Both the position numbers and the translations under genes were made by a program. Below, in pieces: positions 1-64,000 of a DNA stretch of 64,000 nucleotides. The stretch covers positions 248,001 through 312,000 of the forward strand of contig NZ_CP147920.1 of the NCBI RefSeq assembly GCF_039645995.1. Direction: 5' to 3'. The notes under the pieces were generated by a model. It saw nothing but the letters and a program-made list of their open reading frames with translations. It searched no databases and was not told where the DNA came from. Numbering within the stretch: position 1 is the stretch's first letter; every line of letters begins with the position of its first letter. Source of the DNA: Sulfurimonas sp. HSL3-1 (GTDB lineage Bacteria > Campylobacterota > Campylobacteria > Campylobacterales > Sulfurimonadaceae).

Positions 1-825
1 GTCGAGGGGGGTGACGAAGTCATTGCCGCGCAGGTAGGCACGGGCCTTGGCGGCCTTGTAGAGGTTGATGGAGGCCCGGGGGCTTGCGCCGTATTCGAGG
101 TATTCGGCGATCTCGCCGACCCCGTACTTCTCCGGCTCGCGGGTAGCGAAGATGATCTTCATCATGTAGCGGGTGACGGCCTCGTCGACATGGATGCTCT
201 GCACTTCGTCGCGCATGGCGAGGATGTCATCGGCACCGGCGACCTGCATGATCGCCCCGACGCTGCGGTTCGCGATGCGGTCGACGATCTGCATCTCCTC
301 CTCGAAGCTGTTGTAGTCGACGAGGACTTTGAGCATGAAACGGTCGAGCTGCGCCTCGGGGAGGCGGTAGGTCCCCTCCTGCTCGACGGGGTTCTGGGTC
401 GCGAGGACGAGGAAGGGGTCGGCGAGTTTGAAGGTGTCGTCGCCGATGGTGATCTGGTGCTCCTGCATCACCTCCAGCAGGGCCGATTGCACCTTTGCCG
501 GGGCGCGGTTGATCTCGTCGGCGAGGAGCAGGTGGGTAAAGGCGGGACCCATCTTGACCTTGAACGCGCCGTTGCGCTGGTCGTACATTTCGGTCCCGAC
601 GATGTCGCTGGGGAGCAGGTCTGGGGTGAATTGTACCCGTTTGAAATCCAGTCCCAACGCCTTGGCCAGGGAGTTGATGGCCGTCGTTTTCGCCAGGCCC
701 GGCACCCCCTCGACGAGAATGTGGCCGTCGGTGATGAGGCCGATCAGCAGTGCGTCGATCAGCGCCTCCTGTCCGACCATCACCTTGGCGATTTCGGTCT
801 TGATGGCGTGGATTTTCTCGTTCAT
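1..825 (-). CDS. MoxR-family AAA+ ATPase, C-terminus cut by window edge
   Basis: The reading frame stays open from the ATG at 825 to base 1, so 275 residues are visible and the C-terminal end lies outside. MoxR proteins are cytoplasmic AAA+ ATPases, often paired with DUF58/VWA proteins, and act as chaperones for metal or protein-complex insertion. Seen: Walker A GVPGLAKTT at about residues 40-48, Walker B LLLADE at about 99-104, and sensor-1 region ATQNP. A family member is usually about 310-330 residues, so little is missing. A purine-rich GAGG precedes the start by 11 bases. A second MoxR gene lies at 58379-59299; this one is a different paralogue. Its downstream partners are outside the window. 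Confidence 0.93.
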   Translation of the reverse strand, partial: MNEKIHAIKTEIAKVMVGQEALIDALLIGLITDGHILVEGVPGLAKTTAINSLAKALGLDFKRVQFTPDLLPSDIVGTEMYDQRNGAFKVKMGPAFTHLLLADEINRAPAKVQSALLEVMQEHQITIGDDTFKLADPFLVLATQNPVEQEGTYRLPEAQLDRFMLKVLVDYNSFEEEMQIVDRIANRSVGAIMQVAGADDILAMRDEVQSIHVDEAVTRYMMKIIFATREPEKYGVGEIAEYLEYGASPRASINLYKAAKARAYLRGNDFVTPLD

Positions 826-856
826 TTTTTCCCATCCTCGGATCGTGTGATACGCA

Positions 857-912
857 ATCATATTCGGGCGGGGTAAATCGGGTGTAAATCCACATATAAC
901 AATTGGTAAATC
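857..912 (-). promoter_or_regulatory. Promoter with three phased GTAAATC repeats upstream of moxR
   Basis: The heptamer GTAAATC (GATTTAC on the transcribed strand) occurs at 873-879, 884-890 and 906-912, that is with 11- and 22-bp periods. A TATGAT -10 box for the minus strand lies at 857-862. The two proximal repeats are separated by 4 bp and end 10 bp before the -10 box. This is the geometry known for PhoB-type sites bound by OmpR/PhoB-family activators. The regulator is not identified. Confidence 0.5.
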
Positions 913-954
913 GTGGCAGCGGTGTTGCGCGGCGTAGCGCGCCTCACCTGTTTG

Positions 955-3249
955 TTAGGCGATGCGGCTGCGTTTGCCGCTGTCGACGAGGCTCAGCCAC
1001 GCGGGGAGCATCAGCAGGTCGATGACGACGGCGATCACCAGGGCCGAGGCCGTGACGATCCCGAAGTTGACGTTGGGGACGAAGTCGCTCAGCGCGAAAA
1101 TCATAAAGGCCGCGCTGAGGATAAGGGTGGTAAAGACGATCGCCTTGCCCGCATAGTGGTAGACGTAGGCGAGCGCCGCTTCGAAGCTTTCACCCTCCCG
1201 CCGCGCTTCGCGGTATTTGACGAGGAAGTGGATGGTGTCGTCCACCGCCACCCCGATAATGATGGCCCCGGAGACCGCGACGCCGAGGTCGATGGTGATC
1301 CCCAGCCACCCCATGACCCCGACGACGAGGGCGATGGGCAGCACGTTGGGGATGATAAAGAGGGGGATCATGCGGAGGTTGCGGAAGATCAGCATCATCA
1401 TCAGCGAGACCGCTGCGATGGCGAGCAGGATTGACTCGACAAGGGTGTCGGTGACGTCATGCTGCATATGCGCGAACATCTCCGTCTGTCCGTTGACCTG
1501 GGCGCGGTAGGGGGTCTGGGCCCACCAATCCTCGACCCACTGCATCATCTCCAGGTCGAGGGAGGTATCGACGATGTCCACTGACGCGGTGACCCGAAGC
1601 CGCCGTTCGTTGACGTCCATGCGGTCGTTTATTTCCATCCCCTGGGGCAGGGAGAGCGAGTAGAGCAGCAGGTACTGGGCGATCAGGTTGCGCCCGTCCG
1701 GTACGGTCGGGCTGCCATCCATGACGTCGTTGAACTTTTCGACGACGTCGACGAGGGAAGTGGTGTGGCGCACCGCCGGATACTGCGCTTTGAACGCCTC
1801 GGTGAAGCGGGCGACGGTCCGCATGAATTCGGGGGATTTGATGCCGTCCTTCTCCCCCGAATCCACGACGATCTCGTAGGCCATCGGCCCGGTAAGGTTG
1901 CGCTGCACGAAGGTCACCGTCTCCCGGAAGGGGACATGCTCTTTGAAATAGCGCACCGTATTCGAGTCGACCTTTACCCAGGCGATCCCGATGCCGATCA
2001 GGGTAAAGAGCAGCAGGCTGCCAAGGAGGATGCCGCGGTCATGGCGCATGATAAAACGGGCGCTTCGCAGCGAGAGCGCGTCATGGCTTTCGGATTCCTC
2101 CGCTTCGCTCTTCGCCACTTTCGGGTTGAGGATCGCCAGCATGGCCGGGACGAAAAGGATCGTCAGCACAAAGGCGAGCAGTGCGGCGGTCGCCGTCGCG
2201 ATGCCCAGGGTCTTGACGGGAATGACATGGGAAACGGCCAGGGAAGCGAACCCGACGGCAGTCGTCAGCGAGGTCAGCAGGGTCGGCAGAAAGTTCTTAC
2301 GGACGCTGAAACGGATCGCGTCATGGTTGCCCATGCCCCGCCGCCGGCCGACGAGGTAGATCCAGAAGAGGTGCATCGCGTCGGCGATCCCGATGGCGAC
2401 GACGAAAACGGGGAGGTTGGCGGTGAAGTTGTTGAGCCGGTAGCCCAGCAGCACCTGCACCGCCAGGACGATGAGGAAGGTGAAGATGACGACGGAGAGG
2501 CTCAGCAGCATCCCCGAGGGGCGGCGGAAAATAAACCACAGCAGCACCATCGCGATCAGCAGCACGAAGGGGGTGAAGGTCTTGACGTCGTGTTCGCCGA
2601 GGGTGATGAAGGCCATGTTGAGGATAGGGCCGCCGCCGAGGTGGAAGGTGTAGCCGCTGGCCGCCTCTTTGGCCACGATCGCCTCGCCCGCCGCCTTGAG
2701 CCGTGCCGAGACCTCCGGGTCGTCCCCGGCTTTGGGGGTGAGGCGCGCCGCGATCATCGTCGTTTTCATGTCGGCGCTGACGATCCGTCCGACGATCATC
2801 TCCTCGCCCGCGGCGATGCGCGCCTTATCGGCCAGCTGTGCGGAGGAGAGGGCGGCGGGGTCGTCGATGAAGTCCTCCACGATCACGTCGTCGGGATACT
2901 CCGGGTCGCTGTGCACATACTGGTAGTTGGTCAGCGAATCGACCCGGGCGATGTCCGTCGTCTGCCAGAGCGCCTCGGTGATCCGCTTCACGACGCCCAG
3001 CGCTTTGGGGTTGAAAACGCCCGCTTCGTCGCGGAACATGATAAGCAGTGCATCGTCGTTGCCGAAGACGGAACGGAAGGTGTCGTACTGCTTGAGGATG
3101 GGGGACTCCTCGCCGAACCAGATGCGGTAGCTTCCCTCGAACTGCAGGTAGCGCAGCTGCGAGGCCAGGGCCAGGGTGATAAGCGGGATCAGCAGCGCGG
3201 CCCACCAGCGGAAGCGGATGATGCCGTCAACAAAACGGTCGATATTCAT
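955..3249 (-). CDS. RND/MMPL-superfamily exporter (HAE3-type, COG1033)
   Basis: A 764-residue inner-membrane permease with the two-fold RND layout: one N-terminal helix, a large periplasmic loop, five to six helices, then the same again. The second half carries GVAVDDTIHFL, the signature of the COG1033 group that includes hopanoid and lipid exporters. A good ribosome binding site AAGGACACTCT precedes the ATG. It is the third gene of an operon after a LolA-like protein and a beta-barrel, and there is no periplasmic adaptor of the classical kind. I infer export of a hydrophobic molecule, with the LolA-like protein as periplasmic carrier; the substrate is unknown. The TetR divergent to the operon is the likely repressor. 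Confidence 0.88.
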   Translation of the reverse strand: MNIDRFVDGIIRFRWWAALLIPLITLALASQLRYLQFEGSYRIWFGEESPILKQYDTFRSVFGNDDALLIMFRDEAGVFNPKALGVVKRITEALWQTTDIARVDSLTNYQYVHSDPEYPDDVIVEDFIDDPAALSSAQLADKARIAAGEEMIVGRIVSADMKTTMIAARLTPKAGDDPEVSARLKAAGEAIVAKEAASGYTFHLGGGPILNMAFITLGEHDVKTFTPFVLLIAMVLLWFIFRRPSGMLLSLSVVIFTFLIVLAVQVLLGYRLNNFTANLPVFVVAIGIADAMHLFWIYLVGRRRGMGNHDAIRFSVRKNFLPTLLTSLTTAVGFASLAVSHVIPVKTLGIATATAALLAFVLTILFVPAMLAILNPKVAKSEAEESESHDALSLRSARFIMRHDRGILLGSLLLFTLIGIGIAWVKVDSNTVRYFKEHVPFRETVTFVQRNLTGPMAYEIVVDSGEKDGIKSPEFMRTVARFTEAFKAQYPAVRHTTSLVDVVEKFNDVMDGSPTVPDGRNLIAQYLLLYSLSLPQGMEINDRMDVNERRLRVTASVDIVDTSLDLEMMQWVEDWWAQTPYRAQVNGQTEMFAHMQHDVTDTLVESILLAIAAVSLMMMLIFRNLRMIPLFIIPNVLPIALVVGVMGWLGITIDLGVAVSGAIIIGVAVDDTIHFLVKYREARREGESFEAALAYVYHYAGKAIVFTTLILSAAFMIFALSDFVPNVNFGIVTASALVIAVVIDLLMLPAWLSLVDSGKRSRIA

Positions 3250-3258
3250 AGAGTGTCC

Positions 3259-4512
3259 TTAAAAGTAATACCCGAATTTGGCGGTGATGCTCTGAAAACG
3301 GCCGAGCATGTGGAAAGCCGTCATCGTGTTTTTCGAGGGTTCGATATAGCGGTAGTCGATGTTGAGTTTGAAACTGTCGAAAAGTCGGGTCTCATACTCG
3401 GCGTAGTAGCTCTGCTCGTCGTACTCCAGGTCCGCGACCACCCCGCCGACGAGCGAGGCGCTGTTGACGTCGTTCAGGCTGACGCGCAGACCGAGGAAAA
3501 GGTCGTTTTGGAAGACTTCGAAGAGGTCGAGGTCCGTATACTTGCCTTTTTCCGTCGTCTCATAGCGGTAGTACTCCGCCAGCAGTCCGAGATCCGCTTC
3601 CCCGTACACCTGCACGATGGTGTGCTCCATCCCGGCGGCAATGTGGTAGTAGTCGGAGATATGGTCATCGTCAATGACATCGGCATAGAGGGCCTCGAGT
3701 TTGAAGAGGGTGTCGCCGACGACGAGGGTGTCGTAGGTTATCACCTTGTTGACGCGGTAGGCGTACTCGGCCAGGGGGACCGTATAGGTATAGGTGATGA
3801 GGTCGATCGGCGTAATGATGGGATCGCCCGCCAGGAAATAGCGCTGCGAATCGTAGCCGCGCTGCACGATCACGGCGTAATCGAGGGGGTACTCCGTCTC
3901 CGTCGAACCGCTTAGACGCAGGTAATAGGTCGGAAGGGTGTCCGACTCGCTGGTCTGGAGCGTCGCGTCGTATCGCACCTCGGGCGGGAAGAAGTAGAAG
4001 GCATAGGGGGGCTTGGCCATCTTCTGATTCTCTTCGGCGAATTTGACGATCAGGGAGAGCGAGCCGCTGTCGGTGTAGTGGGTCAGTGCCGCGTTCCAGA
4101 CGCCGATCTTGTCCTCCTCGAAGAGGCCGTTTCGCAGGTCTACGGGGTTGAAGCCGTCGACGATATTGCGTACTTCCAGCGCCCCCCAGAAGCGGAGGCT
4201 CCGCCCCGCCATCAGCTGGTTGTCGCCCAGATCAAGCGTGCCGTAAAGCTCGTCGACACGGAGGAAGCTCCGGCCGGTCTGCTCCTCCTTTGCCTGCAGG
4301 TCATAATAATCCTGCTGGGCGTTGATCCGGGTCACCGCGCGGAAATCCTCATAGGTGTATTCGGCCTCCAGGGAGCCCAGCAGGGTGGCGTCGTTTTCGT
4401 GCTTGCCGCTTTGGCGCAGAAGAAAGGCATCGCCCTGCAGGCTCACATTGCCGCGGATGTCGACATCCGCCGCCAGCGGCAGGGTAATGAGCAGGGGCAG
4501 CAGCCGTCTCAC
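3259..4512 (-). CDS. Predicted outer-membrane beta-barrel protein of the RND operon
   Basis: A 417-residue protein with a short signal sequence (MRRLLPLLITLPLAA) followed by alternating aromatic and polar segments typical of beta-strands, and a C-terminal FGYYF ending in Phe, as expected for proteins folded by the BAM complex. It overlaps the preceding LolA-like gene by 4 bases and lies 9 bases before the RND gene, so the three are almost certainly one transcript. It resembles the DUF1302-like barrels often found beside COG1033 permeases, but I cannot assign a family with certainty. Inferred role: outer-membrane exit or acceptor for the exported compound. Confidence 0.72.
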   Translation of the reverse strand: MRRLLPLLITLPLAADVDIRGNVSLQGDAFLLRQSGKHENDATLLGSLEAEYTYEDFRAVTRINAQQDYYDLQAKEEQTGRSFLRVDELYGTLDLGDNQLMAGRSLRFWGALEVRNIVDGFNPVDLRNGLFEEDKIGVWNAALTHYTDSGSLSLIVKFAEENQKMAKPPYAFYFFPPEVRYDATLQTSESDTLPTYYLRLSGSTETEYPLDYAVIVQRGYDSQRYFLAGDPIITPIDLITYTYTVPLAEYAYRVNKVITYDTLVVGDTLFKLEALYADVIDDDHISDYYHIAAGMEHTIVQVYGEADLGLLAEYYRYETTEKGKYTDLDLFEVFQNDLFLGLRVSLNDVNSASLVGGVVADLEYDEQSYYAEYETRLFDSFKLNIDYRYIEPSKNTMTAFHMLGRFQSITAKFGYYF

Positions 4513-5261
4513 TGTTTGAGGACCCGTTTATGGAAATCTTTGTCCGTCAGGCCGGTGTCGATCTTTTCGTGTTTCCAGACGAGGATCGTCTCCTTGTCGT
4601 TTTGGTGGTTGGTCATAACGATTTTACCGATACGCCACACTCCGCCTTCGTTGCGGTAGTCACTGAAACGGGCCGTTTTCAGCAGCGCCTTTTTGCGGTC
4701 GTAATAGTCTACCCGTACGATCACGTAGGTTTCGGGGTCGATCCAGCTCACCTGTTTGGTATAGCCGGAGTCCTTCTCCTTGGGGAAGCGGACGCTCTTG
4801 TAGTAGGATTTCCCCTCGAGCTCCACCGTCTCCGCATCACCCCCGTAGGTGTACTTTTCGATATTGAACGCGCTGAGGTCCTCGTAGCTGAATTCGCTGC
4901 CCATGAAGGAGCCGGACTTGTTCCGCGAGGCGATCCGCTTGACCCGTTTGAGGGCGGGGAGATAGAGCCACTGGTCGTCGTCGCGGTCGAAATGTTCGTA
5001 GTTGAGGAACTTGGTCCCCTTGACGTCCGCCGGGGTGAGGAACTCCATCAGCGATTTGTCCCCCGCTTTGCCTTCGAGCACTTTCATCAGCATTGTGCGT
5101 TCACGGGTCTGGCCGTTGGCGTTGATGAGCGTCATCTGCATTTCGCTGACGGCATCGTGGAAGCCGCTGAGCGCGGCATCGGTTTTTTTCGCCAGGTCGT
5201 AGTCGCTGATTGCCCAGGTGTTCAGGGCAAAGATAAAGAGCAGCGGTAACCATTTTTGCAT
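4509..5261 (-). CDS. Outer membrane lipoprotein-sorting protein (LolA-like, COG2834)
   Basis: A 250-residue secreted protein with a signal peptide of about 17 residues. The mature part is rich in the alternating strands of the LolA/LolB half-barrel, with motifs such as LYLPALKRVKRI and FMGSEFSYEDL that are typical of the COG2834 group found beside RND/MMPL genes. That group is thought to shuttle lipid-like cargo through the periplasm. It is not the housekeeping LolA. The start has a strong GGAGGA site. It is the first gene of the operon and its promoter region is shared with the divergent TetR. Confidence 0.82.
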   Translation of the reverse strand: MQKWLPLLFIFALNTWAISDYDLAKKTDAALSGFHDAVSEMQMTLINANGQTRERTMLMKVLEGKAGDKSLMEFLTPADVKGTKFLNYEHFDRDDDQWLYLPALKRVKRIASRNKSGSFMGSEFSYEDLSAFNIEKYTYGGDAETVELEGKSYYKSVRFPKEKDSGYTKQVSWIDPETYVIVRVDYYDRKKALLKTARFSDYRNEGGVWRIGKIVMTNHQNDKETILVWKHEKIDTGLTDKDFHKRVLKQ

Positions 5262-5286
5262 GGGGAAGTCCTCCAGTCTTGGGTGA

Positions 5287-5326
5287 TGTTGACAATGTTA
5301 ACATAGTAATGTGACCGTTGTCAACA
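5287..5326. promoter_or_regulatory. Inverted-repeat operator between LolA-like operon and tetR
   Basis: Perfect 9-bp arms TGTTGACAA (5287-5295) and TTGTCAACA (5318-5326) flank 22 bp; an inner palindrome TGTTAACA sits at 5296-5303. The right arm supplies a TTGACA -35 box for the minus-strand operon. Position and symmetry suggest that the adjacent TetR binds here and represses both directions. Binding is inferred. Confidence 0.6.
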
Positions 5327-5342
5327 CCAAGGGGGATTTTGT

Positions 5343-5348
5343 TATACT
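5343..5348 (+). promoter_or_regulatory. -10 box TATACT of leaderless tetR transcript
   Basis: An extended -10 element, TGT-TATACT, ends six bases before the ATG at 5355, so the predicted start of transcription is the A of the ATG. No Shine-Dalgarno is present. A TTGTCA at 5318-5323, inside the operator, could act as a weak -35 with a long 19-bp spacer. Confidence 0.6.
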
Positions 5349-5354
5349 TTTGAA

Positions 5355-5972
5355 ATGAACCAGGATGAAAAGCGGCCGTATCACCACGGCAATGTGAAAG
5401 AATCGGCGATCGAAACGGCCCTGGAGATGCTGGAGAGCGAGGGGCTCGAAGCCATCACCCTGCGGGAGCTCTCCTCGCGCATCGGGGCGTCGCGGACGGC
5501 GATCTACCGCCATTTCGAGAACAAAGAGGCGCTGATCCGGGAAGTCATCCTGGCCGGCTTCGAACGCTTTGACGCCTTCTTTGTCGATATCTTCTCCAAG
5601 GGTGACGTGGATGTGCTGACGCGTTTTACGATGATGGGGCGGGCCTACCTCGCCTTCGCCGTCAATAATCCGCAGCTCTACCGTGTGCTTTTCGGGCCGA
5701 CGGTGCGCCAGGAGCGCGAAGAGGTCTGCGATCTTGAAGACGCCGAGAGGGCGTCTGGGTTTCATGCGCTGGTGCATCTGATCGAGGTGGGGCAGCGGGA
5801 AGGGATCTTCAAAAAAGGGGATGCTTTTCTGCTGGCGGCGACGGTCTGGTCGACGGTCCACGGGCTGGCTTCACTGATCATCGACGGGCACCTGGTGATC
5901 AGTGACAACATCGATGCGATCTTCGAGGCGGGGAACCGCACGTTGCTTGAGGGGCTCAAAGCGGAGCACTAG
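5355..5972 (+). CDS. TetR-family transcriptional regulator with TetR_C WHG-like C-terminus
   Basis: A 205-residue cytoplasmic repressor. The N-terminal helix-turn-helix is clear: helix 2/3 region LRELSSRIGASRTAIYRHFENK at about residues 36-57, followed by a ligand-binding domain with the VNNPQLYRVLFG stretch seen in the WHG/TetR_C_33 type. It is divergent from the LolA-barrel-RND operon with a palindromic operator between them, so I infer that it controls export of the hydrophobic ligand it senses. The start is the first possible ATG; there is no ribosome binding site, in keeping with leaderless translation. Confidence 0.92.
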   Translation: MNQDEKRPYHHGNVKESAIETALEMLESEGLEAITLRELSSRIGASRTAIYRHFENKEALIREVILAGFERFDAFFVDIFSKGDVDVLTRFTMMGRAYLAFAVNNPQLYRVLFGPTVRQEREEVCDLEDAERASGFHALVHLIEVGQREGIFKKGDAFLLAATVWSTVHGLASLIIDGHLVISDNIDAIFEAGNRTLLEGLKAEH

Positions 5973-6056
5973 GATGCATCGGGCGCATTTCGTGCTACAC
6001 TGTTGCTACGTTCACGTTTTACAATGCATAGATAACGAAGCGGCAAAGGAGATACG

Positions 6057-6401
6057 ATGACGCTGATAGATATCTTTACGGACCATGTAGTCAACTGTAA
6101 AAGTCTCAAGGATTATGTCGAGATCCGCAAAAACATCCACGAACGGGGCGAATTCAATGACCGGACCCTGATCCAGGCCGAAGAGGATCTTCAGCGGCTG
6201 CGCCGGGAGCATCCGGAGGTCTACGCGGGGATGTACGAGGTGCTCTATGAGATCATGCGCCGCGACGAGGGGCACTATTACGAATACCCCATCAACTTCA
6301 TCCGCCAGATCCTGCGTATCTACCAAGAGGGAATCCCGGCCGAGAAAGTCCTCGAAGCATACCGCAAGGAACTCGACCACCACTACCGCGACGCCTGCTG
6401 A
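6057..6401 (+). CDS. Small cytoplasmic protein, function unknown
   Basis: A 114-residue, charged, mostly helical protein without signal peptide or membrane segment. The start is supported by AAGGAGATACG directly before the ATG. The sequence is rich in Glu, Arg and Tyr (for example RRDEGHYYEYP at about residues 69-79) and has no motif that I recognise. It stands alone between the TetR gene and a small unit on the other strand. Its length and good start signal argue that it is real; no function is proposed. Confidence 0.7.
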   Translation: MTLIDIFTDHVVNCKSLKDYVEIRKNIHERGEFNDRTLIQAEEDLQRLRREHPEVYAGMYEVLYEIMRRDEGHYYEYPINFIRQILRIYQEGIPAEKVLEAYRKELDHHYRDAC

Positions 6402-6447
6402 CGCGCGTCAGCCCTCCAAAAAACAACTCAAAAGATTATAAGATCGG

Positions 6448-6471
6448 AAAAACCGGCGGGGTTCCCCGCCG
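6448..6471 (-). terminator. Rho-independent terminator of the 38-residue ORF
   Basis: On the minus strand an 8-bp perfect GC stem (6454-6461 with 6464-6471) is followed by G and five T. It lies 6 bases beyond the stop codon of the small ORF at 6478-6594 and in the right orientation for it. Confidence 0.8.
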
Positions 6472-6477
6472 TGTGAA

Positions 6478-6594
6478 TTAGCGCACTGAAGCGTAGGGTG
6501 TCGTGCGTGAAGGAACGTTCTGTACTGTAGCGCCGATAGCGGTCGTTCCCCATCCCAGACCCAGGCTCGGCAGACGGTAGTAGAACAAAGTCAT
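6478..6594 (-). CDS. Isolated 38-residue small protein, unknown
   Basis: The ATG at 6594 follows TTAAAGGAGTGATC, a textbook ribosome binding site. The product has 38 residues, is rich in Gly, Thr, Tyr and Leu (LGLGWGTTAIGAT in the middle) and has no clear membrane helix. It has its own -10 box (TACAAT, 6623-6628) and a strong terminator right after the stop, so it is a complete transcription unit although neither neighbour shares its strand. A longer frame that opens at 6693 would need to start before the promoter and is less likely. It could also be the coding part of a dual-function small RNA. Nothing in it suggests a known family. Confidence 0.6.
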   Translation of the reverse strand: MTLFYYRLPSLGLGWGTTAIGATVQNVPSRTTPYASVR

Positions 6595-6622
6595 GATCAC
6601 TCCTTTAAGTTGAACAAAACCA

Positions 6623-6628
6623 ATTGTA
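6623..6628 (-). promoter_or_regulatory. -10 box TACAAT of the small ORF
   Basis: TACAAT on the minus strand follows a T-rich stretch and predicts transcription from about 6616, giving a 22-base leader that contains the AAAGGAG site. No -35 box is visible, which is usual in Campylobacterota. Confidence 0.5.
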
Positions 6629-6793
6629 AAAAGCAAACGTAGCACCGGCGTAGCAAAACGGCAAAAATAGAAAATATTTTCTTTCCCGGGCATGAACGCG
6701 CTGCCACGGCGTCACAAAATTATCACCTTCTTCATCGAATCTTCATTTTCGCGCGTCATAGTGCTTATAACCATATCACCAGAAGGATCCGAG

Positions 6794-7702
6794 ATGAAAT
6801 CGATTTCTCTTGCACTTTCGGCGCTTGCCGCCGGTCTAATTTTTGCCGCCTGCGGAGGCTCGGGAAGCAGCAGCACAGGCAGGGCTGTGACGAGTATTAC
6901 CGGGACCGTACCGGGGACCCTTATCGAAGCCTTCTGCGAAGACGGGAGCTATTACGCGGTCAACTCCAATGACAACGGCACCAGCGAACACCCCTTCGAG
7001 ATCGAGGTGCCCCAGAATACCAGTTGCCGGCTGGTCATGACGACCAACGAGAATACACCCGACGCCTCCGTCGTCACGCTGATCACCCTGAACGGCAGCT
7101 CCCTTTTCGAAGTGAACGCGACGGCCGTCGATCTGGGCTACATCGCCCTGCCGATGGACCGCACGGGTTATGACGATGACAATAACGGCGTCGCTGACGA
7201 TCTCTTCAACGTCGTCACGCCCGAAGGCACCGTCATTTCCGTCGAACTGGCCGACGACCCGATGGATGTCGACGGTGATGGTGTTATCAACCTTTACGAC
7301 GACGATGACGACAATGACGGCATCAAAGACGATGTGGACCCGGACGATGATAATGACGGCATTCCCGATACCGAGGATGAGGACAGCATCAACGACTTCG
7401 ACCACGACGGTATCAACAACGATGCCGACATTGATGATGATAACGACAAGATCATCGATGCCGTGGACAACGACGATGATAATGACGGTATCGATGACAG
7501 TGCCGATACCGATGACGATAATGACGGCATTGACGACAGTAACGATCCTGACCAGCTCAATGATACCGATCATGACGGGCTGACCGATGCATATGACGAC
7601 GATGACGACAACGACGGTATCCCGGACGATGAAGACCCGGATGATAACGACGACGGCATTGACGACAATGAAACCGACGGCCAGGAAGTTACTCTCGCCT
7701 AA
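6794..7702 (+). CDS. Secreted lipoprotein with Asp-rich thrombospondin type 3-like calcium repeats
   Basis: A 302-residue protein. I take the ATG at 6794, preceded by GAAGGATCCGAG, because it gives a lipoprotein signal (ALAAGLIFAAC) with Cys about residue 20; the frame is open further upstream without signal-peptide features. Residues about 35-145 form one domain of unknown type. The rest is a run of DxDxDGxxD-type repeats (DDDDNDGI, DDNDGIPD, DHDGINND and relatives), the pattern of calcium-binding thrombospondin type 3 repeats in OmpA-like and surface proteins. The extreme Asp content means very high negative charge. Inferred: calcium-stabilised stalk on the cell envelope. It stands alone with its own terminator. 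Confidence 0.8.
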   Translation: MKSISLALSALAAGLIFAACGGSGSSSTGRAVTSITGTVPGTLIEAFCEDGSYYAVNSNDNGTSEHPFEIEVPQNTSCRLVMTTNENTPDASVVTLITLNGSSLFEVNATAVDLGYIALPMDRTGYDDDNNGVADDLFNVVTPEGTVISVELADDPMDVDGDGVINLYDDDDDNDGIKDDVDPDDDNDGIPDTEDEDSINDFDHDGINNDADIDDDNDKIIDAVDNDDDNDGIDDSADTDDDNDGIDDSNDPDQLNDTDHDGLTDAYDDDDDNDGIPDDEDPDDNDDGIDDNETDGQEVTLA

Positions 7703-7704
7703 CC

Positions 7705-7734
7705 CCCGGCGGCGGCCCCCCGCTGCCGGGTTTT
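7705..7734 (+). terminator. Rho-independent terminator after the calcium-repeat lipoprotein
   Basis: An 11-bp stem (7705-7715 with 7720-7730, one G-U pair) closes a CCCC loop and is followed by TTTT. It begins two bases after the stop codon. Confidence 0.85.
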
Positions 7735-7833
7735 ATGCACGCTTTTTTTTCTGAGTCTCCCTTCTTTTTCTTCCACAGATCATGCACATGAACACAATGG
7801 TAATGCCCGGCGTATAAAAGCGCGGACTGTTTA

Positions 7834-8952
7834 TTACAGCAGGGAACGGCGGAATTTCAGGATGCTCAGCCCGATAAAGAGCACGGCGAACCCGCCCAGC
7901 GCCGCGAAAGAGTGCCAGAGGTCGGCGATGAGGGTGTGCTTGATCAGCAATCCCCGGATGATCTCGACAAAGTAGGTAAAGGGGATGGCGTAGCAGAGCG
8001 GCCGGATGTAGTCGGGAACGGCTTCGAGGGGGAAAATGAGGCCGCTGAGCATCACGGAGGGGATAATGATGAAGATCGCGAGGAACATCGCCTGCTGCTG
8101 GGTCTGCGATACAAGCGAGATCAGCACCCCCATCGCAATCATCACCGCGACATAGACGACGGCGAGCAGCGCGAGGTAGAGGTGCGACGTCGCCTCGGGC
8201 AGGTCGAAGAGCAGCCACCCCAGTCCCAGGATGAGGTAGAAGTCGATCAGCGCGATGATGACGTAGGGGATGATCTTTCCGAAGACGAAGGCGCTTTTGC
8301 TGATGGGGGTGACGAGGAGCTGCTCCAGGGTCTGCTTCTCCCGCTCCCGCACGACGGTGATCCCGGTGAGAATCAGCGCGATCTGCATGATGAGCACCCC
8401 GATGATGCCGGGCAGGAAGAACCAGGTCTCTTTCTCGTCGGGATTGAAAAGCACGACGGTATCCATGATGAAGGGCTCCGGGGCAATGACGGTTGGCGGC
8501 GCGTTCTCGTCGAGGAAATACATGTCGTTCGTCACCCCTTCGTCGGTGGCGGCGGAGGAGTTGTACTTCATCGCCGTCGTCAAAGAGGGCATCGTGCCGT
8601 CGACGTAGAAGGTGATATGGGGTTGGCGGTTCTCGCTGAGGTCGGCGGAGAAGTTGCCGTCGATAAAGAGGCCCGCCTCCGCCCGCCCGGAACGGATCTC
8701 CTCGATGATCGCCGCCCTGTCCGCTACCGGATAGAGTTTGAAGTAGCCGTCGCTCCAGAGCCCCGTTTTGATGAGGTTGCTGAAAAAGGAGCGGTCGTTG
8801 TCGACGTAGGCCATCGCGACGTTTTTGGGTTCGAGTTTGAGGGCGAGGCCGAACAGCACGAGGAAGATGACGGGCATGACGACGATGAGGGCGATGAGCC
8901 TCGGGTCGCGGCGCAGCTGGGTCAGCTCCTTTTTGATCATCGCACCGAGCAT
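7834..8952 (-). CDS. ABC-2 type exporter permease (YhhJ/YbhR-like)
   Basis: A 372-residue inner-membrane protein: one N-terminal helix, a periplasmic domain of about 150 residues, then five or more helices near the C-terminus including VVREREKQTLEQLLVTP, the cytoplasmic coupling motif of ABC-2 permeases. It starts by TAATG overlap with the ATPase gene, so the two are translated together. Only one permease is present, so the exporter would be a homodimer. Members of this group export drugs or small hydrophobic compounds; the substrate here is unknown. Confidence 0.9.
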   Translation of the reverse strand: MLGAMIKKELTQLRRDPRLIALIVVMPVIFLVLFGLALKLEPKNVAMAYVDNDRSFFSNLIKTGLWSDGYFKLYPVADRAAIIEEIRSGRAEAGLFIDGNFSADLSENRQPHITFYVDGTMPSLTTAMKYNSSAATDEGVTNDMYFLDENAPPTVIAPEPFIMDTVVLFNPDEKETWFFLPGIIGVLIMQIALILTGITVVREREKQTLEQLLVTPISKSAFVFGKIIPYVIIALIDFYLILGLGWLLFDLPEATSHLYLALLAVVYVAVMIAMGVLISLVSQTQQQAMFLAIFIIIPSVMLSGLIFPLEAVPDYIRPLCYAIPFTYFVEIIRGLLIKHTLIADLWHSFAALGGFAVLFIGLSILKFRRSLL

Positions 8953-9842
8953 TACCGCCGCTCCTGGGTGAGGGCCATAAAGACGTCCTCGAGGTTGGGT
9001 TCGGTCTCATAGACCGCGGCATCCGGCGCGAACGGCGCGACCAGCGCATCGACGGCCTCGCGGCCCATCTCCGGCATTGTCATCAGGCGCAGTTCGCTGC
9101 CGAACTGGTTGACGAGGCGGATCCCGGGATGGTTTTCGGCGGCGGCGGTGAGGGCGGGGTCGTAGTCGACGCGCACGGCAAAGACGCGGACTTCCCCCAG
9201 TTCGGATTTGATGGCAGCGGGTGCGCCTTCGGCGATCATCTGCCCGTGGTCGAGGATGGCAATGCGGCGGCAGCGCTGCGCCTCTTCCATGTAGTGGGTC
9301 GTAACAAAGAGGGTTTTTCCCGCGGCCGCCAGCGTATAGAAGTCGTCCCAGAGCTGCTTGCGGGTGACGGGATCGATGCCGGCCGTCGGCTCGTCGAGGA
9401 AGAGCACGTCCGGGTCGTGGGAGAGGGCGCAGGCGAGGGCAAGGCGCCGTTTCGTCCCGCCTGAGAGGGTCCCGGCGCGCTTGTTCCGGTAAGCGCTCAA
9501 AGCATAGCGTTCGAGCAGCGCATCGAGCCGTTCTGCGTCATGCACGCCGTACATGCTGGCGTAGAAACGGAGGTTCTCGATGACGCTCAGCTCTTCGTAC
9601 TGCCCGAACGACTGCGCGACGTAGCCGAAGCAACTTTTGGCCTTTTGCACGGGCTTCCCGTCGATGCGCACGGTGCCGTCGTCGGGGGCGATCAGGCCGC
9701 AGAGCATCCGCATCGTCGTGGTTTTGCCCGCGGCGTTGGGTCCCAGCAGTCCGAAGATCTCGCCCCGGGGAATATGAAATCCGACATCATCGACGGCAAG
9801 GGTGCTGTTGAAACGTTTGCGCAGATGTTCGGCCTCGATCAC
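8952..9842 (-). CDS. ABC exporter ATP-binding subunit
   Basis: A 296-residue ATPase with Walker A GPNAAGKT at residues 34-41, signature LSGGTKRR, Walker B VLFLDEPT and the switch His in VTTHYMEEA. The last 80 residues are the accessory domain common in ABC-2 exporters (CcmA/YbhF type). The start is GTG at 9842, supported by AAGGAG 8 bases upstream. It forms an operon with the permease and is divergent from a TetR-TolC-adaptor-RND operon; the shared 137-bp region carries two inverted repeats. Confidence 0.93.
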   Translation of the reverse strand: MIEAEHLRKRFNSTLAVDDVGFHIPRGEIFGLLGPNAAGKTTTMRMLCGLIAPDDGTVRIDGKPVQKAKSCFGYVAQSFGQYEELSVIENLRFYASMYGVHDAERLDALLERYALSAYRNKRAGTLSGGTKRRLALACALSHDPDVLFLDEPTAGIDPVTRKQLWDDFYTLAAAGKTLFVTTHYMEEAQRCRRIAILDHGQMIAEGAPAAIKSELGEVRVFAVRVDYDPALTAAAENHPGIRLVNQFGSELRLMTMPEMGREAVDALVAPFAPDAAVYETEPNLEDVFMALTQERR

Positions 9843-9874
9843 GGTCCTGCTCCTTGGGGGGTCCTATCCGGTAG

Positions 9875-9915
9875 TATACATCACATTCGGTGTATAGTGA
9901 TTTGAACTAAGTTCA
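9875..9915. promoter_or_regulatory. Divergent promoter region with two inverted repeats (ABC / tetR-RND)
   Basis: TGAACTAAGTTCA at 9903-9915 is a perfect 6+1+6 palindrome. A second inverted pair, TATACA (9875-9880) and TGTATA (9891-9896), overlaps a minus-strand TATACT -10 box (9873-9878). On the plus strand TATGAT at 9926-9931 is a candidate -10. I infer that the TetR encoded next door binds one of these and controls both exporters. Confidence 0.5.
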
Positions 9916-9979
9916 TTTTTAGAAATATGATTTTAGTATTCGAGTACGATTTCCATCATTGGGAACGGAAAGGTCAACC

Positions 9980-10558
9980 ATGATCAAAGCGAAACTGCAG
10001 GATGTCAAGCGCTCGCTGATCCTAGAAGCGGCGGCGGCGGCCTTCGAATCGGCGGGATATGAAGCGCTCAAGGTCTCGGAACTGGCCAAGGGCGTCGGGG
10101 TCTCCGTCGGAACGATCTACGGGCTGTTCGAGTCCAAAGAGGGGCTCTATATGGCCTACGTCAAAGCGCAGATCAGCGGCTATATCGCGGAGCTTCGGGC
10201 CCGCTGCGAGACGGTCACGGATCCCGAAGCGCAGCTGGAAACGGCATTCTGGCTCAAGTTCAGCCATTTCGCCTCCAAGCGCAGGGCCGTCGAGGAGTGC
10301 GCAAAGAACAACCCGCTCTTTTTCAGCAATATCCGCCACAGCGAACCGGAGATCCTGGAGCAGGTGTACAAGGTGATCGCCGGGATCGTCCGGCGGATCA
10401 ATCCGAAGCTGGATGAGGAGGAAGCCCTGGCGATGTCTTATCACCTGGCCGGTCTCAGCGACGGCTATATTAACTACTGGCTGGTCCACGACGGTGATCT
10501 TCTTTCGAAGGTGCCGGCCCTGCAGGCCCAGATGTTGACTATGATCAAAGGATGCTAA
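9980..10558 (+). CDS. TetR-family regulator of the RND efflux operon
   Basis: A 192-residue repressor with an N-terminal helix-turn-helix (KVSELAKGVGVSVGTIYGLF) and an all-helical ligand domain. I choose the ATG at 9980, which has AAAGG six bases upstream, over the TTG at 9959. It is the first gene of a four-gene operon and overlaps tolC by one base (TAATG). Autoregulation and repression of both the efflux genes and the divergent ABC exporter are inferred from layout. Confidence 0.9.
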   Translation: MIKAKLQDVKRSLILEAAAAAFESAGYEALKVSELAKGVGVSVGTIYGLFESKEGLYMAYVKAQISGYIAELRARCETVTDPEAQLETAFWLKFSHFASKRRAVEECAKNNPLFFSNIRHSEPEILEQVYKVIAGIVRRINPKLDEEEALAMSYHLAGLSDGYINYWLVHDGDLLSKVPALQAQMLTMIKGC

Positions 10559-11790
10559 TGCGACAGATTTTCTCTTTACTTTTTGCGGGGACGGCCCTGT
10601 TCGGGTTCGATCTGCCGACGCTGATCACCCAGGCGCAGCAGAACGAGCAGGTGCAGGCCTATGCCAAGCGCGCCGAGGCGGCGGCGCACGCACACGACGC
10701 GGTGGTCGCGTCGTACCTGCCGCGCATCGACGTCGGGGCGAGCGCCTCGTACATTGACGAGCGGGGCAGCATCGACGTGCCCGAAACCTACAAGGCCTAC
10801 GCCGAGGCGAACTTCGTCATTCTTGACGGATTCAAACGAAAGAACCTTCTCAGCGAGAAAAGCATGGACGCGAAAGCGGGGCAATTTGACCTCGAAGGGT
10901 TCAAAAAAGCGGTCTCGCTGCAGGTGATCCAGCGTTATGCCGAACTGCAGAACGTCGCGTCCGATATTGACGCCCTTCAGAAGAACCGCGAGCAGCTCGC
11001 CGAGCAGCTGGAACGGTTCAAACTCTTCAAAAGCGCGGGCATCGCGACGGAAGAGGATGTCGAGCGTCTCAATGCCGCCGTGGCCGATGCGGATTACCAG
11101 ATCATTGCACGGCAGTACGAGAGCGACCGCCTGCGCAGCCAGCTGGAGCTGCTCAGCGGCGCGCCGCTGGAGGGGGAGCTGACACCGGGGGCGGTCGTCC
11201 TGCCGGAGGAGACCGAAGCGAAACGGCTCGACAGCCTCGAAGCGATGGCCTTCAGGGTCCGCGCTCTGGGCTATGCCGCCGAACAGGCCGACAGCGTCTA
11301 CTATCCGACCATCGCCCTCAACGACACCTATACCTGGTACGACTACAAGAATTTCAACCCGAGTTTTCCGGTCAATTTCGTCGACAAACAGAACCGCCTG
11401 ACCCTGCAGCTCTCCATGAACCTGATCGATTTCGGCGCCGCGCGGCAGCAGAAGCAGGTGCTACGGCTCCAGCAGGAGGCGCAGGCGCTTGAGCTGCGCT
11501 ACGCCGAAAAGTCGGCGGAGGCGGACCGGGCGCTGGCCCTCAAAGCGATCCAGCGCGCCGAAAGCCTGCTGGACGCGGCACAAAAGTCGGAAACGGCCTC
11601 CGACCGCACTTTTGCCGTCGTCAAGAAAAAGTACGAGGCGCGGGTCGTCGACTACATCCGCTATCTCGACGCGCTGAGCAAGGCCACGGAGTCGAGAGCG
11701 CAATACAACCGCGCACTGAGCGGGCTGAACAGCGCCAATGCAACCTACATTTATAACCTGGGGATGGACCCGAAGGAGTATGTCAAATGA
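10558..11790 (+). CDS. TolC-family outer-membrane channel
   Basis: A 410-residue outer-membrane efflux protein: signal peptide (MRQIFSLLFAGTALFGF), then two repeats of long amphipathic coiled-coil helices rich in Ala, Glu, Gln and Lys with a beta segment between, as in TolC/OEP proteins. The ATG at 10558 has AAAGG with a six-base spacer; an ATG two codons earlier has no spacer. It overlaps the adaptor gene by ATGA. It should form the trimeric exit duct for the RND pump that follows. Confidence 0.9.
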   Translation: MRQIFSLLFAGTALFGFDLPTLITQAQQNEQVQAYAKRAEAAAHAHDAVVASYLPRIDVGASASYIDERGSIDVPETYKAYAEANFVILDGFKRKNLLSEKSMDAKAGQFDLEGFKKAVSLQVIQRYAELQNVASDIDALQKNREQLAEQLERFKLFKSAGIATEEDVERLNAAVADADYQIIARQYESDRLRSQLELLSGAPLEGELTPGAVVLPEETEAKRLDSLEAMAFRVRALGYAAEQADSVYYPTIALNDTYTWYDYKNFNPSFPVNFVDKQNRLTLQLSMNLIDFGAARQQKQVLRLQQEAQALELRYAEKSAEADRALALKAIQRAESLLDAAQKSETASDRTFAVVKKKYEARVVDYIRYLDALSKATESRAQYNRALSGLNSANATYIYNLGMDPKEYVK

Positions 11791-12530
11791 AAAAGATCTT
11801 AGTGACGGCCGTCCTTATGTTTACGGCACTGCATGCGCAGAACATCTATGCAACGTTCGATGTCGAAGCGGAAAAGGCCGCCGAACTCTCCCTGACCTCC
11901 AGCGGTACTATCGAAGGGATCAATATCGACGTCGGTTCCCGGGTCAAGAAGGGCGATATTCTGCTCTGGCTGGATAACGACGATATGAAAGAGGCCGTGG
12001 AGCTGGCCAAGGCGCAGCTGGAGCTGGCCCGCGTCGACGCCAAGTTCGCCCAGCGCAATTTTGAACGCTACGAGAAGGTCAAGAATGTCATCGATGCGGG
12101 CGAGTACGACCGCTACGCGTCGGCGTACGAGACGGCGAAGAGCCGCCTGCACGAAGCGCAGGTCAACGTACGCTACAAGCAGGCCCTCCTGGAGAAGACG
12201 ATCCTGCGGGCCCCCTTTGACGGGGTCGTCTCCGACAAGCCCGTCGAGGTGGGGGACGTCGTCAGCGGCGCCATGATCAAGGTGCTGCTGCGGCTGCAGA
12301 GCGCGAAAGCGAACACCCTCAAGCTCAAAGTCGACCAGAAATACTGGACAAAACTGAAGCCCGGCCAGACCTTCCGCTACCGTGTTGACGGCGAGACGGG
12401 GCAGCGCGAGGGGAAGGTGAGCATCGTCTACCCGACGGCCAACAACGCCAACCGCAAGATCATCGTCGAGGTCCCGGCCAAGGGGATCGTCCCGGGGCTC
12501 TTCGGCGAGGGTGAGATCGAGGCCGACTGA
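11787..12530 (+). CDS. Periplasmic adaptor (membrane fusion protein) of RND pump
   Basis: A 247-residue secreted protein, short for this family (usually 350-400). Signal peptide of about 17 residues, lipoyl half-motif around GTIEGINIDVGSRVKKGD, a helical hairpin (about residues 65-125), the second lipoyl half (TILRAPFDGVVSDKPVEVGDVV) and a beta-barrel. The C-terminal membrane-proximal domain is reduced or missing. It bridges the TolC channel and the permease. It overlaps both neighbours. Confidence 0.9.
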   Translation: MKKILVTAVLMFTALHAQNIYATFDVEAEKAAELSLTSSGTIEGINIDVGSRVKKGDILLWLDNDDMKEAVELAKAQLELARVDAKFAQRNFERYEKVKNVIDAGEYDRYASAYETAKSRLHEAQVNVRYKQALLEKTILRAPFDGVVSDKPVEVGDVVSGAMIKVLLRLQSAKANTLKLKVDQKYWTKLKPGQTFRYRVDGETGQREGKVSIVYPTANNANRKIIVEVPAKGIVPGLFGEGEIEAD

Positions 12531-15500
12531 TGTACAAATTTGCCATTAACCGACCCATCACGACGCTGATGTATGTGCTGACGCTCGTCGTCTTCGGACT
12601 GATGAGTTTCAAAGCCATGCCCGCGGCGCTCTTCCCCAACGTCGACTTCCCCATCGTCACCGTCAAAACGGTCTACCCTGGGGCGGAGCCGACCAGCGTC
12701 GAGTCCCAGATCACCGACAAGATTGAGGAAGCGGTCTCGGGGATCAACGGGATCGACACGATCACCTCTACGAGCAGCGACGGCGTGAGCGTCGTTATGG
12801 TCAAGTTCCTGCTTGAACGCAAGATAGACGAAGCGGCCAACGATGTGCGCGACAAGGTCTCCGCCGTCAAGCTCCCGGTGCAGGCGGAGAAACCGCTGGT
12901 GAGCAAGCTCGATATCGGCGCGGCGCCGGTCATCAACGTCTTCCTGGCGGCGAAGGAGGCGACGCCGACGGAGCTGATGCTCTTTGCCGACGAGAAGGCC
13001 AAACCCGCGATCCAGCGCCTCAGCGGCGTCGGGGCCATCAATATCATCGGCTACCGCGACCGCGAGATCCGCATCTACCCCGACCCTTATGCCCTGAACA
13101 AGTACGGCATTACCGTCAAAGAGCTCAATGACATCATCTCCAAGGAGAACGTCAAGATCGGCGGCGGGAAACTGGAGAAGGGGGCCAGCGAGCTCATCAT
13201 CAAAACCGAGGCCGACGCGGTGAACATCGACGACCTCCTCGCGATCAAGATCAAAGACGAGCTCCGCCTGGCCGATCTTGCCCGGGTCGAGGACGCCCTG
13301 GCGGATGCGAAGAGCTTCTCCTCCTATGACGGGAAGGCCGGCGTCATGCTGGAGGTGCAGAAGATCTCGGGCACGAATACCCTCGACGTGATCAAACTGG
13401 TCAAGGATGCCGTGCCGGGGCTGCAGCGGCTCGCGGGCGACAAGATCGAGGTGAAAACGCTCAACGACACCTCGCCCTTTATCATCCACTCCCTCGAAGA
13501 CGTCGAGTTCGACCTGGTCTACGGGGCGCTGCTGGCGGCGCTGATCATCTTCGTCTTTCTGCGCAACGTGACGATCACCCTCGTCGCTTCCCTGGCGATC
13601 CCGACGTCTATCATCGGCACCTTCGCCCTGATGGACTACATGGGCTTCGACCTGAACAAGCTGACGCTGATCGGGCTGACGCTCGCCATTGGTATCCTCA
13701 TCGACGATGCCATCGTCGTTATCGAGAACATCTACAAAAAGATGGAAGCGGGGATGGGCAAGTTCGACGCGGCCGTCGAGGGGACCAAGGAGATGGCCTT
13801 CGCCATCCTCGCGATCTCCTCGATGCTGCTGGCGGTCTTTATCCCCGTCTCCATGATGAGCGGGATCGTCGGGAAGTTCTTCAACTCCTTCGCGATGACC
13901 GTCGCCTTTGCCATCGTCATCTCCTACACGATCGCGATGACCTTCATCCCCTCGCTCAGCGCCCGGGTGCTGCATAAAGGCGAGAGCCGCTTTTACGACA
14001 AGACGGAGTTCATCTTCGTCTGGCTCGACCGCGCCTACGCGGCGACCCTGCGTTTCGCCCTGCGCTTCAAGGTGCTGAACATGGTCGCCGTCCTCGTCAT
14101 CTTCATCGGATCGCTCTCGCTCTTCCCGAAGATCGGGATGGACTTCGTTCCCAAGGAGGACAAGGCGGAGTTCGAGGTGAAAATCGAGGCGAAGCCGGGG
14201 ATCTCCCTGGAGGAGATGCTCGTCAAATCCCGCAAGGTCGAGGCGCTGGTCAACGGCGTCGACCAGGTGGAGTACACGACGCTGGGCATCGGCTATAACA
14301 GCGCACAGGAGATCAACAAGGCGCTGCTCTACGTCAAGCTGACGGACAAAACGAAACGTTCGCAGAACCAGGAGGAGATCATCCAGGCGCTGCGCGGCAA
14401 GCTTAAGGGGTTCGACCCGGATCTCTTCATTACCGCGGCGGCCATCCCGAACATCAAAGGCGCCGGGGTCTCCGTGCCGTACCAGATCGTCCTCAAAGGC
14501 GACAGTTTCGACTCCCTCACTGCGGCGTCGGATGCGCTCACGGCCTACCTGGCGCAGAAGCAGGGCTTCGTCGACATCGATACGAACCTCGAGGCGGGCA
14601 AGCCGGAGCTGCAGATCTCCATTCTGCGAGAGAATGCCAACCGCCTCGGCGTCCGTGCCGAGGATATCGCCAAGGCCCTGGCAACGGCCTTCTCCAGCGA
14701 CCTGCCGATCTCCCAGTATGAGGAGAACGGCAAGCTTTATGACATCACCCTGCGTTTCGACGACGCCCACCGCGAGGACGTGGAGCAGATCAAGAAGATG
14801 GAGCTGCGGACCCCGGCGGGCGACCTCGTCTCCCTTGACGGGCTCGTGACCTTTGAGAACGGCAGCGCGATGGCGGCGGTCAACCGTTTCGACCGCGAAC
14901 GACAGGTGACGGTCTTCGCCGACCTCTTCGGCCTCGACCTCGGCGGCGCCGTCAGCTACACGATGGCCAAGATCGACGAGCTGATGCCCGAGGGCGTCAA
15001 CTACCGCTTCACCGGCTTCGCCGAAGAGATGGCCAAGACGGGCAAAGCCTTCGTGACGGCAATAGGACTGACGATCATCATGATCTATATCATCCTGGCG
15101 ATCCTCTACGAGTCGCTGATCCAGCCCGTCATCATCATGATGGCGCTGCCGCTCTCCATTACGGGGGTTTTGATCGCCCTCTTCTTGAGCGGGCAGCAGT
15201 TCAGCCTCTTCGTCATGATCGGCTTCTTCCTGCTGATGGGGATGGTCGGTAAGAACGCCGTCCTGCTCGTCGACTTCGCCAATGTCGCCGTCGAAAAGGG
15301 GCGGGAAGTCAACGAGGCGCTGCTCGAGGCGGGCGAAAAGCGTCTGCGACCGATCCTGATGACGACCTTCGCGATGGTCTTCGCGATGCTGCCGCTGGCG
15401 TTCGGCAGCGGTTTCGGGAGTGAGACGAAGTCGCCGATGGCCATCGCCGTCATCGGCGGGCTGATCAGTTCGATGATCCTGACCCTCGTCGTCGTGCCCA

Positions 15501-15574
15501 TCATCTACCGCCTCCTCTACCCGCTGGACCGCTGGCTGCGTTCGCACTACGAACGCCGCATCGGGGAGGCGTAA
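12530..15574 (+). CDS. RND efflux permease (AcrB/MexB-like, HAE1)
   Basis: A 1014-residue inner-membrane proton-driven pump with 12 expected helices and two large periplasmic domains. The start MYKFAINRPITTLM and the transmembrane-4 motif GILIDDAIVVIENI, with the proton-relay Asp pair, are typical. It is slightly shorter than AcrB (1049). It starts on the adaptor stop codon (TGATG). The operon TetR-TolC-adaptor-permease is a complete tripartite system; the substrate is unknown. Confidence 0.95.
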   Translation: MYKFAINRPITTLMYVLTLVVFGLMSFKAMPAALFPNVDFPIVTVKTVYPGAEPTSVESQITDKIEEAVSGINGIDTITSTSSDGVSVVMVKFLLERKIDEAANDVRDKVSAVKLPVQAEKPLVSKLDIGAAPVINVFLAAKEATPTELMLFADEKAKPAIQRLSGVGAINIIGYRDREIRIYPDPYALNKYGITVKELNDIISKENVKIGGGKLEKGASELIIKTEADAVNIDDLLAIKIKDELRLADLARVEDALADAKSFSSYDGKAGVMLEVQKISGTNTLDVIKLVKDAVPGLQRLAGDKIEVKTLNDTSPFIIHSLEDVEFDLVYGALLAALIIFVFLRNVTITLVASLAIPTSIIGTFALMDYMGFDLNKLTLIGLTLAIGILIDDAIVVIENIYKKMEAGMGKFDAAVEGTKEMAFAILAISSMLLAVFIPVSMMSGIVGKFFNSFAMTVAFAIVISYTIAMTFIPSLSARVLHKGESRFYDKTEFIFVWLDRAYAATLRFALRFKVLNMVAVLVIFIGSLSLFPKIGMDFVPKEDKAEFEVKIEAKPGISLEEMLVKSRKVEALVNGVDQVEYTTLGIGYNSAQEINKALLYVKLTDKTKRSQNQEEIIQALRGKLKGFDPDLFITAAAIPNIKGAGVSVPYQIVLKGDSFDSLTAASDALTAYLAQKQGFVDIDTNLEAGKPELQISILRENANRLGVRAEDIAKALATAFSSDLPISQYEENGKLYDITLRFDDAHREDVEQIKKMELRTPAGDLVSLDGLVTFENGSAMAAVNRFDRERQVTVFADLFGLDLGGAVSYTMAKIDELMPEGVNYRFTGFAEEMAKTGKAFVTAIGLTIIMIYIILAILYESLIQPVIIMMALPLSITGVLIALFLSGQQFSLFVMIGFFLLMGMVGKNAVLLVDFANVAVEKGREVNEALLEAGEKRLRPILMTTFAMVFAMLPLAFGSGFGSETKSPMAIAVIGGLISSMILTLVVVPIIYRLLYPLDRWLRSHYERRIGEA

Positions 15575-15755
15575 GCCCCTCCGTCAACCCTTTTCCCGAA
15601 TGAGTCTGGTGTGTTTTTTTGTTTAATGCGCCAGAGTATGTTGTTTTTCTCAATTTATCCCTCCTGTGTCAGCGTTATCATGTGTAAAATAGGTGTGATG
15701 CAAAAAGGACGCGGTGTTTGGTGTGAGCACCCTACCGTCCGTCAGAGGAGGAGAC

Positions 15756-16619
15756 ATGAGAATCGCAATCAGCGGCGCAGGCGGGTTTATCGGAAGTCAC
15801 CTGGTACGCATGTTCGAAGCGGAAGGGTGGGAGGTGATCCCGCTCCACACAAAGGATTTTTCGCTTGAGGATGCCGTCTTCGTCGAGAAACTTTCCGGGG
15901 CGGACGTCATCGCCCACCTGGCCGGAGCCTCGATCAACAGGCGCTGGACGGAGGCGTATAAAAAAGAGCTCTACGAGAGCCGAGTGAAAACGGCCGAGAA
16001 GCTCGTGCGCGCCATGGCGATGATGGCAGAAAAACCCAAGCTCTTCATCTGTACGTCGGCGGTGGGAATTTATGCTTCGACGGGCAAATATGACGAAGAA
16101 AACGCCGTCTATGCCAACGATTTTCTGGGGCGGCTGGCGCAGAACTGGGAGGCGGCGGCCATGCAGGCCAACGCCGTTGGCATCAGAACGATCATCTTCC
16201 GCTACGGCATTGTGCTCGGCCACGGCGGCGGCATTCTCAAAGAGATGCTGCTGCCCTTCAGGCTCGGACTCGGGGGGACGATCGGTGACGGGACACAGCC
16301 TTTTACATGGGTGCACATCGACGACCTGATGCGGGGTTACCTTTTCGTTACCCGGCATCCGGATATGGAGGGCGTTTACAATCTGATGGCGCCTACGCCG
16401 ACGACCAATTACGGTCTGACGAAGACGCTCGGCAGGGTGCTGCATCGCCCGACTTTTATGACCGTGCCCCGTTTCCTACTGAAGCTGCGTTTCGGTTCCG
16501 AAGGCGGCGAGGCGCTCGCCGGCGGTCAGTATGCCCTGCCCAAACGGCTGCTGGAGGCCGGATTTACGTTTAAATTCAAAACCGTCGATGCGGCGCTGGA
16601 GGACCTATTTGGTTCCTGA
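15756..16619 (+). CDS. TIGR01777-family NAD-dependent epimerase/SDR (YfcH-like)
   Basis: A 287-residue Rossmann-fold protein with the nucleotide-binding GAGGFIGSHL at residues 7-16, the SINRRW segment and the C-terminal DUF1731-like part typical of YfcH/SDR39U proteins, whose substrate is not firmly known. The ATG at 15756 is chosen for the strong GAGGAGGAG site just upstream. It is monocistronic: about 180 bp of gene-free sequence lie before it, with a T-run at 15613-15620 and a possible TAAAAT -10 at 15685-15690, and about 210 bp after. Confidence 0.9.
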   Translation: MRIAISGAGGFIGSHLVRMFEAEGWEVIPLHTKDFSLEDAVFVEKLSGADVIAHLAGASINRRWTEAYKKELYESRVKTAEKLVRAMAMMAEKPKLFICTSAVGIYASTGKYDEENAVYANDFLGRLAQNWEAAAMQANAVGIRTIIFRYGIVLGHGGGILKEMLLPFRLGLGGTIGDGTQPFTWVHIDDLMRGYLFVTRHPDMEGVYNLMAPTPTTNYGLTKTLGRVLHRPTFMTVPRFLLKLRFGSEGGEALAGGQYALPKRLLEAGFTFKFKTVDAALEDLFGS

Positions 16620-16688
16620 TGCCCCGAGGGGGACGCGCTAGGGCGCCGAGAGAGCCAAAAAACGCAGTGACGCTTTTCCCACGACTGC

Positions 16689-16748
16689 CGCGGCGTTTAC
16701 ATTGGTTTACGCCGCGTTGGCTGCCGATATACACCTTTTTTCTACAAT
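16689..16748 (+). promoter_or_regulatory. Hairpin and -10 box upstream of the DUF4405 gene
   Basis: A perfect 8-bp inverted repeat, CGCGGCGT (16689-16696) and ACGCCGCG (16709-16716), encloses 12 bases and carries a direct repeat GTTTAC. A T-run leads to TACAAT at 16743-16748, a candidate -10. The palindrome lies near -50, where an operator could act. The rest of the 210-bp gap shows no ORF with a start signal. Confidence 0.4.
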
Positions 16749-16829
16749 CGTTTCCAAAGAGATATGAACGGTGCCGGAAGTTCCCTGCCGTTCCCGAGTC
16801 ACTGAACAACTATCTGCAAGGAGCGTATA

Positions 16830-17318
16830 ATGAAACCGTTGATCAAAGAGAGTGCGACCTCGTTAACGGCACTTGTGTTTTTTGTCGTCGGCGTGAGCGG
16901 CGTCCTGCTCTATTTCCACCTCTTCGATGTCCAGGTCAAGGCACTGCACGAGACGCTGGGACTGCTCTTCGTCGCCGCGGCGCTCCTGCACGTCTACTTT
17001 AACTGGAAGGGGATGAAGCGGTACTTCCCCAAAAAGGTTTTCATGGGATTCACCGCCGTGCTCACCGCCGTTTCGATTGCGTTTATCGCGTCGTCGGAAA
17101 GCGGCCCGAACCCGAAGGTAACCCTGATCGACCGTGCCCTGAACGCACCGCTGTCTGTGTCGCTCCCGCTGCTGGAGACGGACCGGGAAGCGGCTGAAAC
17201 GCTGCTGGGCGACAGGGGGATTACCCTCGGGGGTGCGGATTCACTGGCCGCGATCGCCCGCGCCAACAGCGTCTCTCCCTTCGAGCTGGTCATGATGATT
17301 ACCGCGGAGAAAGAGTAA
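16830..17318 (+). CDS. DUF4405 domain-containing membrane protein
   Basis: A 162-residue inner-membrane protein with three predicted helices in the first 95 residues, containing His residues (FHLFDV, LHETLG, LLHVYFNWKG) placed as in cytochrome-b-like DUF4405 domains, where they may bind haem. A soluble C-terminal part of about 65 residues follows, resembling a small helical hairpin-rich domain. AAGGAGCGTATA precedes the start. No redox partner is encoded beside it. Confidence 0.78.
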   Translation: MKPLIKESATSLTALVFFVVGVSGVLLYFHLFDVQVKALHETLGLLFVAAALLHVYFNWKGMKRYFPKKVFMGFTAVLTAVSIAFIASSESGPNPKVTLIDRALNAPLSVSLPLLETDREAAETLLGDRGITLGGADSLAAIARANSVSPFELVMMITAEKE

Positions 17319-17368
17319 TGCGGCGTCCCCGTTTAACGGGAGTTGTCCCTAAAGGGGCAGGCTTGTTC

Positions 17369-17374
17369 TATAAT
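17369..17374 (+). promoter_or_regulatory. -10 box TATAAT upstream of the MacAB-like operon
   Basis: TATAAT follows TTGTTC in the gap between the DUF4405 gene and the tolC-type gene and predicts a start near 17381, giving a leader of about 27 bases that contains AGAAGGA. Confidence 0.5.
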
Positions 17375-17407
17375 GCTAAGTGACAGACTCAGAAGGATAT
17401 CGGTAAA

Positions 17408-18619
17408 GTGAAAGAATGCACGTTACGTCTACGCCGGCTCTGGCCCCTGCCGTTTCTATTTGCCTCTCTCCTCGGCGCCGAGACGCTGCCGCTTTCGGAG
17501 CAGAAGCGGGAGCTGTTGAAGCTCAAGCGCGAACAGGTCAAAGAGCAGACCGGGACCGGCAAGACAAGTTGGGTCTCTCCGCTGGTGCTGTCGCTCTCCT
17601 ATACGCGCTCCAGGGATGCCGCGGGCAGTGAGGGCGGATTGGCGAGCGCCGGGGTGTCGTGGGACCAGGATGTTTTCCGCAGCGGCGGAATCTACTATAC
17701 CGTCGAACAGGCGGACGCCTCCGGCAAAGCGAATCTGCTTGCCGTCGACCTGGAGGAGGCCGCCTACCTTAAGCAGGCCTATACTCTCAAAGCGCAGGTT
17801 GAGCGCGACCGCCTGCAACTGCAGCAGAGCGAATTGACGCTGGCCAACCGCGACATCGACCTCATCATCACCCGGGCGAAGTACAAAGCCGGCAGTGCGG
17901 ACATCAGCGAGCTCAACCGCGTGACCATCGACCGCGACAGTGCGCGCAGCGACGTGATCGTTGTGCGCAACACTCTGCGCAGCGAAGTGTTTGAACTCCA
18001 GAAGCTGCTCGGGTCGCGCGGCGTCGACACGGTGGCGCTGCCGGAATTCCCCCTTGTCCCCCGCGACGTCTACCTGCAAAACAGCCTTGAACTGCTGCAA
18101 TACACGGCCCAGAGCCGTGCGGACACGGCGGCTTGGAAGGTGACGCGTTCGGCCTACCTGCCGACGCTCTCGGTCAATGCGGGGTACGGCTATAACGACT
18201 ACCGCGGCGATACCCTCGATTATCACGGCGACCGCTACAGCTACGGCGCCGTGCTGAGCATGCCGCTTGATATCAACAGCAGGGGGACGGTCGAGGCAAG
18301 CCGACTGCAATCCTTGCAAACGCAGACGGCGCAGATCGACCGCAAGATGGAGCTGGAACAGGAGTACGATATGCGCGCGGCAACCATCGGGGATTATCAA
18401 GAGAAGATCGGCGTGGCCGAAGAGATGATCGCTATGTACGACGACCTTTACACCTTTACGCAGGGCCAGGTCAAGGCGGGCTATACCTCCTCCTATGACC
18501 TCGAGTCGCTGGGCAATTCGGTGCAGATCCAGAAGCTCGAAAAGCGGATCCAGCACTACAACATCCAGATTGAGCGTATAGCGCTCTACTTTGACACCCG
18601 GATATACAAGGAGCAGTAA
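17408..18619 (+). CDS. TolC-family outer-membrane protein of a MacAB-like exporter
   Basis: A 403-residue protein with a GTG start, a signal peptide ending near LLGAE, and the repeated long helices of outer-membrane efflux proteins. AAGGA lies 10 bases upstream of the GTG, a rather long spacer; an ATG two codons further on (ECTLR region) is not in frame as a better start. It overlaps the adaptor gene by TAATG. It is distinct from the TolC at 10558-11790. Expected partner: the MacA/MacB-like genes that follow. Confidence 0.88.
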   Translation: MKECTLRLRRLWPLPFLFASLLGAETLPLSEQKRELLKLKREQVKEQTGTGKTSWVSPLVLSLSYTRSRDAAGSEGGLASAGVSWDQDVFRSGGIYYTVEQADASGKANLLAVDLEEAAYLKQAYTLKAQVERDRLQLQQSELTLANRDIDLIITRAKYKAGSADISELNRVTIDRDSARSDVIVVRNTLRSEVFELQKLLGSRGVDTVALPEFPLVPRDVYLQNSLELLQYTAQSRADTAAWKVTRSAYLPTLSVNAGYGYNDYRGDTLDYHGDRYSYGAVLSMPLDINSRGTVEASRLQSLQTQTAQIDRKMELEQEYDMRAATIGDYQEKIGVAEEMIAMYDDLYTFTQGQVKAGYTSSYDLESLGNSVQIQKLEKRIQHYNIQIERIALYFDTRIYKEQ

Positions 18620-19830
18620 TGGAAGCGATGGAAAAGGTCACGGCGTATAAAAGCCCCCGATGGAAATGGATCGTTCTGGGCGTTGTCGTGCTGATCGCAG
18701 TGGCCGTCGGCGGCTACTTCTTCCTGCAACCGGCCAAGAACGGCCAGGCCTACCGTTTCGTCACCCAGAGCGCGGAGCGGGGGGAACTCAACATCACCGT
18801 TTCGGCATCGGGGTACCTGCAACCGCTGGAGAGCGTTGACGTCGGTACGGAGGTCTCAGGCACGATCGAGAAGGTGCTTGTCGATTACAACGACCTTGTG
18901 CAGAAGGGGGAGTTGATGGCGCAGATGGATAAGACGAAGTACCAAAGCGCCGTCGACAAGGCGAATGCGGCGCTGAGGTCGGCCAAGGCGACGCTGGAGA
19001 ATGCGAATGCGGAACTCTACCGCAGCAAGGCGACGCTCAAGCGCGACGAAACGCTGCGCGAAGAGACGAAAGGGGCCCTGCCTTCGCAAAGTGACTGGGA
19101 TACGGACTATGCAGACTATCTGGCGTCCAAGGCGCAGGTCGATAACGCCAAGGCGCAGGTGGAACAGGCGAAGCACAGCCTCGTCTCTTCGCAGTATGAC
19201 CTGGAGCGTACGGCAATCTATTCGCCCGTTGACGGTACCGTGCTCACCCGCGAGATCGACCCCGGCCAGACGGTCGCGGCTTCCTACCAGACCCCGACGC
19301 TCTTTACAATCGCCAAGGACCTGCGCAAGATGGAGCTGCAGGTGAGCGTCGACGAGGCGGATATCGCCAAGGTGAAAGCGGGGGACACGGCAACGTTTAC
19401 AGTTGACGCCTATCCTGACAGCGTGTTTTCAGGCACGATCCGCATGGTACGGGTCAACTCGGAGATCGAGGACGGGGTCGTCACCTACATCGCCGTATTG
19501 GACGTTAACAACAGTGACCTGAAACTGCGCCCGGGGATGAGCGCCGACGCGGATATCACCGTTCAGACGTTCCGCGATGCGCTGATCGTCCCCCGCGCCG
19601 CGCTGCTCTACCTTCCCGTCGCAACGTCCAAGGAGACGAAACTGTTCGCGTTTCATGACGATGACGAGAGCGCCTACGATGACAAACCGCACGTCTGGCG
19701 GCTGAACGGGCAGACCCCGGAGAAGCTCTACGTCGAGGTGCTCGGCACGAACGGTACCCAGAGTGTCATCGCAGGGGAGGTGCTCACACCCGGGGACAAT
19801 CTTATCGTCGCCCAGGAGAAGCAGCCGTGA
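18619..19830 (+). CDS. macA: MacA-like periplasmic adaptor
   Basis: A 403-residue membrane fusion protein anchored by one N-terminal helix (about residues 14-35), with lipoyl halves around VDVGTEVSGTIEKVLVDY and YSPVDGTVLTREIDPGQTV, a long alpha-hairpin between (about residues 105-205) and beta-barrel domains. This is the usual MacA plan and length. It ends in a GTGA overlap with the ATPase gene. Confidence 0.9.
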   Translation: MEAMEKVTAYKSPRWKWIVLGVVVLIAVAVGGYFFLQPAKNGQAYRFVTQSAERGELNITVSASGYLQPLESVDVGTEVSGTIEKVLVDYNDLVQKGELMAQMDKTKYQSAVDKANAALRSAKATLENANAELYRSKATLKRDETLREETKGALPSQSDWDTDYADYLASKAQVDNAKAQVEQAKHSLVSSQYDLERTAIYSPVDGTVLTREIDPGQTVAASYQTPTLFTIAKDLRKMELQVSVDEADIAKVKAGDTATFTVDAYPDSVFSGTIRMVRVNSEIEDGVVTYIAVLDVNNSDLKLRPGMSADADITVQTFRDALIVPRAALLYLPVATSKETKLFAFHDDDESAYDDKPHVWRLNGQTPEKLYVEVLGTNGTQSVIAGEVLTPGDNLIVAQEKQP

Positions 19831-20507
19831 TCAGCCTGGAACAGATCACCAAAACCTACGGCAGTGGCGAGGCGGCGACGCATGTCCTGCACCCGTTGGA
19901 TCTCCGTATCGGCCAGGGCGAGTTCGTGGCCATCATGGGGCCCAGCGGCAGCGGCAAGTCGACCCTGCTCAATATCCTCGGTGCCCTCGATGTGCCCAGC
20001 GGGGGGCGCTACCGGTTCGAGGGGACGGACCTGGGGCGGCTGACGCACGAACAGCGGGCCCTGTTCCGCCGCTACGTTCTCGGCTTCGTCTTCCAGGGCT
20101 TCAACCTGCTCAAACGCACCTCGGCGCTGGAAAATGTGGAGATGCCGCTGATCTACCAGGGCGTTTCCGCCAGGGAACGCCGGGAACGCGCGGAGGAAGC
20201 TTTGGTACAGGTCGGGCTTGCCGAGCGCATGCACCATGACCCCTCACAGCTTTCGGGCGGGCAGCAGCAGCGTGTGGCCATCGCGCGTGCCATCGTGACG
20301 CAGCCGCAGGTCCTCATCGCCGACGAACCGACGGGGAACCTCGACACCCAGCGCAGCCATGAGATTATGGAGCTGATCCGGGGTTTCAACGCCAAGGGGA
20401 TCACCGTGATCATGGTGACCCACGAAGAGGAGATCGCCGACTACGCGTCGCGCACGATCCTCCTGCGCGACGGCCGCATCGAGAGGGACACGGACCATGC
20501 TGCTTAA
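19827..20507 (+). CDS. MacB-type ABC ATPase, separate subunit (LolD/MacB N-domain)
   Basis: A 226-residue ATPase with Walker A GPSGSGKST at about 36-44, signature LSGGQQQR, Walker B VLIADEPTGNLD and the switch His in MVTHEEE. Start GTG overlaps the macA stop. In E. coli this domain is fused to the permease in one MacB protein; here it is a separate gene overlapping the permease by 11 bases, as in many other bacteria. Confidence 0.93.
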   Translation: MISLEQITKTYGSGEAATHVLHPLDLRIGQGEFVAIMGPSGSGKSTLLNILGALDVPSGGRYRFEGTDLGRLTHEQRALFRRYVLGFVFQGFNLLKRTSALENVEMPLIYQGVSARERRERAEEALVQVGLAERMHHDPSQLSGGQQQRVAIARAIVTQPQVLIADEPTGNLDTQRSHEIMELIRGFNAKGITVIMVTHEEEIADYASRTILLRDGRIERDTDHAA

Positions 20508-21708
20508 CGCTTTCCTGCAGGCCATCCGCGAAATAAGGCGCAACCTGATGCGCTCTTTGCTGACGGCAATAGGGATCGTCATCGGGATCGCCTCTGTCAT
20601 CGCGATGGTCAATATCGGGCAGGGGGCGAGCGAGTCGATTACCGCAAGCGTAGGCAGCCTCGGCAGCAACACGCTGCACATCATGCCCGGCCAGGAGAAG
20701 GGGCCTCCGGGGATGTCGGGAACGAGCATCCCCTTCGAGATGAAAGACGTCCGCATTTTGCAAAAGTCGATCTTCACGCTCGAAGCGGTCTCCCCGATGG
20801 CCAGCAGTACCGTGAACGTGCTCTACCGCGACCGCAGTTACCAGACCAGCGTGCGCGGCGTCGAAAACGGCTATTTTGATGTCCAGAACTGGAACCTGGC
20901 AGAGGGGGAACGCTTCAGCGAAAGCGAGCTGCGCGCGGGGCAGAGCGTCTGTATCCTCGGACAGACGGTGATCGACGAGCTTTTTCCCGGGGGAGAAGAG
21001 CCCATGGGAAAAAAGATCCGCCTCAAGAGTTTTTCATGCCGGGTGATCGGGACGCTTGAAGAGAAGGGGGCGAACACCTTCGGCATGGACCAGGATGACC
21101 TGATCCTCGTCCCCATCAAGATGTTTCAGCGCCGTATCGGCGGGAACCAGAACATCCCCTCCATTTTGGTGTCGGTCAAGGAGAACTACCCCCTCGACAC
21201 CGTCAAACAGCAGATCCGCCAGGTGCTGCGCGAAAGCCGCAACATCAAACCGGGCAAAGAGGATAACTTCGCTGTCCGAAGCATGACGGCGCTGCTGGAT
21301 ACCCTGTCACAGATCACGTCGATGCTGACGGTGATGCTGGGGGCGGTGGCGGCCATCTCCCTTGTCGTCGGCGGCATCGGGATCATGAACATCATGCTCG
21401 TATCGGTGACGGAACGCACCCGCGAGATCGGCATCCGCATGGCCATCGGGGCCATGAGCCAGGATATCCTGATCCAGTTTCTGATCGAGGCGGTCGTTCT
21501 CTCGGGGCTCGGCGGCATCTTCGGCGTGCTCACGGGCATCGGGATCACCGTGGGGGTCGCGCAGGCGATGGACCTGACCCTCGTCATCAACCCGGCCGTG
21601 ACGACGGTCGCGCTGCTCTTTTCGATGCTGATCGGGATCGTTTTCGGGATCATCCCGGCGCGCAAGGCGGCGAACATGAACCCGATCGACGCGCTGCGGT
21701 ATGAGTAA
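20497..21708 (+). CDS. MacB-type ABC permease (MacB_PCD + FtsX)
   Basis: A 403-residue protein with one N-terminal helix, a periplasmic core domain of about 215 residues and three C-terminal helices, the mechanotransmission topology of MacB. TERTREIGIRMAIGA is the conserved cytoplasmic coupling motif. The four-gene operon TolC-MacA-ATPase-permease encodes a full tripartite exporter of peptides, macrolides or siderophores; the cargo cannot be told from sequence. Confidence 0.93.
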   Translation: MLLNAFLQAIREIRRNLMRSLLTAIGIVIGIASVIAMVNIGQGASESITASVGSLGSNTLHIMPGQEKGPPGMSGTSIPFEMKDVRILQKSIFTLEAVSPMASSTVNVLYRDRSYQTSVRGVENGYFDVQNWNLAEGERFSESELRAGQSVCILGQTVIDELFPGGEEPMGKKIRLKSFSCRVIGTLEEKGANTFGMDQDDLILVPIKMFQRRIGGNQNIPSILVSVKENYPLDTVKQQIRQVLRESRNIKPGKEDNFAVRSMTALLDTLSQITSMLTVMLGAVAAISLVVGGIGIMNIMLVSVTERTREIGIRMAIGAMSQDILIQFLIEAVVLSGLGGIFGVLTGIGITVGVAQAMDLTLVINPAVTTVALLFSMLIGIVFGIIPARKAANMNPIDALRYE

Positions 21709-21858
21709 AAAACATATCACGGCGCGGCCGGCCGCCGGATATCCGCCCACTTTTTAACCGCACCGCTCCGTTTTCTCCCCTTCTACCATACTCCATCCGA
21801 ATGCCGGGGAGCGTTTGCTGCCCTCTAGATTAAGCATGACTTGGCATAATATAAAACA

Positions 21859-21864
21859 TATACT
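21859..21864 (+). promoter_or_regulatory. -10 box TATACT upstream of the CsgG-like operon
   Basis: TATACT lies 16 bases before the ATG at 21881; predicted start 21871, leaving a 10-base leader that contains GGAG. A second AT-rich block (CATAAT, 21845-21850) is an alternative. Confidence 0.45.
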
Positions 21865-21880
21865 GTTATCGGAGACTACA

Positions 21881-22864
21881 ATGAAGTATAGGTATTTACT
21901 AGCTCCGGTCGCCGCAGCCCTCTGTATCACGGGGTGTGCGACCATGGAGAAGCAGGAAGTGCATGACACGCCGACGGCGGCACCCGCCGTCAGCAAAACG
22001 GTGCAGGCCGCCAAGGCGCTCAAAGAGGAGCCTTCGGGTCTGAAGCGCAAAGTGGCCATTGGCCGCTTTACCAACGAGACCCGCTACGGCCAGAGTTTCT
22101 TTATTGATGAGAACAGCGACCGGATCGGGAAGCAGGCGATGGATATTCTCTCCTCCAAGCTTTTCGAGACGGGCAAGTTTATCATGCTCGAGCGCGCGGA
22201 CCTCGAGAAGATCCAGAAAGAGCTGGCGATGGGCGATGCGCCCGCGCTGAAAAACAGCGCCGATTACCTCATTCTCGGCTCCATCACGGAGTTCGGGCGC
22301 AACGAGGTAAGCGACGTCGGCTGGTTCAGCCGCGTCAAGAAGCAGGAGGCCTTCGCCAAGGTCCATATCCGCATCGTCGACGTCAGTACGGGACAGATCA
22401 TCTACTCCGAAGAGGGGAAAGGGACCGCCTACAGCGAAGCCGGTACGGTCATGGGCGTCGGGGACAAGAGCGCGTATGACTCCCAGCTCAACGACAAGGC
22501 GATCGACGCGGCGATCTCGGACCTCGCATCGAACGTGATCGAGAATATGATGGACAAGCCGTGGCGCGGTTACCTGCTGGGCTACGAGCAGGGGATGCTG
22601 ATCACCTCCGGCGGCAAAAGCCAGAACATCAAGGTGGGGGACAAGTTCGACGTTATGGCGTCGGGCAAGAAGGTCAAGAACCCGCAGACCAACAGCATCA
22701 TTACGCTGCCGGGCAAAAAGCTGGCGACGATCGAGATCGTCTCGACGGCGGGGGACACCCCGGAGAACGAGGTCTCCTTCGCGTCGATCACGAGCGGTGA
22801 CCTTGGCGCGCGCCTGAAAACGAAAAATTTCTCCGACCTGTATATTCAGGTCCACAAGGATTAA
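21881..22864 (+). CDS. CsgG/HfaB-family lipoprotein
   Basis: A 327-residue lipoprotein. The ATG at 21881 (GGAGACTACA before it) gives a signal peptide with lipobox ITGC, Cys about residue 18. The CsgG fold is seen in KVAIGRFTNETRYG, the ILSSKLFETGKFIMLER stretch and YLILGSITEFG. An additional C-terminal domain of about 90 residues (SGGKSQNIKVGDKFDVM) resembles the SH3-like end of related proteins. CsgG itself forms the curli export pore; the stand-alone homologues next to DUF4810 and GNA1162 lipoproteins have no proven role. First gene of a four-lipoprotein operon. Confidence 0.9.
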   Translation: MKYRYLLAPVAAALCITGCATMEKQEVHDTPTAAPAVSKTVQAAKALKEEPSGLKRKVAIGRFTNETRYGQSFFIDENSDRIGKQAMDILSSKLFETGKFIMLERADLEKIQKELAMGDAPALKNSADYLILGSITEFGRNEVSDVGWFSRVKKQEAFAKVHIRIVDVSTGQIIYSEEGKGTAYSEAGTVMGVGDKSAYDSQLNDKAIDAAISDLASNVIENMMDKPWRGYLLGYEQGMLITSGGKSQNIKVGDKFDVMASGKKVKNPQTNSIITLPGKKLATIEIVSTAGDTPENEVSFASITSGDLGARLKTKNFSDLYIQVHKD

Positions 22865-22867
22865 AGC

Positions 22868-23167
22868 ATGAAAGCAGTGACAGCAGTGTTGATGGCGGCA
22901 GCTCTCTTTATGGCCGGCTGCGGCTACAAGTCGGGCGTTGCCACGGGTGAGCGGGCGTCCTACCTCTACTTTACAGGTGACGTCGCGGGGGCATCCGTCT
23001 CCGTCGACGACGGGCAGCCCTTCGCCGTCGAAGCGGGACACGACCACCAGTACCGGGTCGCTCCGGGCAAGCACAGCGTGAAGGTCTACAAAGGGGATGC
23101 CCTCGTTGTTGAACGCAATATCTACGTCGGTGACGGCATCGCCAAAGAGATCGGAGTCGGCCAGTGA
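22868..23167 (+). CDS. Small lipoprotein with PEGA-like beta domain
   Basis: A 99-residue lipoprotein: signal peptide with FMAGC, Cys about residue 18, then a compact beta-rich domain (ASVSVDDG, HQYRVAPGKHSVKVYKGD) that looks like a PEGA-type carboxypeptidase-regulatory fold. It lies three bases after the CsgG-like gene and overlaps the next gene. It is not part of the usual CsgG-DUF4810-GNA1162 trio as I know it, so it may be an added subunit. Confidence 0.72.
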   Translation: MKAVTAVLMAAALFMAGCGYKSGVATGERASYLYFTGDVAGASVSVDDGQPFAVEAGHDHQYRVAPGKHSVKVYKGDALVVERNIYVGDGIAKEIGVGQ

Positions 23168-23175
23168 GGATGGGC

Positions 23176-23553
23176 ATGCTGATGAAAGCGGCTTTGCCGC
23201 TGGCAGCCATCGCGCTTTTGAGCGGGTGTGCCACGAAACCGCAGGCACTCTATAACTACGGCACCTATAGCGAAAGCTACTATGCGTATAAGCAGGATAC
23301 CAGTGCGGAGAACCTCCTGGCGATGCAGCAGGCGATTCTGACGGCCATCGAAAATGCCAATGACAGCGTTTCCAAGCGTGTGGCACCGGGGATGTATGCG
23401 AACCTGGGATACATCTACTTCAAGCAGGGGGACACCAAGCAGGCTGTGCACTATTTCGAGATGGAAAAAGGGCTCTACCCGGAGTCGGCGCACTTTATGG
23501 ACCGCGTCATTGAAAAGGTGCGCAAAGCCGAAGCGAAGGGAGCGAAATCATGA
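23176..23553 (+). CDS. DUF4810 domain-containing lipoprotein
   Basis: The ATG at 23176 is preceded by GAGG with a six-base spacer and gives a 125-residue product; a GTG at 23164 in the same frame is an alternative. Lipobox LLSGC. The mature start LYNYGTYSESYYAY is the DUF4810 hallmark, followed by a TPR-like helical pair (YANLGYIYFKQGDTKQAVHYF). DUF4810 lipoproteins occur with CsgG-like and GNA1162 (DUF799) proteins, presumably as one envelope complex. Confidence 0.85.
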   Translation: MLMKAALPLAAIALLSGCATKPQALYNYGTYSESYYAYKQDTSAENLLAMQQAILTAIENANDSVSKRVAPGMYANLGYIYFKQGDTKQAVHYFEMEKGLYPESAHFMDRVIEKVRKAEAKGAKS

Positions 23554-24233
23554 TGTACGGAAAAATAGCTGCAGTGGCGGCATCGATTTTCGCCGCAATG
23601 ATCATGACGGGGTGTGCCGCGCATAATGCGGGCATCACCAAAGGCGAGGCCTTCCCCCAGATGTATGAAGAGGACCCCCGCTCCATCGTGGTCCTGCCGG
23701 CGATGAACGAAAGCAGCGATGCCGAGGCGAAGGACTACTACGCCACGACGATCGAAATGCCCATCGCGCAGACGGGCTACTATGTCTTCCCGATGGAGAT
23801 GGTCAGCGACATCCTCAAACAGGAGGGCGTCTACGATACCGAACTGCTCTACAGTCTGCCCGCGGATAAGTTTTACGACTATTTCGGGGCCGACGTCGTC
23901 ATGTTCACGCGTATCAAGAAGTGGGACGTCATGTATGCCGTCGTGGCCTCCTCGCTGACGGTGACGATCGCATCCGAGGCGGTCTCGACGAAGACCAATG
24001 AGAAGCTGTGGGAGTACGAAGGCAGCGTCACCGTTGACCTCACGAGCAACAGTGGCGGCGGCGGACTGGCCGGACTGCTGATCCAGGCGATCGGCACGGC
24101 GATCAATACCGCCGCGGCCGATTATGTCGAATACGCCCATGTCGCCAACGCCCGCCTTTTATTCGCACTGCCGGCGGGCCCGTACCACCCGGCCCACCAG
24201 ACCGACCAGGGGGTCGTTATCCGCAAACACTAG
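23550..24233 (+). CDS. GNA1162/DUF799-family lipoprotein
   Basis: A 227-residue lipoprotein overlapping the DUF4810 gene by ATGA. Lipobox IMTGC, then RSIVVLPAMNESSDAEAKDYY, the conserved start of the GNA1162 family, whose fold is related to CsgG and TolB N-domains. A Gly-rich, Ala-rich helix (GGGGLAGLLIQAIGTAIN) near the C-terminus could contact the membrane. Last gene of the operon. In Neisseria the same set of families is found together; the function is not settled. Confidence 0.85.
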   Translation: MMYGKIAAVAASIFAAMIMTGCAAHNAGITKGEAFPQMYEEDPRSIVVLPAMNESSDAEAKDYYATTIEMPIAQTGYYVFPMEMVSDILKQEGVYDTELLYSLPADKFYDYFGADVVMFTRIKKWDVMYAVVASSLTVTIASEAVSTKTNEKLWEYEGSVTVDLTSNSGGGGLAGLLIQAIGTAINTAAADYVEYAHVANARLLFALPAGPYHPAHQTDQGVVIRKH

Positions 24234-24319
24234 CCCTTTTTCTTCGGGCACAAAGGGAGCCTGGTGCTCTCTTCCCCTTTTCACGACACAAGTCGATCTC
24301 CCCCCGGCTCCGAATGCCC

Positions 24320-24325
24320 TATAAT
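24320..24325 (+). promoter_or_regulatory. -10 box TATAAT upstream of the patatin gene
   Basis: Consensus TATAAT predicts transcription from about 24332 with a 24-base leader holding AAAGGGAAGCG before the ATG. Confidence 0.55.
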
Positions 24326-24355
24326 TAGGAAAAGTTCCGAACATAAAGGGAAGCG

Positions 24356-25204
24356 ATGAAAAAAGTATCGTTGGTATTGGGCAGCGGCGGGGCGCGTGGC
24401 TACGTGCATATCGGCGTCATCGAGGCGCTGGAAGCGAAGGGGTATGAGATCGTTTCCGTCAGCGGCTGTTCCATGGGGGCGCTGGTCGGCGGACTCTACG
24501 CCTGCGGCAGGCTTGCCGAATACAGGGAGTGGGTGCAGGGGCTCGACCCCCTCGACGTCGCCGCGCTCCTGGACCTCGCCTGGGACAAGCGGGGCATTAT
24601 GAGCGGTACAAAGGTCTTCGAGCGCCTGGACGATCTTATCGGCACCCAGACGATCGAGGAGCTGCCCATCCGTTTTACGGCCGTCGCTTCGGACCTGAAT
24701 CGGGGCAAAGAGGTGTGGTTTCAAAGTGGCGACCTGCTGAGCGCGATCCGCGCTTCGATCGCCATCCCCTCCGTGTTTACCCCGGTGGAGCTCGACGGAA
24801 TGCTCCTGGTCGACGGCGGGGTTCTCAACCCCCTGCCCGTGGCGCCGACGATGCGCGACCGCAGCGACCTCACCATCGCCGTCAACCTCTACGGCCCCGA
24901 CGCGGAGCAGGAGGAAGCCGCCGTCGCCGAGCGCTATGACTCCTTTGCCGAACGTCTGGCATCCAAGGCCAAAAATGCCATCAAAGAGCGTCTCCGCCGC
25001 CGGGAGCAGGCGCACATCTTCTCCATTCTCGACCAGAGTTTCGATACGATGCAGCGCAGCCTGACCCAGTACCGCATCGGCGGCTACCCGCCCGATATCA
25101 TGATTACCCTTCCCAAGAATATCTGCAGTACGTTCGACTTCCATAAAGCCGCGCCGCTGATCGAAGCGGGGCGCAGGGCGGTAGAGGGGCATCCGGCGTT
25201 ATAG
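24356..25204 (+). CDS. Patatin-like phospholipase (RssA-type)
   Basis: A 282-residue cytoplasmic or membrane-associated lipase. Seen: oxyanion-hole GSGGARGYVHIG at 9-20, nucleophile elbow GCSMG with Ser39, and catalytic DGG with Asp153, so the Ser-Asp dyad is intact. The family hydrolyses acyl ester bonds of phospholipids. It stands alone between the lipoprotein operon and the OmpA gene, with its own promoter. Confidence 0.9.
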   Translation: MKKVSLVLGSGGARGYVHIGVIEALEAKGYEIVSVSGCSMGALVGGLYACGRLAEYREWVQGLDPLDVAALLDLAWDKRGIMSGTKVFERLDDLIGTQTIEELPIRFTAVASDLNRGKEVWFQSGDLLSAIRASIAIPSVFTPVELDGMLLVDGGVLNPLPVAPTMRDRSDLTIAVNLYGPDAEQEEAAVAERYDSFAERLASKAKNAIKERLRRREQAHIFSILDQSFDTMQRSLTQYRIGGYPPDIMITLPKNICSTFDFHKAAPLIEAGRRAVEGHPAL

Positions 25205-25247
25205 TTACATTTTTTTTAAAATACGTTATTTTTTGTACAGTTCTCTA

Positions 25248-25256
25248 TGGTATACT
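25248..25256 (+). promoter_or_regulatory. Extended -10 promoter of the OmpA-like gene
   Basis: TGG-TATACT is an extended -10 element after a long T- and A-rich stretch, the typical sigma-70 promoter of Campylobacterota. Predicted start 25263; the leader carries AGGAG. Confidence 0.6.
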
Positions 25257-25285
25257 TCCGTGAATTTCGCTCAGGAGTATAAGGA

Positions 25286-26407
25286 ATGATGAAGCGTGCA
25301 TGGATGACGAGTGCGTTGCTGGCGGCACAGATCGCGGCAGCATCTCAATACAATATCGAGGTTTCACCGGTGGCGGGGATCGGGATTCCAGAAGGCAATA
25401 TTCTGCTTGAAAACGAGATGATCATCGGGGGGGAAATCCAGATCAACAACCTCTTTTCCTTCCCGATCAAACCGGAACTGTCCGCCTACTATGCGACGGA
25501 TACGGACTATTCGTACAACCCGCCGGCGCCGACGCCGCCCCTGTTCCTTAGCCCCATCGATACCTCCGCTTCCACGAACATCTGGCGTGTCGGCATGGGG
25601 GCTGTCTACGACTACACGGAGGAAGGCAGCGTCCGCCCGTTCGCCAAGATCGGCGCCGGTTACGAGAACATGAGCAATCCGCTCTACGGCAATAAAAACA
25701 GCGCCTACGGCGATGCCGGCGCGGGGGTGAAAATCCCCTTCACCGAACAGGTGGCGCTGAAACTCGAAGCGATCTACATGCTCAAGAACAACGGCAACCG
25801 CTATGACAGCAACCTGCTGGCGCTCGCCGGTCTCTCCTTCGCGTTCGGTGCCCACGAAGCGGCCGCGGCGGTAGCGTCATCAGGGTACAAAACCTACGAC
25901 AGTGACGGCGACGGCGTCATCGACGACAATGACCAGTGCCCGAATACACCGCGCGGCGCCAAAGTCGACGCCTACGGGTGCGTGCCCGATGACGACCGCG
26001 ACGGCGTTGCGAACCTTTATGACAAATGCCCGGAGACCCCATCAGGCTTCAAGGTCGATAAAGTAGGGTGTGCCGCGACCTTCCCGTTCAGCGTCGAGTT
26101 CGCCACCGACTCCGCCGTGGTGACGAGTGCCCATATGGACGAGATCGATGCCTTTGCGGATTATATGAAATCCAACCCCTACAAAGCCGAGATCGTCGGC
26201 CGTGCCGACGACCGCGGGACGAATGCATATAATGACGTGCTCTCGAAGAAACGCGCCGAGGTCGTTGTCGGCCTGCTGGTGGGTAAGGGAATCGCGTCCA
26301 ACCGCCTGAGCGCCGTCGGAAAAGGGGAGACCGATCCGGTCGCCACCAACGCCACAGCCGAAGGGCGTGCGCAGAACCGCTCCGTCCGCGCGGAACTGAT
26401 CCGCTGA
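25286..26407 (+). CDS. OmpA-family outer-membrane protein with TSP3-like repeats
   Basis: A 373-residue protein in three parts: signal peptide (ends near AAAS) and an eight-strand barrel domain up to about residue 190; two calcium-binding repeats (DSDGDGVIDDNDQCPNTP and DDDRDGVANLYDKCPETP) with paired Cys; and a C-terminal OmpA domain with the peptidoglycan-binding GRADDRGTNAYNDVLSKKRA. It ties the outer membrane to the cell wall. Monocistronic, with its own promoter and terminator. Confidence 0.93.
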   Translation: MMKRAWMTSALLAAQIAAASQYNIEVSPVAGIGIPEGNILLENEMIIGGEIQINNLFSFPIKPELSAYYATDTDYSYNPPAPTPPLFLSPIDTSASTNIWRVGMGAVYDYTEEGSVRPFAKIGAGYENMSNPLYGNKNSAYGDAGAGVKIPFTEQVALKLEAIYMLKNNGNRYDSNLLALAGLSFAFGAHEAAAAVASSGYKTYDSDGDGVIDDNDQCPNTPRGAKVDAYGCVPDDDRDGVANLYDKCPETPSGFKVDKVGCAATFPFSVEFATDSAVVTSAHMDEIDAFADYMKSNPYKAEIVGRADDRGTNAYNDVLSKKRAEVVVGLLVGKGIASNRLSAVGKGETDPVATNATAEGRAQNRSVRAELIR

Positions 26408-26413
26408 TTTTCT

Positions 26414-26444
26414 AGGAGAGGGCGCCGCCTCTCCTCCCCGTTTT
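26414..26444 (+). terminator. Rho-independent terminator after ompA-like gene
   Basis: An 8-bp stem (26414-26421 with 26428-26435) and a six-base loop are followed, after CCCG, by TTTT. Confidence 0.7.
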
Positions 26445-26464
26445 CTTATCCCGAATTTATCTTT

Positions 26465-27148
26465 TCACGACGTTTGCATCGTCCGTGCCGTATGGACAAA
26501 GGCCGCGAAGATCTTCCGGCTGTGCCAGCTGTAGGGCATGAACTCCGGATGCCACTGGAGGCCGAGCATGAAGGGTGAGCCCGTATGTTCGATCGCCTGT
26601 ACGATCCTGTTGCGGTCGTGGGCGACGATCCGCATCCCCTCGCCGGGGCGGTCGACCGCCTGGTGGTGCAGTGCATTGACGCGCAGTTCGCCCTGTCCGA
26701 CGATGTCGTGGAGCCTGCTGCCGTATTCAAGGGTCACCGTCTGCAGCGGCAGCGGCGTGTGCGGGTGGGAGAAGTCGAGGTCGAAGTCGTGAATATGCGG
26801 ATGCAGCGTCCCGCCGAAATGGAGATTGAGCAGCTGCATGCCGCGGCAGATGCCCATGACGGGCACCCCCCGGCGGACCGCCGTCTCGAGGAGGTAGAGT
26901 TCCATGGCGTCCCGTTCGGGGTCGGTATGTTCGATGGCCGGATGCGCCTGGGCACCGTAGGTCTGGGGATCGATATCGCTGCCGCCGGTGATCAGCAGGG
27001 CGTCGAAGGCGGCATCACGGTAATCGGTTGCGGGATGCAGGAAGCTTCCTCCCGCGCCGTGGCCCCCCAGCAGGAAGCGGGAGAAGTACCAGGCAAGACG
27101 GCTGCCGCGTTTGCCTCCCGTGACGGCTATTCGAACTTTTCTGCCCAT
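26465..27148 (-). CDS. Gamma-glutamyl-gamma-aminobutyrate hydrolase-like class I glutamine amidotransferase (C26)
   Basis: A 227-residue enzyme of the PuuD/peptidase C26 group. Nucleophile elbow MGICRGMQLLN with the catalytic Cys, LQWHPEF with the catalytic His-x-Glu, and LITGGSDIDP near the N-terminus. I use the ATG at 27148, which has AAGGA seven bases upstream; it overlaps the amidoligase gene by 22 bases, so the two are translated from one message. Known relatives cleave gamma-glutamyl amide bonds. Together with the amidoligase it may edit or reverse amide bonds formed by that ligase. Confidence 0.88.
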   Translation of the reverse strand: MGRKVRIAVTGGKRGSRLAWYFSRFLLGGHGAGGSFLHPATDYRDAAFDALLITGGSDIDPQTYGAQAHPAIEHTDPERDAMELYLLETAVRRGVPVMGICRGMQLLNLHFGGTLHPHIHDFDLDFSHPHTPLPLQTVTLEYGSRLHDIVGQGELRVNALHHQAVDRPGEGMRIVAHDRNRIVQAIEHTGSPFMLGLQWHPEFMPYSWHSRKIFAAFVHTARTMQTS

Positions 27149-28134
27149 TGTCGTATCCTTTTGATCCACTGTTTTTTGCGGAAACGGTAGAAGAATGAGT
27201 TCATCATGCGGTAGCGCGCATAGGCGAGCGACAGCAGCGTCTCCGTATCTTCCGCCAGGCGCTCGACATGGAGCCAGCTGTTCCAGGCGTCGGCGGTGTG
27301 CCAACCCGCTTCATCGACGCGGGAGTTGGGGAGACGGAAGTGAAAGGCGGGGCGGGGGGAGATCTTCTCTGTGGGCAGGGCCCGACGGACACGCCCCAGG
27401 TCATTCCATGCCAGCAGCGGCAGCAGGTCGAGGGCCCGGTTGCGTGTCGGGTTGGCTTCCAGGTAATCATCGGTAAAGCCCTCCATCGTCGGGCGGTAGG
27501 CGGGGTGCAAAACCTTGCGGATGTAATCGGAGGGAAAGGGGTCGATATAGAAGGAGAGGCGCCGGGTGAAGACGGGACGGATCTCCTCGGCCAGCAGGTC
27601 ATAGAGTACGAGGTAGGCACGCAGATAGGCCAGCAGGGTCGCCGCGCTCAAATCGGGCGCCTCGGGATTGATGTGGAAGCCGAAGACATAGAGGGGGTTG
27701 GCCGTCGTGCCGAGCGCCCCCGCGCCGCGCAGGGCATCTTTAAGGGTTTCCACCAGGTCAAGGGCGTTCAGCGGCAGCGGCGGCGTCGTCAGCTCAAAGG
27801 GGACAAGCGACGCGGAAAAGGAGCCGATAAAGTATTCGATGGCGTCGATTTCGTCCTGCTCCATCGCTTCGTCGAACCCGGCATTGTGCAGCCACTCCTG
27901 GAGGCCTGAGCGGATGAGGAACTGGAAATCGAGCGTCAGGGAGAAGTCTCCCCAGGGCGTCGGGCCGATGGTGTAGTGCCAGGGGTTGATTTCGGTGATC
28001 TCGCCCCCGGTGATCTCCGAGACGATCCGGGCGCATGACTCCAGCTCCGGGCCGGAGTACTCCAGTTCAAATCCGACGCGACGCATCTCGCCGTCGCTGC
28101 AGCGCACCTTCGGCGGCAGAAGAAAGGGTGTCAT
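27127..28134 (-). CDS. Amidoligase-family enzyme (Amidoligase_2-like)
   Basis: A 335-residue protein of the glutamine-synthetase-like carboxylate-amine ligase group. Seen: VGFELEYSG near the N-terminus (the Glu-x-Glu that binds metal-ATP), FGFHINPEAPDL in the middle (conserved His) and ARYRMMNSFFYRFR near the end. The family forms amide bonds between a carboxylate and an amine using ATP; comparative studies link bacterial members to gamma-glutamyl-hydrolase-like amidotransferases, as here. The substrate is unknown. The transcript looks leaderless: TATAAT, six bases, ATG, no ribosome site. Confidence 0.82.
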   Translation of the reverse strand: MTPFLLPPKVRCSDGEMRRVGFELEYSGPELESCARIVSEITGGEITEINPWHYTIGPTPWGDFSLTLDFQFLIRSGLQEWLHNAGFDEAMEQDEIDAIEYFIGSFSASLVPFELTTPPLPLNALDLVETLKDALRGAGALGTTANPLYVFGFHINPEAPDLSAATLLAYLRAYLVLYDLLAEEIRPVFTRRLSFYIDPFPSDYIRKVLHPAYRPTMEGFTDDYLEANPTRNRALDLLPLLAWNDLGRVRRALPTEKISPRPAFHFRLPNSRVDEAGWHTADAWNSWLHVERLAEDTETLLSLAYARYRMMNSFFYRFRKKQWIKRIRQWAEKFE

Positions 28135-28140
28135 GCAATA

Positions 28141-28146
28141 ATTATA
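28141..28146 (-). promoter_or_regulatory. -10 box TATAAT of leaderless amidoligase operon
   Basis: Consensus TATAAT on the minus strand, then six bases, then the ATG at 28134. Predicted transcription start is the A of the start codon. No -35 box or Shine-Dalgarno is visible. Confidence 0.65.
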
Positions 28147-28172
28147 GCCACACTTCCGGCGTTTCCGGCGGC

Positions 28173-28201
28173 TTGACTTCGCCGTGGCATCGGGCTATCA
28201 T
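28173..28201 (+). promoter_or_regulatory. Promoter TTGACT-17-TATCAT for the CDGSH gene
   Basis: TTGACT (28173-28178) and TATCAT (28196-28201) are separated by 17 bp, one of the few promoters here with a good -35 box. Predicted start about 28208. It lies back to back with the amidoligase promoter. Confidence 0.55.
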
Positions 28202-28248
28202 GAAAAAAACGGTGTGCGGGATCGTCCACTGAAAAACGGGGGTGCCAG

Positions 28249-28527
28249 ATGTGCAAGGATGCTGTTGTTTTTTTCAATAAACCGAAGGGGGTCGACCTGG
28301 AGGCGGGGAAGCTCTATCTGTACTGCATGTGCGGCCGCGCCAAAGAGGGGGTCTTTTGCGACGGAAGCCATCAGGGGACCGGTTGTATGCCCCTGAAGTT
28401 CACGGTAGAGAAGAGCAAGGCCTACCTGCTGTGCCGCTGCAAGTCCTCCAAGAACCTCCCCTTTTGCGACGGGACGCACAGCTTCTACGGCGATGACGAG
28501 GTCGGCGGCCCCGTCATGGGGGATTGA
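28249..28527 (+). CDS. CDGSH iron-sulfur protein with two cluster-binding motifs
   Basis: A 92-residue cytoplasmic protein with two CDGSH units. The ligands are C26, C28, C37 and H41 in the first and C62, C64, C73 and H77 (CDGTH) in the second. Each C-x-C-x8-C-x3-H set binds a 2Fe-2S cluster through three Cys and one His, as in mitoNEET-type proteins; the double form in one chain is the MiNT/bacterial type. Such clusters transfer electrons or clusters. The start has only a weak GGGGG site. It leads an operon with an unknown toroid-like protein and Pcm. Confidence 0.92.
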   Translation: MCKDAVVFFNKPKGVDLEAGKLYLYCMCGRAKEGVFCDGSHQGTGCMPLKFTVEKSKAYLLCRCKSSKNLPFCDGTHSFYGDDEVGGPVMGD

Positions 28528-28533
28528 TCGACA

Positions 28534-29700
28534 ATGATCCTGGAACACCACGAGCGCATCGAAAAGGCCGCAGCCCTGATGGAGGCCTATGATGCGCGCC
28601 ACCCGATCGGGACGGGGGAGGGGCGCTACCTATGGACGGATGCCTTCGCCGTCTGCAACTTTCTCTCCCTCTTCAAGCGCACCGACGAGAAGGGGTATCT
28701 GGAAAAGGCCCGGATATTGATCGATACGGTCCACCGTGAACTGGGGGCGTTTCGCGGCGACGATGCGCGCGAGGGAGCCCTGAGCGGCCTGGCGGCGGCG
28801 GATGCGGCCAGCTACCCGACGGTGGCGGGACTGCGCATCGGCAAGCCGCTGCCGGAGCGCGGCGCCGATACCGCCTATGATGAAGCCTCGGAGTGGGACC
28901 GCGACGGCCAATATTTTCATTATCTTGCCAAGTGGATGCACGCCCTGGACCGCATGGCGGCGGTGAGCGGGGAGGTGCGCTACAGCCGCTGGGCCGTGGA
29001 ACTGGCCAAAAGCGCGCACCGGGCCTTTACCTATGCGATGCCGGACGGCTCAAAACGGATGTACTGGAAAATGAGTACCGACCTGCGCCGGCCGCTGGTC
29101 GCGTCGATGGGGCAGCATGATGCCCTGGAGGCTTATGTGACCTATCTGCAGCTCTCGGTGACGGCGAGGGCGCTGGGCGACGATGCAGGGCTCGGCGGGG
29201 AGCTTGAAGCCGCCGGGAGCATGGCCGAAGCGATGCCGCTCGCCACGGAGGACCCCCTGGGGCTGGGCGGCATGCTGTTCGATGCGGCGCGCGTGACCCA
29301 GCTGATGGCGGGGCACGACCTGCCGCTGCGCGGTCTGCTGCGCTCCCTGCTCGAAGCGGCGCGGGAGGGAACGTCGCGCTACGCGCAGAGCAACACCCTG
29401 CGCCATCCTGCCGACGCGAGGCTCCCTTTCCGTGAACTGGGATTGGGCATAGGGCTGCACGGCGTCTCCCTGATGCAGGCGTTCAACAACGCGGCCCTGC
29501 ACAACGCGATCCTGGCCGAACAGCTCGAGGGGCTGCAGGCCTTTGTGCCGATGGCGGAGGTGCTGGAGCTTTTCTGGCTGCGGGAGGCGCACCAGGCCGT
29601 CGGGACATGGCAGGAACACGCGGGGATCAACAGCGTCATGCTGGCGACCTCGCTGCTGCCGGATGCGTTTTTGACCATAGGAAGCGGCGATGATGCGTGA
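28534..29700 (+). CDS. Predicted alpha/alpha-toroid protein, function unknown
   Basis: A 388-residue cytoplasmic, mostly helical protein without signal peptide. Repeating helix-hairpin patterns with Trp, His and Tyr at hairpin ends (YLWTDAFAVCNFLSLF, YFHYLAKWMHALDRM, LRRPLVASMGQHDALEAY) suggest the six-hairpin fold of glycosidases and related epimerases. I do not recognise a named family. It starts six bases after the CDGSH gene and overlaps pcm by 11 bases, so it is co-expressed with both. Confidence 0.7.
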   Translation: MILEHHERIEKAAALMEAYDARHPIGTGEGRYLWTDAFAVCNFLSLFKRTDEKGYLEKARILIDTVHRELGAFRGDDAREGALSGLAAADAASYPTVAGLRIGKPLPERGADTAYDEASEWDRDGQYFHYLAKWMHALDRMAAVSGEVRYSRWAVELAKSAHRAFTYAMPDGSKRMYWKMSTDLRRPLVASMGQHDALEAYVTYLQLSVTARALGDDAGLGGELEAAGSMAEAMPLATEDPLGLGGMLFDAARVTQLMAGHDLPLRGLLRSLLEAAREGTSRYAQSNTLRHPADARLPFRELGLGIGLHGVSLMQAFNNAALHNAILAEQLEGLQAFVPMAEVLELFWLREAHQAVGTWQEHAGINSVMLATSLLPDAFLTIGSGDDA

Positions 29701-30310
29701 CCGTGAAGCGACAGAGGGGCTGATCGCGGGGATGATCGACTACGGGGCGCTGCGCACGCCGCGGATCATTAAGGCGTTCCGCGCCGTCGACCGCGGCGCT
29801 TTTGTGCCGGAATATTACGGGGAGGAGCGCTACGGCGATTATCCGCTTCCTATCGGGGAGGGGCAGACGATCTCCCAGCCGACGACGGTGGCTTTTATGC
29901 TGGAACTGCTCGGCGCCGAACCGGGTGAGCGGGTCCTCGATATCGGTTCGGGGTCGGGGTGGACGACGGCGCTGCTGGGGTATATTGTCGGTCCGCAGGG
30001 GGAGGTGACCGGGCTGGAGTACCGCAAATCCCTGGTGGCTGTAGGTCAACGCAACATTGCGCCGTTCGGGTTCGGGCATGTCCGGATCGAGGAGGCCGGG
30101 GAGGCCCTGGGCATGCCGGGGGAGCAGTATGACAGGATCCTCGTTTCCGCCGCGGCGCGGGAACTTCCCGAAACGCTTCTGAAGCAGCTGAAACCGGGGG
30201 GGACCCTTGTTATTCCGATCGGCGAGAGTCTCTGCCGCTTCACCAAAAATGAGCAGGGAAGTGTACGCGAGGAGGTGTATCCGGGTTTCTTATTTGTCAC
30301 ATTAATGTGA
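29690..30310 (+). CDS. pcm: Protein-L-isoaspartate O-methyltransferase
   Basis: A 206-residue SAM-dependent methyltransferase that repairs isoaspartyl residues in damaged proteins. Motif I is VLDIGSGSGWTTALL at about 84-98; the family motif PLPIGEGQTISQPTTV and the C-terminal LKPGGTLVIPIG are present. It is last in the three-gene operon. Length is normal for the family. Confidence 0.92.
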   Translation: MMRDREATEGLIAGMIDYGALRTPRIIKAFRAVDRGAFVPEYYGEERYGDYPLPIGEGQTISQPTTVAFMLELLGAEPGERVLDIGSGSGWTTALLGYIVGPQGEVTGLEYRKSLVAVGQRNIAPFGFGHVRIEEAGEALGMPGEQYDRILVSAAARELPETLLKQLKPGGTLVIPIGESLCRFTKNEQGSVREEVYPGFLFVTLM

Positions 30311-30421
30311 TTTAACGTCTACTGTTGCTTACCGTATATAATATTAACTATTAGTTTTTGTAAAATATTAATTTTGCTTCTGTTACTATCCAAAAAATAT
30401 ACATAATTTAAGGAGTCCCCG

Positions 30422-30994
30422 ATGTCGGAGAAGTTTCAGCTCAAACCCCTGGATATAGAAGTACCAGTTGATTCAAAAAGAGAGATCCTTTCGGAAACGG
30501 ATGTTATGGGCAAGATCGTTTATGCCAATGAATATTTTGTGGAACTCTCCGGCTATCCCGAAGAGGAGCTGATGGGAAAGCCGCACAACATCGTCCGCCA
30601 CCCGGATATGCCCAAAACCGTTTTCAAACTCCTCTGGGACGCCCTTAAAGCGGGCAAAGAGTACAAGGCCATCGTCAAGAACCGCCGTAAAGACGGTAAA
30701 TATTACTGGGTTTACTCGGAGTACAAACCGCTTTTCAACGAGCACAAGCAGATCCGCGGCTACCGTTCCCACCGCTGGCCGGTCCCCAAGAAAGTGCTTG
30801 ACGAGGTCGAAACCCTCTACGCGAAACTCCTCGACCTTGAGCAGACGAAGACGCAAAGAGACGCGGAGATGTTCCTTGAGCTGAAACTGCACAACGACGG
30901 ATTCCATGACTACTCCGCCTATATCGACGACATCTTCCACAAAAAACTGAGCGGCATGTTCGGCTTCTTCGGAAAACTCTTCGGCAAAAAATAA
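30422..30994 (+). CDS. PAS-domain protein (Aer-like sensor domain without output)
   Basis: A 190-residue protein: one PAS domain (about residues 20-130) with ETDVMGKIVYANEYFVELSGY and MGKPHNIVRHPDMPK, which match the FAD- or haem-binding PAS of the Aer energy taxis receptor. The remainder is a short coiled coil and an amphipathic C-terminus (MFGFFGKLFGKK) that could touch the membrane. No kinase or methyl-accepting domain is present. Such short PAS proteins are common in Campylobacterota and may act with chemotaxis proteins encoded elsewhere. AAGGAG precedes the start; TATAAT at 30337-30342 is a possible -10. Confidence 0.88.
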   Translation: MSEKFQLKPLDIEVPVDSKREILSETDVMGKIVYANEYFVELSGYPEEELMGKPHNIVRHPDMPKTVFKLLWDALKAGKEYKAIVKNRRKDGKYYWVYSEYKPLFNEHKQIRGYRSHRWPVPKKVLDEVETLYAKLLDLEQTKTQRDAEMFLELKLHNDGFHDYSAYIDDIFHKKLSGMFGFFGKLFGKK

Positions 30995-31020
30995 GCCTCT
31001 CTTCGCGCACCGGGCTGCGC

Positions 31021-31026
31021 TATAAT
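31021..31026 (+). promoter_or_regulatory. -10 box TATAAT of leaderless MFS-dgkA transcript
   Basis: Consensus TATAAT, then six bases, then the ATG at 31033, without a Shine-Dalgarno. Predicted transcription start is the A of the ATG. Confidence 0.65.
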
Positions 31027-31032
31027 GCCCAG

Positions 31033-32184
31033 ATGCACTCTATCGATCAAAACGTCGTGCGCCTTGGATGGGTGAGCTATTTCACCGACCTGGCCTCCGC
31101 GATGGTCAATCCCATTCTTCCTATTTTTGTCATAACCGTCCTGCATGAAGGGATGGACAAGCTGGGCGTCATCGTTGCCGTGGCGACCTTTGTCTCCTAT
31201 GCGCTGCGGATGGTTTCGGGCTATATCGCGGACTACTACGGCGTCGTCAAACCGCTGGTGGTGGGCGGTTACCTTTTTTCGGCCCTCTCGAAACCGCTGC
31301 TGGGGTTCAGCCACGGCTGGGGGAGCATTGCGGCGCTGCGCGCACTGGAACGGGTGGGCAAGGGGGTGCGTTCGGCCCCGAAAGATCTGATGATCGCCTC
31401 CTATGCCAGGGAAAATGCCCACGGCAAGACCTTCGGGTTTCACAAAACGATGGATATCGCCGGGGAGTTCAGCGGGACGCTGCTGCTGTTCGGGCTGCTG
31501 TGGTATTTCGGCGACAGCGAAGGGGTGATCCGCACCCTCTTCTTCGCCACCCTGATCCCCGGCCTCATCGGCCTGGTGATCGTCATCTTTTTCGTGCGCG
31601 ACATCCCCAAGAGCGTCCGGTGTACCGAGCGTTTCCGGCTGAGCAGCGCAGACAAAAAAACCGTGCTGCAGCTGCTCTTCTATTTTCTGTTCCTTTTTTT
31701 CATATTCAGCGAAGCCTTTTTCACGGTACAGGCCAAAACGGTCGGGATCGCCACGGCGCTGATCCCGCTGCTCTTCGCCGTATCGACGGGGGTGCAGACG
31801 CTGACAAGCTACCTTTTCGGTCTGGGGTCGGACCGCTTCGGCAGCGGGGCCGTGAACGCCTTCGGCTACGGCTGCGGCATCGTCGCCCAGGCGCTGCTGT
31901 GGCTGCAGATGCCCGCGGCGACCTGGGCCGCGTTCGCCTTTCTGGGTCTTTTTACGGTGGCGACGCTCAATGCGAACCGGGCCATGATCGCGCAGCAGGC
32001 AGAGAACCGCGGCTCGGTTTACGGCATTTTTTATGCCGCGGTCGCGCTCTTCGCCGCGGCGGGGGCAGCGTTCGGCGGGTGGCTCTGGGAGCAGTTCGGT
32101 ATGCAGACCGCGTTGGACGTCGCGCTGGGAGGAACCCTTGCCGTTAGTGTATTATATGGGTTAAAAAAGGGGCTGCGAGGATGA
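31033..32184 (+). CDS. Major facilitator superfamily transporter
   Basis: A 383-residue inner-membrane protein with 11-12 predicted helices in two halves. Between helices 2 and 3 the motif GYIADYYGVVKPLVVGG fits the MFS G-x-x-x-D-R/K-x-G loop, and ALERVGKGVRSAPKDLMIA resembles a group of uncharacterised MFS permeases. The substrate is unknown. Overlap of 4 bases with dgkA suggests co-translation. The message appears leaderless. Confidence 0.85.
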   Translation: MHSIDQNVVRLGWVSYFTDLASAMVNPILPIFVITVLHEGMDKLGVIVAVATFVSYALRMVSGYIADYYGVVKPLVVGGYLFSALSKPLLGFSHGWGSIAALRALERVGKGVRSAPKDLMIASYARENAHGKTFGFHKTMDIAGEFSGTLLLFGLLWYFGDSEGVIRTLFFATLIPGLIGLVIVIFFVRDIPKSVRCTERFRLSSADKKTVLQLLFYFLFLFFIFSEAFFTVQAKTVGIATALIPLLFAVSTGVQTLTSYLFGLGSDRFGSGAVNAFGYGCGIVAQALLWLQMPAATWAAFAFLGLFTVATLNANRAMIAQQAENRGSVYGIFYAAVALFAAAGAAFGGWLWEQFGMQTALDVALGGTLAVSVLYGLKKGLRG

Positions 32185-32528
32185 ACAAACCGAAATATTC
32201 GCTCCGCAGGAACTTCGGCTACGCCGTCGAGGGGTTTATGCATGTCTTCCGGCATGAGACGGTGTTCAAGATCGAGGTCGCGCTTTTCATCGTGCTCAGC
32301 GTTGTGGCCTGGAGCATCGACGTGGCCAAATGCGAACGGCTCTGGCTGCAGTTCTCGCTCTTCCTGCCCATTGTCGCGGAGCTCTTCAACAGTGCCGTCG
32401 AGCGGGGCGTGGATCTGAGCACGCGCGACTACCACCGCCTGGCCAAGGCGGCCAAGGACAGTGCGGCCGCCGCCTGCCTGATCAGCGTCGCGATGACGGT
32501 GATGATCTGGGGGGTGGTCCTACTTTAG
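32181..32528 (+). CDS. dgkA: Diacylglycerol kinase, prokaryotic membrane type
   Basis: A 115-residue, three-helix integral membrane kinase that phosphorylates diacylglycerol (or undecaprenol) to recycle lipid. The conserved active-site stretch is VAELFNSAVERGVDL with the Glu residues, and the amphipathic N-terminal helix with FGYAVEGF is typical. It overlaps the MFS gene upstream, and its 3' end overlaps the convergent ferritin-like gene by 9 bases. Confidence 0.9.
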   Translation: MNKPKYSLRRNFGYAVEGFMHVFRHETVFKIEVALFIVLSVVAWSIDVAKCERLWLQFSLFLPIVAELFNSAVERGVDLSTRDYHRLAKAAKDSAAAACLISVAMTVMIWGVVLL

Positions 32529-33035
32529 GGCCGTCCTGATCTGCTCGACGAACTCTTCGATGTCGTCGTAGAGGGCCTGGAGGTCCTCTTCGTGTTCGAC
32601 CTCGTCGGCGAGGATCTGGGAGACGATGTCATAGGTGACGATGTCTTTTTCCCGGGTGAGATCGACAAGGTCCGAGTAGACGCTGATGGCGCACTGCTCC
32701 CCCTTGATCGCCTGTTCCAGCACCGCCATGACGTCGGGATTCTCCGGCGCCTCATACCCGCAGTTGCCGTGAACCATCCAGTCGCTGGGGCTCAGCGCCG
32801 GGGTCCCGCCGAGCTGGATGATACGGTCCGCCACCATCGTCGCGTGGCGCAGTTCGTCCGCCGCGTGCTGATTAAGCTCGGCAATCGCGGCGTCTTTCAT
32901 GATCCCCTTGACGACTTTGGACTCGATGAAGTACTGGTAGTAGGCCAGCCATTCGTCGCAGTACGCTTTGTTGAGCAGTGTGGCCACCGTTTCCGCTTCG
33001 ATGCCTTTGAGAATTGAAATACCGCGAATCGCCAT
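32520..33035 (-). CDS. Ferritin-like diiron protein (DPSL/bacterioferritin-like)
   Basis: A 171-residue four-helix protein. Diiron ligands are visible: E28, E61 with H64 (E-x-x-H), E113, and E145/E147 with H148. Two Cys, C92 (in GNCGYE) and C115 (in GEQCAIS), lie beside the helix 3 ligand; such a Cys pair is the mark of the Dps-like (DPSL, thioferritin) group, which uses iron and thiols against peroxide. Role inferred: iron storage and oxidant defence. AGGAGA precedes the ATG; a TATGAT -10 is at 33068-33073. Confidence 0.83.
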   Translation of the reverse strand: MAIRGISILKGIEAETVATLLNKAYCDEWLAYYQYFIESKVVKGIMKDAAIAELNQHAADELRHATMVADRIIQLGGTPALSPSDWMVHGNCGYEAPENPDVMAVLEQAIKGEQCAISVYSDLVDLTREKDIVTYDIVSQILADEVEHEEDLQALYDDIEEFVEQIRTALK

Positions 33036-33153
33036 GACAGTCTCCTGTAAGAAAATGTAATAGTTCCATCATAGGACGACAATTCTTAAGTGCAGGTCAA
33101 CACATAAAAATGATTATTTGGTTCAGGCCTGTTTGATCGTCCCGGCGGTTTAG

Positions 33154-33162
33154 TGCTATGAT
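33154..33162 (+). promoter_or_regulatory. Extended -10 promoter TGC-TATGAT of the beta-CASP gene
   Basis: Extended -10 element; predicted start about 33169, with AAAAGGAGAGGAG in the short leader. Confidence 0.5.
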
Positions 33163-33189
33163 AGTGGCAGTGAAGCAAAAGGAGAGGAG

Positions 33190-34587
33190 ATGGCGACGGT
33201 AATTTCCTACGGGGCGGCGGAAACAGTCACGGGCTCATGCCACCTGCTTGAGCTCGAAAACGGTAAGCAGATCCTCATCGACTGCGGCATGTTCCAGGGG
33301 CGGGAGGAGGAGCATAACGCTGACGCCTTCGGCTTCGACCCGGCGCAGGTCGATTTCCTGCTGCTGACGCATGCGCATCTCGATCACTGCGGACGGATGC
33401 CCAAGCTCGTCAAAGAGGGGTTCGCGAAGACGATCGTCGCGACTAAGGCGACCTTCGACCTGGCTGAAGTCATCCTCCTCGACAGCGCCAAGATCATGCA
33501 AGAAGACCACGAGACCCGCTTTAAAAAGGCCCTGCGCCGCGGGACCGAGGGGGAGGTGAGCCCGCCGCTTTACGGCGAGGACGACGTCAGGGACGCCCTG
33601 GCCCTCACCCGCATCCTGCCCGAGTACGGCGAGCCCTTTACCCTTTGCAAGGGGGTGGAGGTGACCTACAGGGATGCGGGGCACATCCTCGGTTCCGCCT
33701 TTATCGAGATCGCCTACGAAGAGGCGGGAGTGACGCGGACGATCGTCTTCTCCGGCGACATCGGCAACGACAACGATATGGTACTGCCGAATCTCGCCCC
33801 CTGTCCCCATGCGGATTACCTCTATACCGAATCGACCTATGGCGACCGCGACCACCAAAACGCCCTGCAGAGCACGGAGGAGTTCAAAAAGGTCGTGACC
33901 GATACCCTGCTCAACTGGGGCAACGTGCTTATCCCCTCCTTCGCCGTCGAGCGGACCCAGGAGATTCTTTTCCTGCTCAAACAGATGCATGAGAGCGGCG
34001 AACTGCCGCACTGCAAGGTCTTCGTCGACTCACCGATGGCCATCAGGGCCACGGAGGTCTACGACCGCTACAGCGATCTGCTCAGCGCCAAATGCCGGGA
34101 GGTGAAGGCGCGGGACGGGAGCGTCTTTGATTTTGAACTGCTCACCTACACCCTCGACGTGGGGGAGTCCAAGGCGATTAACCAGACCGACAGTCGCGCC
34201 ATCATCATTGCCGGCAGCGGAATGTGCACCGGCGGCCGCATCCTGCACCATTTCAAACACCGCCTCTGGAACCGCAAGAATGCGCTCATCTTCGTCGGCT
34301 ACCAGGCCGCCGGTACGCTGGGCCGCCGCATCGTCGACGGGGAAAAATGGGTCAAGATCTACCGCGAAGACATCCGGATCGAGGCCAGTGTCTATACGAT
34401 CAACGGTTTTTCCGCCCATGCCGACCAATCCGGTATCCTGGAGTGGATCAAGGGGATGAGCGGCCTCAAAAACATCTTTCTCATCCACGGGGAAGCGGAC
34501 AAAGAGGCGCTCTTCAAGGCGGCTATTACAGAGCAGTTGCACAAAGAGGTCCATATCGTGGAACAGAACGAGGTGATCTACCTGTAG
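33190..34587 (+). CDS. MBL-fold beta-CASP RNA hydrolase
   Basis: A 465-residue metallo-beta-lactamase protein. Zinc motif LTHAHLDHCG at about 59-68, a later His in GHILGSAF and a SGDIG Asp motif, then the beta-CASP insertion (YTESTYGDRDH onward) and the C-terminal RMMBL part with NGFSAHADQSG and FLIHGE. These are the signs of the Ysh1/YkqC-type RNA-processing family; this group is the shorter exonuclease-like type, not RNase J. About 50 bases separate it from ppsA. Confidence 0.9.
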   Translation: MATVISYGAAETVTGSCHLLELENGKQILIDCGMFQGREEEHNADAFGFDPAQVDFLLLTHAHLDHCGRMPKLVKEGFAKTIVATKATFDLAEVILLDSAKIMQEDHETRFKKALRRGTEGEVSPPLYGEDDVRDALALTRILPEYGEPFTLCKGVEVTYRDAGHILGSAFIEIAYEEAGVTRTIVFSGDIGNDNDMVLPNLAPCPHADYLYTESTYGDRDHQNALQSTEEFKKVVTDTLLNWGNVLIPSFAVERTQEILFLLKQMHESGELPHCKVFVDSPMAIRATEVYDRYSDLLSAKCREVKARDGSVFDFELLTYTLDVGESKAINQTDSRAIIIAGSGMCTGGRILHHFKHRLWNRKNALIFVGYQAAGTLGRRIVDGEKWVKIYREDIRIEASVYTINGFSAHADQSGILEWIKGMSGLKNIFLIHGEADKEALFKAAITEQLHKEVHIVEQNEVIYL

Positions 34588-34636
34588 CGCGGCAGCACAG
34601 GAAAGAGGCGAGGAACACTGCATTAAGGAGGAAGCG

Positions 34637-37066
34637 ATGGCATATGTCAAATGGTTTGAAGCGCTCGGCATCGGGGACGTCCCTTCGGTCGGAGGCAAGA
34701 ACGCGTCGTTGGGGGAGATGTACCGGCATCTCAGCACGGCGGGGGTGCTCGTCCCCAACGGCTTCGCCGTCACGGCGGAGGCTTATGATGCGGTGCTCGA
34801 AGCGAACGGCGCCCTGGAGAAGCTCCATGCGCAGCTGGATGATCTCAACCCCGACGATGTTACGCAGCTGCAGGCGCGGGGGAAGGCGTGCCGGGAGATC
34901 CTCTACGGCTGCACCCTCCCTCCCGCGCTCGAAGCGGAGATCCTGGAGGGGTATGCGGCGCTCAAGCGCGAATACGGCGACGACGTCTCCCTGGCGGTCC
35001 GCTCCTCCGCAACGGCGGAAGACTCTCCGGAGGCCTCCTTCGCGGGTCAGAACGACACCTACCTCAATATCGCCTCTGCCGAGGCGCTCCTGGACGCCTA
35101 CAAACGCTGCCTCGCCTCGAACTTTACCGACCGCTCCCTGCACTACAAGTTTGACAGCGGCTTCGACTACTTCGACGTCAAGCTCTGCGTCGTCGTGATG
35201 AAGATGGTACGCAGCGACGTCGGCGCGAGCGGGGTGATGTTCAGTATCGACACGGAGACGGGGTTCCGCGACGTCGTCTACATTACGGGGACCTACGGAT
35301 TGGGGGAGAATGTCGTGCAGGGCACGATCGATCCGGACGGTTTTTACGTCCATAAGCCGACGTTCGACCGGGGGCACCGGGCGGTTTTGAAGCGGAGCCT
35401 CGGGAAAAAAGAGCTCAAGATGATCTTCTCCGAAGCGCTCAGCAGCGGCAGCATCGCCGTCGAGTATACAAAAAACGTCGAGACGCCTCCCGCCGAGCGG
35501 ACGCGCTTCTGTATTGCCGACGAAGACGTGATGGTCCTCGCCGATTACGCTATCAAGATTGAGCGGCACTACTCCCAAAACGTCGGCCACGATAAGCCGA
35601 TGGACATGGAGTGGGCCAAAGACGGCATCGACGGCAGGCTCTACATGGTGCAGGCGCGCCCGGAGACGGTGGAGTCGCAAAAGAAAGGATCGATCCTCGA
35701 GATCTACCATCTTACGGGGGAGGGGGAGCTGCTCGCGACCGGCCGCGCCGTCGGTACGAAGATCGGCAGCGGAAAGGTGCACCATATCCGCGATACGTCG
35801 CAGCTCGGCGAATTCAAGCAGGGCGAGGTGCTGTTGGCCGATACGACGACACCGGACTGGGAGCCGGTGATGAAGATGGCCTCGGCCATCGTCACCAACC
35901 GCGGCGGACGTACCTGCCACGCGGCCATCGTCAGCCGGGAGCTCGGTATCCCCGCCATCGTCGGCGCGGAGGATGCGACGGAGAAGCTTGCGGACGGCCG
36001 GGAGGTGACGGTAAGTTGCGCCGAGGGGGAGACGGGAAGGGTTTACGACGGCATCCTGGCGTACGACGTCGAGCGGACCGATCTCAGCCACCTCCCCAAA
36101 ACGCGCACGAAGATCATGATGAACCTCGGCAACCCCGACCTCGCCTTCTCGCTGGCGCACCTCCCCGTCGACGGGATCGGCCTGGCGCGGATGGAGTTCA
36201 TCATCAACGAATCCATCAAGGTTCACCCCATGGCGCTGGTCCACCCCGAAAAGACGGACCTGGCAACGCGGGTGCAGATCGAAGCCCTCAGCGCCGCCTA
36301 CGAGGGGCCGGAAGATTTCTTCGTTAAGCGCCTCTCCGAGGGGGTGGCGACGATCGCGTCGGCGGTCTACCCCGACCCCTGCGTCGTGCGCATGAGCGAC
36401 TTCAAGACGAACGAGTACGCCACCCTCGCGGGCGGGCAGTTCTTCGAACCGCTGGACGAGGCGAACCCGATGATCGGCTTCCGGGGCGCGGCGCGCTACA
36501 GCCACCCCGCCTACGAGGAGGGGTTCGCGCTGGAGTGCGCCGCGATGAAGCGGGTCAGAAACGAGATGGGCTTTACGAACGTCATCTTGATGATCCCTTT
36601 CTGCCGCCGGGTCGAAGAGGGGCGGCGGGTCGTCGAGACGATGGCGAAGCACGGGCTGGTGCGGGGAGAGAACGGGCTGCAGATCTACGTGATGTGCGAA
36701 ATTCCCAACAACGTCATCTCCATCGACGGCTTCAGCGAGGTTTTCGACGGTTTCAGCATCGGCAGCAACGACCTCACCCAGCTCACCCTGGGCGTCGACC
36801 GCGACAGCGAGATCGTCGCCTTTGATTACGAGGAGCGGGACGAGGGGGTGCTGAAGATGATCGAGATGGCCGTCGAGGGGGCCAAGCGCAACGGCCGCCA
36901 CAGCGGCATCTGCGGGCAGGCCCCGTCGGACTACCCGGAGGTCGCGGAGTTCCTGGTACGCCTCGGGATCGACTCTATCAGCCTTAATCCCGACAGCGTG
37001 CTGACGACACTTCCGAAGATTATTGATCTGGAAGCGGCAGAGCAGAAAGCGCAGACGGGAGAATAG
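34637..37066 (+). CDS. ppsA: Phosphoenolpyruvate synthase
   Basis: An 809-residue enzyme converting pyruvate and ATP to PEP, AMP and phosphate in gluconeogenesis. The order is typical: N-terminal ATP-grasp (VGGKNASLGEMY, LAVRSSATAEDSPEASFAG), the phospho-His domain with GGRTCHAAIVSRE, and the TIM-barrel PEP domain ending in GICGQAPSDYPE. E. coli PpsA has 792 residues. AGGAGGAAGCG precedes the ATG. For an autotroph using the reductive TCA cycle this is a central anabolic step; that lifestyle is inferred. Confidence 0.96.
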   Translation: MAYVKWFEALGIGDVPSVGGKNASLGEMYRHLSTAGVLVPNGFAVTAEAYDAVLEANGALEKLHAQLDDLNPDDVTQLQARGKACREILYGCTLPPALEAEILEGYAALKREYGDDVSLAVRSSATAEDSPEASFAGQNDTYLNIASAEALLDAYKRCLASNFTDRSLHYKFDSGFDYFDVKLCVVVMKMVRSDVGASGVMFSIDTETGFRDVVYITGTYGLGENVVQGTIDPDGFYVHKPTFDRGHRAVLKRSLGKKELKMIFSEALSSGSIAVEYTKNVETPPAERTRFCIADEDVMVLADYAIKIERHYSQNVGHDKPMDMEWAKDGIDGRLYMVQARPETVESQKKGSILEIYHLTGEGELLATGRAVGTKIGSGKVHHIRDTSQLGEFKQGEVLLADTTTPDWEPVMKMASAIVTNRGGRTCHAAIVSRELGIPAIVGAEDATEKLADGREVTVSCAEGETGRVYDGILAYDVERTDLSHLPKTRTKIMMNLGNPDLAFSLAHLPVDGIGLARMEFIINESIKVHPMALVHPEKTDLATRVQIEALSAAYEGPEDFFVKRLSEGVATIASAVYPDPCVVRMSDFKTNEYATLAGGQFFEPLDEANPMIGFRGAARYSHPAYEEGFALECAAMKRVRNEMGFTNVILMIPFCRRVEEGRRVVETMAKHGLVRGENGLQIYVMCEIPNNVISIDGFSEVFDGFSIGSNDLTQLTLGVDRDSEIVAFDYEERDEGVLKMIEMAVEGAKRNGRHSGICGQAPSDYPEVAEFLVRLGIDSISLNPDSVLTTLPKIIDLEAAEQKAQTGE

Positions 37067-37073
37067 ACGTTCC

Positions 37074-37091
37074 GCAGCCATTGAAGGCTGC
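37074..37091. terminator. Hairpin between convergent ppsA and Mop genes
   Basis: GCAGCC and GGCTGC form a perfect 6-bp stem around ATTGAA. No T-run follows on either strand, so it is at best a weak bidirectional terminator. Confidence 0.35.
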
Positions 37092-37101
37092 AAATGGGGT
37101 G

Positions 37102-37515
37102 TTACTGTGCGAGGATGATGGCGCTGGCTTTGATCAGTGCGTAGACGGTGTCCCCTTTGGCGACGCCAAGCTCCTTGGCCGCTTCTTCGGTGATGATCGC
37201 CGTCAGGACCGCGCTGCCCATGGCCAGTTTGAGTTCGCAGCTTACCGGGCCTTCGATCATGTCGCTGACCGTCGTTTCGATGACGTTCCGTGTGCTGATC
37301 TTGCCGGGTTTCTCCTTGGCGATCATGACGAATGAGGCCTTGATGATGGCGTAGACTTCCGAACCGGCCGTCAGTCCCATCTCGGAGACCGCCTCTTTGG
37401 TAATGATGGCCTTGAGCGGGGTGCCTGCCACGTCCATCACCACTTCGCTGTTGACGGTTCCCCCGATAATCTCTGTCACCGTTGCCTTGATCTGGTTGCG
37501 TGCACTGGTTTTCAT
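37102..37515 (-). CDS. Tandem Mop/TOBE-domain molybdate-binding protein
   Basis: A 137-residue cytoplasmic protein made of two Mop domains: residues about 1-68 (ARNQIKATVTEIIGGTVNSE) and about 71-137 (TRNVIETTVSDMIEGPVSCE). Each repeat ends in GSEVYAIIKAS or GDTVYALIKAS. Mop proteins (molbindins) bind molybdate or tungstate oligomers for storage and homeostasis. No Mo transporter gene is beside it. GAGGAG precedes the start; the promoter region is AT-rich. Confidence 0.9.
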   Translation of the reverse strand: MKTSARNQIKATVTEIIGGTVNSEVVMDVAGTPLKAIITKEAVSEMGLTAGSEVYAIIKASFVMIAKEKPGKISTRNVIETTVSDMIEGPVSCELKLAMGSAVLTAIITEEAAKELGVAKGDTVYALIKASAIILAQ

Positions 37516-37613
37516 GAATTCTCCTCAAAATTAATGTTTTTAGGAAGAAAGTATCACCTATTTACCCTTAATGATAACAATGAATAATTATTTTTATTTA
37601 ATATTCTTATGAG

Positions 37614-38882
37614 TTAAAGAAGGAAGAACTCGGTCAGAGAGAGCACTGTGGCCATCGAACCGAGCGTCAGGATGAAGAACTGTGCGGTGCGCCATCCAAG
37701 CTTGAGACCGCCGATCCAGAAGACGATGCCGAGTTTGACGAGCGAATTCGTTACCGAGGCGATGACGATGCCGTTCATGGCGGTGCTTTTGAGCAGTTTG
37801 CCGTCCTTGCTCAGTTCCGAGAGCGAAAGGGTGATGGCATCGACATCGGTAATACCGGAGATCAGCGAAACGATGTAGACGCCGACGTTGCCGAAGCGGT
37901 TCTCCGTAAAAGCGATCGCCCCGTAGATGACGCCGAAGATCAGGCCGAATTTGATCGCTTCGCTCAGCTGCAGCGGGTTTTTCGTGATCGCCTCGTTCTC
38001 GAGATGGATATCGGCACTCTGCGAACGGGTATAAAGGTAGTAGGTGAAGAGCAGGCCCACGGCCGTCGCGGCGAGGAAAGCGGGGGCGAGGAGCTTGGCG
38101 AGGGCGGGATAGATGACGGCCGCCTCGAAGAGGACGCGCAGGTACATGAAGGTGCAGGCGACGGCCACGCCGGCGGCGTAGTTGTTGAGCAGACTGAACT
38201 GATTTGCGAACATCTTCGAAAGCGAGACGGCCACGCCGGTGGAGGAGATGAGCCCGCCGGCAGCCCCGGTGATGAAGAGGCCGCGCTTGTGTCCGAAGAG
38301 CTTGACGGCGGCATACCCCACAAAGGAGATAGCGGCGATGATGACGGCCATCAGCCAGGTCTTGTAGGGGTTGAAGAGTTCATAGGGGCCGATCATCTCG
38401 TTGGGCAACACCGGGAGCACGATAAAGCTCATCGCCAGCAGCAAGACGGCGGCATTGATGTCGGTGGAGGAGAGGTGCGCTTCGAACTCCCGCAAACGGG
38501 GTTTGATCTCGAGGAGCACGACCATCAGAACGGCGATGAAGATGGCGTAGGACTCGAGGGACGCATAGACCATCAGGCCCAGGAGAAAGGTGACGACGGC
38601 GGCGACCTGGGTCGTCATCCCCGTTTTATGAAAGCGGGTGACCTTGAGGTAATAGGAGAGCCCGACGAGGAGTCCGACGACCGCCGTTGCGGCGAAGACG
38701 AAGCCCGGGACCGCCTCGCCGAGCCAGCCGGCCAGGTAGCCGATGAGGGCCAGCAGGGCGAAGGTACGGCTGCCCGCGAAGCTCTGGCCGCTTTGGGGCA
38801 TGCGGCTCATGGTGCGCTGCATGCCGATCATGAACCCCAGCAGCAGCGCGATGACCATCGATTTGAGAACGGCGTATTCCAT
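37614..38882 (-). CDS. MgtC/SapB family membrane protein with DUF4010
   Basis: A 422-residue inner-membrane protein with about 12 helices: MgtC-like N-terminal part (LLLGFMIGMQRTM, TFALLALIGYLAG) and C-terminal DUF4010 (GLISSTGVAVSLSKM, ISGITDVDAITLSLSEL). MgtC proteins influence magnesium adaptation and ATP synthase; the DUF4010 fusion is widespread and uncharacterised. The start is leaderless in type: TACAAT, six bases (CCTTCT), ATG, and the six bases contain no Shine-Dalgarno. Confidence 0.88.
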   Translation of the reverse strand: MEYAVLKSMVIALLLGFMIGMQRTMSRMPQSGQSFAGSRTFALLALIGYLAGWLGEAVPGFVFAATAVVGLLVGLSYYLKVTRFHKTGMTTQVAAVVTFLLGLMVYASLESYAIFIAVLMVVLLEIKPRLREFEAHLSSTDINAAVLLLAMSFIVLPVLPNEMIGPYELFNPYKTWLMAVIIAAISFVGYAAVKLFGHKRGLFITGAAGGLISSTGVAVSLSKMFANQFSLLNNYAAGVAVACTFMYLRVLFEAAVIYPALAKLLAPAFLAATAVGLLFTYYLYTRSQSADIHLENEAITKNPLQLSEAIKFGLIFGVIYGAIAFTENRFGNVGVYIVSLISGITDVDAITLSLSELSKDGKLLKSTAMNGIVIASVTNSLVKLGIVFWIGGLKLGWRTAQFFILTLGSMATVLSLTEFFLL

Positions 38883-38888
38883 AGAAGG

Positions 38889-38894
38889 ATTGTA
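38889..38894 (-). promoter_or_regulatory. -10 box TACAAT of leaderless mgtC-like gene
   Basis: An extended element TGG-TACAAT on the minus strand, then six bases, then the ATG at 38882. Predicted transcription start is the A of the ATG. A plus-strand TACAAT at 38917-38922 faces the other way for the LOG gene. Confidence 0.6.
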
Positions 38895-38949
38895 CCATGT
38901 AGACGCGGATGCATGCTACAATGGGAGATCGGAGTTGAAAGAGAAAGCT

Positions 38950-39906
38950 ATGAAGAAAAACCATGATAAAAAAGCGTTCCGCAAGCTGTTGAAACGGCAC
39001 CAGAAACCGTTGCCGTGGGAACACCCGAAGCCCGACGAGGACGACCCCAAAGCGCATAAGCGCGTAAAAGCCATCATGGCCCACGACAATTTTATCCAGG
39101 CGGACCGGGACCCGAACTTTCTCCGGCGCGACGAGGTGCGGGGTGTGCGGCTGGAGGTGGACTACTTCAAGCCCGAACTGCTGCTGCGCGAACACGGCAT
39201 CGAACACACCATCGTCGTCTTCGGCTCCACGCGGATCATGGAGGAGGCGGAGGCCAAGCGCCTGATCGAGAACCTCGAAGCGGAACGGAACGCTAAAGAC
39301 GGCGAGGCCCTTGAAAAAGAGCTGGGCATCGCGCGGCGGATCCTGGCCAAGAGCCATTACTACGAAACGGCCCGCGCCTTCGGGCGTATTGTCGGCCGCA
39401 GCGGCAAAGGGCCCGAAGATACGAAGATCACCCTGATGACAGGCGGAGGGCCGGGCATCATGGAGGCGGCCAACCGCGGGGCCTTCGACGTGGGGGCCAA
39501 ATCGATCGGCCTCAATATCACGCTGCCCCACGAACAGTACCCCAACCCCTACATCACCCCCGAACTCTGTTTCCAGGTGCACTACTTCGCCATCCGCAAA
39601 CTCCACTTCCTGCGGCGGGCCAAAGCCCTTGTCATCTTCCCCGGCGGCTACGGGACCCTGGATGAATGTTTCGAAGTGCTGACCCTCGTACAGACGCGCA
39701 AGATCGACCCGATGCCCGTCGTCTTCGTCGGCGAAAGCTACTGGCGGGGGATCATCAATTTCGAGATGCTTGTCGAAGAGGGGACGATCGACGAAGAGGA
39801 CCGGGATCTTTTCGCGTTTGCCGAAACGGCCGATGAGGCGTGGGAGGCGATTGTGAAATGGCATAAAAGATGCGGCTCGACGCTGATTCACGACCTGAAA
39901 AAATAA
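38950..39906 (+). CDS. LOG-family Rossmann protein (TIGR00730, lysine-decarboxylase-like)
   Basis: A 318-residue cytoplasmic protein. The LOG signature PGGYGTLDE and the nucleotide-binding TGGGPGIMEAANRGAF are intact. LOG enzymes cleave nucleoside monophosphates to free the base and ribose phosphate; this long form with about 80 extra N-terminal residues is common in proteobacteria and its substrate is not defined. I choose the ATG at 38950; GAGAAAG is a weak ribosome site. Confidence 0.88.
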   Translation: MKKNHDKKAFRKLLKRHQKPLPWEHPKPDEDDPKAHKRVKAIMAHDNFIQADRDPNFLRRDEVRGVRLEVDYFKPELLLREHGIEHTIVVFGSTRIMEEAEAKRLIENLEAERNAKDGEALEKELGIARRILAKSHYYETARAFGRIVGRSGKGPEDTKITLMTGGGPGIMEAANRGAFDVGAKSIGLNITLPHEQYPNPYITPELCFQVHYFAIRKLHFLRRAKALVIFPGGYGTLDECFEVLTLVQTRKIDPMPVVFVGESYWRGIINFEMLVEEGTIDEEDRDLFAFAETADEAWEAIVKWHKRCGSTLIHDLKK

Positions 39907-39909
39907 GCC

Positions 39910-40662
39910 ATGTTCTTTGCCATTATGAATTTTACGCTGTCCGGTGCCCTGGGCGTGATCGGCCTGCTGACGCTTCGGCGGGTCAGCGAGCCCAAAGAGG
40001 TCGTCTTCGCGAGCCTGCCGCTGCTTTTCGCCCTGCACCAGTTCACCCAGGGGTTCGTCTGGCTGGGCATGGGCGGGTTGATCGAACCGCGCGCGCTGGA
40101 GATGGCGGAGAGCATCTTCATCTTCTATGCCCAGGGGCTGCTGCCGTTTCTCGTGCCGCTGGCGATCTGGCTGCTGGAGCCTTCGGGATGGTACCGGAGG
40201 GTGATCGGGGTGCTGCTTGTGCTGGGCGGCATTCTGGCGGCCTATACGCTGTGGGGACTCTCCGTACAGCCGACGTACGTTACGGTGAAGCATGATGCCC
40301 TGGCCTACGTCAACGCGTGGACGCAAAAGGGGTGGATCAACATCGCCTATATTCTCACGACCTGCGGGCCGCTGGTCCTGAGCAGCAGCGTCTCCGTACA
40401 GCTTTTCGGATGGTTCAACCTGATGGGCCTGGTGGGCATTACGCTGTGGAAACCCTATGCCGTCACCTCCGTTTGGTGCCTCTATGCCGCCGTTGTCAGC
40501 ATCATGCTCTACTTCTACTTCGTTGAGCGCCGCATTGCATTCTTGCAGGAGATCCGGCGTAAAGAGACGGAGTGGAGCGGGGCGCTGATGGAGGAACTCG
40601 CACACCTTGAACGGCATTTCCCGCGCGTGCGCAGGGTGCTTTTGCACTATCGAAACCTTTAG
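39910..40662 (+). CDS. Seven-helix membrane protein (DUF6629-like)
   Basis: A 250-residue inner-membrane protein with about seven helices and a charged C-terminal tail of about 45 residues. The pattern FASLPLLFALHQFTQGFVWLG matches the family I know as DUF6629, which has no assigned function. It starts three bases after the LOG gene and its stop overlaps that of the convergent antiporter-ATPase gene by four bases. Confidence 0.72.
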   Translation: MFFAIMNFTLSGALGVIGLLTLRRVSEPKEVVFASLPLLFALHQFTQGFVWLGMGGLIEPRALEMAESIFIFYAQGLLPFLVPLAIWLLEPSGWYRRVIGVLLVLGGILAAYTLWGLSVQPTYVTVKHDALAYVNAWTQKGWINIAYILTTCGPLVLSSSVSVQLFGWFNLMGLVGITLWKPYAVTSVWCLYAAVVSIMLYFYFVERRIAFLQEIRRKETEWSGALMEELAHLERHFPRVRRVLLHYRNL

Positions 40663-43600
40663 GCCTCCGCCGGGAGGCCGTTGCGCCGTCCCCACCACTC
40701 CAGCCACTTATAGAGTTCGACGATGACGAAGAGCGGCAGCGCGATCTCGAAGATCAGTAGCCAGTCCTGCCAGCCGAGCGCAACGGTATGCAGGGCTTCC
40801 TGCAGAAACGGCACGTAGACGGCGGCGGCCTGCAGCGAGACGGTCATCACCCAGGCGCCGAGCAGCCAGGGGTTGGTCAAAAAGCCGATGATCGGCATCG
40901 GCGCATGCAGACTGCGGTAGTTGAAGACGTTCATCTTCTCCAGCACGATGATCGCGGTGAAGGCGACGGTCTGCGCAAGCATGACCGCCTGTGGCTCCGC
41001 CATGCCGGAGGCGAGATAGTAGTGGAATATCCACAGCGTCGCCCCCGCGATGTAGGCGCCCAGCAGCAGGATCATCAAGATCCCCCTTCGCTGCAGGAAG
41101 GCGCTGTTCCCTGCCCGGGGCGGGCGCCGCATAAGCCCCTTTTCCGCGGGCTCCATGCCCAGGGCGACGGCGGTCATCCCGTCGGTGACGAGGTTCATCC
41201 AGAGGATCTGCACGGGCAGGAGCAGCAGCGGGCCGCCGAGCAGGATATTGATAAAGATGGCGAGGACCTCCCCGATATTGGAAGAGAGGAGGTAGGTGAC
41301 GAACTTCTTGATATTGTCGTACTGGCGCCGTCCTTCGCGCACGGCGTTGACGATGGAGGCGAAGTTGTCGTCGAGCAGGAGCATGTCGGAGGCCCCTTTG
41401 GCGACGTCCGTCCCCCGCATACCCATCGCGATGCCGATGTCGGCGCGCTTGAGCGCCGGCGCGTCGTTGACGCCGTCACCCGTCATCGCCGTCACCATCC
41501 CTTCGCGCTGCAGGGCCTTGACGATACGCAGCTTGTTCTCGGGTGTCGTCCGCGCAAAGATCGCTTCCGCCTGCAGCGCTGACGCGAGGGCCGCGTCGTT
41601 CATGGTTTCCAGTTCCGCTCCCGTGACGGCCCGCGGGGGGTGCATGCCGATCTTTTCGGCGATGGCCATGGCGGTCAGCGGGGCGTCGCCGGTGATCATG
41701 ACGACGGCGATGCCGGCGCTTTTCGCCGTGCGGATCGCTTCGGGGACTTCCGGACGCGGCGGATCGATGATGCCGGCAATGCCCAGCAGCACAAGCTCCT
41801 GTTCGACCGTGTCGGGATCGAGCTTCGTCTCCGGGGTGAGGGTGCGCATGGCCAGGGCGAGGGTGCGGAGGCCCGACGCGGCGAGGGCGGTGTAGGCGGC
41901 TTCGAAGCGGCTGCGCGCCTCGGCGTCCAGCGGGCGTATTTCACCGTGTTCGAGATAGGAGGCCGCGCGCGCAAGAAGGACCTCCGGCGCCCCCTTGACG
42001 TAGGCGGCCCTTCCTTCATTCTCGTCGATCACCGTCGTCATTCTTTTGCGCTCGGAGTTAAAGGAGAACTCGCTGACGATGCGCACGTCCTCCGGCGCCA
42101 TCCACGCTTTGTAGGCGGCGGTGATCAGGGCGGCCTCGGTCGGCTCGCCGGTGATACCCCACGCGCCCGCTTCGCGGTGCAGTGAGGCGTGGTTGCAGAT
42201 CAGCCCCGTTTTCAGCAGCGCCAAAAGGTCGGCCCGGCCCTTGTAATCGACTTTGCGGCCGTCGGCCTCAAAATGGCCGGCGGGATCGTACCCGCTGCCG
42301 GTGAGGGTCACGCCGCCGCCGAAAAGCCAGATCTGCTGCACCGTCATCTGGTTTTGCGTCAGCGTTCCCGTCTTGTCCGTACAGATGACGTCGGCGCTGC
42401 CGAGGTTCTCCGCCGCCTGCAGGCGACGCAGCAGGGCGTTTTGGCGCACCATCGCCTTGACGCCGAGCGCGAGGGTGATCGTGACGACGGCGGGCAGCCC
42501 CTCGGGGACGACGGCGACGGCAAGGGAGATGCCGGTGAGGAACATCTCCATGACCGGTTTGCCGAAGAGGTAGCCCATGATCGCCACCAGCGCCGAGACG
42601 GCGACGGAGAGGATGCCGAGCCGTTTACCCAGGACGGCGAGCCGTTTCTGCAGCGGGGTACGGGTTTGCTCGACCTCGCTGGTCAGCCTTGCGATGCGTC
42701 CGAACTCCGTCGCCATGCCGGTGCCGGTGACGACCCCCCGCGCATAGCCGTTGGTGACGTTCGTCCCCATCCAGACCATGTCGCTGCGCTCGGCGAGGGG
42801 TGTCGCTTCGGGGATGCTGTCGGCTGATTTGGTGACGGAGGTCGATTCGCCCGTGAGGGCGGACTCGTCGGCTTTGAGATTGACGGCTTCGAGCAGCCGC
42901 AGGTCCGCGGGGACCCTGTCGCCTATTTCGAGCAGGACGACGTCGCCGGGCACCAGCACTTCGGCGTCGATTTCGCTCCGGTTGCCGTCGCGCAGCACCT
43001 TGCAGCGCGGGGAGAGCATCTTCTGCAGCGCTTCGATCGCCTTTTCCGCCTTGAACTCCTGGACGAAGCCCAGCAGACCGTTGAGGATGATAATGGCGAG
43101 GATCGTGATCGTATCCCCGATTTCGCCGACGGCAAATGAGACGACTGCCGCCGCGGCAAGGATGAGGATCAGTACGTCGGTGAACTGACGCAATAGGATC
43201 GAACCCCACCCCTCTTTGCGGACGGCCTCGATACGGTTGGGGCCGGCCTCGGCAAGACGGCTCTTGGCCCGGGCGTCATCCAGCCCCGTACCGGCATCCG
43301 TGCCCAGCAGCGCGGTGACCTCCGCGATCGCTTTGGCGTGCCACGGCGTCTGCGTTTCGGTGATGACGATGCCGGCCAAGGGGGCGGACACGACCTTCGC
43401 ACCTCCTGTGAGCGCGCTCCGCCAGCGGGAGACGATGAAGATGAAGAGCAGGGGAACGGCAATGGTCGAGAAGGAGGAGGCGGCCACCAGGGCAGTAAAG
43501 AGCTGGAGATCGATCAGCTGGGCGTCAAAGAGCAGCTTGGCGACGATGATCTCCGTTGTCAGGCGCACGTTCAGGCCGATGCCGATGGTCAGGGCCTCCT

Positions 43601-44612
43601 TGAAGGTCAGTTTTTTCATCGGCACCATCAGGAGGATCCCCGCCGTTTTCCCGATGAAGTCGGCCAAGAAGAGCCCGATGGCCAGATGGGGAGCCGCTTT
43701 TAGTCCCTCGAGGTCGATGCTCATCCCGATCCAGAGGAAAAAGATGATGCCGAAAAATCCGTAGCTGACTGCGCGGACGGCCTTGGTCGCCTCCGCCCCG
43801 GTCTTCCCCGCCCCTGAAAATACCGGCCGCATCAGCATCCCTGCGACGATGGCCCCGACGACCAACCCAAGCCCGACGTACTCCGCGAAACCGCCGAAGA
43901 TAAAAAGGACGATGATCATCAGGAGGATCAGGTTGGGGACTTTGATCTGCAGCCAGCGCGAGAGGGGGACGAGGATGAGGCTGCGGACGCCCCAGGCGAC
44001 GGCGATGAAGATGGCCGTATTGGTCAGGATGTGAACGACCTCCATTGCATCGGAGGTGATGATGCCGCTGCGCTCCCCGATCCAGACGGAGACGAGCGCG
44101 ACGAGAAAGACCTCGATGACGTCGTCCATGACCCCGGCGCCGACGATGTAGTTGCCGACCTTGGTCCGCAGCAGTTTGAACTCATCGACGATCGGGACGA
44201 TGACGGCTTCGGCCGTCGGCATCCGTGTTAGTCCGATCACGACGGCGATAAGCCAGCCGTAATCGAGGTAGAGCATGAAGCCCAGGGCGAGGAGGAAGGG
44301 AACGGAGGTATTGAGTACCGTGGCGATCAGGATGTCATTGCCCTGGCGCCGCATCGCCTTCGTGTCGATCTGCAGGCCGATAAAAAAGAGGAGGAAAAGG
44401 ACGCCGAGATCCGCCAGCACGGTGAAAACGTCGCCGTTGACCCCCTGGGTCAACATCGGTTCGATCGGCGTATAGTGTGCCCCCATCGCCACGAAGAGCG
44501 CCGCGAGGATTCCCGGGATCTTCAGCCGTTCGAAGAGGCCGGCGAGGAGATAGGTCAGTGCAAACAGCAGTGCCAGCAGCAGTAAAAAGGCGCCGAGGGT
44601 CTGATCGTTCAT
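40659..44612 (-). CDS. Fusion of CPA2-type cation/proton antiporter with P2A-type (Ca2+-ATPase-like) P-type ATPase
   Basis: One uninterrupted frame of 1317 residues. Residues about 1-400 are a full CPA2 (KefB/Na+-H+ exchanger) domain of 12-13 helices with the Asp pair D163-D164 in GVMDDVIEV. A linker of about 25 residues follows. Residues about 425-1317 are a P-type ATPase: actuator TGES at 587-590, PEGLP at 703-707, phosphorylation Asp746 in DKTGTLT, and TGDGVND at 1044-1050. Residues that bind Ca2+ in SERCA have counterparts: E704, N1112, E1115, N1140, T1143, D1144 and E1225. Thus both modules look active, and the pump is of Ca2+ or Mn2+ type. The arrangement is unusual. I infer coupled handling of a cation and protons at one site. 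It starts 12 bases after an EI24-like gene with a weak ribosome site. Confidence 0.92.
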   Translation of the reverse strand: MNDQTLGAFLLLLALLFALTYLLAGLFERLKIPGILAALFVAMGAHYTPIEPMLTQGVNGDVFTVLADLGVLFLLFFIGLQIDTKAMRRQGNDILIATVLNTSVPFLLALGFMLYLDYGWLIAVVIGLTRMPTAEAVIVPIVDEFKLLRTKVGNYIVGAGVMDDVIEVFLVALVSVWIGERSGIITSDAMEVVHILTNTAIFIAVAWGVRSLILVPLSRWLQIKVPNLILLMIIVLFIFGGFAEYVGLGLVVGAIVAGMLMRPVFSGAGKTGAEATKAVRAVSYGFFGIIFFLWIGMSIDLEGLKAAPHLAIGLFLADFIGKTAGILLMVPMKKLTFKEALTIGIGLNVRLTTEIIVAKLLFDAQLIDLQLFTALVAASSFSTIAVPLLFIFIVSRWRSALTGGAKVVSAPLAGIVITETQTPWHAKAIAEVTALLGTDAGTGLDDARAKSRLAEAGPNRIEAVRKEGWGSILLRQFTDVLILILAAAAVVSFAVGEIGDTITILAIIILNGLLGFVQEFKAEKAIEALQKMLSPRCKVLRDGNRSEIDAEVLVPGDVVLLEIGDRVPADLRLLEAVNLKADESALTGESTSVTKSADSIPEATPLAERSDMVWMGTNVTNGYARGVVTGTGMATEFGRIARLTSEVEQTRTPLQKRLAVLGKRLGILSVAVSALVAIMGYLFGKPVMEMFLTGISLAVAVVPEGLPAVVTITLALGVKAMVRQNALLRRLQAAENLGSADVICTDKTGTLTQNQMTVQQIWLFGGGVTLTGSGYDPAGHFEADGRKVDYKGRADLLALLKTGLICNHASLHREAGAWGITGEPTEAALITAAYKAWMAPEDVRIVSEFSFNSERKRMTTVIDENEGRAAYVKGAPEVLLARAASYLEHGEIRPLDAEARSRFEAAYTALAASGLRTLALAMRTLTPETKLDPDTVEQELVLLGIAGIIDPPRPEVPEAIRTAKSAGIAVVMITGDAPLTAMAIAEKIGMHPPRAVTGAELETMNDAALASALQAEAIFARTTPENKLRIVKALQREGMVTAMTGDGVNDAPALKRADIGIAMGMRGTDVAKGASDMLLLDDNFASIVNAVREGRRQYDNIKKFVTYLLSSNIGEVLAIFINILLGGPLLLLPVQILWMNLVTDGMTAVALGMEPAEKGLMRRPPRAGNSAFLQRRGILMILLLGAYIAGATLWIFHYYLASGMAEPQAVMLAQTVAFTAIIVLEKMNVFNYRSLHAPMPIIGFLTNPWLLGAWVMTVSLQAAAVYVPFLQEALHTVALGWQDWLLIFEIALPLFVIVELYKWLEWWGRRNGLPAEA
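40662..40679. terminator. Hairpin over the convergent stop codons
   Basis: GGCCTCC (40662-40668) and GGAGGCC (40673-40679) form a perfect 7-bp stem with a four-base loop. It starts on the last base of the DUF6629-like gene and lies inside the end of the antiporter-ATPase gene. No clear T-run follows. Confidence 0.4.
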
Positions 44613-44624
44613 CCCGGCCCCGGC

Positions 44625-45545
44625 CTAGGCTTTGCTTTTGAGCCCGACGAGGTAGCGGAACATCATGATCTCCCCGATAAAGGGGCCGGCGAAGTTGAGC
44701 AGGGGAAAGAAGTTGAACAGTGCGGTGACGGCGGCGACGGCCCAGATGTGCTTGTCGCCCTTCTTGATGAGGCGCAACTCTTTGGCGTTGAAGAAGAGCG
44801 CCCCGACATCGTAGGTGAAGGTGTCCTTGACCAGCCAGACCCACAGCAGCAGCTGGACGAAGATATTGAGCACCGGGACGAAGAGCAGCGGCATCAGCAC
44901 CAGGGAGGCGGCAACGAACAGGAGGGTGTTCCTGGCGGTGTACACGAGCGAGCGCAGCTCGGCTTCGCTGTGCACATTCTCGTAGGGATAGACCTCTTCG
45001 CGGATACGGCGCAGCAGCACCGGCGAGTAGAGGCTCGTGAAAAAGAGCATGGTGATGATGGCGGCGTTGTAGAGGAAGTAGAAGATCAGCAGAGCGCTGA
45101 CCCCGTTCTCGACGGTATCGAAGGGGAGCATGGTCAGCAGTTTCAGTACGCCGTCGTAGATGGCGCTCCCCTTGAAAAGCCACACGACGGTCCAGAAGAC
45201 CGTGGCGCCCAGCAGCAGCCAGACGGCGGCCCGGGTAAAATCCTTTTTGGGAAGATCGCGGTAGAGCGTCACCGTCAGCAGCAGCGAGAGCAGGGCGACG
45301 GTGAGCATTATGACCTGGACCCAAAGGAAGGTCGAGAGCATCCACGCACCGTTGGAGCGGAGCATCGCAAAGGGGAGCCATTCGACGAGACGGTCGCTGA
45401 AGGTGAGGAAATGCTCCCAATAGAGCATCCCGATAATTGCCCAGATGCCCGCAGCCACCGTGGCGAAAATGACGAGGACGATCATCGTCCGCCGTCGCAG
45501 CACTTCTTCTATGCCGTCCAGAAACCCGTTGAAAAGCTCACGCAT
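44625..45545 (-). CDS. EI24/CysZ-like multi-helix membrane protein
   Basis: A 306-residue inner-membrane protein. I take the ATG at 45545 because AAAGGATTTGCG precedes it; the frame is open further upstream. It has six or more helices, with LWVWLVKDTFTYDVGALFFNAKELRLIKK and FNFFPLLNFAGPFIGEIMMFRYL near the C-terminus, matching the EI24 domain that includes the sulfate permease CysZ. It may be a sulfate or other anion channel. A TATAAT -10 lies at 45577-45582. It heads the transcript of the antiporter-ATPase fusion. Confidence 0.8.
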   Translation of the reverse strand: MRELFNGFLDGIEEVLRRRTMIVLVIFATVAAGIWAIIGMLYWEHFLTFSDRLVEWLPFAMLRSNGAWMLSTFLWVQVIMLTVALLSLLLTVTLYRDLPKKDFTRAAVWLLLGATVFWTVVWLFKGSAIYDGVLKLLTMLPFDTVENGVSALLIFYFLYNAAIITMLFFTSLYSPVLLRRIREEVYPYENVHSEAELRSLVYTARNTLLFVAASLVLMPLLFVPVLNIFVQLLLWVWLVKDTFTYDVGALFFNAKELRLIKKGDKHIWAVAAVTALFNFFPLLNFAGPFIGEIMMFRYLVGLKSKA

Positions 45546-45603
45546 CGCAAATCCTTTTTCATAGGTGGCGTGAACTATTATAGCACCGAATACTTTGGGT
45601 GCG

Positions 45604-46098
45604 TCAGGAGAAACGCTCCGCGATATGTCGCAGGCAGTTGCGCGCATCATCCGCCACGAGCGTGTGGGCGAACATCAGGTTGTGCGACAGGGCGAAGGAC
45701 TCGATGTTTTTGCCCTCCAGGCACTGCTCGGCATCTGCAGCGAGTCCCTGGTGTTCCCGCAGGCGTTCGAGCATGTGGCGGCGGTCGCCAGCGTAGGCGA
45801 AGACCGGTTTGCCGAGCGCCTCGGCGAACCCGACCTCGTAGACGGTGCCCGAGTCGGGTTCGAAACCGCGGAAGGGGTTGAGGTTCGCCATAACGATGTC
45901 GGCCCGGCGGATGAGGTCGAGGTTCGCTTTTCGGATCGCTTCGGCGGTCTTGTGCGGGTGGTCGAAGGCTTCGATAGCGTTGTCCAGGGGAAAGAGCCCC
46001 TCGAAGCCGTACTCGCTGCAGAGCTGTTTGAGGGCTTCACCCGCGGCAATAGGGTCAGGTTCGAAGACGTCGGGGCCGGCTAAATAGATCGTTTTCAT
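45604..46098 (-). CDS. Nucleoside 2-deoxyribosyltransferase
   Basis: A 164-residue cytoplasmic enzyme that exchanges bases on deoxyribonucleosides. The start MKTIYLAGPDVFEPD holds the substrate-binding YLAGP motif; RRADIVMANLNPFRGFEPDSGT and VYEVGFAEALGKPVFAY carry the catalytic Glu region. AAAGGATGCCGA precedes the ATG. It stands alone downstream of the structured gene-free stretch. Confidence 0.9.
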   Translation of the reverse strand: MKTIYLAGPDVFEPDPIAAGEALKQLCSEYGFEGLFPLDNAIEAFDHPHKTAEAIRKANLDLIRRADIVMANLNPFRGFEPDSGTVYEVGFAEALGKPVFAYAGDRRHMLERLREHQGLAADAEQCLEGKNIESFALSHNLMFAHTLVADDARNCLRHIAERFS

Positions 46099-46170
46099 TC
46101 GGCATCCTTTTGAAGTTATTAAGTCGCGCGGTCTATCTGCGCGGGGGCATCGCGCCGAGCGAAACCCAGT

Positions 46171-46380
46171 GTTAGCGTAGGTATCCGGACTTTGTTCGGA
46201 TGCCGTAATAAACGAGTGTGTTCTCTTTCTTCTTTACGACTCGGCATTTAGTGCCTCGCATGTATTGCGCTTTAGCGCTTATGCTTGCACAAAGAAGAAA
46301 CCGAACCCGAAAGAAGAAAGTGCAAAAAGCTGCCGCTTTCGGGGCATTCCAATCCTCGGTGATCCGGCCGACACGCTAAC
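46171..46380. repeat. Structured gene-free element with nested inverted repeats
   Basis: This fills most of the only gap above 300 bases (46099-46429). Outer arms GTTAGCGT (46171-46178) and ACGCTAAC (46373-46380) are perfect inverted repeats 210 bp apart. Inside are an 11-bp hairpin with a TTT loop (46180-46204, two G-U pairs), a perfect 10-bp pair TTTCTTCTTT (46226-46235) with AAAGAAGAAA (46291-46300, repeated at 46310-46319), small hairpins GGCA/TGCC (46243-46255) and GCGC/GCGC (46267-46278) with TTTA-type loops, and AAAGC/GCTTT (46326-46339). It looks like a folded RNA or a mobile-type repeat unit. No ORF with a start signal lies in it. Confidence 0.55.
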
Positions 46381-46429
46381 TACCGTTTCAGCCTTGGCAG
46401 AAAAATCGGATGCGGACTCTCTTCACTTT

Positions 46430-46948
46430 TCACTCTTCGTGCTTTGCCAGTATTTTATCGGCAATGATCCCCTGCAGCCAGGCGCCCAGCAGGATGTAGA
46501 AGCTGAGCACGAGGGTGAACCCGATGCCGAAGTAGCTGATCATCACGGGGAGCCAGGGGAGTTTGATGGCCCGGGCGTAGAAGAAGGCGACGATGAGGCC
46601 GTCGCGGGCCCCCTGGGCGCGCAGGTCGGCGAGCATGGGGTACCAGACGTATCCGGGGCCGTGGCTGAGGATGCCGCCGAAGAGGGCGATGAACCAGCCG
46701 CGAAGCCGTGAGCCCTTGCCGAGGTGTTTCGCGATGCTCTTGGGTTTCAAAAAGGTGTTGAGCAGGGCGGTGAGAAAAAAGACGACGAGCAGGATCGGCA
46801 GTATCTTGACCAGAATACCGAAGCTCTCTTCGGCGGCGAGGAGCGTCTTCTCCGGGGCGAACAGGGCTGCCGCGCCGTAGAGCAGGAGGGTGACGGCGAG
46901 CAGGACGCAGCCGTTGCACTTCGGCTTTTTAGGGGTCTTCTGTTTCAT
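46430..46948 (-). CDS. Permease half, ArsP/DUF318 family (C-terminal-type subunit)
   Basis: A 172-residue membrane protein with four to five helices. GPGYVWYPMLADLRAQGARDGLIVAFFYARAIKLPW-type sequence (conserved GPGYVWYP and FYARAIKLP) matches the second half of COG0701/PF03773 permeases. A CNGC motif at about residues 11-14 near the N-terminus could bind metal. It starts in an ATGA overlap with the other half. ArsP in Campylobacter exports organic arsenicals in a single chain; here the function is split over two genes. Confidence 0.78.
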   Translation of the reverse strand: MKQKTPKKPKCNGCVLLAVTLLLYGAAALFAPEKTLLAAEESFGILVKILPILLVVFFLTALLNTFLKPKSIAKHLGKGSRLRGWFIALFGGILSHGPGYVWYPMLADLRAQGARDGLIVAFFYARAIKLPWLPVMISYFGIGFTLVLSFYILLGAWLQGIIADKILAKHEE

Positions 46949-47376
46949 GAGAGCCCCTGCAGCGTCAGGGCGGTCGCAACACCGATCAGCATGGCGAAAA
47001 CGAAGCTGAGCAGGTTACGGACAATGGTGAACCGTCGTCCGAAAAGGGAGGCCTCCAGCGGCAGCTGGATGATCCCGAGCGTCACCCAGGCGAGGATAAA
47101 AGCGGTGACGGCATAGAGGGAGATCCCCTGGCCGAGCAGCTCGCCGCCGATGATATAGCTGATGACGGGCTGGCCGATGGAGATCCCCCCGATGACGGTC
47201 CCGATCAGGGTGTCGACGAGGGGTGAGCCGCTGAAAAGCGCGCGGAGCATCTCCGGGGAGACAAAGGCCTGGAAAAGGCCCACCAGGGAGATGACGGCCA
47301 GGAGCATCGGCGTCATGGCGGCGAGGGAACGCAGAGCTTTGCCAAAGGCTTCTTCGGCGCGGGAGTGTTCTTTCAT
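46945..47376 (-). CDS. Permease half, ArsP/DUF318 family (N-terminal-type subunit)
   Basis: A 143-residue membrane protein with four helices. GGISIGQPVISYIIGGELL and AVTAFILAWVTLGIIQLPLE are typical of PF03773. With its partner it sums to about 315 residues, the length of one-chain ArsP-type permeases. The start is of the leaderless type: TACAAT, six bases, ATG, no Shine-Dalgarno. Substrate unknown. Confidence 0.8.
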   Translation of the reverse strand: MKEHSRAEEAFGKALRSLAAMTPMLLAVISLVGLFQAFVSPEMLRALFSGSPLVDTLIGTVIGGISIGQPVISYIIGGELLGQGISLYAVTAFILAWVTLGIIQLPLEASLFGRRFTIVRNLLSFVFAMLIGVATALTLQGLS

Positions 47377-47382
47377 ACCGTG

Positions 47383-47388
47383 ATTGTA
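47383..47388 (-). promoter_or_regulatory. -10 box TACAAT of leaderless permease operon
   Basis: TACAAT on the minus strand, six bases (CACGGT), then the ATG at 47376. It begins only five bases after the cyd terminator hairpin, so the operon has no room for an upstream -35 box outside the hairpin. Confidence 0.6.
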
Positions 47389-47392
47389 TCGA

Positions 47393-47415
47393 AACCCCCT
47401 GTCGTTAAGGGGGTT
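47393..47415 (-). terminator. Terminator hairpin of the cyd operon
   Basis: AACCCCCT (47393-47400) and AGGGGGTT (47408-47415) form an 8-bp stem with a seven-base loop, overlapping the stop codon of the small cyd gene. Only three T follow, so it may be partial. Confidence 0.5.
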
Positions 47416-47533
47416 ACGACTGCTCTTTTTCGCGGCGCGCGATCTCGTCGACGTTGAGGCGGACGAAGCGGTAGCTGACGTAGATGATCAGCGGCCAGGA
47501 TGCAAACCAGAGAAGTGAAGATGTGTAGTCCAT
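47414..47533 (-). CDS. Small single-helix protein, candidate CydX-type bd oxidase subunit
   Basis: The ATG at 47533 follows AAGGAGCACAGT and gives 39 residues: one membrane helix (SSLLWFASWPLIIYVSYRFV) and a charged C-terminus. It lies 11 bases after cydB, in the place of cydX in other cytochrome bd operons. CydX, CydS and CydH are single-helix subunits that stabilise haem binding. It is not clearly similar to E. coli CydX, so the assignment rests on size, topology and position. Confidence 0.65.
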   Translation of the reverse strand: MDYTSSLLWFASWPLIIYVSYRFVRLNVDEIARREKEQS

Positions 47534-47543
47534 ACTGTGCTCC

Positions 47544-48677
47544 TTAATAGTTATGCGCGTCGGGCGCGGTGATCTCGTCTTCAGTGATCTTGACCCGGTC
47601 CATCGCACGCCACGCATAGGCGATGTAGGCGAGGACGAAGGGCACCATCAGCGAGACGTAGCTCATGACGGTCAGCGTATAGAGGCTGCCCGAGGCATTC
47701 TCGATGGTGAGCGAATGCTGGATGTCGTGCGTCGAGGGGTAGAAGGCCGTGCCGTTAAACCCGACGGCAAGCAGGACCGCCATGACGGTGAGCACGATGC
47801 CGACCCCGTTGGTCCAGGCGCAGCAGCTTTTGCCGCGGAAGACCGTGTTGAAAACGGAAAGCAGGACCATGACGACTCCGGCGAGGAACATGGCGCCGAC
47901 GGCCGGCATCTCGATGAAGTTCCAGAAGTACTTGTGCGGCACCATCGAGACCGTTTTGGTGGCGGCGTCGTAGGCGAAGCCGTCCTTGAGAAAGATCCAC
48001 GCGACGAAGCCGAGGAAGAAGGGGAGGAACCAGACGATGTTGCGCTTGATCATCGTCCGGGCCTTGGCCTCGATCGGCGCGTGGTCGATGTTTGAGATGA
48101 AGTACATCCCCGCCGCGATGCGCACGAGGAAGAGCAGGGCGAAGCCCAGCAGGTAGTTCATGGGGTTGAGCAGCGCTTCAAGGCCCCTGGACGCCCCCTG
48201 CCAGTGGACGAAGTTGCTCTCATCGAGGGCGAAATCCGCGCCGCTGAAGAAAGTGCTGATGGCAATGCCGAGCAGCACGACGCCGAGGCTGCCGTTGATG
48301 TAGAGGAAGGCCTCGTAGGTCTTCTGCCCGAGCACGTTGTCGGGCTTTTTGCGGTATTCGTAGCTGACCGCCTGGATGATAAAGCAGAAGAGGATGACCA
48401 TCCAGACCCAGTATGCTCCGCCGAAGCTCGTGGCGTAAAAGAGCGGGAAGGCGGCAAAGAGCGCCCCGCCGAAGAGCACCAGGGTCGTGAAGCCGAGTTC
48501 CCATTTGCGCCCGAGGGAGTTGACGAGCATCGTCTTCTCCGTCTCGTTGTCGCTGAGTTGGTTCAGCAGGGTCTGGCCCCCCTGGATAAACATGATATAG
48601 ACAAAGAGTCCGCCCAACAGGCTGATGATGATCCACCAGTACTGCTGGAGTTGTAAAAAGGTGAGTTGTTCAAACAT
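47544..48677 (-). CDS. cydB: Cytochrome bd ubiquinol oxidase subunit II
   Basis: A 377-residue inner-membrane protein with eight to nine helices. Start MFEQLTFLQLQQYWWIIISLLGG and the DxFxG-type and W-rich segments fit CydB. It overlaps the cydA end by one base. With CydA it reduces oxygen to water with high affinity and withstands sulfide and nitric oxide. Confidence 0.94.
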   Translation of the reverse strand: MFEQLTFLQLQQYWWIIISLLGGLFVYIMFIQGGQTLLNQLSDNETEKTMLVNSLGRKWELGFTTLVLFGGALFAAFPLFYATSFGGAYWVWMVILFCFIIQAVSYEYRKKPDNVLGQKTYEAFLYINGSLGVVLLGIAISTFFSGADFALDESNFVHWQGASRGLEALLNPMNYLLGFALLFLVRIAAGMYFISNIDHAPIEAKARTMIKRNIVWFLPFFLGFVAWIFLKDGFAYDAATKTVSMVPHKYFWNFIEMPAVGAMFLAGVVMVLLSVFNTVFRGKSCCAWTNGVGIVLTVMAVLLAVGFNGTAFYPSTHDIQHSLTIENASGSLYTLTVMSYVSLMVPFVLAYIAYAWRAMDRVKITEDEITAPDAHNY

Positions 48678-50215
48678 CAGTGGTCTCCTCCGTCGGGTCC
48701 GATTTTAATCTGGCGGAGCATGATCTTGATCTCCGCGACGAGCAGCGCCGTAAAGAGCGCCGCGAACATCCAGAAGGTCGTCTGGACGCTACTGCTCGAG
48801 ATGTCCGTCATCGCGATGCCGACGGGCAGCAGGTCCTGAACGGCCCAGGGCTGGCGGCCGACCTCGGCGACGATCCATCCCGCCTCGGCGGCGATGTAGC
48901 CCAGCGGGATCGAGAGCAGGCCGAGCCAGAGCAGTTTGCGGAAGCGCTCGATCTCATTGGCCATCGTCAGGTAGAGAAGCGCCAGGAAGAGTACGATGAA
49001 CCAGCTGCCGAGTCCCACCATGATGTGGAAGCTGTAAAAGGTCAGGGCGATCGGCGGGACGATATCTTCGGGTTTCTCGAGGTAGCCGTAGCCGAAGTCG
49101 GCGATGTGCGTCTCAAGCACGCCGCGCGCCTCGGCGGCGGCAGCGTCGTCGCCCGCTTTGACGGCCGCCTTGTACTCTTTGAAGGCGGCGACGGCCACCT
49201 TGCCGCGGTCGATCCGCGCCTGCGCCGGTTCGATGCCGTGCTTTTCGTTGCCGTAGACGAGGTCGTCGAGGCCCGGCACGAAGGCGTCGATGTCGTGGTA
49301 GCCCAGGAAGGAGAGGGCGTAGGGGATCTCGATGTCGCCGTAGAACTCGTGGCGGTCGTCGCCGAGCTCCTTTTCGGTGTTGAGGATGCCGAAGGCGATG
49401 ATGCCCGCGCGGGTCTCGCCTTGGTAGAGCCCCTCCATCGCGGCCAGTTTGACCGGCTGTTTCTGCGCGACGTTGTAGGCGCTTTCGTCCCCGCTAAGCG
49501 CGAGGAAGAGCGAGACGAGCAGACCGAAGGAGGCGCCGACGACCATGCTGCGCTTGGCGATCAGCATGTCACGCCCCTTCAGCAGGTACCAGCCGGAGAT
49601 CCCGACGACGAAGAGCGCCGCGATGACGTAGCCGCTGCTGATGGTGTGCAGGAATTTCGACATGGCCACCGGGGAGAGGACGACGTCCCAGAAGGAGACC
49701 ATCTCGTTACGGGCGGTGTCGGGGTTGAAGGCCATGCCGACGGGGTACTGCATCCAGCCGTTGGCGACGAGGATCCAGAGCGCGGAGAGGTTCGATCCGA
49801 CCGCGACGAGCCAGGTGGAGAGGAGGTGAAACCCCTTGCCCACCTTGTCCCAGCCGAAGAACATGACGGCGAAGAAAGTCGACTCCATAAAGAAGGCGAG
49901 GATCCCCTCGACCGCCAGGGGCGCGCCGAAGATGTCGCCGACGAACCAGGAGTAGTTGGCCCAGTTGGTGCCGAACTCGAACTCCATGATCAGCCCCGTG
50001 GCGACGCCGACGGCGAAGTTGATGGCAAAGAGCGTCATCCAGAATTTCGTCGCCCGCTTCCATTGGGGGTCGTTCGTGCGGACATAGAGGGTCTCCATGA
50101 TCGCCACGATAAAGGAGAGTCCCAGGGTGAGCGGGACGAAGAGGAAGTGGTAGATCGCCGTCAGGGCAAACTGGGCCCGTGCCCAGTCAACGCTTGCGGC
50201 CGTTTCATACAGCAT
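48677..50215 (-). CDS. cydA: Cytochrome bd ubiquinol oxidase subunit I
   Basis: A 512-residue, nine-helix protein. The haem ligand His of helix 1 is in TAIYHFLFVPLTLG (about H23); the EFGTNWANYSWFVGDIFGAPLA and FMESTFFAVMFFGW stretches carry the conserved Glu residues. The quinol loop is long, with about 150 residues between helices 6 and 7. AAAAGGATAATTA precedes the ATG. DUF4492 upstream and the small subunit downstream complete the locus. Confidence 0.96.
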   Translation of the reverse strand: MLYETAASVDWARAQFALTAIYHFLFVPLTLGLSFIVAIMETLYVRTNDPQWKRATKFWMTLFAINFAVGVATGLIMEFEFGTNWANYSWFVGDIFGAPLAVEGILAFFMESTFFAVMFFGWDKVGKGFHLLSTWLVAVGSNLSALWILVANGWMQYPVGMAFNPDTARNEMVSFWDVVLSPVAMSKFLHTISSGYVIAALFVVGISGWYLLKGRDMLIAKRSMVVGASFGLLVSLFLALSGDESAYNVAQKQPVKLAAMEGLYQGETRAGIIAFGILNTEKELGDDRHEFYGDIEIPYALSFLGYHDIDAFVPGLDDLVYGNEKHGIEPAQARIDRGKVAVAAFKEYKAAVKAGDDAAAAEARGVLETHIADFGYGYLEKPEDIVPPIALTFYSFHIMVGLGSWFIVLFLALLYLTMANEIERFRKLLWLGLLSIPLGYIAAEAGWIVAEVGRQPWAVQDLLPVGIAMTDISSSSVQTTFWMFAALFTALLVAEIKIMLRQIKIGPDGGDH

Positions 50216-50283
50216 TAATTATCCTTTTCATTTTCATTTTTGCCCTGTTTTCGACACGCTTCTCCCCTTTTGGGGTGCAGAGT

Positions 50284-50289
50284 ATTATA
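50284..50289 (-). promoter_or_regulatory. -10 box TATAAT upstream of cydA
   Basis: TATAAT on the minus strand predicts transcription from about 50277. The 60-base leader can form CCCC/GGGG (50264-50275). This promoter would let cydAB be expressed apart from DUF4492. Confidence 0.5.
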
Positions 50290-50312
50290 GTATCTTATGA
50301 ACTACAGGGGAG

Positions 50313-50522
50313 TTACGGTGTGCCCGTCAGCTGTCGGCTTACATACTCCTGCCGCGCTTCGTCGCTGTCAAAACGGCTCTGCAGGGTATCGCTGAAGAAG
50401 AGCATCTTGATCACACCAAAAAGTATGAGAAGCTTGACGGCCACGACGGTCCAGAGCGTACGGCCCAGCCGCATGGCACTGAAACCGTCCCGGTAAAAAC
50501 GGTAAATGGCTGAAAGCTTCAT
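50313..50522 (-). CDS. DUF4492 domain-containing small membrane protein
   Basis: A 69-residue protein with one helix (VVAVKLLILFGVIKMLFF) after a basic start (IYRFYRDGFSAM). DUF4492 genes are found next to cydAB in Campylobacterota and Bacteroidota, so it probably helps assembly or function of cytochrome bd. GAGGATAGGATC precedes the start. Confidence 0.88.
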   Translation of the reverse strand: MKLSAIYRFYRDGFSAMRLGRTLWTVVAVKLLILFGVIKMLFFSDTLQSRFDSDEARQEYVSRQLTGTP

Positions 50523-50536
50523 GATCCTATCCTCGC

Positions 50537-50902
50537 TCAGTGGGTGGAACAGGTCCCTTTGCCGCCGAGGGCGCCGAGGGCGTTTTGGATGACCCGCTCG
50601 ACGGAGTCGCGTACCGTCGGCGATTCGCGGTCCACATAGACGGTGAGCCCCGCCTGTTCAAACCCTTTGGCCGGGGAACCGCCGATACCCGAAACGACCA
50701 GGGCGTCCGGGTGCAGGGCCATGATATTGGCGACGGCGTTGCCGCAGCCCCCGGCATCATGGCCGGGGTTGACGATACCTTCGACATCCATTATACGATT
50801 ATTTTCGACGGTAACGAGGGTATAGAACTTCGCCTTGCCGAAGTGTGCCCCGCGGCGGGAGAGGAATCCCATGTCTTCATCGGTCGGAAATACGATTTTC
50901 AT
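50537..50902 (-). CDS. NifX/NifB-domain (dinitrogenase FeMo-cofactor-like) protein
   Basis: A 121-residue cytoplasmic protein with the NifX/NafY/NifB C-terminal fold: IVFPTDEDMGFLSRRGAHFGKAKF, VNPGHDAGGCGNAVANIMAL and ALVVSGIGGSPAKGFEQAGL. Family members carry metal-sulfur cofactor precursors. The single GGCG Cys may bind metal. It overlaps the His-rich paralogue by ATGA. No nitrogenase genes are nearby, so a general iron-sulfur role is more likely. Confidence 0.87.
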   Translation of the reverse strand: MKIVFPTDEDMGFLSRRGAHFGKAKFYTLVTVENNRIMDVEGIVNPGHDAGGCGNAVANIMALHPDALVVSGIGGSPAKGFEQAGLTVYVDRESPTVRDSVERVIQNALGALGGKGTCSTH

Positions 50903-51297
50903 GCTGCTTTCTCCTGCAAATAGTTTTTGACGGCTTCATCGGCGGTTTCGCCGTGTTTCTCGCGGATCTTCTTGACGGTGATGCCGGCACGGTCGACCGC
51001 CTCTTTCATATGCGTGCCGATCATGCGTACGAGCATCATCTCGACACCGGCGAGGTTGGAGAGGCTCTTGCCGTGTCCCTTGATATGCTCCTCGTCTTCG
51101 GCGTGGTGATGCCCGTGATGGCCGTCGTGCTCTTCATGGTCATGGTGATCGTGACGGTCGTCATGGGCATGCCCGCTCTGCGGCGCTTCGACGATCCGCT
51201 CGAATACGGTGTCGTCGAAGAGAGCGTAGTAGGGGGCCTGCCCCGTCCGCTTGACGATTTTGAGGTTTTCACCCTCTACGGGGATTGCGATTTTCAT
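50899..51297 (-). CDS. NifX/NifB-domain protein with histidine-rich metal-binding insert
   Basis: A 132-residue protein with the same fold as its neighbour (MKIAIPVEGENLKIVKRTGQA). It is interrupted by an insert at about residues 43-75 with 14 His plus many Asp and Glu, a strong site for nickel, zinc, copper or iron. The C-terminal half returns to the family pattern (LSNLAGVEMMLVRMIG). It overlaps both neighbours by ATGA. It may sense or store a metal. Confidence 0.82.
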   Translation of the reverse strand: MKIAIPVEGENLKIVKRTGQAPYYALFDDTVFERIVEAPQSGHAHDDRHDHHDHEEHDGHHGHHHAEDEEHIKGHGKSLSNLAGVEMMLVRMIGTHMKEAVDRAGITVKKIREKHGETADEAVKNYLQEKAA

Positions 51298-51767
51298 TTT
51301 TCATCCTTTAACGGTGCGTTTTTGGTCGTATCGGAAGTTGCGAGTGCGACGATGCCCCCTTTGAGCACCTGTACGTTCCTGACCCCGATCATTTTCAGCC
51401 CCATGGCCGCCATCGTTGCCCGCGTGCCGGAGTAGCAGACAATGATGATCGGGCGGTCCGTGGGGAGGGCGTCGAGGTTCGGTTTTTCGAACAGATGCTC
51501 GACGGGGACGTGTCTGGAACCTGAAGCGCCCAGCGCGACAACAGAGGCTTCCCCTTCGGTCCGGATGTCGAGCAGGAGCATCGGTTTGGCTTCGCGCAGC
51601 ATCTTCATAACGTCGTCGGCCTTGACGAAAAGCGTCGAGTTGGCGCATGCCTTGTGGGTCATGTGGGAGAAGAAGCCGTCAAACTCGGCAGCTTTCGCGG
51701 CGTCGTAGGCGAAAGCGGAAGCGGCCAGTGCGCTCAGTGCGATCAGGGAGATCACTGTTTTTCTCAT
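51294..51767 (-). CDS. Periplasmic rhodanese-like protein
   Basis: A 157-residue protein with a signal peptide (ALSALAASAFA) and a rhodanese domain. The active-site loop is CYSGTRAT with the catalytic Cys; LLLDIRTEGE and NVQVLKGGIVAL are conserved. Rhodaneses carry persulfide sulfur. Export to the periplasm fits a sulfur-oxidising life. AAAGGA precedes the ATG. Confidence 0.88.
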   Translation of the reverse strand: MRKTVISLIALSALAASAFAYDAAKAAEFDGFFSHMTHKACANSTLFVKADDVMKMLREAKPMLLLDIRTEGEASVVALGASGSRHVPVEHLFEKPNLDALPTDRPIIIVCYSGTRATMAAMGLKMIGVRNVQVLKGGIVALATSDTTKNAPLKDEK

Positions 51768-51795
51768 GCGGTGTTTCCTTTGTATCGTGCCGGTC

Positions 51796-52191
51796 TTAGC
51801 GGCCGGTGTGGGCGTAGTGCGCTTCGATCAGCGTGGTGACGCTGGTGTCGAGCACATAGACATTGGCATAGCCCATCATCTCGAGGTAGGCCATGACGCG
51901 GTTGCCGAACCACCCCTTGACGCAGGCGGTGATAATGGGGGTCGTTTTGTCTTCGGGCAGCAGGTCCAGGGAGGCGGCAAAGGCCGGGTAGGGTGTGTAG
52001 TAGGCATTTTTGATCCCCGCTTCCTGGGCGTTTTCGCCCTCCACCTTCGCCGGTGGCCGGACGTCAAAGAGCACGGCACCGGCGTCCATCAGCAGTTCCC
52101 GCGCCTTCTGCAGGTCGATATGGCCGAGGTTTTCTTTGGCGACGTCGTTGGCGATAATGGACGCCAGACGCTCATTGAAATTCTCATTCAT
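51796..52191 (-). CDS. Cytoplasmic rhodanese-like protein
   Basis: A 131-residue rhodanese domain without signal peptide. VLFDVRPPAKVEGE is the conserved Asp-Val-Arg strand, and the active-site loop is CVKGWFGNR with the Cys. It leads a run of genes (two rhodaneses, two NifX-type proteins, DUF4492, cydAB and a small subunit) on the same strand. AAGGAG precedes the ATG. Confidence 0.87.
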   Translation of the reverse strand: MNENFNERLASIIANDVAKENLGHIDLQKARELLMDAGAVLFDVRPPAKVEGENAQEAGIKNAYYTPYPAFAASLDLLPEDKTTPIITACVKGWFGNRVMAYLEMMGYANVYVLDTSVTTLIEAHYAHTGR

Positions 52192-52221
52192 TTTTACTCC
52201 TTATGAAAATAATCTGTTAGC

Positions 52222-52270
52222 ATTATAATACTTGACGATTAAACTAAAATAAAAATATAGTTTTATCGTC
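52222..52270 (-). promoter_or_regulatory. Rhodanese operon promoter with long inverted repeat
   Basis: TATAAT for the minus strand is at 52222-52227. Upstream, GACGATTAAACT (52234-52245) and AGTTTTATCGTC (52259-52270) are inverted repeats matching at 11 of 12 positions around a 13-base A/T spacer. The centre lies near -37, so it could be an operator. It may instead act as a terminator hairpin of the mtfA-like gene, although no clear T-run follows. Confidence 0.45.
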
Positions 52271-52320
52271 AGGCGGGAATCGTTTTCGGTCGCGTTGAAA
52301 AGAGCTGATGCATGGCAGTA

Positions 52321-53133
52321 TCAGCCGTAGTAGGCGGAAAAGAGGGAGTAGAGTTCGGGGTAGTGCTGTTCGAAAGCGTCGGGCTGCATAAAGTAGCGCT
52401 CGGAGGCGACGGCAAAAAATTCGGCCATGTCCGTGGCGGCATAGGTGCCGAGGAGCTGGTGTTTTTCCGACAGGTGGCCATGGTCGGCGGCGGCCGCGAG
52501 GTGTTTGAACTCCCGCGCCATGACGTGCTCCCATTTGGGGGCGCTCTCTCTGGGCAGCAGCGGAACGCCGTCGGTCAGCCCGTCCTCGAAGTCGAGGAGA
52601 TGGGCGAATTCGTGAATGACGACGTTGTACTCGGAGGGGTGGTAGGCCTCGGCCTCGACATCGGGCCAGGCAAGGACGACGGTATCGTGGGAGGATTGCC
52701 CGTCAAGCACCGCACGCTGTTCCGAAACGATCCCGCCGTGTTCATGATACTCATCGACAAGGAAACCGTCCGCGTAGATGATGATGCCCCCCAGCGTCGG
52801 GTAGTCGTAGGATTCGGGCCGGTGCCGTACGATCATGCAGGCGTAAAAGGCGATGACGACCTTCATCTCCTCCGTCACCTCAAGCCCGACCCCGCTGAAG
52901 GGTTTCGTATAGACAAAACGAAGGACGGCGCGCTCGATGGATCGGCGCTGATCCTCTTCCAGATGCGGATAGTGAACGGTCCATTCCAGGTAACGGCGCC
53001 ACTCCTGGGGAAAAGGCATGGTGCGCAGTGTCTCTAGGAGCCTGTTGCGGCGGCGTGCGCGAACATAGACAATAAAGGCCCAGAGCACGAACAGTAAAAA
53101 GAAGATGGATAAAAGCGCGAGAGGATACGTCAT
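52321..53133 (-). CDS. mtfA: Zinc-dependent peptidase, MtfA family
   Basis: A 270-residue protein. One N-terminal helix (about residues 5-24) that E. coli MtfA lacks, then the MtfA domain with VVIHEFAHLLD, the zinc HExxH at residues 174-178 (HEFAH), and AATDMAEFFAVASERYF with the third ligand region. MtfA in E. coli binds the regulator Mlc and is an aminopeptidase. The ATG at 53133 has no clear ribosome site; a GTG at 53169 is the alternative start. Confidence 0.85.
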   Translation of the reverse strand: MTYPLALLSIFFLLFVLWAFIVYVRARRRNRLLETLRTMPFPQEWRRYLEWTVHYPHLEEDQRRSIERAVLRFVYTKPFSGVGLEVTEEMKVVIAFYACMIVRHRPESYDYPTLGGIIIYADGFLVDEYHEHGGIVSEQRAVLDGQSSHDTVVLAWPDVEAEAYHPSEYNVVIHEFAHLLDFEDGLTDGVPLLPRESAPKWEHVMAREFKHLAAAADHGHLSEKHQLLGTYAATDMAEFFAVASERYFMQPDAFEQHYPELYSLFSAYYG

Positions 53134-53249
53134 GGTATGCGCCCATTCGTTGGAGCAAACGGCCAACACTCCAGGGAGGCCGTCTGATAGTGCAATCTTA
53201 ACACAGCTTGCTTAGGAGGTTCTGAGGGGCCTCGGGCCTCCGTGGACGG

Positions 53250-53960
53250 CTAAGCATCGGGGGAAGAGCGCAGGTCGATGAGCCGGGCATCTGCTATCTG
53301 TTTTTGAATGATCCAGCCGGCGAGGTCGAACCATGCGACCCTGCTGGCGAGGATCTCCGAATCGGCGGTGACGGCGACGCCGCCGCACCGTTTCACTTTG
53401 GCATCGACCTCGTCGGCCGTGCGCGCCTCCATCGGGACCGCAAGCCTGCTCGCGGTGTCGTTGACGAGGGCGGCGACCCTGCCGCTGTTGGAAACGGGGC
53501 GGTCGAAGAGCCACAGCGCCTTGGCGACACCGGCCTCTTTGAGCGCAGTGGCGGCGACGGTGATGGCCTCCTCGGTCTCGGCCCGAAGGGCGTAGGAGCC
53601 GTGGATATTGGCGATGTCGCGGTAGCAGCCGTCCGTCCCGACGAGGATGATGCCGCCGCCCAGCGCCGTCTCGAGGGTGATGAGCAGGTTGAAGCCGTCG
53701 ATGCAGAGCGCTTTGCCCCGCAGTTCCTCGAAGGCCAGGGGGGTGCGGCGCGGCGCGCCGTCGCCGGCGGTATGCACGATAGCGAGCCGTTCGCGCTCGA
53801 CGAGCTGAAAATGGTTGCCGACCAGAACGAGGGCCGCCTTGGTGCTGTAGCCGCGCTGCAGCAGCCACGAGAGGTCGCCGACGGCCTGCCGCAGCACGGC
53901 AAGCCGCTTCGGATCGAAAAAGAGGGTGTCTTCGGGGGCCAATCCACGGTGTTTGCGCAT
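53250..53960 (-). CDS. DUF434/DUF5616 domain protein
   Basis: A 236-residue cytoplasmic protein: an N-terminal helical DUF434 part (LRQAVGDLSWLLQRGYSTKAALVLVGNHFQL) and a C-terminal part with ALCIDGFNLLITLETALGG, GTDGCYRDIANIHGSY and VTADSEIL. The acidic residues in IDGFN, GTDG and TADS resemble the metal centre of PIN/NYN-like nucleases. That similarity is my reading, not an established assignment. GGAGG precedes the ATG. It is divergent from RNase Z, which could link it to RNA metabolism. Confidence 0.78.
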   Translation of the reverse strand: MRKHRGLAPEDTLFFDPKRLAVLRQAVGDLSWLLQRGYSTKAALVLVGNHFQLVERERLAIVHTAGDGAPRRTPLAFEELRGKALCIDGFNLLITLETALGGGIILVGTDGCYRDIANIHGSYALRAETEEAITVAATALKEAGVAKALWLFDRPVSNSGRVAALVNDTASRLAVPMEARTADEVDAKVKRCGGVAVTADSEILASRVAWFDLAGWIIQKQIADARLIDLRSSPDA

Positions 53961-53992
53961 TCAGGGGTACCTCCAGAAACTCTATATTGTAC

Positions 53993-53998
53993 TATACT
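53993..53998 (+). promoter_or_regulatory. -10 box TATACT of leaderless rnz transcript
   Basis: TATACT, six bases (ATGCGT), then the ATG at 54005. Predicted transcription start is the A of that ATG. An in-frame ATG at 53999 directly abuts the -10 box and would lie upstream of the start of the RNA. Confidence 0.62.
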
Positions 53999-54004
53999 AT
54001 GCGT

Positions 54005-54955
54005 ATGAAACTGACCTTCCTTGGAACGAGCGCGGGGAAACCGACGAAGGAGCGCAACGTCACGGCGCTGGCACTGCAGATGGAGCAGGAGCCTCAGTGG
54101 TACCTCTTCGACTGCGGGGAGGGGACCCAGCACCAGTTGCTGCGCACACGCCCCTCCGTCGGAAAACTGGCGGCGATCTTCATCACCCATATGCACGGCG
54201 ACCACATCTTCGGGCTGCCGGGCCTGCTGGCATCCAAACGGATGGACAGGGCCTTTCGTCCGCTGCGCATTTACGGCCCCAAAGGGATCGCCGCATTCAT
54301 CAACTGCTTTACGGAGACCGACGCCGACTACCTCGGGTACGACCTGCAGATCATCGAGTACAGTGAAGGGGATCAGTTTATTTTTGAGCGCTTCCGCGTC
54401 ACCGTATTGGGGCTGGTGCACTCCATCGAGAGCCACGCCTTCCTGATCAAAGAGAACGACACAGCCAACCGGCTCGACGAGGCGAAGCTGCGCAGTGAAG
54501 GCCTGGAACCCTCCCCGCTCTACGGGGCGCTGAAAAGGGGGCTGACCGTTACTTATGAGGGACGGCTCTACGAACCGCAGACGTATATGCTGGAGCCGTT
54601 CCGGGGACGCTCACTCCTTATCGCCGGGGACAATGCGGAGCCTTCCGTGCTGGGCGCGGCGCTGGAGGGGCTCGACCTGCTCGTGCACGAATGCACCTAC
54701 ACGCAGGCGATCTACGATAGCCTCGTCGAGAAGCAGCTGCACACGACGGCCCGCGATTTGGGGCGTGCCGCGGGCGCTGCCGGCGTCGGCGCGCTCATCG
54801 CGACGCACATCAGCCCCCGTTTCGGCAGGGGCGGCGCTCATTCCCTTACGGAAATAGAGCAGGAGATCCGCTCAGCCTACGACGGCCCCCTCTTCATTGC
54901 CGAGGATTTCGACGTGTTCCGGCTCGGGCGGAACAGGAGGATCGAACGGGAGTGA
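54005..54955 (+). CDS. rnz: Ribonuclease Z
   Basis: A 316-residue tRNA 3'-processing endonuclease. Zinc motif THMHGDH at residues 61-67, with a preceding Asp in LFDCGEGTQHQLL, the LVHSIESHAF exosite area, IAGDNAEP and ATHISPRF near the end. The start is taken at 54005 because of the promoter position and the family start MKLTFLGTSAGKP. Its stop abuts the stop of the convergent flavin reductase gene with no gap. Confidence 0.93.
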   Translation: MKLTFLGTSAGKPTKERNVTALALQMEQEPQWYLFDCGEGTQHQLLRTRPSVGKLAAIFITHMHGDHIFGLPGLLASKRMDRAFRPLRIYGPKGIAAFINCFTETDADYLGYDLQIIEYSEGDQFIFERFRVTVLGLVHSIESHAFLIKENDTANRLDEAKLRSEGLEPSPLYGALKRGLTVTYEGRLYEPQTYMLEPFRGRSLLIAGDNAEPSVLGAALEGLDLLVHECTYTQAIYDSLVEKQLHTTARDLGRAAGAAGVGALIATHISPRFGRGGAHSLTEIEQEIRSAYDGPLFIAEDFDVFRLGRNRRIERE

Positions 54956-55549
54956 TCAGGGGATCGGCGGCGGGGTGCGCTCCTCGCCGATATGGGCGTA
55001 GCTTTTGCCGATGCGGGCGATGGGATCGAAGGTGATCGTCAGCCGCGCTTTGTCCGCGATGCAGGCGTCGTCGACGAACTGCTCTTTGATCTCGACGATG
55101 AGCGGGACCGTTTTGCTCTCCCCCAGGTCGACTTCGCTGTAAAGGTCGCAGAAAAAGGCGACGGGGGCCCCTTCGATCATCGGCGGGTATCCCGGCACGG
55201 GGCGCGTGTGGGGGATGTCGAACTGCTCCGTTTCGCTGACGTGGGCCTCGAGCTCTTTGGAGGAGAAGTGCAGGTGCTCGAGCTGCGCTTCCGAAGCGAT
55301 GCAGACAGTGCACTTCCGCGTTTCGCGCAGGTTGCGCAGGGTGTCTTTGGGCGTACCGTCGCTTTTGTGCCCGACGGAGAAGAGCATCGTCGGCGGGTTG
55401 GAGGAGAGGCCGGTAAAGTAGCTGAACGGCGCGACGTTCACGACGCCGCTGCTCTCGGTGACGACCCAGGCGATGGGGCGGGGGATGATGGTCTGCGACA
55501 TCAGTTTGTAGATATCGCCGGCGGTTGCAGCGTCATAGTTTACGAGCAT
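54956..55549 (-). CDS. Flavin reductase-like FMN-binding protein
   Basis: A 197-residue protein of the flavin reductase/HpaC-related split-barrel group. SQTIIPRPIAWVVTESSGVVNVAPFSYFTGLSSNPP-type start (IPRPIAWV, NVAPFSYF) and SVGHKSDGTPKDTLRN bind FMN. I choose the ATG at 55549, with AAAGGAGACTCCG before it. It overlaps the transglutaminase gene by 17 bases as last gene of the MoxR operon. Confidence 0.88.
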   Translation of the reverse strand: MLVNYDAATAGDIYKLMSQTIIPRPIAWVVTESSGVVNVAPFSYFTGLSSNPPTMLFSVGHKSDGTPKDTLRNLRETRKCTVCIASEAQLEHLHFSSKELEAHVSETEQFDIPHTRPVPGYPPMIEGAPVAFFCDLYSEVDLGESKTVPLIVEIKEQFVDDACIADKARLTITFDPIARIGKSYAHIGEERTPPPIP

Positions 55550-57575
55550 CGGAGTCTCCTTTGGCGGGGGATTCGCGCAGAAAGGCGCGGATGGCCTTTT
55601 TGAATTGTACAGCATCTTCATGGGCCGTGCCGTATTGCAGCCGGTGGTAGAGGCGGTCGACCTCGGTCAGGGTGCTGCCGGGGTATGTCTCAAGATAGCG
55701 TGCGAAAAGACGGTGCAGCGTTTCCCCCTCTTCGCGCTCGAAACCGCTGCGTTGCAGCCGTGTGAGCAGCGGGCGCAGCAGGCAGAGCAGCTTATCCTTG
55801 CAGCGGGGACGGCGCAGCCAGAGAAAGAGCGCCGCGCTGGCCAGCACGATCAGGGCGAAGGCGGCGGCCAGTTTGGCGGCCAGGGCGGGATGCTGCTTGA
55901 CATTTTCGAGCAGGCGCATCTGTCTGAAGTGGCTGTACTGCAGCACCCAGGTCTCCACCTGGTACTTGACATAGAGCAGGTAGAGGTTCAGCCGGGTCAG
56001 GCGCTCGCCGTTGTCTTCGAGCGTGCCGGTCTGACGCAGCAGTTCGGCGCTCTCGCTGTCGATGAACGCGGCAGCCGCCGTCGTTTCGATGCGCTGCCAG
56101 TGGTCGCTCAGGTAGACCTCCGCCCAGGCATGGGCATCGCGCTCCTTGACGGCAAGGTAGTTTTTGACGCTGTTCTTGCGGTCGGCTTTGTAGCCCGTGA
56201 CGACGCGGGCCGGCAGCCCCGCCAGCCTTGAGAGGGTCACGAAACTGCCCGCGAAATGGACACAGTACCCCTTGCGCTTGTCGAAGAGGAAACTGTCGGC
56301 GGTATGGTTGAGGTCCAGGGGCTCCGGGCGCAGGCTGTAGGTGAGATTTTGGTCGCGGAAAAAGCGCAAAAGGGCGTCGAGGCGCTGTTTCGGGTCGGGG
56401 TTGGCTGCCGCGATCGTGTCGGCGGCTTTGGCGCTGCGGGGGTTGGCGCTGCGGTTCACGTCGCGGGCATAGGCCAGCACGCTTCTCTCCGTGCGGTCGC
56501 CGTAGCGGTAGACGAGGGCCGATCCGGCGTCGTAGTGCTGCGGTTCATTCACGGGTTTTTCCAGCGTCGTTTCAAAGTCGGCGTTGATCGTCGCGCCTTC
56601 CGGGGCCTCGATCGGCAGGTCGAGGAGGTAGAGCCACTTCTTGTGGGTCGGGTAGAGCGACACCTTGTAGGCGGTCACTTCATCGGCCGAACGGTACATC
56701 CCCGCCTGGGCATTCTGTTTCGGCGCGAAGGCCCTTCTGACATAGGAGGGAAGCGGCTCCCAGTGGTCTTTTTTATCCCGGTAGAGGACGCTGCCGCGGA
56801 AATAGAGCTGCCCATCGGGAGGCATCGCGTTTTGGAATCCCACCTCCATGACGATTCGTTCGGAGGGCACCAGCAGGGCGGCGCCGTCCATGCGCATCGT
56901 GCCGTCGTGGCCGGTCCGGGTGATCTCGTCGCCCCGGAAACCGTACGAGGCGTGCTCAAAGGAGATGCGGGGAAAGAAGAAAAAGAGCAGGACGACCCAG
57001 GGCAGGGAGAGGGCAAAGAGCATCCCCGTGACCCGGAGGCTCGAGAGCGCGTCCGCGCGGGTACGGTAGGCGAGGATGAGCCACAGCAGGACGAAGACCT
57101 CGAACACGACGTAGACGAGCATCGCGATGGAGTCGAAAAAGAAGAGCGACAGGGCCAGCAGCAGCACCGGAGAGACGAGCAGGTAGAAGTTGATCGTCCG
57201 GGTCAGCCGCTGCAGGCTGACGGCGAGCAGCAGGAGGTAGAGGATCAGCTCGACAAAGAGCTTCAGCCGTGAAAGGCCCGCGAAGTTGAAGGCGCCGTAG
57301 ATGGAGAAGAAGATGGCGAAGAGGCCGGCCAGCGCGACGAACAGCAGGGTTGCCACGCTGCCCCGCTTGCGGGCCAGCAGCAGCACAAGCACAAGGAGCA
57401 GGAAAAGGAGCATCGGCAGCTTGACCAGCAGCAGCACCGGGGTCACCACCGCCAGGTAGGCGAGGTCAAGCAAAAAGAGCTCGCGGGTCTCGCGCCAGGC
57501 GTTCAGCCGCTTGACAATGCGGCTCTTTCCCCTTGCCGCGGGATCAGTAAAGCGCAAGATAGCCGAGAATCGCAT
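55533..57575 (-). CDS. TgpA-type membrane transglutaminase-like protein (DUF3488 + Transglut_core)
   Basis: A 680-residue protein. The ATG at 57575 follows AAGGAGGGGATCG. About seven helices in the first 190 residues, a periplasmic transglutaminase-like domain, one further helix near residue 590 and a cytoplasmic DUF4129-like tail. Triad: Cys in KGYCVHFAGSF, His in DAHAWAEVYL, but the third site reads IETT where the family usually has VDPT, so Asp is replaced by Glu. TgpA of Pseudomonas is essential and linked to the cell wall. Part of a MoxR-DUF58-TgpA operon. Confidence 0.88.
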   Translation of the reverse strand: MRFSAILRFTDPAARGKSRIVKRLNAWRETRELFLLDLAYLAVVTPVLLLVKLPMLLFLLLVLVLLLARKRGSVATLLFVALAGLFAIFFSIYGAFNFAGLSRLKLFVELILYLLLLAVSLQRLTRTINFYLLVSPVLLLALSLFFFDSIAMLVYVVFEVFVLLWLILAYRTRADALSSLRVTGMLFALSLPWVVLLFFFFPRISFEHASYGFRGDEITRTGHDGTMRMDGAALLVPSERIVMEVGFQNAMPPDGQLYFRGSVLYRDKKDHWEPLPSYVRRAFAPKQNAQAGMYRSADEVTAYKVSLYPTHKKWLYLLDLPIEAPEGATINADFETTLEKPVNEPQHYDAGSALVYRYGDRTERSVLAYARDVNRSANPRSAKAADTIAAANPDPKQRLDALLRFFRDQNLTYSLRPEPLDLNHTADSFLFDKRKGYCVHFAGSFVTLSRLAGLPARVVTGYKADRKNSVKNYLAVKERDAHAWAEVYLSDHWQRIETTAAAAFIDSESAELLRQTGTLEDNGERLTRLNLYLLYVKYQVETWVLQYSHFRQMRLLENVKQHPALAAKLAAAFALIVLASAALFLWLRRPRCKDKLLCLLRPLLTRLQRSGFEREEGETLHRLFARYLETYPGSTLTEVDRLYHRLQYGTAHEDAVQFKKAIRAFLRESPAKGDSDARKL

Positions 57576-58413
57576 CGATCCCCTCCTTTTTGCTGTCAAG
57601 CACCTTGCGGGGCATGAGGATGGTAAAGGGGAGGCGCGCGGCTTCGCACTCGAGGGCCCAGAGTGTCAGCTGCGAGAGGCGGGCCTCATCGTCCCTGCCG
57701 CTGCGGGCGAAGTCGAACTGCAGGCTCTCCGTCCGCCGTTCCCGGTCGAAGCTCTTCACGGCGAGTTCGCCCCTGGCGACGGAGGGCCAGTGGATGCGCG
57801 AGGGGCTCTCCGCCCCGCTGTAGCTGCGCAGTCCCTCGAAATCCGTTTCGTCCCCGAAGGGGGAGCGTTGCCGCAGCAGGAAACTACGCAGGGGTTCGCC
57901 TCTGGGTTCGGGGTAGACGACGCGCTCGCAGCTCTTGGCGATCTCGAGGACGAAACGGACCGTTGAGAGGGGGAAGAGGCTCTGAAGGGTGCAGGGCCCC
58001 GCCTCAAAGCGCCCCCGACGCTCGGGGCTGAGCGGCAGCGCGGCATTGAGCGTCGTGTGCGGAGCGACTTCGGGCAGGGTATTGACGGCTTCCCCGCCGT
58101 GCAGTTCGACGGCCCAGGCCCCCAGCGCGGAGGTGTTGCGTATTTTGAAATGACACTGCGCCGTCCGGCGGGCGAAGAGACGGTCGCAGCCGTTTGGTTC
58201 CGCCTCGAGGCAGCCGAGGTTGCGCAGCCCGAGCGGCCCGGCGGCAAAGGCGCTGGCAAAGACAAAAAAGAGGGTGATGTAGACGAGGTTGAAGTTGTGC
58301 ATATAGGCCTCGAGAAAGAGGCCGAAGAGCAAAACGACGACCAGGAGGCTGAAGCGCGTCGCCCGCTGGCGGACGCGTCTACGCATCCGCAGGAACGTGC
58401 GAAAAGAGCTCAT
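57544..58413 (-). CDS. DUF58 domain-containing protein
   Basis: A 289-residue protein with two N-terminal helices (about residues 18-60), then the DUF58 core: FEGLRSYSGAESPSRIHWPSVARG is the family signature (ESPSRIHW), followed by a VWA-like end. DUF58 proteins work with MoxR ATPases and often with transglutaminases, as here. It overlaps moxR by 35 bases and the transglutaminase gene by 32. Confidence 0.9.
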   Translation of the reverse strand: MSSFRTFLRMRRRVRQRATRFSLLVVVLLFGLFLEAYMHNFNLVYITLFFVFASAFAAGPLGLRNLGCLEAEPNGCDRLFARRTAQCHFKIRNTSALGAWAVELHGGEAVNTLPEVAPHTTLNAALPLSPERRGRFEAGPCTLQSLFPLSTVRFVLEIAKSCERVVYPEPRGEPLRSFLLRQRSPFGDETDFEGLRSYSGAESPSRIHWPSVARGELAVKSFDRERRTESLQFDFARSGRDDEARLSQLTLWALECEAARLPFTILMPRKVLDSKKEGIDAILGYLALY

Positions 58414-59299
58414 GACGGATGCGGTTCAGAGTTGTGACGCCCTCTTTGAAAGCGAGGCGGTGGAGGCAGACTTCGCCGAGGACGGCCTGGACGTCGTCGG
58501 GGACGGCGTAGTCGCGCCCGTGCAGGTGGGCCCAGGCCCGCGTCATCGCCGCCAGCGCAAGCGCGCCGCGGGTCGAGAGACCGTAGACGAAGCGACCGCT
58601 GTCGCGGGTGTAGGCAATGAGCGACTGGAGGTAGTCGATCAGCGCCGGGCTGAGGTGGACCGTCCGTACCGCCTCCATCGCCGTGTTGATCGCCGCGGCG
58701 TCAATGAGCGGCACCGCCGCGGCGGCACGGCTGCCTCCGCCCAGCAAGACGGCGCGCTCCGCCTCTTTGTCCGGGTAGCCGATCCCGAACGAGCAGAGGA
58801 AACGGTCGAGCTGGGAGTGGGGCAGGGCAAAGGTGCCGACCTCTTCGTGGGGGTTCTGGGTCGCGATGACGAAGAAGGGCTCTTTGAGGGGATGGCTGAT
58901 GCCGTCGATGGTGACGTGGTGCTCCTCCATCGCCTCGAGCAGTGCCGACTGGGTTTTTGGCATGGAGCGGTTGATCTCGTCGGCGAGGAGGAACTGGGTG
59001 AAGATGGGCCCCTTCTTCAGGACGAACTTTCCGCTCTCCTGGTCGAAGTAGCTCACTCCGAGGATATCCGAGGGGAGCAGGTCTCCGGTGAACTGGACGC
59101 GGCCGAAATCGAGTCCCATGACGTTTGCGAAGGTTTTGGCGAGGGTCGTTTTCCCGACACCGGGGATGTCTTCGAGCAGGACGTGGCCTCCGGCGAAGAA
59201 GGCGGCGAGTGTGAGGGAGATGGCGTGGCGTTTGCCGAGCAGGTGGGCCTCGACGGCGTCGACGATGGGGCGGAATTCGGGGGCGAGTGTCTCATTCAT
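58379..59299 (-). CDS. MoxR-family AAA+ ATPase
   Basis: A 306-residue AAA+ ATPase with Walker A DIPGVGKTT at about 44-52, Walker B LLADEIN, sensor-1 ATQNP and a C-terminal lid. Full length for MoxR. First gene of the operon MoxR-DUF58-TgpA-flavin reductase. The start is of the leaderless type: TATGAT, six bases (AAAGCC), ATG, no Shine-Dalgarno. The MoxR at the left edge is a paralogue. Confidence 0.94.
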   Translation of the reverse strand: MNETLAPEFRPIVDAVEAHLLGKRHAISLTLAAFFAGGHVLLEDIPGVGKTTLAKTFANVMGLDFGRVQFTGDLLPSDILGVSYFDQESGKFVLKKGPIFTQFLLADEINRSMPKTQSALLEAMEEHHVTIDGISHPLKEPFFVIATQNPHEEVGTFALPHSQLDRFLCSFGIGYPDKEAERAVLLGGGSRAAAAVPLIDAAAINTAMEAVRTVHLSPALIDYLQSLIAYTRDSGRFVYGLSTRGALALAAMTRAWAHLHGRDYAVPDDVQAVLGEVCLHRLAFKEGVTTLNRIRHELFSHVPADA

Positions 59300-59305
59300 G
59301 GCTTT

Positions 59306-59311
59306 ATCATA
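59306..59311 (-). promoter_or_regulatory. -10 box TATGAT of leaderless moxR operon
   Basis: Extended element TGT-TATGAT on the minus strand, six bases, then the ATG at 59299. Predicted transcription start is the A of the ATG. Confidence 0.6.
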
Positions 59312-59430
59312 ACATACCGTTTTGCACGATGATCAAAATATTTGAACGAAATTAAAAATTATCTTGATTTATGTTTTTCATTGACAAATATTATAATTAT
59401 AAAAACAAATAGGATTGATAAAGGATGATT

Positions 59431-59943
59431 ATGATTAGACGAATTCCCTGGTGGGCCGGCGGTCTGCTGATGGCGCTGCTGCTGATGTTTACTTTCTCCA
59501 TTTTCGGGGCGGACCGTCCCATCGGGGCGTCGACCTACGTCCCCTACTTCGCGGGGCTGCTGTTCAATCTCGACCCGGAGCAGTACGGCTATCTCAAGCA
59601 GATTGATGGGGCCGGTGCCTGGGAGGGCGTGATGCTGCTGGGCGCACTTTTCGGTGGGTTCGTCACCTCGGTCTTTATCACCAAGAGTTTCCGTTTCAGC
59701 GTCATTCCGACCGCATGGAAAAAGTACAAGAACGGCTCCGTCGTTTCCCGCCTGGCATGGAGCTTCGCGAGCGGCTTTTTCATGATCATCGGCGCGCGTC
59801 TTGCCGGAGGGTGCACGAGCGGCCATTTTCTCAGCGGCATGAGCCAGACGGCGATCAGCGCGATGATCTTCGGCGGCGTCGTGATGGCGACCCTGCTCAT
59901 TACGGGACGTCTTTTCTATAAAAAGGAGGCGCAGGATGTTTGA
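59431..59943 (+). CDS. YeeE/YedE transporter, first half
   Basis: A 170-residue membrane protein with four helices and the signature GARLAGGCTSGHFLSG (Cys in GGCTSGH) of the YeeE/YedE (DUF395) thiosulfate transporters. ATG at 59431 has AAAGG six bases before it; ATG at 59425 is the alternative. It overlaps the second half by 8 bases. A TATAAT (59392-59397) lies in the AT-rich region upstream. Confidence 0.88.
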   Translation: MIRRIPWWAGGLLMALLLMFTFSIFGADRPIGASTYVPYFAGLLFNLDPEQYGYLKQIDGAGAWEGVMLLGALFGGFVTSVFITKSFRFSVIPTAWKKYKNGSVVSRLAWSFASGFFMIIGARLAGGCTSGHFLSGMSQTAISAMIFGGVVMATLLITGRLFYKKEAQDV

Positions 59944-60538
59944 GCGCATAATGGGGATGTTCGAAACGGTCGCGAACGAAGGGCACGGTTCCGTCGCCCT
60001 CGTCTTTGTGATCGGGATCCTCTTCGGGGGGATCATCCAGTACAGCCGCGTCGACAAGTTCGAGAAGATCGCCGGGTTCGCGATGCTGCGCGACACGGTC
60101 GTCCCGAAGATGCTCTTCCTGGCTGTCGGGGTTGCTGGCATCGGGCTCTACTTTATGATCGAAGCGGGGTGGGCGCATTACCATATCAAGCCGATCCTGC
60201 TCGGCGGGCTCGTGATCGGCGGCGTGCTCTTCGGCGTCTCCATGGCGATCTTCGGCAAATGCCCGGGAACGGGGCCCGTTTCCATCGCCGAGGGGCGGAT
60301 CGACGTCCTCGTCGGGGCCATCGGCGGGCTGCTCGGCGGGCTCGTTTTTACCCTCTTCTATGAGCCGGTCTTCAAACCGATCATGGGGCCGGACCTCGGA
60401 AAAAGCGTCCTGACGGGGGGTGCCGGCGATTACGGCAGCGTGACAATCCTCGTTTTCGGGATCGCGCTGGTCGCCGTGAGCATGCTCATCCCGCTGCGGC
60501 AGGAGTTCGACGAAGCGGACCTGAACCGGCTGGGCTGA
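59936..60538 (+). CDS. YeeE/YedE transporter, second half
   Basis: A 200-residue membrane protein with five helices and FGKCPGTGPVSIAEG, the second conserved Cys loop (KCPGTGP). One-chain YeeE/TsuA moves thiosulfate by Cys relay; here the two Cys motifs are on separate subunits that should form a heterodimer. In a sulfur oxidiser it would supply thiosulfate or a related sulfur compound. Confidence 0.88.
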   Translation: MFERIMGMFETVANEGHGSVALVFVIGILFGGIIQYSRVDKFEKIAGFAMLRDTVVPKMLFLAVGVAGIGLYFMIEAGWAHYHIKPILLGGLVIGGVLFGVSMAIFGKCPGTGPVSIAEGRIDVLVGAIGGLLGGLVFTLFYEPVFKPIMGPDLGKSVLTGGAGDYGSVTILVFGIALVAVSMLIPLRQEFDEADLNRLG

Positions 60539-60548
60539 GCCGCGCGCT

Positions 60549-61718
60549 TTATTGTTTTGCCTCTCCCTGCGGAAAGCAGAGGCGGAACCGCGTCCCCTTC
60601 CCCTCCTCGGAATCGAGCGCAAGCGCGATCCCGTAGGCGTCGCAGATCCGTTTGACGATGGAGAGCCCCACTCCGAAGCCTCCGCCGACGTCCGTGGCGC
60701 GGGTAAACTGCTCGAAGATCCTGCGCTGCTGCTCCGGCGCTATCCCCATCCCCTCATCCGCGACAATGATGCAATGATCCTCTATTCCCAGGTGCACCGT
60801 TGCGCCCGCCGGGGAGTACTTGACGGCATTACCGATAAGGTTGCCCAGCAGCAGCTGCGCCTCCGCCTCGGGGATGGCAAAGTACAGGGTGTGCGTCTTG
60901 AGCAGAAAGCTCTGCTGCTTGCTCTCCATCAGCGGCCGGTAGTAGTCCGCGCTCTTTTGAGCTACCTTCGCCAGGTCGATGACGTGGGGCGTTTCCGTTT
61001 TGCGCGCGAAATTGAGGTAGGTCAGGGAGCGGTAGATGTCATAGAGCTGCCGGGTACTCGCCGTGATGTTGCGCAGGGTTTTCTCGCTGCAGCGGCCCGC
61101 TTGCAGGAGATGCTCGGCCGCCATGGAGAGGGCGGTAATGGGAGTGTTGAGCTCATGGGTGACATCGCTGACGAAGCGCTCGGTCTGCACGACGCGTTGA
61201 TGCAGGGGGCGCATAAAGAGTTTGGACAGGGTCCAGGCCACGGTGGCGGCGAGCAGCGCGATGGCGGCCATCATCGCCAGGACGACCTCGCGCAGCTCCG
61301 CGAGCACGCCGAAGAGCGTGTCGGAGCTGACGACGACGTAGCGGATGCTCAGGTGCTCCTTCGGGGCATCGGAGACGAGGACCATGCGCCCGCCGTATTC
61401 GCGGTAGTCCGGGCGGTCGGGAACGAGGGCGGGGGGGAGCTCCCCTGAAACGAGCCGCCCGTCCGTCCCGATCAGGGCGATGCGGACATCCCCGCTGTGC
61501 AGCGCGGGGATCTGCAGGGGGGTACCGTGCATATGGGCCATGATGATCGCCGTGCCGATGCGGTCGGCAATATGCTCCAGCCGGTAGTGCTCGTTGTTCT
61601 CGAAGGCGTGTTTCTGTGCGGTGTAGTACCAAAAGCCCGCCAGAAGGATGAAGAGAAAAGAGGAGACGATGTAGAGCCCCAGGAAAGAGTAGAAGGAGCG
61701 TTTTTCGAGTTCATTCAT
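60549..61718 (-). CDS. Sensor histidine kinase of copper-type locus
   Basis: A 389-residue kinase: two membrane helices (about 12-32 and 145-165) around a periplasmic sensor of about 110 residues that has His and Met residues (AHMHGTPLQIPALHSG at 61-76), phosphoacceptor H188 in VTHELNTP, then N, G1 and G2 boxes (NLIGNAVKYS, DEGMGIAP, GFGVGLSI). It overlaps the regulator gene by 8 bases. The HMH motif and neighbours suggest copper or silver sensing; this is inference. Confidence 0.9.
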   Translation of the reverse strand: MNELEKRSFYSFLGLYIVSSFLFILLAGFWYYTAQKHAFENNEHYRLEHIADRIGTAIIMAHMHGTPLQIPALHSGDVRIALIGTDGRLVSGELPPALVPDRPDYREYGGRMVLVSDAPKEHLSIRYVVVSSDTLFGVLAELREVVLAMMAAIALLAATVAWTLSKLFMRPLHQRVVQTERFVSDVTHELNTPITALSMAAEHLLQAGRCSEKTLRNITASTRQLYDIYRSLTYLNFARKTETPHVIDLAKVAQKSADYYRPLMESKQQSFLLKTHTLYFAIPEAEAQLLLGNLIGNAVKYSPAGATVHLGIEDHCIIVADEGMGIAPEQQRRIFEQFTRATDVGGGFGVGLSIVKRICDAYGIALALDSEEGKGTRFRLCFPQGEAKQ

Positions 61719-62364
61719 AGCGGTAGCCTATGCCGCGGACGGTGGTGATGCGCTCACCGCCGATCAGCTCGCGCAGTCGGCGGATATGCGAGCGCAGGGT
61801 CGCGTCGCTGGGGAGCTGGTCGTATGCCCAGAGGTTTTGCACCAGCTCCTCCGAAGAGAGCGTACGTCCGGGGTGGGCGAGGAAATACTCCAGCATCGCT
61901 GCCTCTTTCGGAGCGAGGGATTGGTGCCCCTGTGCCGTTTCGATCCGTTTGGCGTCCGGATCATAGACGCAGCCGTCGCCGAGCTTTACTTTCTGCCGCT
62001 GTTCAATGTTGAAGAGCCGCTTGCTGTTCTCGATGCGCAGCCGCAGCTCCTCGAGGGCGAAGGGTTTGCGGATGTAGTCGTGGGCGCCGGCCTCGAACCC
62101 GGCCTTCAGCCGGGCCGTGTCTTCATAGGCGGTGACGAGGATGGCGGGGGTGGTAACGCTCAGTTCGCGCAGGCTCCGCAGCAGGGCGATGCCGTTCTGG
62201 CCGGGGACGTTGATGTCGAAAATGAAGAGGTCGTAGTGCTTTGCGTCGATCAGGGCCGTTGCTTCGTCGGCCGTATAGGCCCGGTCCGTCTCGTAATGAT
62301 CCGCCAGGTAGTCGCCGACGATGTCGGAGAGAACGGGGTCGTCCTCGAGCAGCAGTATGCGCAT
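61711..62364 (-). CDS. OmpR/PhoB-family response regulator
   Basis: A 217-residue regulator: receiver with D8/D9, phosphorylation site D50 and K100, and a winged-helix DNA-binding domain (TLRSHIRRLRELIGGERITTVRGIGYRYE region). It precedes and overlaps the kinase gene. AAGG lies six bases before the ATG. Likely target: the copper genes upstream on the same strand. Confidence 0.93.
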   Translation of the reverse strand: MRILLLEDDPVLSDIVGDYLADHYETDRAYTADEATALIDAKHYDLFIFDINVPGQNGIALLRSLRELSVTTPAILVTAYEDTARLKAGFEAGAHDYIRKPFALEELRLRIENSKRLFNIEQRQKVKLGDGCVYDPDAKRIETAQGHQSLAPKEAAMLEYFLAHPGRTLSSEELVQNLWAYDQLPSDATLRSHIRRLRELIGGERITTVRGIGYRYE

Positions 62365-62429
62365 GGCCCGCCTTCATTGGGAATGACCCAGTTTAATCTG
62401 TTTGGGGTTAGAAGCGGCTTTCTGGCGCT

Positions 62430-62639
62430 TCAGCCGTTTTCGGTCAACTCCGCTTTGAGCTTTTCGTAGGTACCGATATCGATCTCCCCGCGGGCCAGGC
62501 GTTCATCAAGCAGTTCAAGGGCCCTGGAACGCCGGCGGCCGTTGTCACGTCCGGCGGCGGCGAGATAGAACACGGCGGCGATGATCAGCAGGGGAAGCAG
62601 CCACCACAGCCACATCCAGCCCATGCCGAAGGTATGCAT
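62430..62639 (-). CDS. Small SHOCT-domain membrane protein
   Basis: A 69-residue protein: one Trp-rich helix (MWLWWLLPLLIIAAVFYLAAA) and a C-terminal SHOCT motif (LELLDERLARGEIDIGTYEKLKAEL). SHOCT proteins are common beside metal-export genes and are thought to mediate oligomer formation. AAAGGAGACAAG precedes the start. Confidence 0.85.
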   Translation of the reverse strand: MHTFGMGWMWLWWLLPLLIIAAVFYLAAAGRDNGRRRSRALELLDERLARGEIDIGTYEKLKAELTENG

Positions 62640-62681
62640 CTTGTCTCCTTTGGTGGCGGGGCGTTATCCAAGGCAGTCGCC

Positions 62682-63026
62682 TTAGTTACCCCCGGTACAC
62701 TTTTTCTGACCGCCCATGCCCTGGCCGCCCATATTTTTGCCGCCCATGCCCTGCGGCATCATGGGACCGCCTTTGCGCATCTTCATGTTACACATATTGA
62801 GCTCCTGCGTCGTCGTGGCGCTGTTGACGCAGCTCTTGACGTTGTCGAGGTGCTGCATCATCATCATACGGTCATGATTCATATCACCGTTCATCATCAT
62901 TTTGCCCTGCTGCATGTTGCCTTGCTGCATGCCCATACCGTTGCACTTGCCCATTTGGGCGGCTGCAGCCATTGTCGTCAGTCCAAGTGCCAGCAGCACT
63001 GCCGCTGCGAAAGTGATCGCTTTCAT
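62682..63026 (-). CDS. Met-rich secreted protein, candidate periplasmic copper binder
   Basis: A 114-residue protein with a signal peptide of about 23 residues. The mature part of about 90 residues holds 20 Met and four Cys, in clusters such as MQQGNMQQGKMMM, RMMMMQH and GGKNMGGQGMGGQ. Such Met clusters bind Cu(I) or Ag(I). It lies between a SHOCT gene and a copper-type ATPase. Not a known named family to me. AAAGGATGAAAG precedes the ATG. Confidence 0.78.
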   Translation of the reverse strand: MKAITFAAAVLLALGLTTMAAAAQMGKCNGMGMQQGNMQQGKMMMNGDMNHDRMMMMQHLDNVKSCVNSATTTQELNMCNMKMRKGGPMMPQGMGGKNMGGQGMGGQKKCTGGN

Positions 63027-63096
63027 CTTTCATCCTTTGAATGGTATTAACAAACAGTGTAGTGGGATAGTGTGCAGAGAGTGTGCATGCCGGGCC

Positions 63097-64000
63097 TCAG
63101 TGTGCCGCCCGTTTGAGCAGCTGCGCATTCAGGGCGACGATGACGGTGCTGATGGACATCAAAACGGCGCCGAACGCCGGGCCGATGACGATGTTCCAGG
63201 GGGCGAGGACCCCGGCGGCGAGGGGGATGGCGACGAGGTTGTAGCCGCTTGCCCACCAGAGGTTCTCTTTCATCTTGCCGTAGGTGCGGCGCGAAAGCCG
63301 CACGGCGTCCACGACGCTGCGCAGGTCGCTTCGGGTCAGGATGATGTCGGCGCTGTCGATGGCGATGTCCGTCCCCGCGCCGACGGCGATGCCGATGTCT
63401 GCCCCAAGCAGGGAGGGGGCGTCGTTGACGCCGTCGCCGACCATCGCCACGCGCCTGCCTTCGGCCCGGCGCGCTTTGACAAAGGCGAGTTTTTCGTCAG
63501 GCAGCAGCCCCGCGCGATAACGGTCGATGCCCGTCATATCGGCGACGGAGGCGGCGACTGCCTCGTTGTCGCCGGTCAGCATCCAGGTCTCGATGCCGAA
63601 GGATTTCAGCGTCGCAACGGCATCCGCGGAGCTATTGCGGATCCTGTCATCAAGGAGGATGACGCCGAGAGGACGGCGGTCGACGATGACCCAGACCGTC
63701 GTCGATGCGCTGTCGCTGTACGTCTGCAAGGGCGGCGGGATGGTGAGCCTTTCACGCGCAATGAGCTGCGGGCCGCCGACCATAACCGCATGCCCGTCTA
63801 CTTCCGCCGAGGCCCCGATGCCGGGAATGGCCTTGAAAACGTCGGCTCGGAGCGGACGGACCCCGACGCTGTCGGCATAGGCGGTGACGGCGCGGGCGAT
63901 GCTGTGTTCGGAATCGCGTTCCAGCGCGGCGGCATAGGCGAGCATGGCATTGTCATCTTCCAGGGCCACCGTTTTGCTGACGGCCAGGCGCCCTTCGGTG
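63097..64000 (-). CDS. CopB-type heavy-metal P-type ATPase, N-terminus cut by window edge
   Basis: About 300 C-terminal residues are visible; the frame is open to base 64000 and begins with TEGRLAVS, which follows the DKTGTL phosphorylation motif just outside. Seen: hinge MVGDGVNDAP and the last two helices with N-x6-YN-x4-P (ENLWWASGYNLVAIP) and MSIST...N. These two motifs are those of type IB-2 (CopB) copper ATPases rather than CopA (M-x-x-SS). It should export copper or silver to the periplasm, where the Met-rich protein may receive it. The CPH motif is outside the window. Confidence 0.9.
   Translation of the reverse strand, partial: TEGRLAVSKTVALEDDNAMLAYAAALERDSEHSIARAVTAYADSVGVRPLRADVFKAIPGIGASAEVDGHAVMVGGPQLIARERLTIPPPLQTYSDSASTTVWVIVDRRPLGVILLDDRIRNSSADAVATLKSFGIETWMLTGDNEAVAASVADMTGIDRYRAGLLPDEKLAFVKARRAEGRRVAMVGDGVNDAPSLLGADIGIAVGAGTDIAIDSADIILTRSDLRSVVDAVRLSRRTYGKMKENLWWASGYNLVAIPLAAGVLAPWNIVIGPAFGAVLMSISTVIVALNAQLLKRAAH

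Follow-up and report, generated by a model that had tools for sequence, protein, structure and literature searches.

A cation/proton antiporter and a P2A-type ATPase joined in one open reading frame in Sulfurimonas sp. HSL3-1, and the related two-gene operon of other bacteria

The window analysed here is a 64,000-nucleotide stretch of the genome of Sulfurimonas sp. HSL3-1 (positions 248,001 to 312,000 of contig NZ_CP147920.1). It carries, on the minus strand, a gene of 1317 codons that is open throughout, from its ATG to its stop codon (Table 1). A sequence-only reading, which did not give the strand, had described it as a single chain with no stop or frame change between an antiporter and a P-type ATPase, and both the frame and Pfam bear this out. 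Pfam detected Na_H_Exchanger (PF00999) at residues 19-389 (E 2.6e-39) and, in the C-terminal part, Cation_ATPase_N (424-492), E1-E2_ATPase (531-723), Hydrolase (741-1058) and Cation_ATPase_C (1128-1304). The domain limits and the residues named in that reading agree with Pfam, with the SERCA1a alignment and with the homologue alignment.

Table 1. Features of the fusion gene and its surroundings (positions in the window).
Feature	Position	Strand	Evidence
MgtC + DUF4010 membrane protein, 422 aa	37614..38882	minus	Pfam; neighbourhoods
Segment with DUF6629 gene and fusion gene, 4.7 kb	39900..44623		empty-site alignment
Fusion gene, 1317 aa	40659..44612	minus	one open frame; Pfam and NCBIfam
NapA-like CPA2 cation/proton antiporter domain (putative), residues 1-400	43413..44612	minus	PF00999; NapA profile match
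MPTAEA, residues 131-136, unwound TM4; CPA-motif positions 1-4 = T-A-E-A	44205..44222	minus	conserved 96/96; model helix broken
D163-D164, DD pair of TM5	44121..44126	minus	96/96; aligned to NapA DD
K322, TM10 Lys = NapA K305, CPA-motif position 8	43647..43649	minus	96/96; NapA alignment
Cytosolic linker, residues 401-423	43344..43412	minus	low conservation, low pLDDT
Complete P2A ATPase (by relationship), residues 424-1317	40662..43343	minus	Pfam, NCBIfam; solved relatives SPCA1, LMCA1, SERCA
PEGLP, residues 703-707, E704 = SERCA E309	42492..42506	minus	52/52 homologues
DKTGT, residues 746-750, phosphorylated Asp D746	42363..42377	minus	52/52 homologues
M5-M6 Ca2+ ligands N1112, E1115, N1140, T1143, D1144	41181..41279	minus	SERCA1a alignment; 52/52
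E1225 = SERCA E908, site I	40938..40940	minus	SERCA1a alignment; 52/52

The fusion gene travels with a gene for a DUF6629 membrane protein, and the convergent ends of the two overlap by 4 bases. The 4.7-kb segment that holds them is present in the HSL3-1 genome (G000) and in G007 and absent from G004 and G006, two genomes of the same genus. In G004, the empty site reads from window base 39,899 through about 55 bp to base 44,624, while G006 is without the segment and without most of the neighbouring EI24 gene. GC3 of the fusion gene is 0.856, inside the range of the neighbour genes, the codon composition of the segment matches theirs, and a search of plasmids gave no match to the antiporter. 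There is thus no sign of a recent foreign insert, and either gain or loss of the segment would explain its distribution. A LOG-family (lysine decarboxylase-like) gene at 38743-39906 is divergent from the MgtC/DUF4010 gene; since the longest frames of these two overlap at their starts, the LOG start probably lies further in. G031 (L066) also has a LOG-like gene, immediately upstream of its split antiporter gene. Scans for promoters and repeats gave nothing useful.

The antiporter half (residues 1-400) was compared with solved structures by a profile search, in which T. thermophilus NapA was the best match (1.4e-22 over 386 columns) and KefC the next. We read its CPA motif over the eight positions defined in PMC6181914 and obtained T-A-E-A ... 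A---D-D ... K, with TAEA, DD and K present in 96 of 96 antiporter homologues. Position 5 is A159 and is occupied by A, V, T or S in all 96. CPA1 has Glu at this position, and its absence, together with the DD pair, assigns the antiporter half to CPA2. By these residues it appears to be a divergent CPA2, scoring 99.8 on its own with the NCBIfam CPA2 model (TIGR00932), which is below the curated cut-off of 238.3. The signature of electrogenic CPA2s, Asp at positions 6 and 7 and Lys at 8 (D163, D164, K322), is found in 96/96; the Asp6/Lys8 combination has been linked to electrogenic exchange in CPA2s, and DD/K CPA2s such as NhaA swap one cation for two protons (PMC6181914). TAEA is neither the ATDI of NhaA nor the LSST of Kef (PMC6181914), so the motif does not reveal which ion is carried. 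A Kef-type K+ antiporter was rejected, as no LSST-like motif occupies positions 1-4 in any of the 96 homologues and the best solved match is NapA.

In the ATPase half (residues 424-1317), TGES was found at 587, PEGLP at 703, DKTGT at 746 and TGDGVND at 1044. Alignment with SERCA1a pairs N768 with N1112, E771 with E1115, N796 with N1140, T799 with T1143, D800 with D1144 and E908 with E1225. The ligand matches proposed from the sequence (E704, N1112, E1115, N1140, D1144, E1225) were confirmed in this way, E704 being the Glu of PEGLP. Both SERCA sites are present, site II (SERCA E309, N796, D800) as E704, N1140 and D1144, and site I (SERCA N768, E771, T799, E908) as N1112, E1115, T1143 and E1225; the seven tested ligands, D746, TGES, DKTGT and TGDGVND were identical in 52 of 52 ATPases, fused or split. 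The best solved-structure matches were SPCA1 (604 bits), LMCA1 (553) and SERCA1a (500), and although the whole ATPase sequence is nearest SPCA1, its M5-M6 segment is nearest SERCA. Scores with the NCBIfam SERCA-type model (TIGR01116, 654.5 vs a cut-off of 703.4) and the PMR1-type model (TIGR01522, 751.6 vs 798.3) are both below the cut-off, which suggests a P2A relative that is the equivalog of neither type. Bacterial P2A-like Na+-ATPases have been reported, and the habitat, judged from record titles, would be Na+-rich; the ATPase half could then be a Na+-ATPase of P2A descent, with Na+ exported by both halves. However, seven of seven tested SERCA Ca2+ ligands are invariant and, on this half, the NCBIfam fungal Na+/K+ (IID) model falls far short of the scores of the Ca2+ models, and we regard such a Na+ module as most improbable.

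The halves are connected by a flexible linker of ~25 aa, which measures 26-34 aa between fixed columns across all fused homologues and is poorly conserved in sequence. The C-terminus of a NapA-type antiporter and the N-terminus of a P2A pump are both inside, so the join is topologically simple. An AlphaFold model was computed for residues 1-1200 from 54 aligned rows, with the last membrane helices outside the model. Its mean pLDDT was 77.8 and its pTM 0.49, with pLDDT of 30-46 in the linker (401-420). The TM4 and TM11 helices of the antiporter were broken, as in the NapA fold, and Foldseek matched the modelled ATPase part with E2 structures of SERCA, 838 columns superposing at an rmsd of 3.2 A. 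A fixed arrangement of the two halves draws no support from this model.

The occurrence of the fusion was then defined in 399 Campylobacterales genomes, searched with the antiporter plus junction as query, which gave 37 matches. One uninterrupted frame of about 1309-1397 aa was detected in 26 of the 399 (HSL3-1 counted). The fused genomes span five families (f1, f4, f6, f7, f18) and the frame is kept in homologues whose halves share as little as about 50-60% identity; a genome of the same genus carries the gene at 95-97% identity. Broken frames were seen in G345, G304 and G084 (L076/L087 and L084 were scored as broken frames, not true splits), and G156 has antiporter and ATPase as two adjacent genes. 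The antiporter was without an adjoining ATPase in six genomes, two of which (G126, G182) are short contigs, and the ATPase was without antiporter in G229. A possible extra fusion in L137 (734-aa frame) was discarded because Pfam finds the antiporter alone. When the ATPase was used as query, 30 genomes were found at 61-100% identity, followed by a gap to <=44%, which defines a sharp subfamily with 26 fused members, 2 fused with a broken frame, 1 adjacent and 1 alone. The junction is therefore kept in many genomes, and a fusion peculiar to one genome or assembly is excluded. So are a missed stop between the domains and an assembly or frameshift artefact, given the single-contig 2.50 Mb genome and the conserved frame in relatives. 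The same-genus copy, the single contig and the 26 fused frames put the fusion far beyond chance: it is real and conserved, no assembly accident, and its parts belong to known families. Within genus g35 (L074, L159/L079), fused, broken, antiporter-only (G096) and ATPase-only (G229) states were all observed with DUF4010 kept each time, and they form a natural domain-loss series.

Of the 30 genomes with the subfamily ATPase, 27 have a gene for an MgtC + DUF4010 membrane protein that starts within about 300 bp downstream on the same strand. In HSL3-1 and G007 it is 1.8 kb away, behind the LOG and DUF6629 genes on the opposite strand, and it is absent from G156. It also comes after the antiporter-only genes of L069, L071, L072, L074 and L091 and after the ATPase-only gene of G229. 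A second DUF4010-type protein of HSL3-1 (31% to the first) is encoded 47 bp behind a P3A H+-ATPase gene (L161:2975-6864; C1, about 2,178,974-2,182,863). This P3A-linked protein is an independent tie between P-type pumps and the unstudied MgtC/DUF4010 family, and MgtC/DUF4010 proteins may be general companions of P-type pumps. No relevant paper on MgtC/DUF4010 proteins was found in open-access full text, the match obtained being unrelated.

An antiporter profile scan over 84,980 species' genomes gave 68 loci; taxon names of the outside loci are those of the sequence record titles. The antiporter gene is followed by the ATPase gene, on the same strand and in separate frames, in Gammaproteobacteria, Desulfobacterota, Myxococcota, Nitrospirota, Aquificota, Methylomirabilota, Actinomycetota, Chloroflexota, Hydrogenedentota and one Archaeoglobales record. 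Beyond Campylobacterota only separate genes were found in the loci examined, which rules out that the pair is fused everywhere. The antiporter is rare in these groups: of the 369 genomes in the class to which the Gammaproteobacteria locus belongs, 3 carry it, as do 3 of the 136 in the phylum of the Aquificota locus, and 0 are fused in either set. In several operons a gene of about 135 aa lies between the pair (e.g. L098, L101, L103, L105, L107, L116, L140), and the two intervening proteins tested by Pfam were both of the Usp (universal stress protein) family. Usp genes are located at about 7244-7670 in L098, at about 7180-7590 in L107 and in similar split loci; the Usp protein may be a regulator that the fused form no longer has. 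P3A H+-ATPase genes were detected just upstream of the pair in four loci (L098 3298-5910, L102 3052-5901, L106 2036-4702, L131 1475-4150), which fit a proton-cycling context. By their titles, many source records belong to hydrothermal or marine metagenome series, pointing to a marine or hydrothermal habitat. According to passages of PMC7016017, the conserved gene neighbourhoods of bacterial P-type ATPases related to SERCA/PMCA commonly include Na+-H+ exchangers and further P-type ATPases, and Na+-Ca2+ antiporters are named there as well; these passages concern general adjacency, and a single-chain fusion, a Usp gene or a DUF4010 partner is not mentioned in them. The antiporter and the ATPase very probably work together in fusion and operon alike, although the invariant catalytic and ion-site residues do not by themselves prove cooperation between the halves.

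We also looked at how the fusion could have arisen. In Campylobacterota operons with separate genes, the ATPase frame opens upstream of the antiporter stop, and likely ATPase starts overlap this stop in L068, L121 and L123 and, outside Campylobacterota, in L106 and L117, with overlapping start and stop also in Aquificota operons. Since the frames abut or overlap, one small insertion or deletion could join them. Antiporter and ATPase distances are correlated (r 0.90), also in split pairs outside Campylobacterota (0/2000 permutations), which indicates that the two genes mostly travel together. A widespread two-gene operon is the best explanation for the source of the fusion. In the ATPase tree, a well-supported clade of fused proteins includes that of HSL3-1, whereas in a second clade the fused L062, L063, L065 and L064 are intermixed with split members; the fewest fused/split changes on this tree are 4, one of them being the frame-broken L076. 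The antiporter tree agrees broadly, but the two Campylobacterota clades are not joined in it. On the trees the fused proteins fall into two or more separate groups. Several fusions, or a single fusion with later splits, would both be possible. The overlapping stops and starts, the interleaving of fused and split forms in one clade and the unconserved linker sequence are what one would expect if the fusion were a neutral by-product of abutting genes and added nothing past co-expression. The fused frame is nevertheless kept over five families while its halves have diverged to the extent given above, and we consider a neutral origin rather unlikely.

What was observed of the fusion, namely its architecture, conservation, operon relationship, linkage and intact catalytic and site residues, is probably best read as a 1:1 unit for cation efflux and pH homeostasis, made of two complete transporters that would not be obligatorily coupled. 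P2 Ca2+ pumps exchange Ca2+ for protons (PMC11977196), and the pump half would spend ATP to expel Ca2+, or perhaps Mn2+, while taking up protons. The antiporter half would draw on the proton-motive force, letting in about two protons for each ion of a second cation, most likely Na+, that it expels. Both would be co-localised on one chain, at a fixed 1:1 ratio, by the flexible cytosolic linker, and help the cell to detoxify cations and balance its pH in surroundings that are rich in Ca2+ and Na+ and possibly alkaline. In this scheme we infer the ions, their direction, the stoichiometry and the benefit of the fusion, as well as the absence of obligatory coupling. Such coupling is disfavoured by the split operons and by the genus in which fused members stand beside one genome with the antiporter only and one with the ATPase only. 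Cation export with proton return, as the sequence-only reading had suggested, is thus plausible for each half separately, but an energetic coupling of the halves is not supported. Two Na_Ca_ex proteins and two more P2-type ATPases are other candidate Ca2+ exporters of HSL3-1, so that a non-redundant role of the fusion is not obvious.

Two further schemes bring the halves closer together. In one, both would export a single divalent ion (Ca2+ or Mn2+), by the antiporter at high load and by the ATP pump at low load. The invariant E135 in the unwound TM4, beside D163/D164, brings the number of acids close to the site to three; in one genus either half can be lost while its partner and DUF4010 stay, and the pair co-occurs across phyla. 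On the other hand, the nearest solved relative is the Na+/H+ antiporter NapA, and we know of no NapA-type antiporter that moves divalent cations. An acid at motif position 3 (D3) is also found in Na+-selective CPAs (PMC6181914), and we hold this dual use of energy to be unlikely. In the second scheme, the antiporter would supply or remove the counter-ion (protons) or charge of the pump, with mutual drive or gating. The 1:1 pairing by fusion and the P3A H+-ATPase genes upstream in some operons speak for it, and both transporter families handle protons; but the linker is flexible and the pTM low, the pair is split in operons, each half is also found alone, and inward proton movement is expected in both halves, which makes a directly coupled machine very unlikely. 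More speculatively, pump and antiporter might influence each other directly, through a shared supply of protons, charge or ions or by moving the same divalent ion with two sources of energy, the MgtC/DUF4010 protein being a third subunit, a proposal that we put forward with considerable doubt.

Returning to the unit of two complete transporters, the fusion offers a fixed 1:1 pair for asking whether primary and secondary transport couple within one molecule. It also indicates the partners in a conserved, unstudied operon spread over many phyla, and hints at a role for MgtC/DUF4010 proteins. The fusion as such had been seen from the sequence of this locus; the wider two-gene operon, the single-half forms and the MgtC/DUF4010 partner were beyond the reach of that reading. 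Its remark that it knew of no characterised example agrees with the open-access literature, where no description of a single-chain antiporter-ATPase fusion was found, subscription journals being largely outside this scope. The fusion is thus apparently undescribed, new as an architecture and ordinary in its parts, with the gene linkage already noted in general terms. Among known systems, KdpFABC, a coupled K+ importer, likewise partners a P-type ATPase with a membrane protein of another transporter superfamily, but as separate subunits, and KdpA is no antiporter. The mgtCB operon has an MgtC-family gene beside the gene of a P-type ATPase, the P3B Mg2+ importer MgtB, as in the fusion loci, where however MgtC is joined to DUF4010 and the pump appears to be P2A rather than P3B. 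T. thermophilus NapA has the DD pair and the equivalent Lys (K305) in common with the antiporter half; it differs by ATSV at the columns aligned to TAEA, in our own reading of the profile alignment, and the antiporter of the fusion is joined or gene-linked to a P-type ATPase. LMCA1 retains site II alone, its site I region holding Arg795 (PMC11977196), whereas the ATPase half has both SERCA sites. Finally, SERCA, SPCA (PMR1) and LMCA1 resemble the whole of the ATPase half, and the fusion differs from all three by the complete antiporter at its N-terminus.

Follow-up and report, generated by a model that had tools for sequence, protein, structure and literature searches.

Repeats with the potential to form intrastrand triple helices have been proposed for bacteria on the basis of sequence and in-vitro data (PMC4666352). 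According to the accessible text of this source, the BoxC, PIT or TM-ECO repeats belong to class II, with one pyrimidine and two purine tracts (Y-R-R) on one strand and stems of about 9-10 nt; they are intergenic, occur in many copies and have no link to gene function. We describe here a dispersed repeat, termed element B, that is like them in all these respects and for which they are the closest known kind. TM-ECO differs in being G/C-rich, with one conserved sequence and no strand bias, whereas element B is A/T-rich, changes its letters, shows a polarity relative to replication and was found in another phylum; the loops of TM-ECO measure 3-6 and 3 nt, compared with a first loop of 8 nt and an additional helix (S2) in element B (PMC4666352, accessible text). 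No description of element B was found in the mainly open literature on Sulfurimonas, Sulfurovum, Thiomicrolovo, bacterial triple helices or mirror repeats, and heptamers. A further likeness exists to H-type pseudoknots with a major-groove triplex, such as telomerase RNA, since the complement of element B shares their order of stem I, third strand and stem II. Unlike these RNAs, element B has no linked ligand, template or enzyme, is known from DNA sequence, and has a third strand of 9-10 or more bases. The comparison pseudoknots were those of SAM-V (PMC6061858) and guanidine-III (PMC5696562), as presented in the available parts of these sources. The RNAs of type III toxin-antitoxin systems (ToxI/CptI) are likewise pseudoknotted, triplex-containing and repeated (PMC4627078, available part); unlike in these systems, no tandem repeat with a toxin gene was seen beside the copy studied here, and copies lie between housekeeping genes.

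The locus lies in the window, the 64,000-nt stretch analysed here, which corresponds to positions 248001-312000 of the one-contig genome of Sulfurimonas sp. HSL3-1 (2,499,021 bp; G000). Two minus-strand genes (45604-46098 and 46430-46948) enclose a gap containing two repeats. An earlier note had described 46171-46380 as a single block of nested inverted repeats; these are two different repeats side by side, module A (46126-46212, plus strand) and directly downstream of it element B (46219-46434, plus strand), which is present in a long-loop form consisting of head and tail. The left end of element B is at about 46219, its right end is approximate (about 46425-46434), and it extends past the end of the block. 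Module A is a separate dispersed repeat, with DNA matches to query positions 7-94 alone elsewhere in G000 and in relatives.

The pairings noted in the block are all present: 8-bp outer arms (46171-46178 and 46373-46380), an 11-bp hairpin with a TTT loop (46180-46204), a 10-bp inner pair (46226-46235 and 46291-46300) that encloses small hairpins at 46243-46255 and 46267-46278, and the repeat AAAGAAGAAA at 46291-46300 and again at 46310-46319. Nesting beyond chance is supported for three of these, namely the inner pair, the repeated A/G tract and the hairpin of module A. The outer arms are not conserved; they bridge modules A and B, and in one other locus (L016) module A carries GTTAACG opposite CGCTAAT in the tail, so that their pairing looks like chance. 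The hairpin of module A (46180-46204, plus strand) was recovered by RNAalifold from 11 aligned copies, with changes on both sides that preserve pairing in 7 of its 11 pairs. Module A also occurs away from element B, with short matches in other genera; besides the window it was seen in L014, L016, L021, L023-L028 and L045.

The central claim of the earlier note, a structured, repeated and non-coding element, was borne out by copies, by folding energy and by co-variation. Folding was better than in shuffled sequence on both strands (z = -5.0 on plus, -3.7 on minus), with none of 200 shuffles as good on either. The DNA search yielded 25 matches to A or B in the own genome, and 17 of 41 genomes (the own genome and 40 relatives) were matched; one of the other copies of element B has 85% identity over 199 nt (G000:2207453). 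Rfam gave no match above the gathering score in the window, a tRNA search within the window found none, and DNA searches of phages and plasmids gave no match. The structured RNA that had been proposed is possible, judged from sequence, and is taken up below.

Alignment of copies resolved the head of element B into the following parts, all on the plus strand. The pyrimidine tract Y1 (TTTCTTCTTT, 46226-46235) forms the 5' strand of stem S1 and is followed by a 49-nt loop insert with two small hairpins (46236-46284), in place of which short copies have 2 nt. The end of the loop is the 5' strand of helix S2 (TTGCAC, 46285-46290). The purine tract R1 (AAAGAAGAAA, 46291-46300) provides the 3' strand of S1, and a turn (CCGAACCCG, 46301-46309), in which GAAC (46303-46306) can pair with GTTC (46220-46223), separates it from R2 (46310-46319), the mirror of R1 and the proposed third strand, in which the mirror is kept while the sequence changes. 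The 3' strand of S2 (GTGCAA, 46320-46325) co-varies with 46285-46290 across copies. The tail (46326-46425) is conserved among origin-near copies; other tails are found elsewhere. Short copies thus read, from 5' to 3', Y1 with 9-10 pyrimidines, an 8-nt loop, R1, a turn of 7-13 nt, R2 and 6 bases that pair with the last 6 of the loop; across cores, S2 comprises 5-6 bases after R2 that are complementary to the loop end. The 49-nt two-hairpin insert was also seen in L009, L010, L091, L107, L121, L157, L158, L176 and L177; its hairpins vary with pairing preserved (GGCATTTAGTGCC / GACATTTAGTGTC), and DNA bearing it has matches in other genera as well, which gives it the look of an independent cassette.

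A first covariance model, built from 11 short copies with S1 as the only structure, found 17 forward copies in G000; the remaining 12 of its 29 rows were reverse-strand matches to the same hairpins. Among 200 genomes of the family 15 were matched, seven in the genus of the window (g1), seven in another genus (g8) and one elsewhere. With a model of the head only, 22 of 398 genomes of the order were matched, the new ones mostly in another family (f6). Named records carrying the core were metagenome bins of Campylobacterales, Sulfuricurvum and Sulfurovum; an Oscillospiraceae match from the named collection (L219) lacked the architecture on reading and was taken as chance. Four cores in a row occupy one 2-kb intergenic region in a g8 genome (L201 6558-8101; G047:1848.5-1850.1 kb). 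A further large family of intergenic repeats, which has hairpins of TTTTCTTTT/AAAAGAAAA and arms of the GCGAATCGCTC type, was noticed near L135 19331 (G000:1099331), near L146 17865 (G000:2247865) and upstream in L009.

Co-variation was seen in all strands of the core. S1 (Y1/R1) was found by RNAalifold unaided, and S2 and R2 co-vary too. Within g1 at least four states of R1 exist (AAAGAAGAAA, AAAAAAGAAG, AAAGAAGAAG, AAAGAAAAAG), each tracked by R2, and other genomes add GAAAAAGAA, AAGAAAGAA, AAGAAGAAA, AGAGAAAAA and AGAGAAGAA, each with its mirror. When no condition was placed on R2, 77 distinct matches to S1 plus S2 were obtained, of which 51 had a mirror of 9/9, 10 one of 8/9 and 16 a lower one; the latter were mostly reverse-strand matches or members of another repeat family. 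With R2 borrowed from another match, a 9/9 mirror resulted in 11.5%. After dropping the 16 lower ones, 61 cores with a mirror of at least 8/9 were retained, which are not independent of each other. Their triads remain T-A-A or C-G-G while the letters change. A class II Y-R-R triplex is defined by three stems of 6-15 nt with A-A-T or G-G-C triads, and the 61 cores agree with this definition, R1 and R2 matching in 539 of 549 cells, compared with a mean of 447 and a best value of 470 in 10,000 permutations of R2. Where R1 is not palindromic (57 cores), R2 was its perfect mirror in 47 and its direct repeat in none.

Conversely, when S2 was left free and a mirror of at least 8/9 was demanded, 369 of 426 S2 cells were paired in 71 distinct matches (244 ± 8.4 expected); only 4 of the 71 had two or fewer S2 pairs. 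Mismatches in S2 include both G-T and C-A types. Scanning 24 sampled 20-kb stretches of G000 for the architecture gave no match, real or shuffled. In f6 the motif occurred in 22 of 26 loci and in 0 of 130 shuffles, which is weaker evidence because these loci came through a model that knew the purine-rich R2 columns. Since the copies share ancestry and trade parts with each other, these figures are not counts of independent events. Apparent chimeras were L078, L018 and L088; L078 combines the stem of one core with the R2 of another, and its R2 and S2 are unmatched. Altogether, we regard the architecture of triads plus S2 as highly probable, and these alignments agree with a triple helix formed within a single strand, either that of the element or its complement, and closed by a pseudoknot. 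The first loop measures 8 nt in those g1 and g8 cores that were scanned, 5-11 nt in f6 and 55 nt in the window copy, and is thus not confined to the 1-6 nt allowed by the program ITxF; the A/T-rich cores of element B are different from the TM-ECO/BoxC/PIT sequence CCCTCNCCC-N3-6-GGGNGAGGG-N3-GGGNGAGGG.

The frame across core and tail is open in many copies and indels are few, as would be expected if a small protein were read through R1, R2 and the tail. This reading is very improbable: neither Pfam nor NCBIfam gave a match, substitutions in R2 exchange Lys and Glu while still following R1, the frame is shifted by indels in the tails of L080, L112 and L091, and cores are joined to unrelated tails.

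The direction of element B follows DNA replication in most complete genomes checked. All 17 copies in G000 point along the replication direction, and 16 of them lie within 625 kb of the origin; for TM-ECO, too, clustering in the origin half of both replichores is described for E. coli K-12 (PMC4666352, accessible text). Among the matches listed, the three other g1 genomes gave the same picture (16/16 in G004, 16/16 in G006, 15/15 in G007), with plus copies on the right arm and minus copies on the left. The position of dnaA is at about base 100 in these four genomes and in G047, G223 and G339, and in G000 the GC skew changes sign near 1.2-1.28 Mb. Nineteen orthologous sites were defined in the four g1 genomes, at least 12 of which are occupied in all four among the matches listed, and 18 of the 19 are within about 625 kb of the origin. 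In f6, polarity was found for 7/7 copies in G223 and, at E 0.001 or better, for 3/3 in G339, where two of three weak matches were opposed. In the g8 genome G047, 14 of 17 left-arm copies are reversed and the right arm is mixed; as this genome has the architecture but lacks the polarity, the architecture does not entail polarity.

Gene setting was considered as a source of this direction. A gene on the same strand lies upstream of 52 of the 63 g1 copies, and a gene on the opposite strand lies downstream of 59; the remaining four represent one site with an opposite-strand tRNA-Pro downstream. In all 63, the tail is thus faced by the 3' end of a gene or tRNA on the opposite strand. The gene strand bias in sampled stretches of G000 is modest, and since a convergent gene pair looks the same from either side, the orientation of the element does not follow from gene direction alone. 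A location in the 3' UTR of a head-on gene holds in g1 and fails as a general rule in G223, where only 4 of the 7 copies have an opposite-strand gene downstream, and in G047, where no rule of neighbour orientation was seen (rows of minus-strand matches were read by hand in both genomes).

Which strand would fold has been considered from two sides. On the element strand the triads correspond to a purine-motif triplex, possible in DNA only, and on the complement to a pyrimidine-motif triplex within an H-type pseudoknot, which either DNA or RNA could form. Purine-motif triplexes are driven by G-G-C, and pyrimidine triplexes form in RNA, whereas purine ones do not (PMC4666352, accessible text); A/T-rich purine-motif triplexes would be expected to be weak. 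In the deviating triad cells R1 alone was changed in 9, Y1 alone in 3 and R2 alone in 1, and this, together with the A/T-rich triads, leans to the complement strand. The replication polarity, if it reflects an exposed single strand, leans to the element strand.

In the RNA alternative, the complement would make up the 3' end of the transcript from the facing gene, where a U.A-U / C+.G-C major-groove triplex in an H-type pseudoknot would stabilise or end the transcript. It could account for the gene ends that face every g1 copy, for the deviations confined to R1, which fit a peripheral Watson-Crick strand, and for a strand order matching that of the telomerase RNA pseudoknot, and it agrees with the ability of RNA to form pyrimidine triplexes (PMC4666352, accessible text). 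The neighbours in G223 and G047 imply, however, that the complement is often not sense to the adjacent gene; as S2 mismatches are G-T and C-A alike, wobble pairs single out no RNA strand, and a U-run terminator was looked for and none was found. We consider this alternative doubtful.

We tentatively favour, from the patterns in the genomes, a replication-linked DNA function of element B, with the structure acting at gene ends; it may well be wrong. Element B would then be a chromosomal intergenic repeat selected to fold when single-stranded, into a short intrastrand triple helix with a pseudoknot as lock. Folding would take place upon exposure of one strand, in the simplest case that of the element on the lagging-strand template. 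Once folded, the element may slow the fork down, act as a mark for it, or insulate the facing gene ends from each other. The polarity would persist since the fork meets the folding strand in only one of the two orientations.

IS200/IS605 elements and group II introns insert into the lagging-strand template. If element B were mobile by such a HUH or retro-type route and now mostly fixed, its strand bias would result from insertion, and polarity is as expected for this (PMC6006769, available part); dispersed copies, tandem copies in G047 and 7-nt arrays at one end would also suit it. The corresponding enzymes speak against it: reverse transcriptase (PF00078) is absent in G000, G004, G006 and G007, which also removes support for a retroelement or telomerase-like reading, and Y1 (HUH) transposase is absent in G004, G006 and G007, with one weak 177-aa match in G000, so that a REP/RAYT or IS200-type reading is not supported either. 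Furthermore, all four species have the element at no fewer than 12 of the 19 sites, and the one site lacking it holds another hairpin and is not cleanly empty. Mobility is thus unlikely. The MITE-like repeat of the earlier note is not supported, because the outer arms are not conserved, aligned copies lack shared terminal inverted repeats, most sites are orthologous in four species and no clean empty site was seen. An integron attC site was likewise discarded, the AAC/GTT order being reversed relative to attC as judged by eye.

The history of the sites points to exchange. At 15 of the 17 sites that at least two genomes have in common, the species carry different types of core, and tails are common to non-orthologous sites; this looks like ectopic gene conversion of cores and tails, as far as alignments tell. 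Of the folded recombination substrate once suggested, exchange of cores between sites is what remains, as no recombinase is linked to it. One site in G004 lacks the element and contains the different hairpin mentioned above, and other unoccupied sites hold extra genes. Beside a thioredoxin-reductase-like gene, the place of a G000 copy of element B is taken in G006 and G007 by other sequence of about 2.1 kb (L151 5248-7397, L152 5020-7199). Inversions around the origin keep replication polarity. Structure-prone DNA homogenised by gene conversion, with a polarity stemming from an ancestral cluster spread by such inversions, could produce the mixed core types and common tails with no present function. 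Drift or conversion alone would not keep the mirror and the S2 pairing, which outlast wholesale sequence change in two families, and we judge such a passive origin to be quite improbable.

Tandem 7-nt arrays follow 18 of the 63 g1 copies, starting 24-28 nt past model position 136, with units CACTTAG (or another phase), CTCTTAA, CGCTTAA, CGCTTCA, CGCTTTT, CTACCTA and GTGCTTA; the window copy has none. In L083, L109, L091, L105 and others the letters vary by site with period and start constant, and orthologous sites differ in having arrays. In 564 kb sampled from G000, the only arrays of period 4-12 and at least 24 nt were two neighbouring ones of period 7. Bacterial heptanucleotide simple repeats share the period, the intergenic place and the differing units, and unlike them in general the arrays of element B sit at one fixed place, the end of the element (PMC4679880, available part). 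Heptamers are the commonest category and may reflect polymerase slippage (Mrazek 2007, quoted in PMC4679880, available part); slippage near a paused polymerase would fit these arrays.

Compared with known intrastrand triplex repeats, the pseudoknot, the A/T-rich triads, the co-variation and the polarity are new. In the accessible text of PMC4666352 no evolutionary evidence was found that the triple helix itself is kept; in element B, changes in the third strand accompany changes in the base pairs that it would contact, which is evidence of this evolutionary kind. Element B might be a naturally occurring pseudoknotted intrastrand triplex on which selection acts directly, with co-variation of three strands in two families and a single orientation relative to replication on both arms around the origin; it would then serve as a polar structural mark that acts on the fork or on how the origin half of the chromosome is folded, a possibility we regard with considerable reserve. 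The finding concerns those who study non-B DNA, the structure of RNA or the organisation of chromosomes, and the polarity and the bands around the origin make an action on forks, transcripts or chromosome layout testable.
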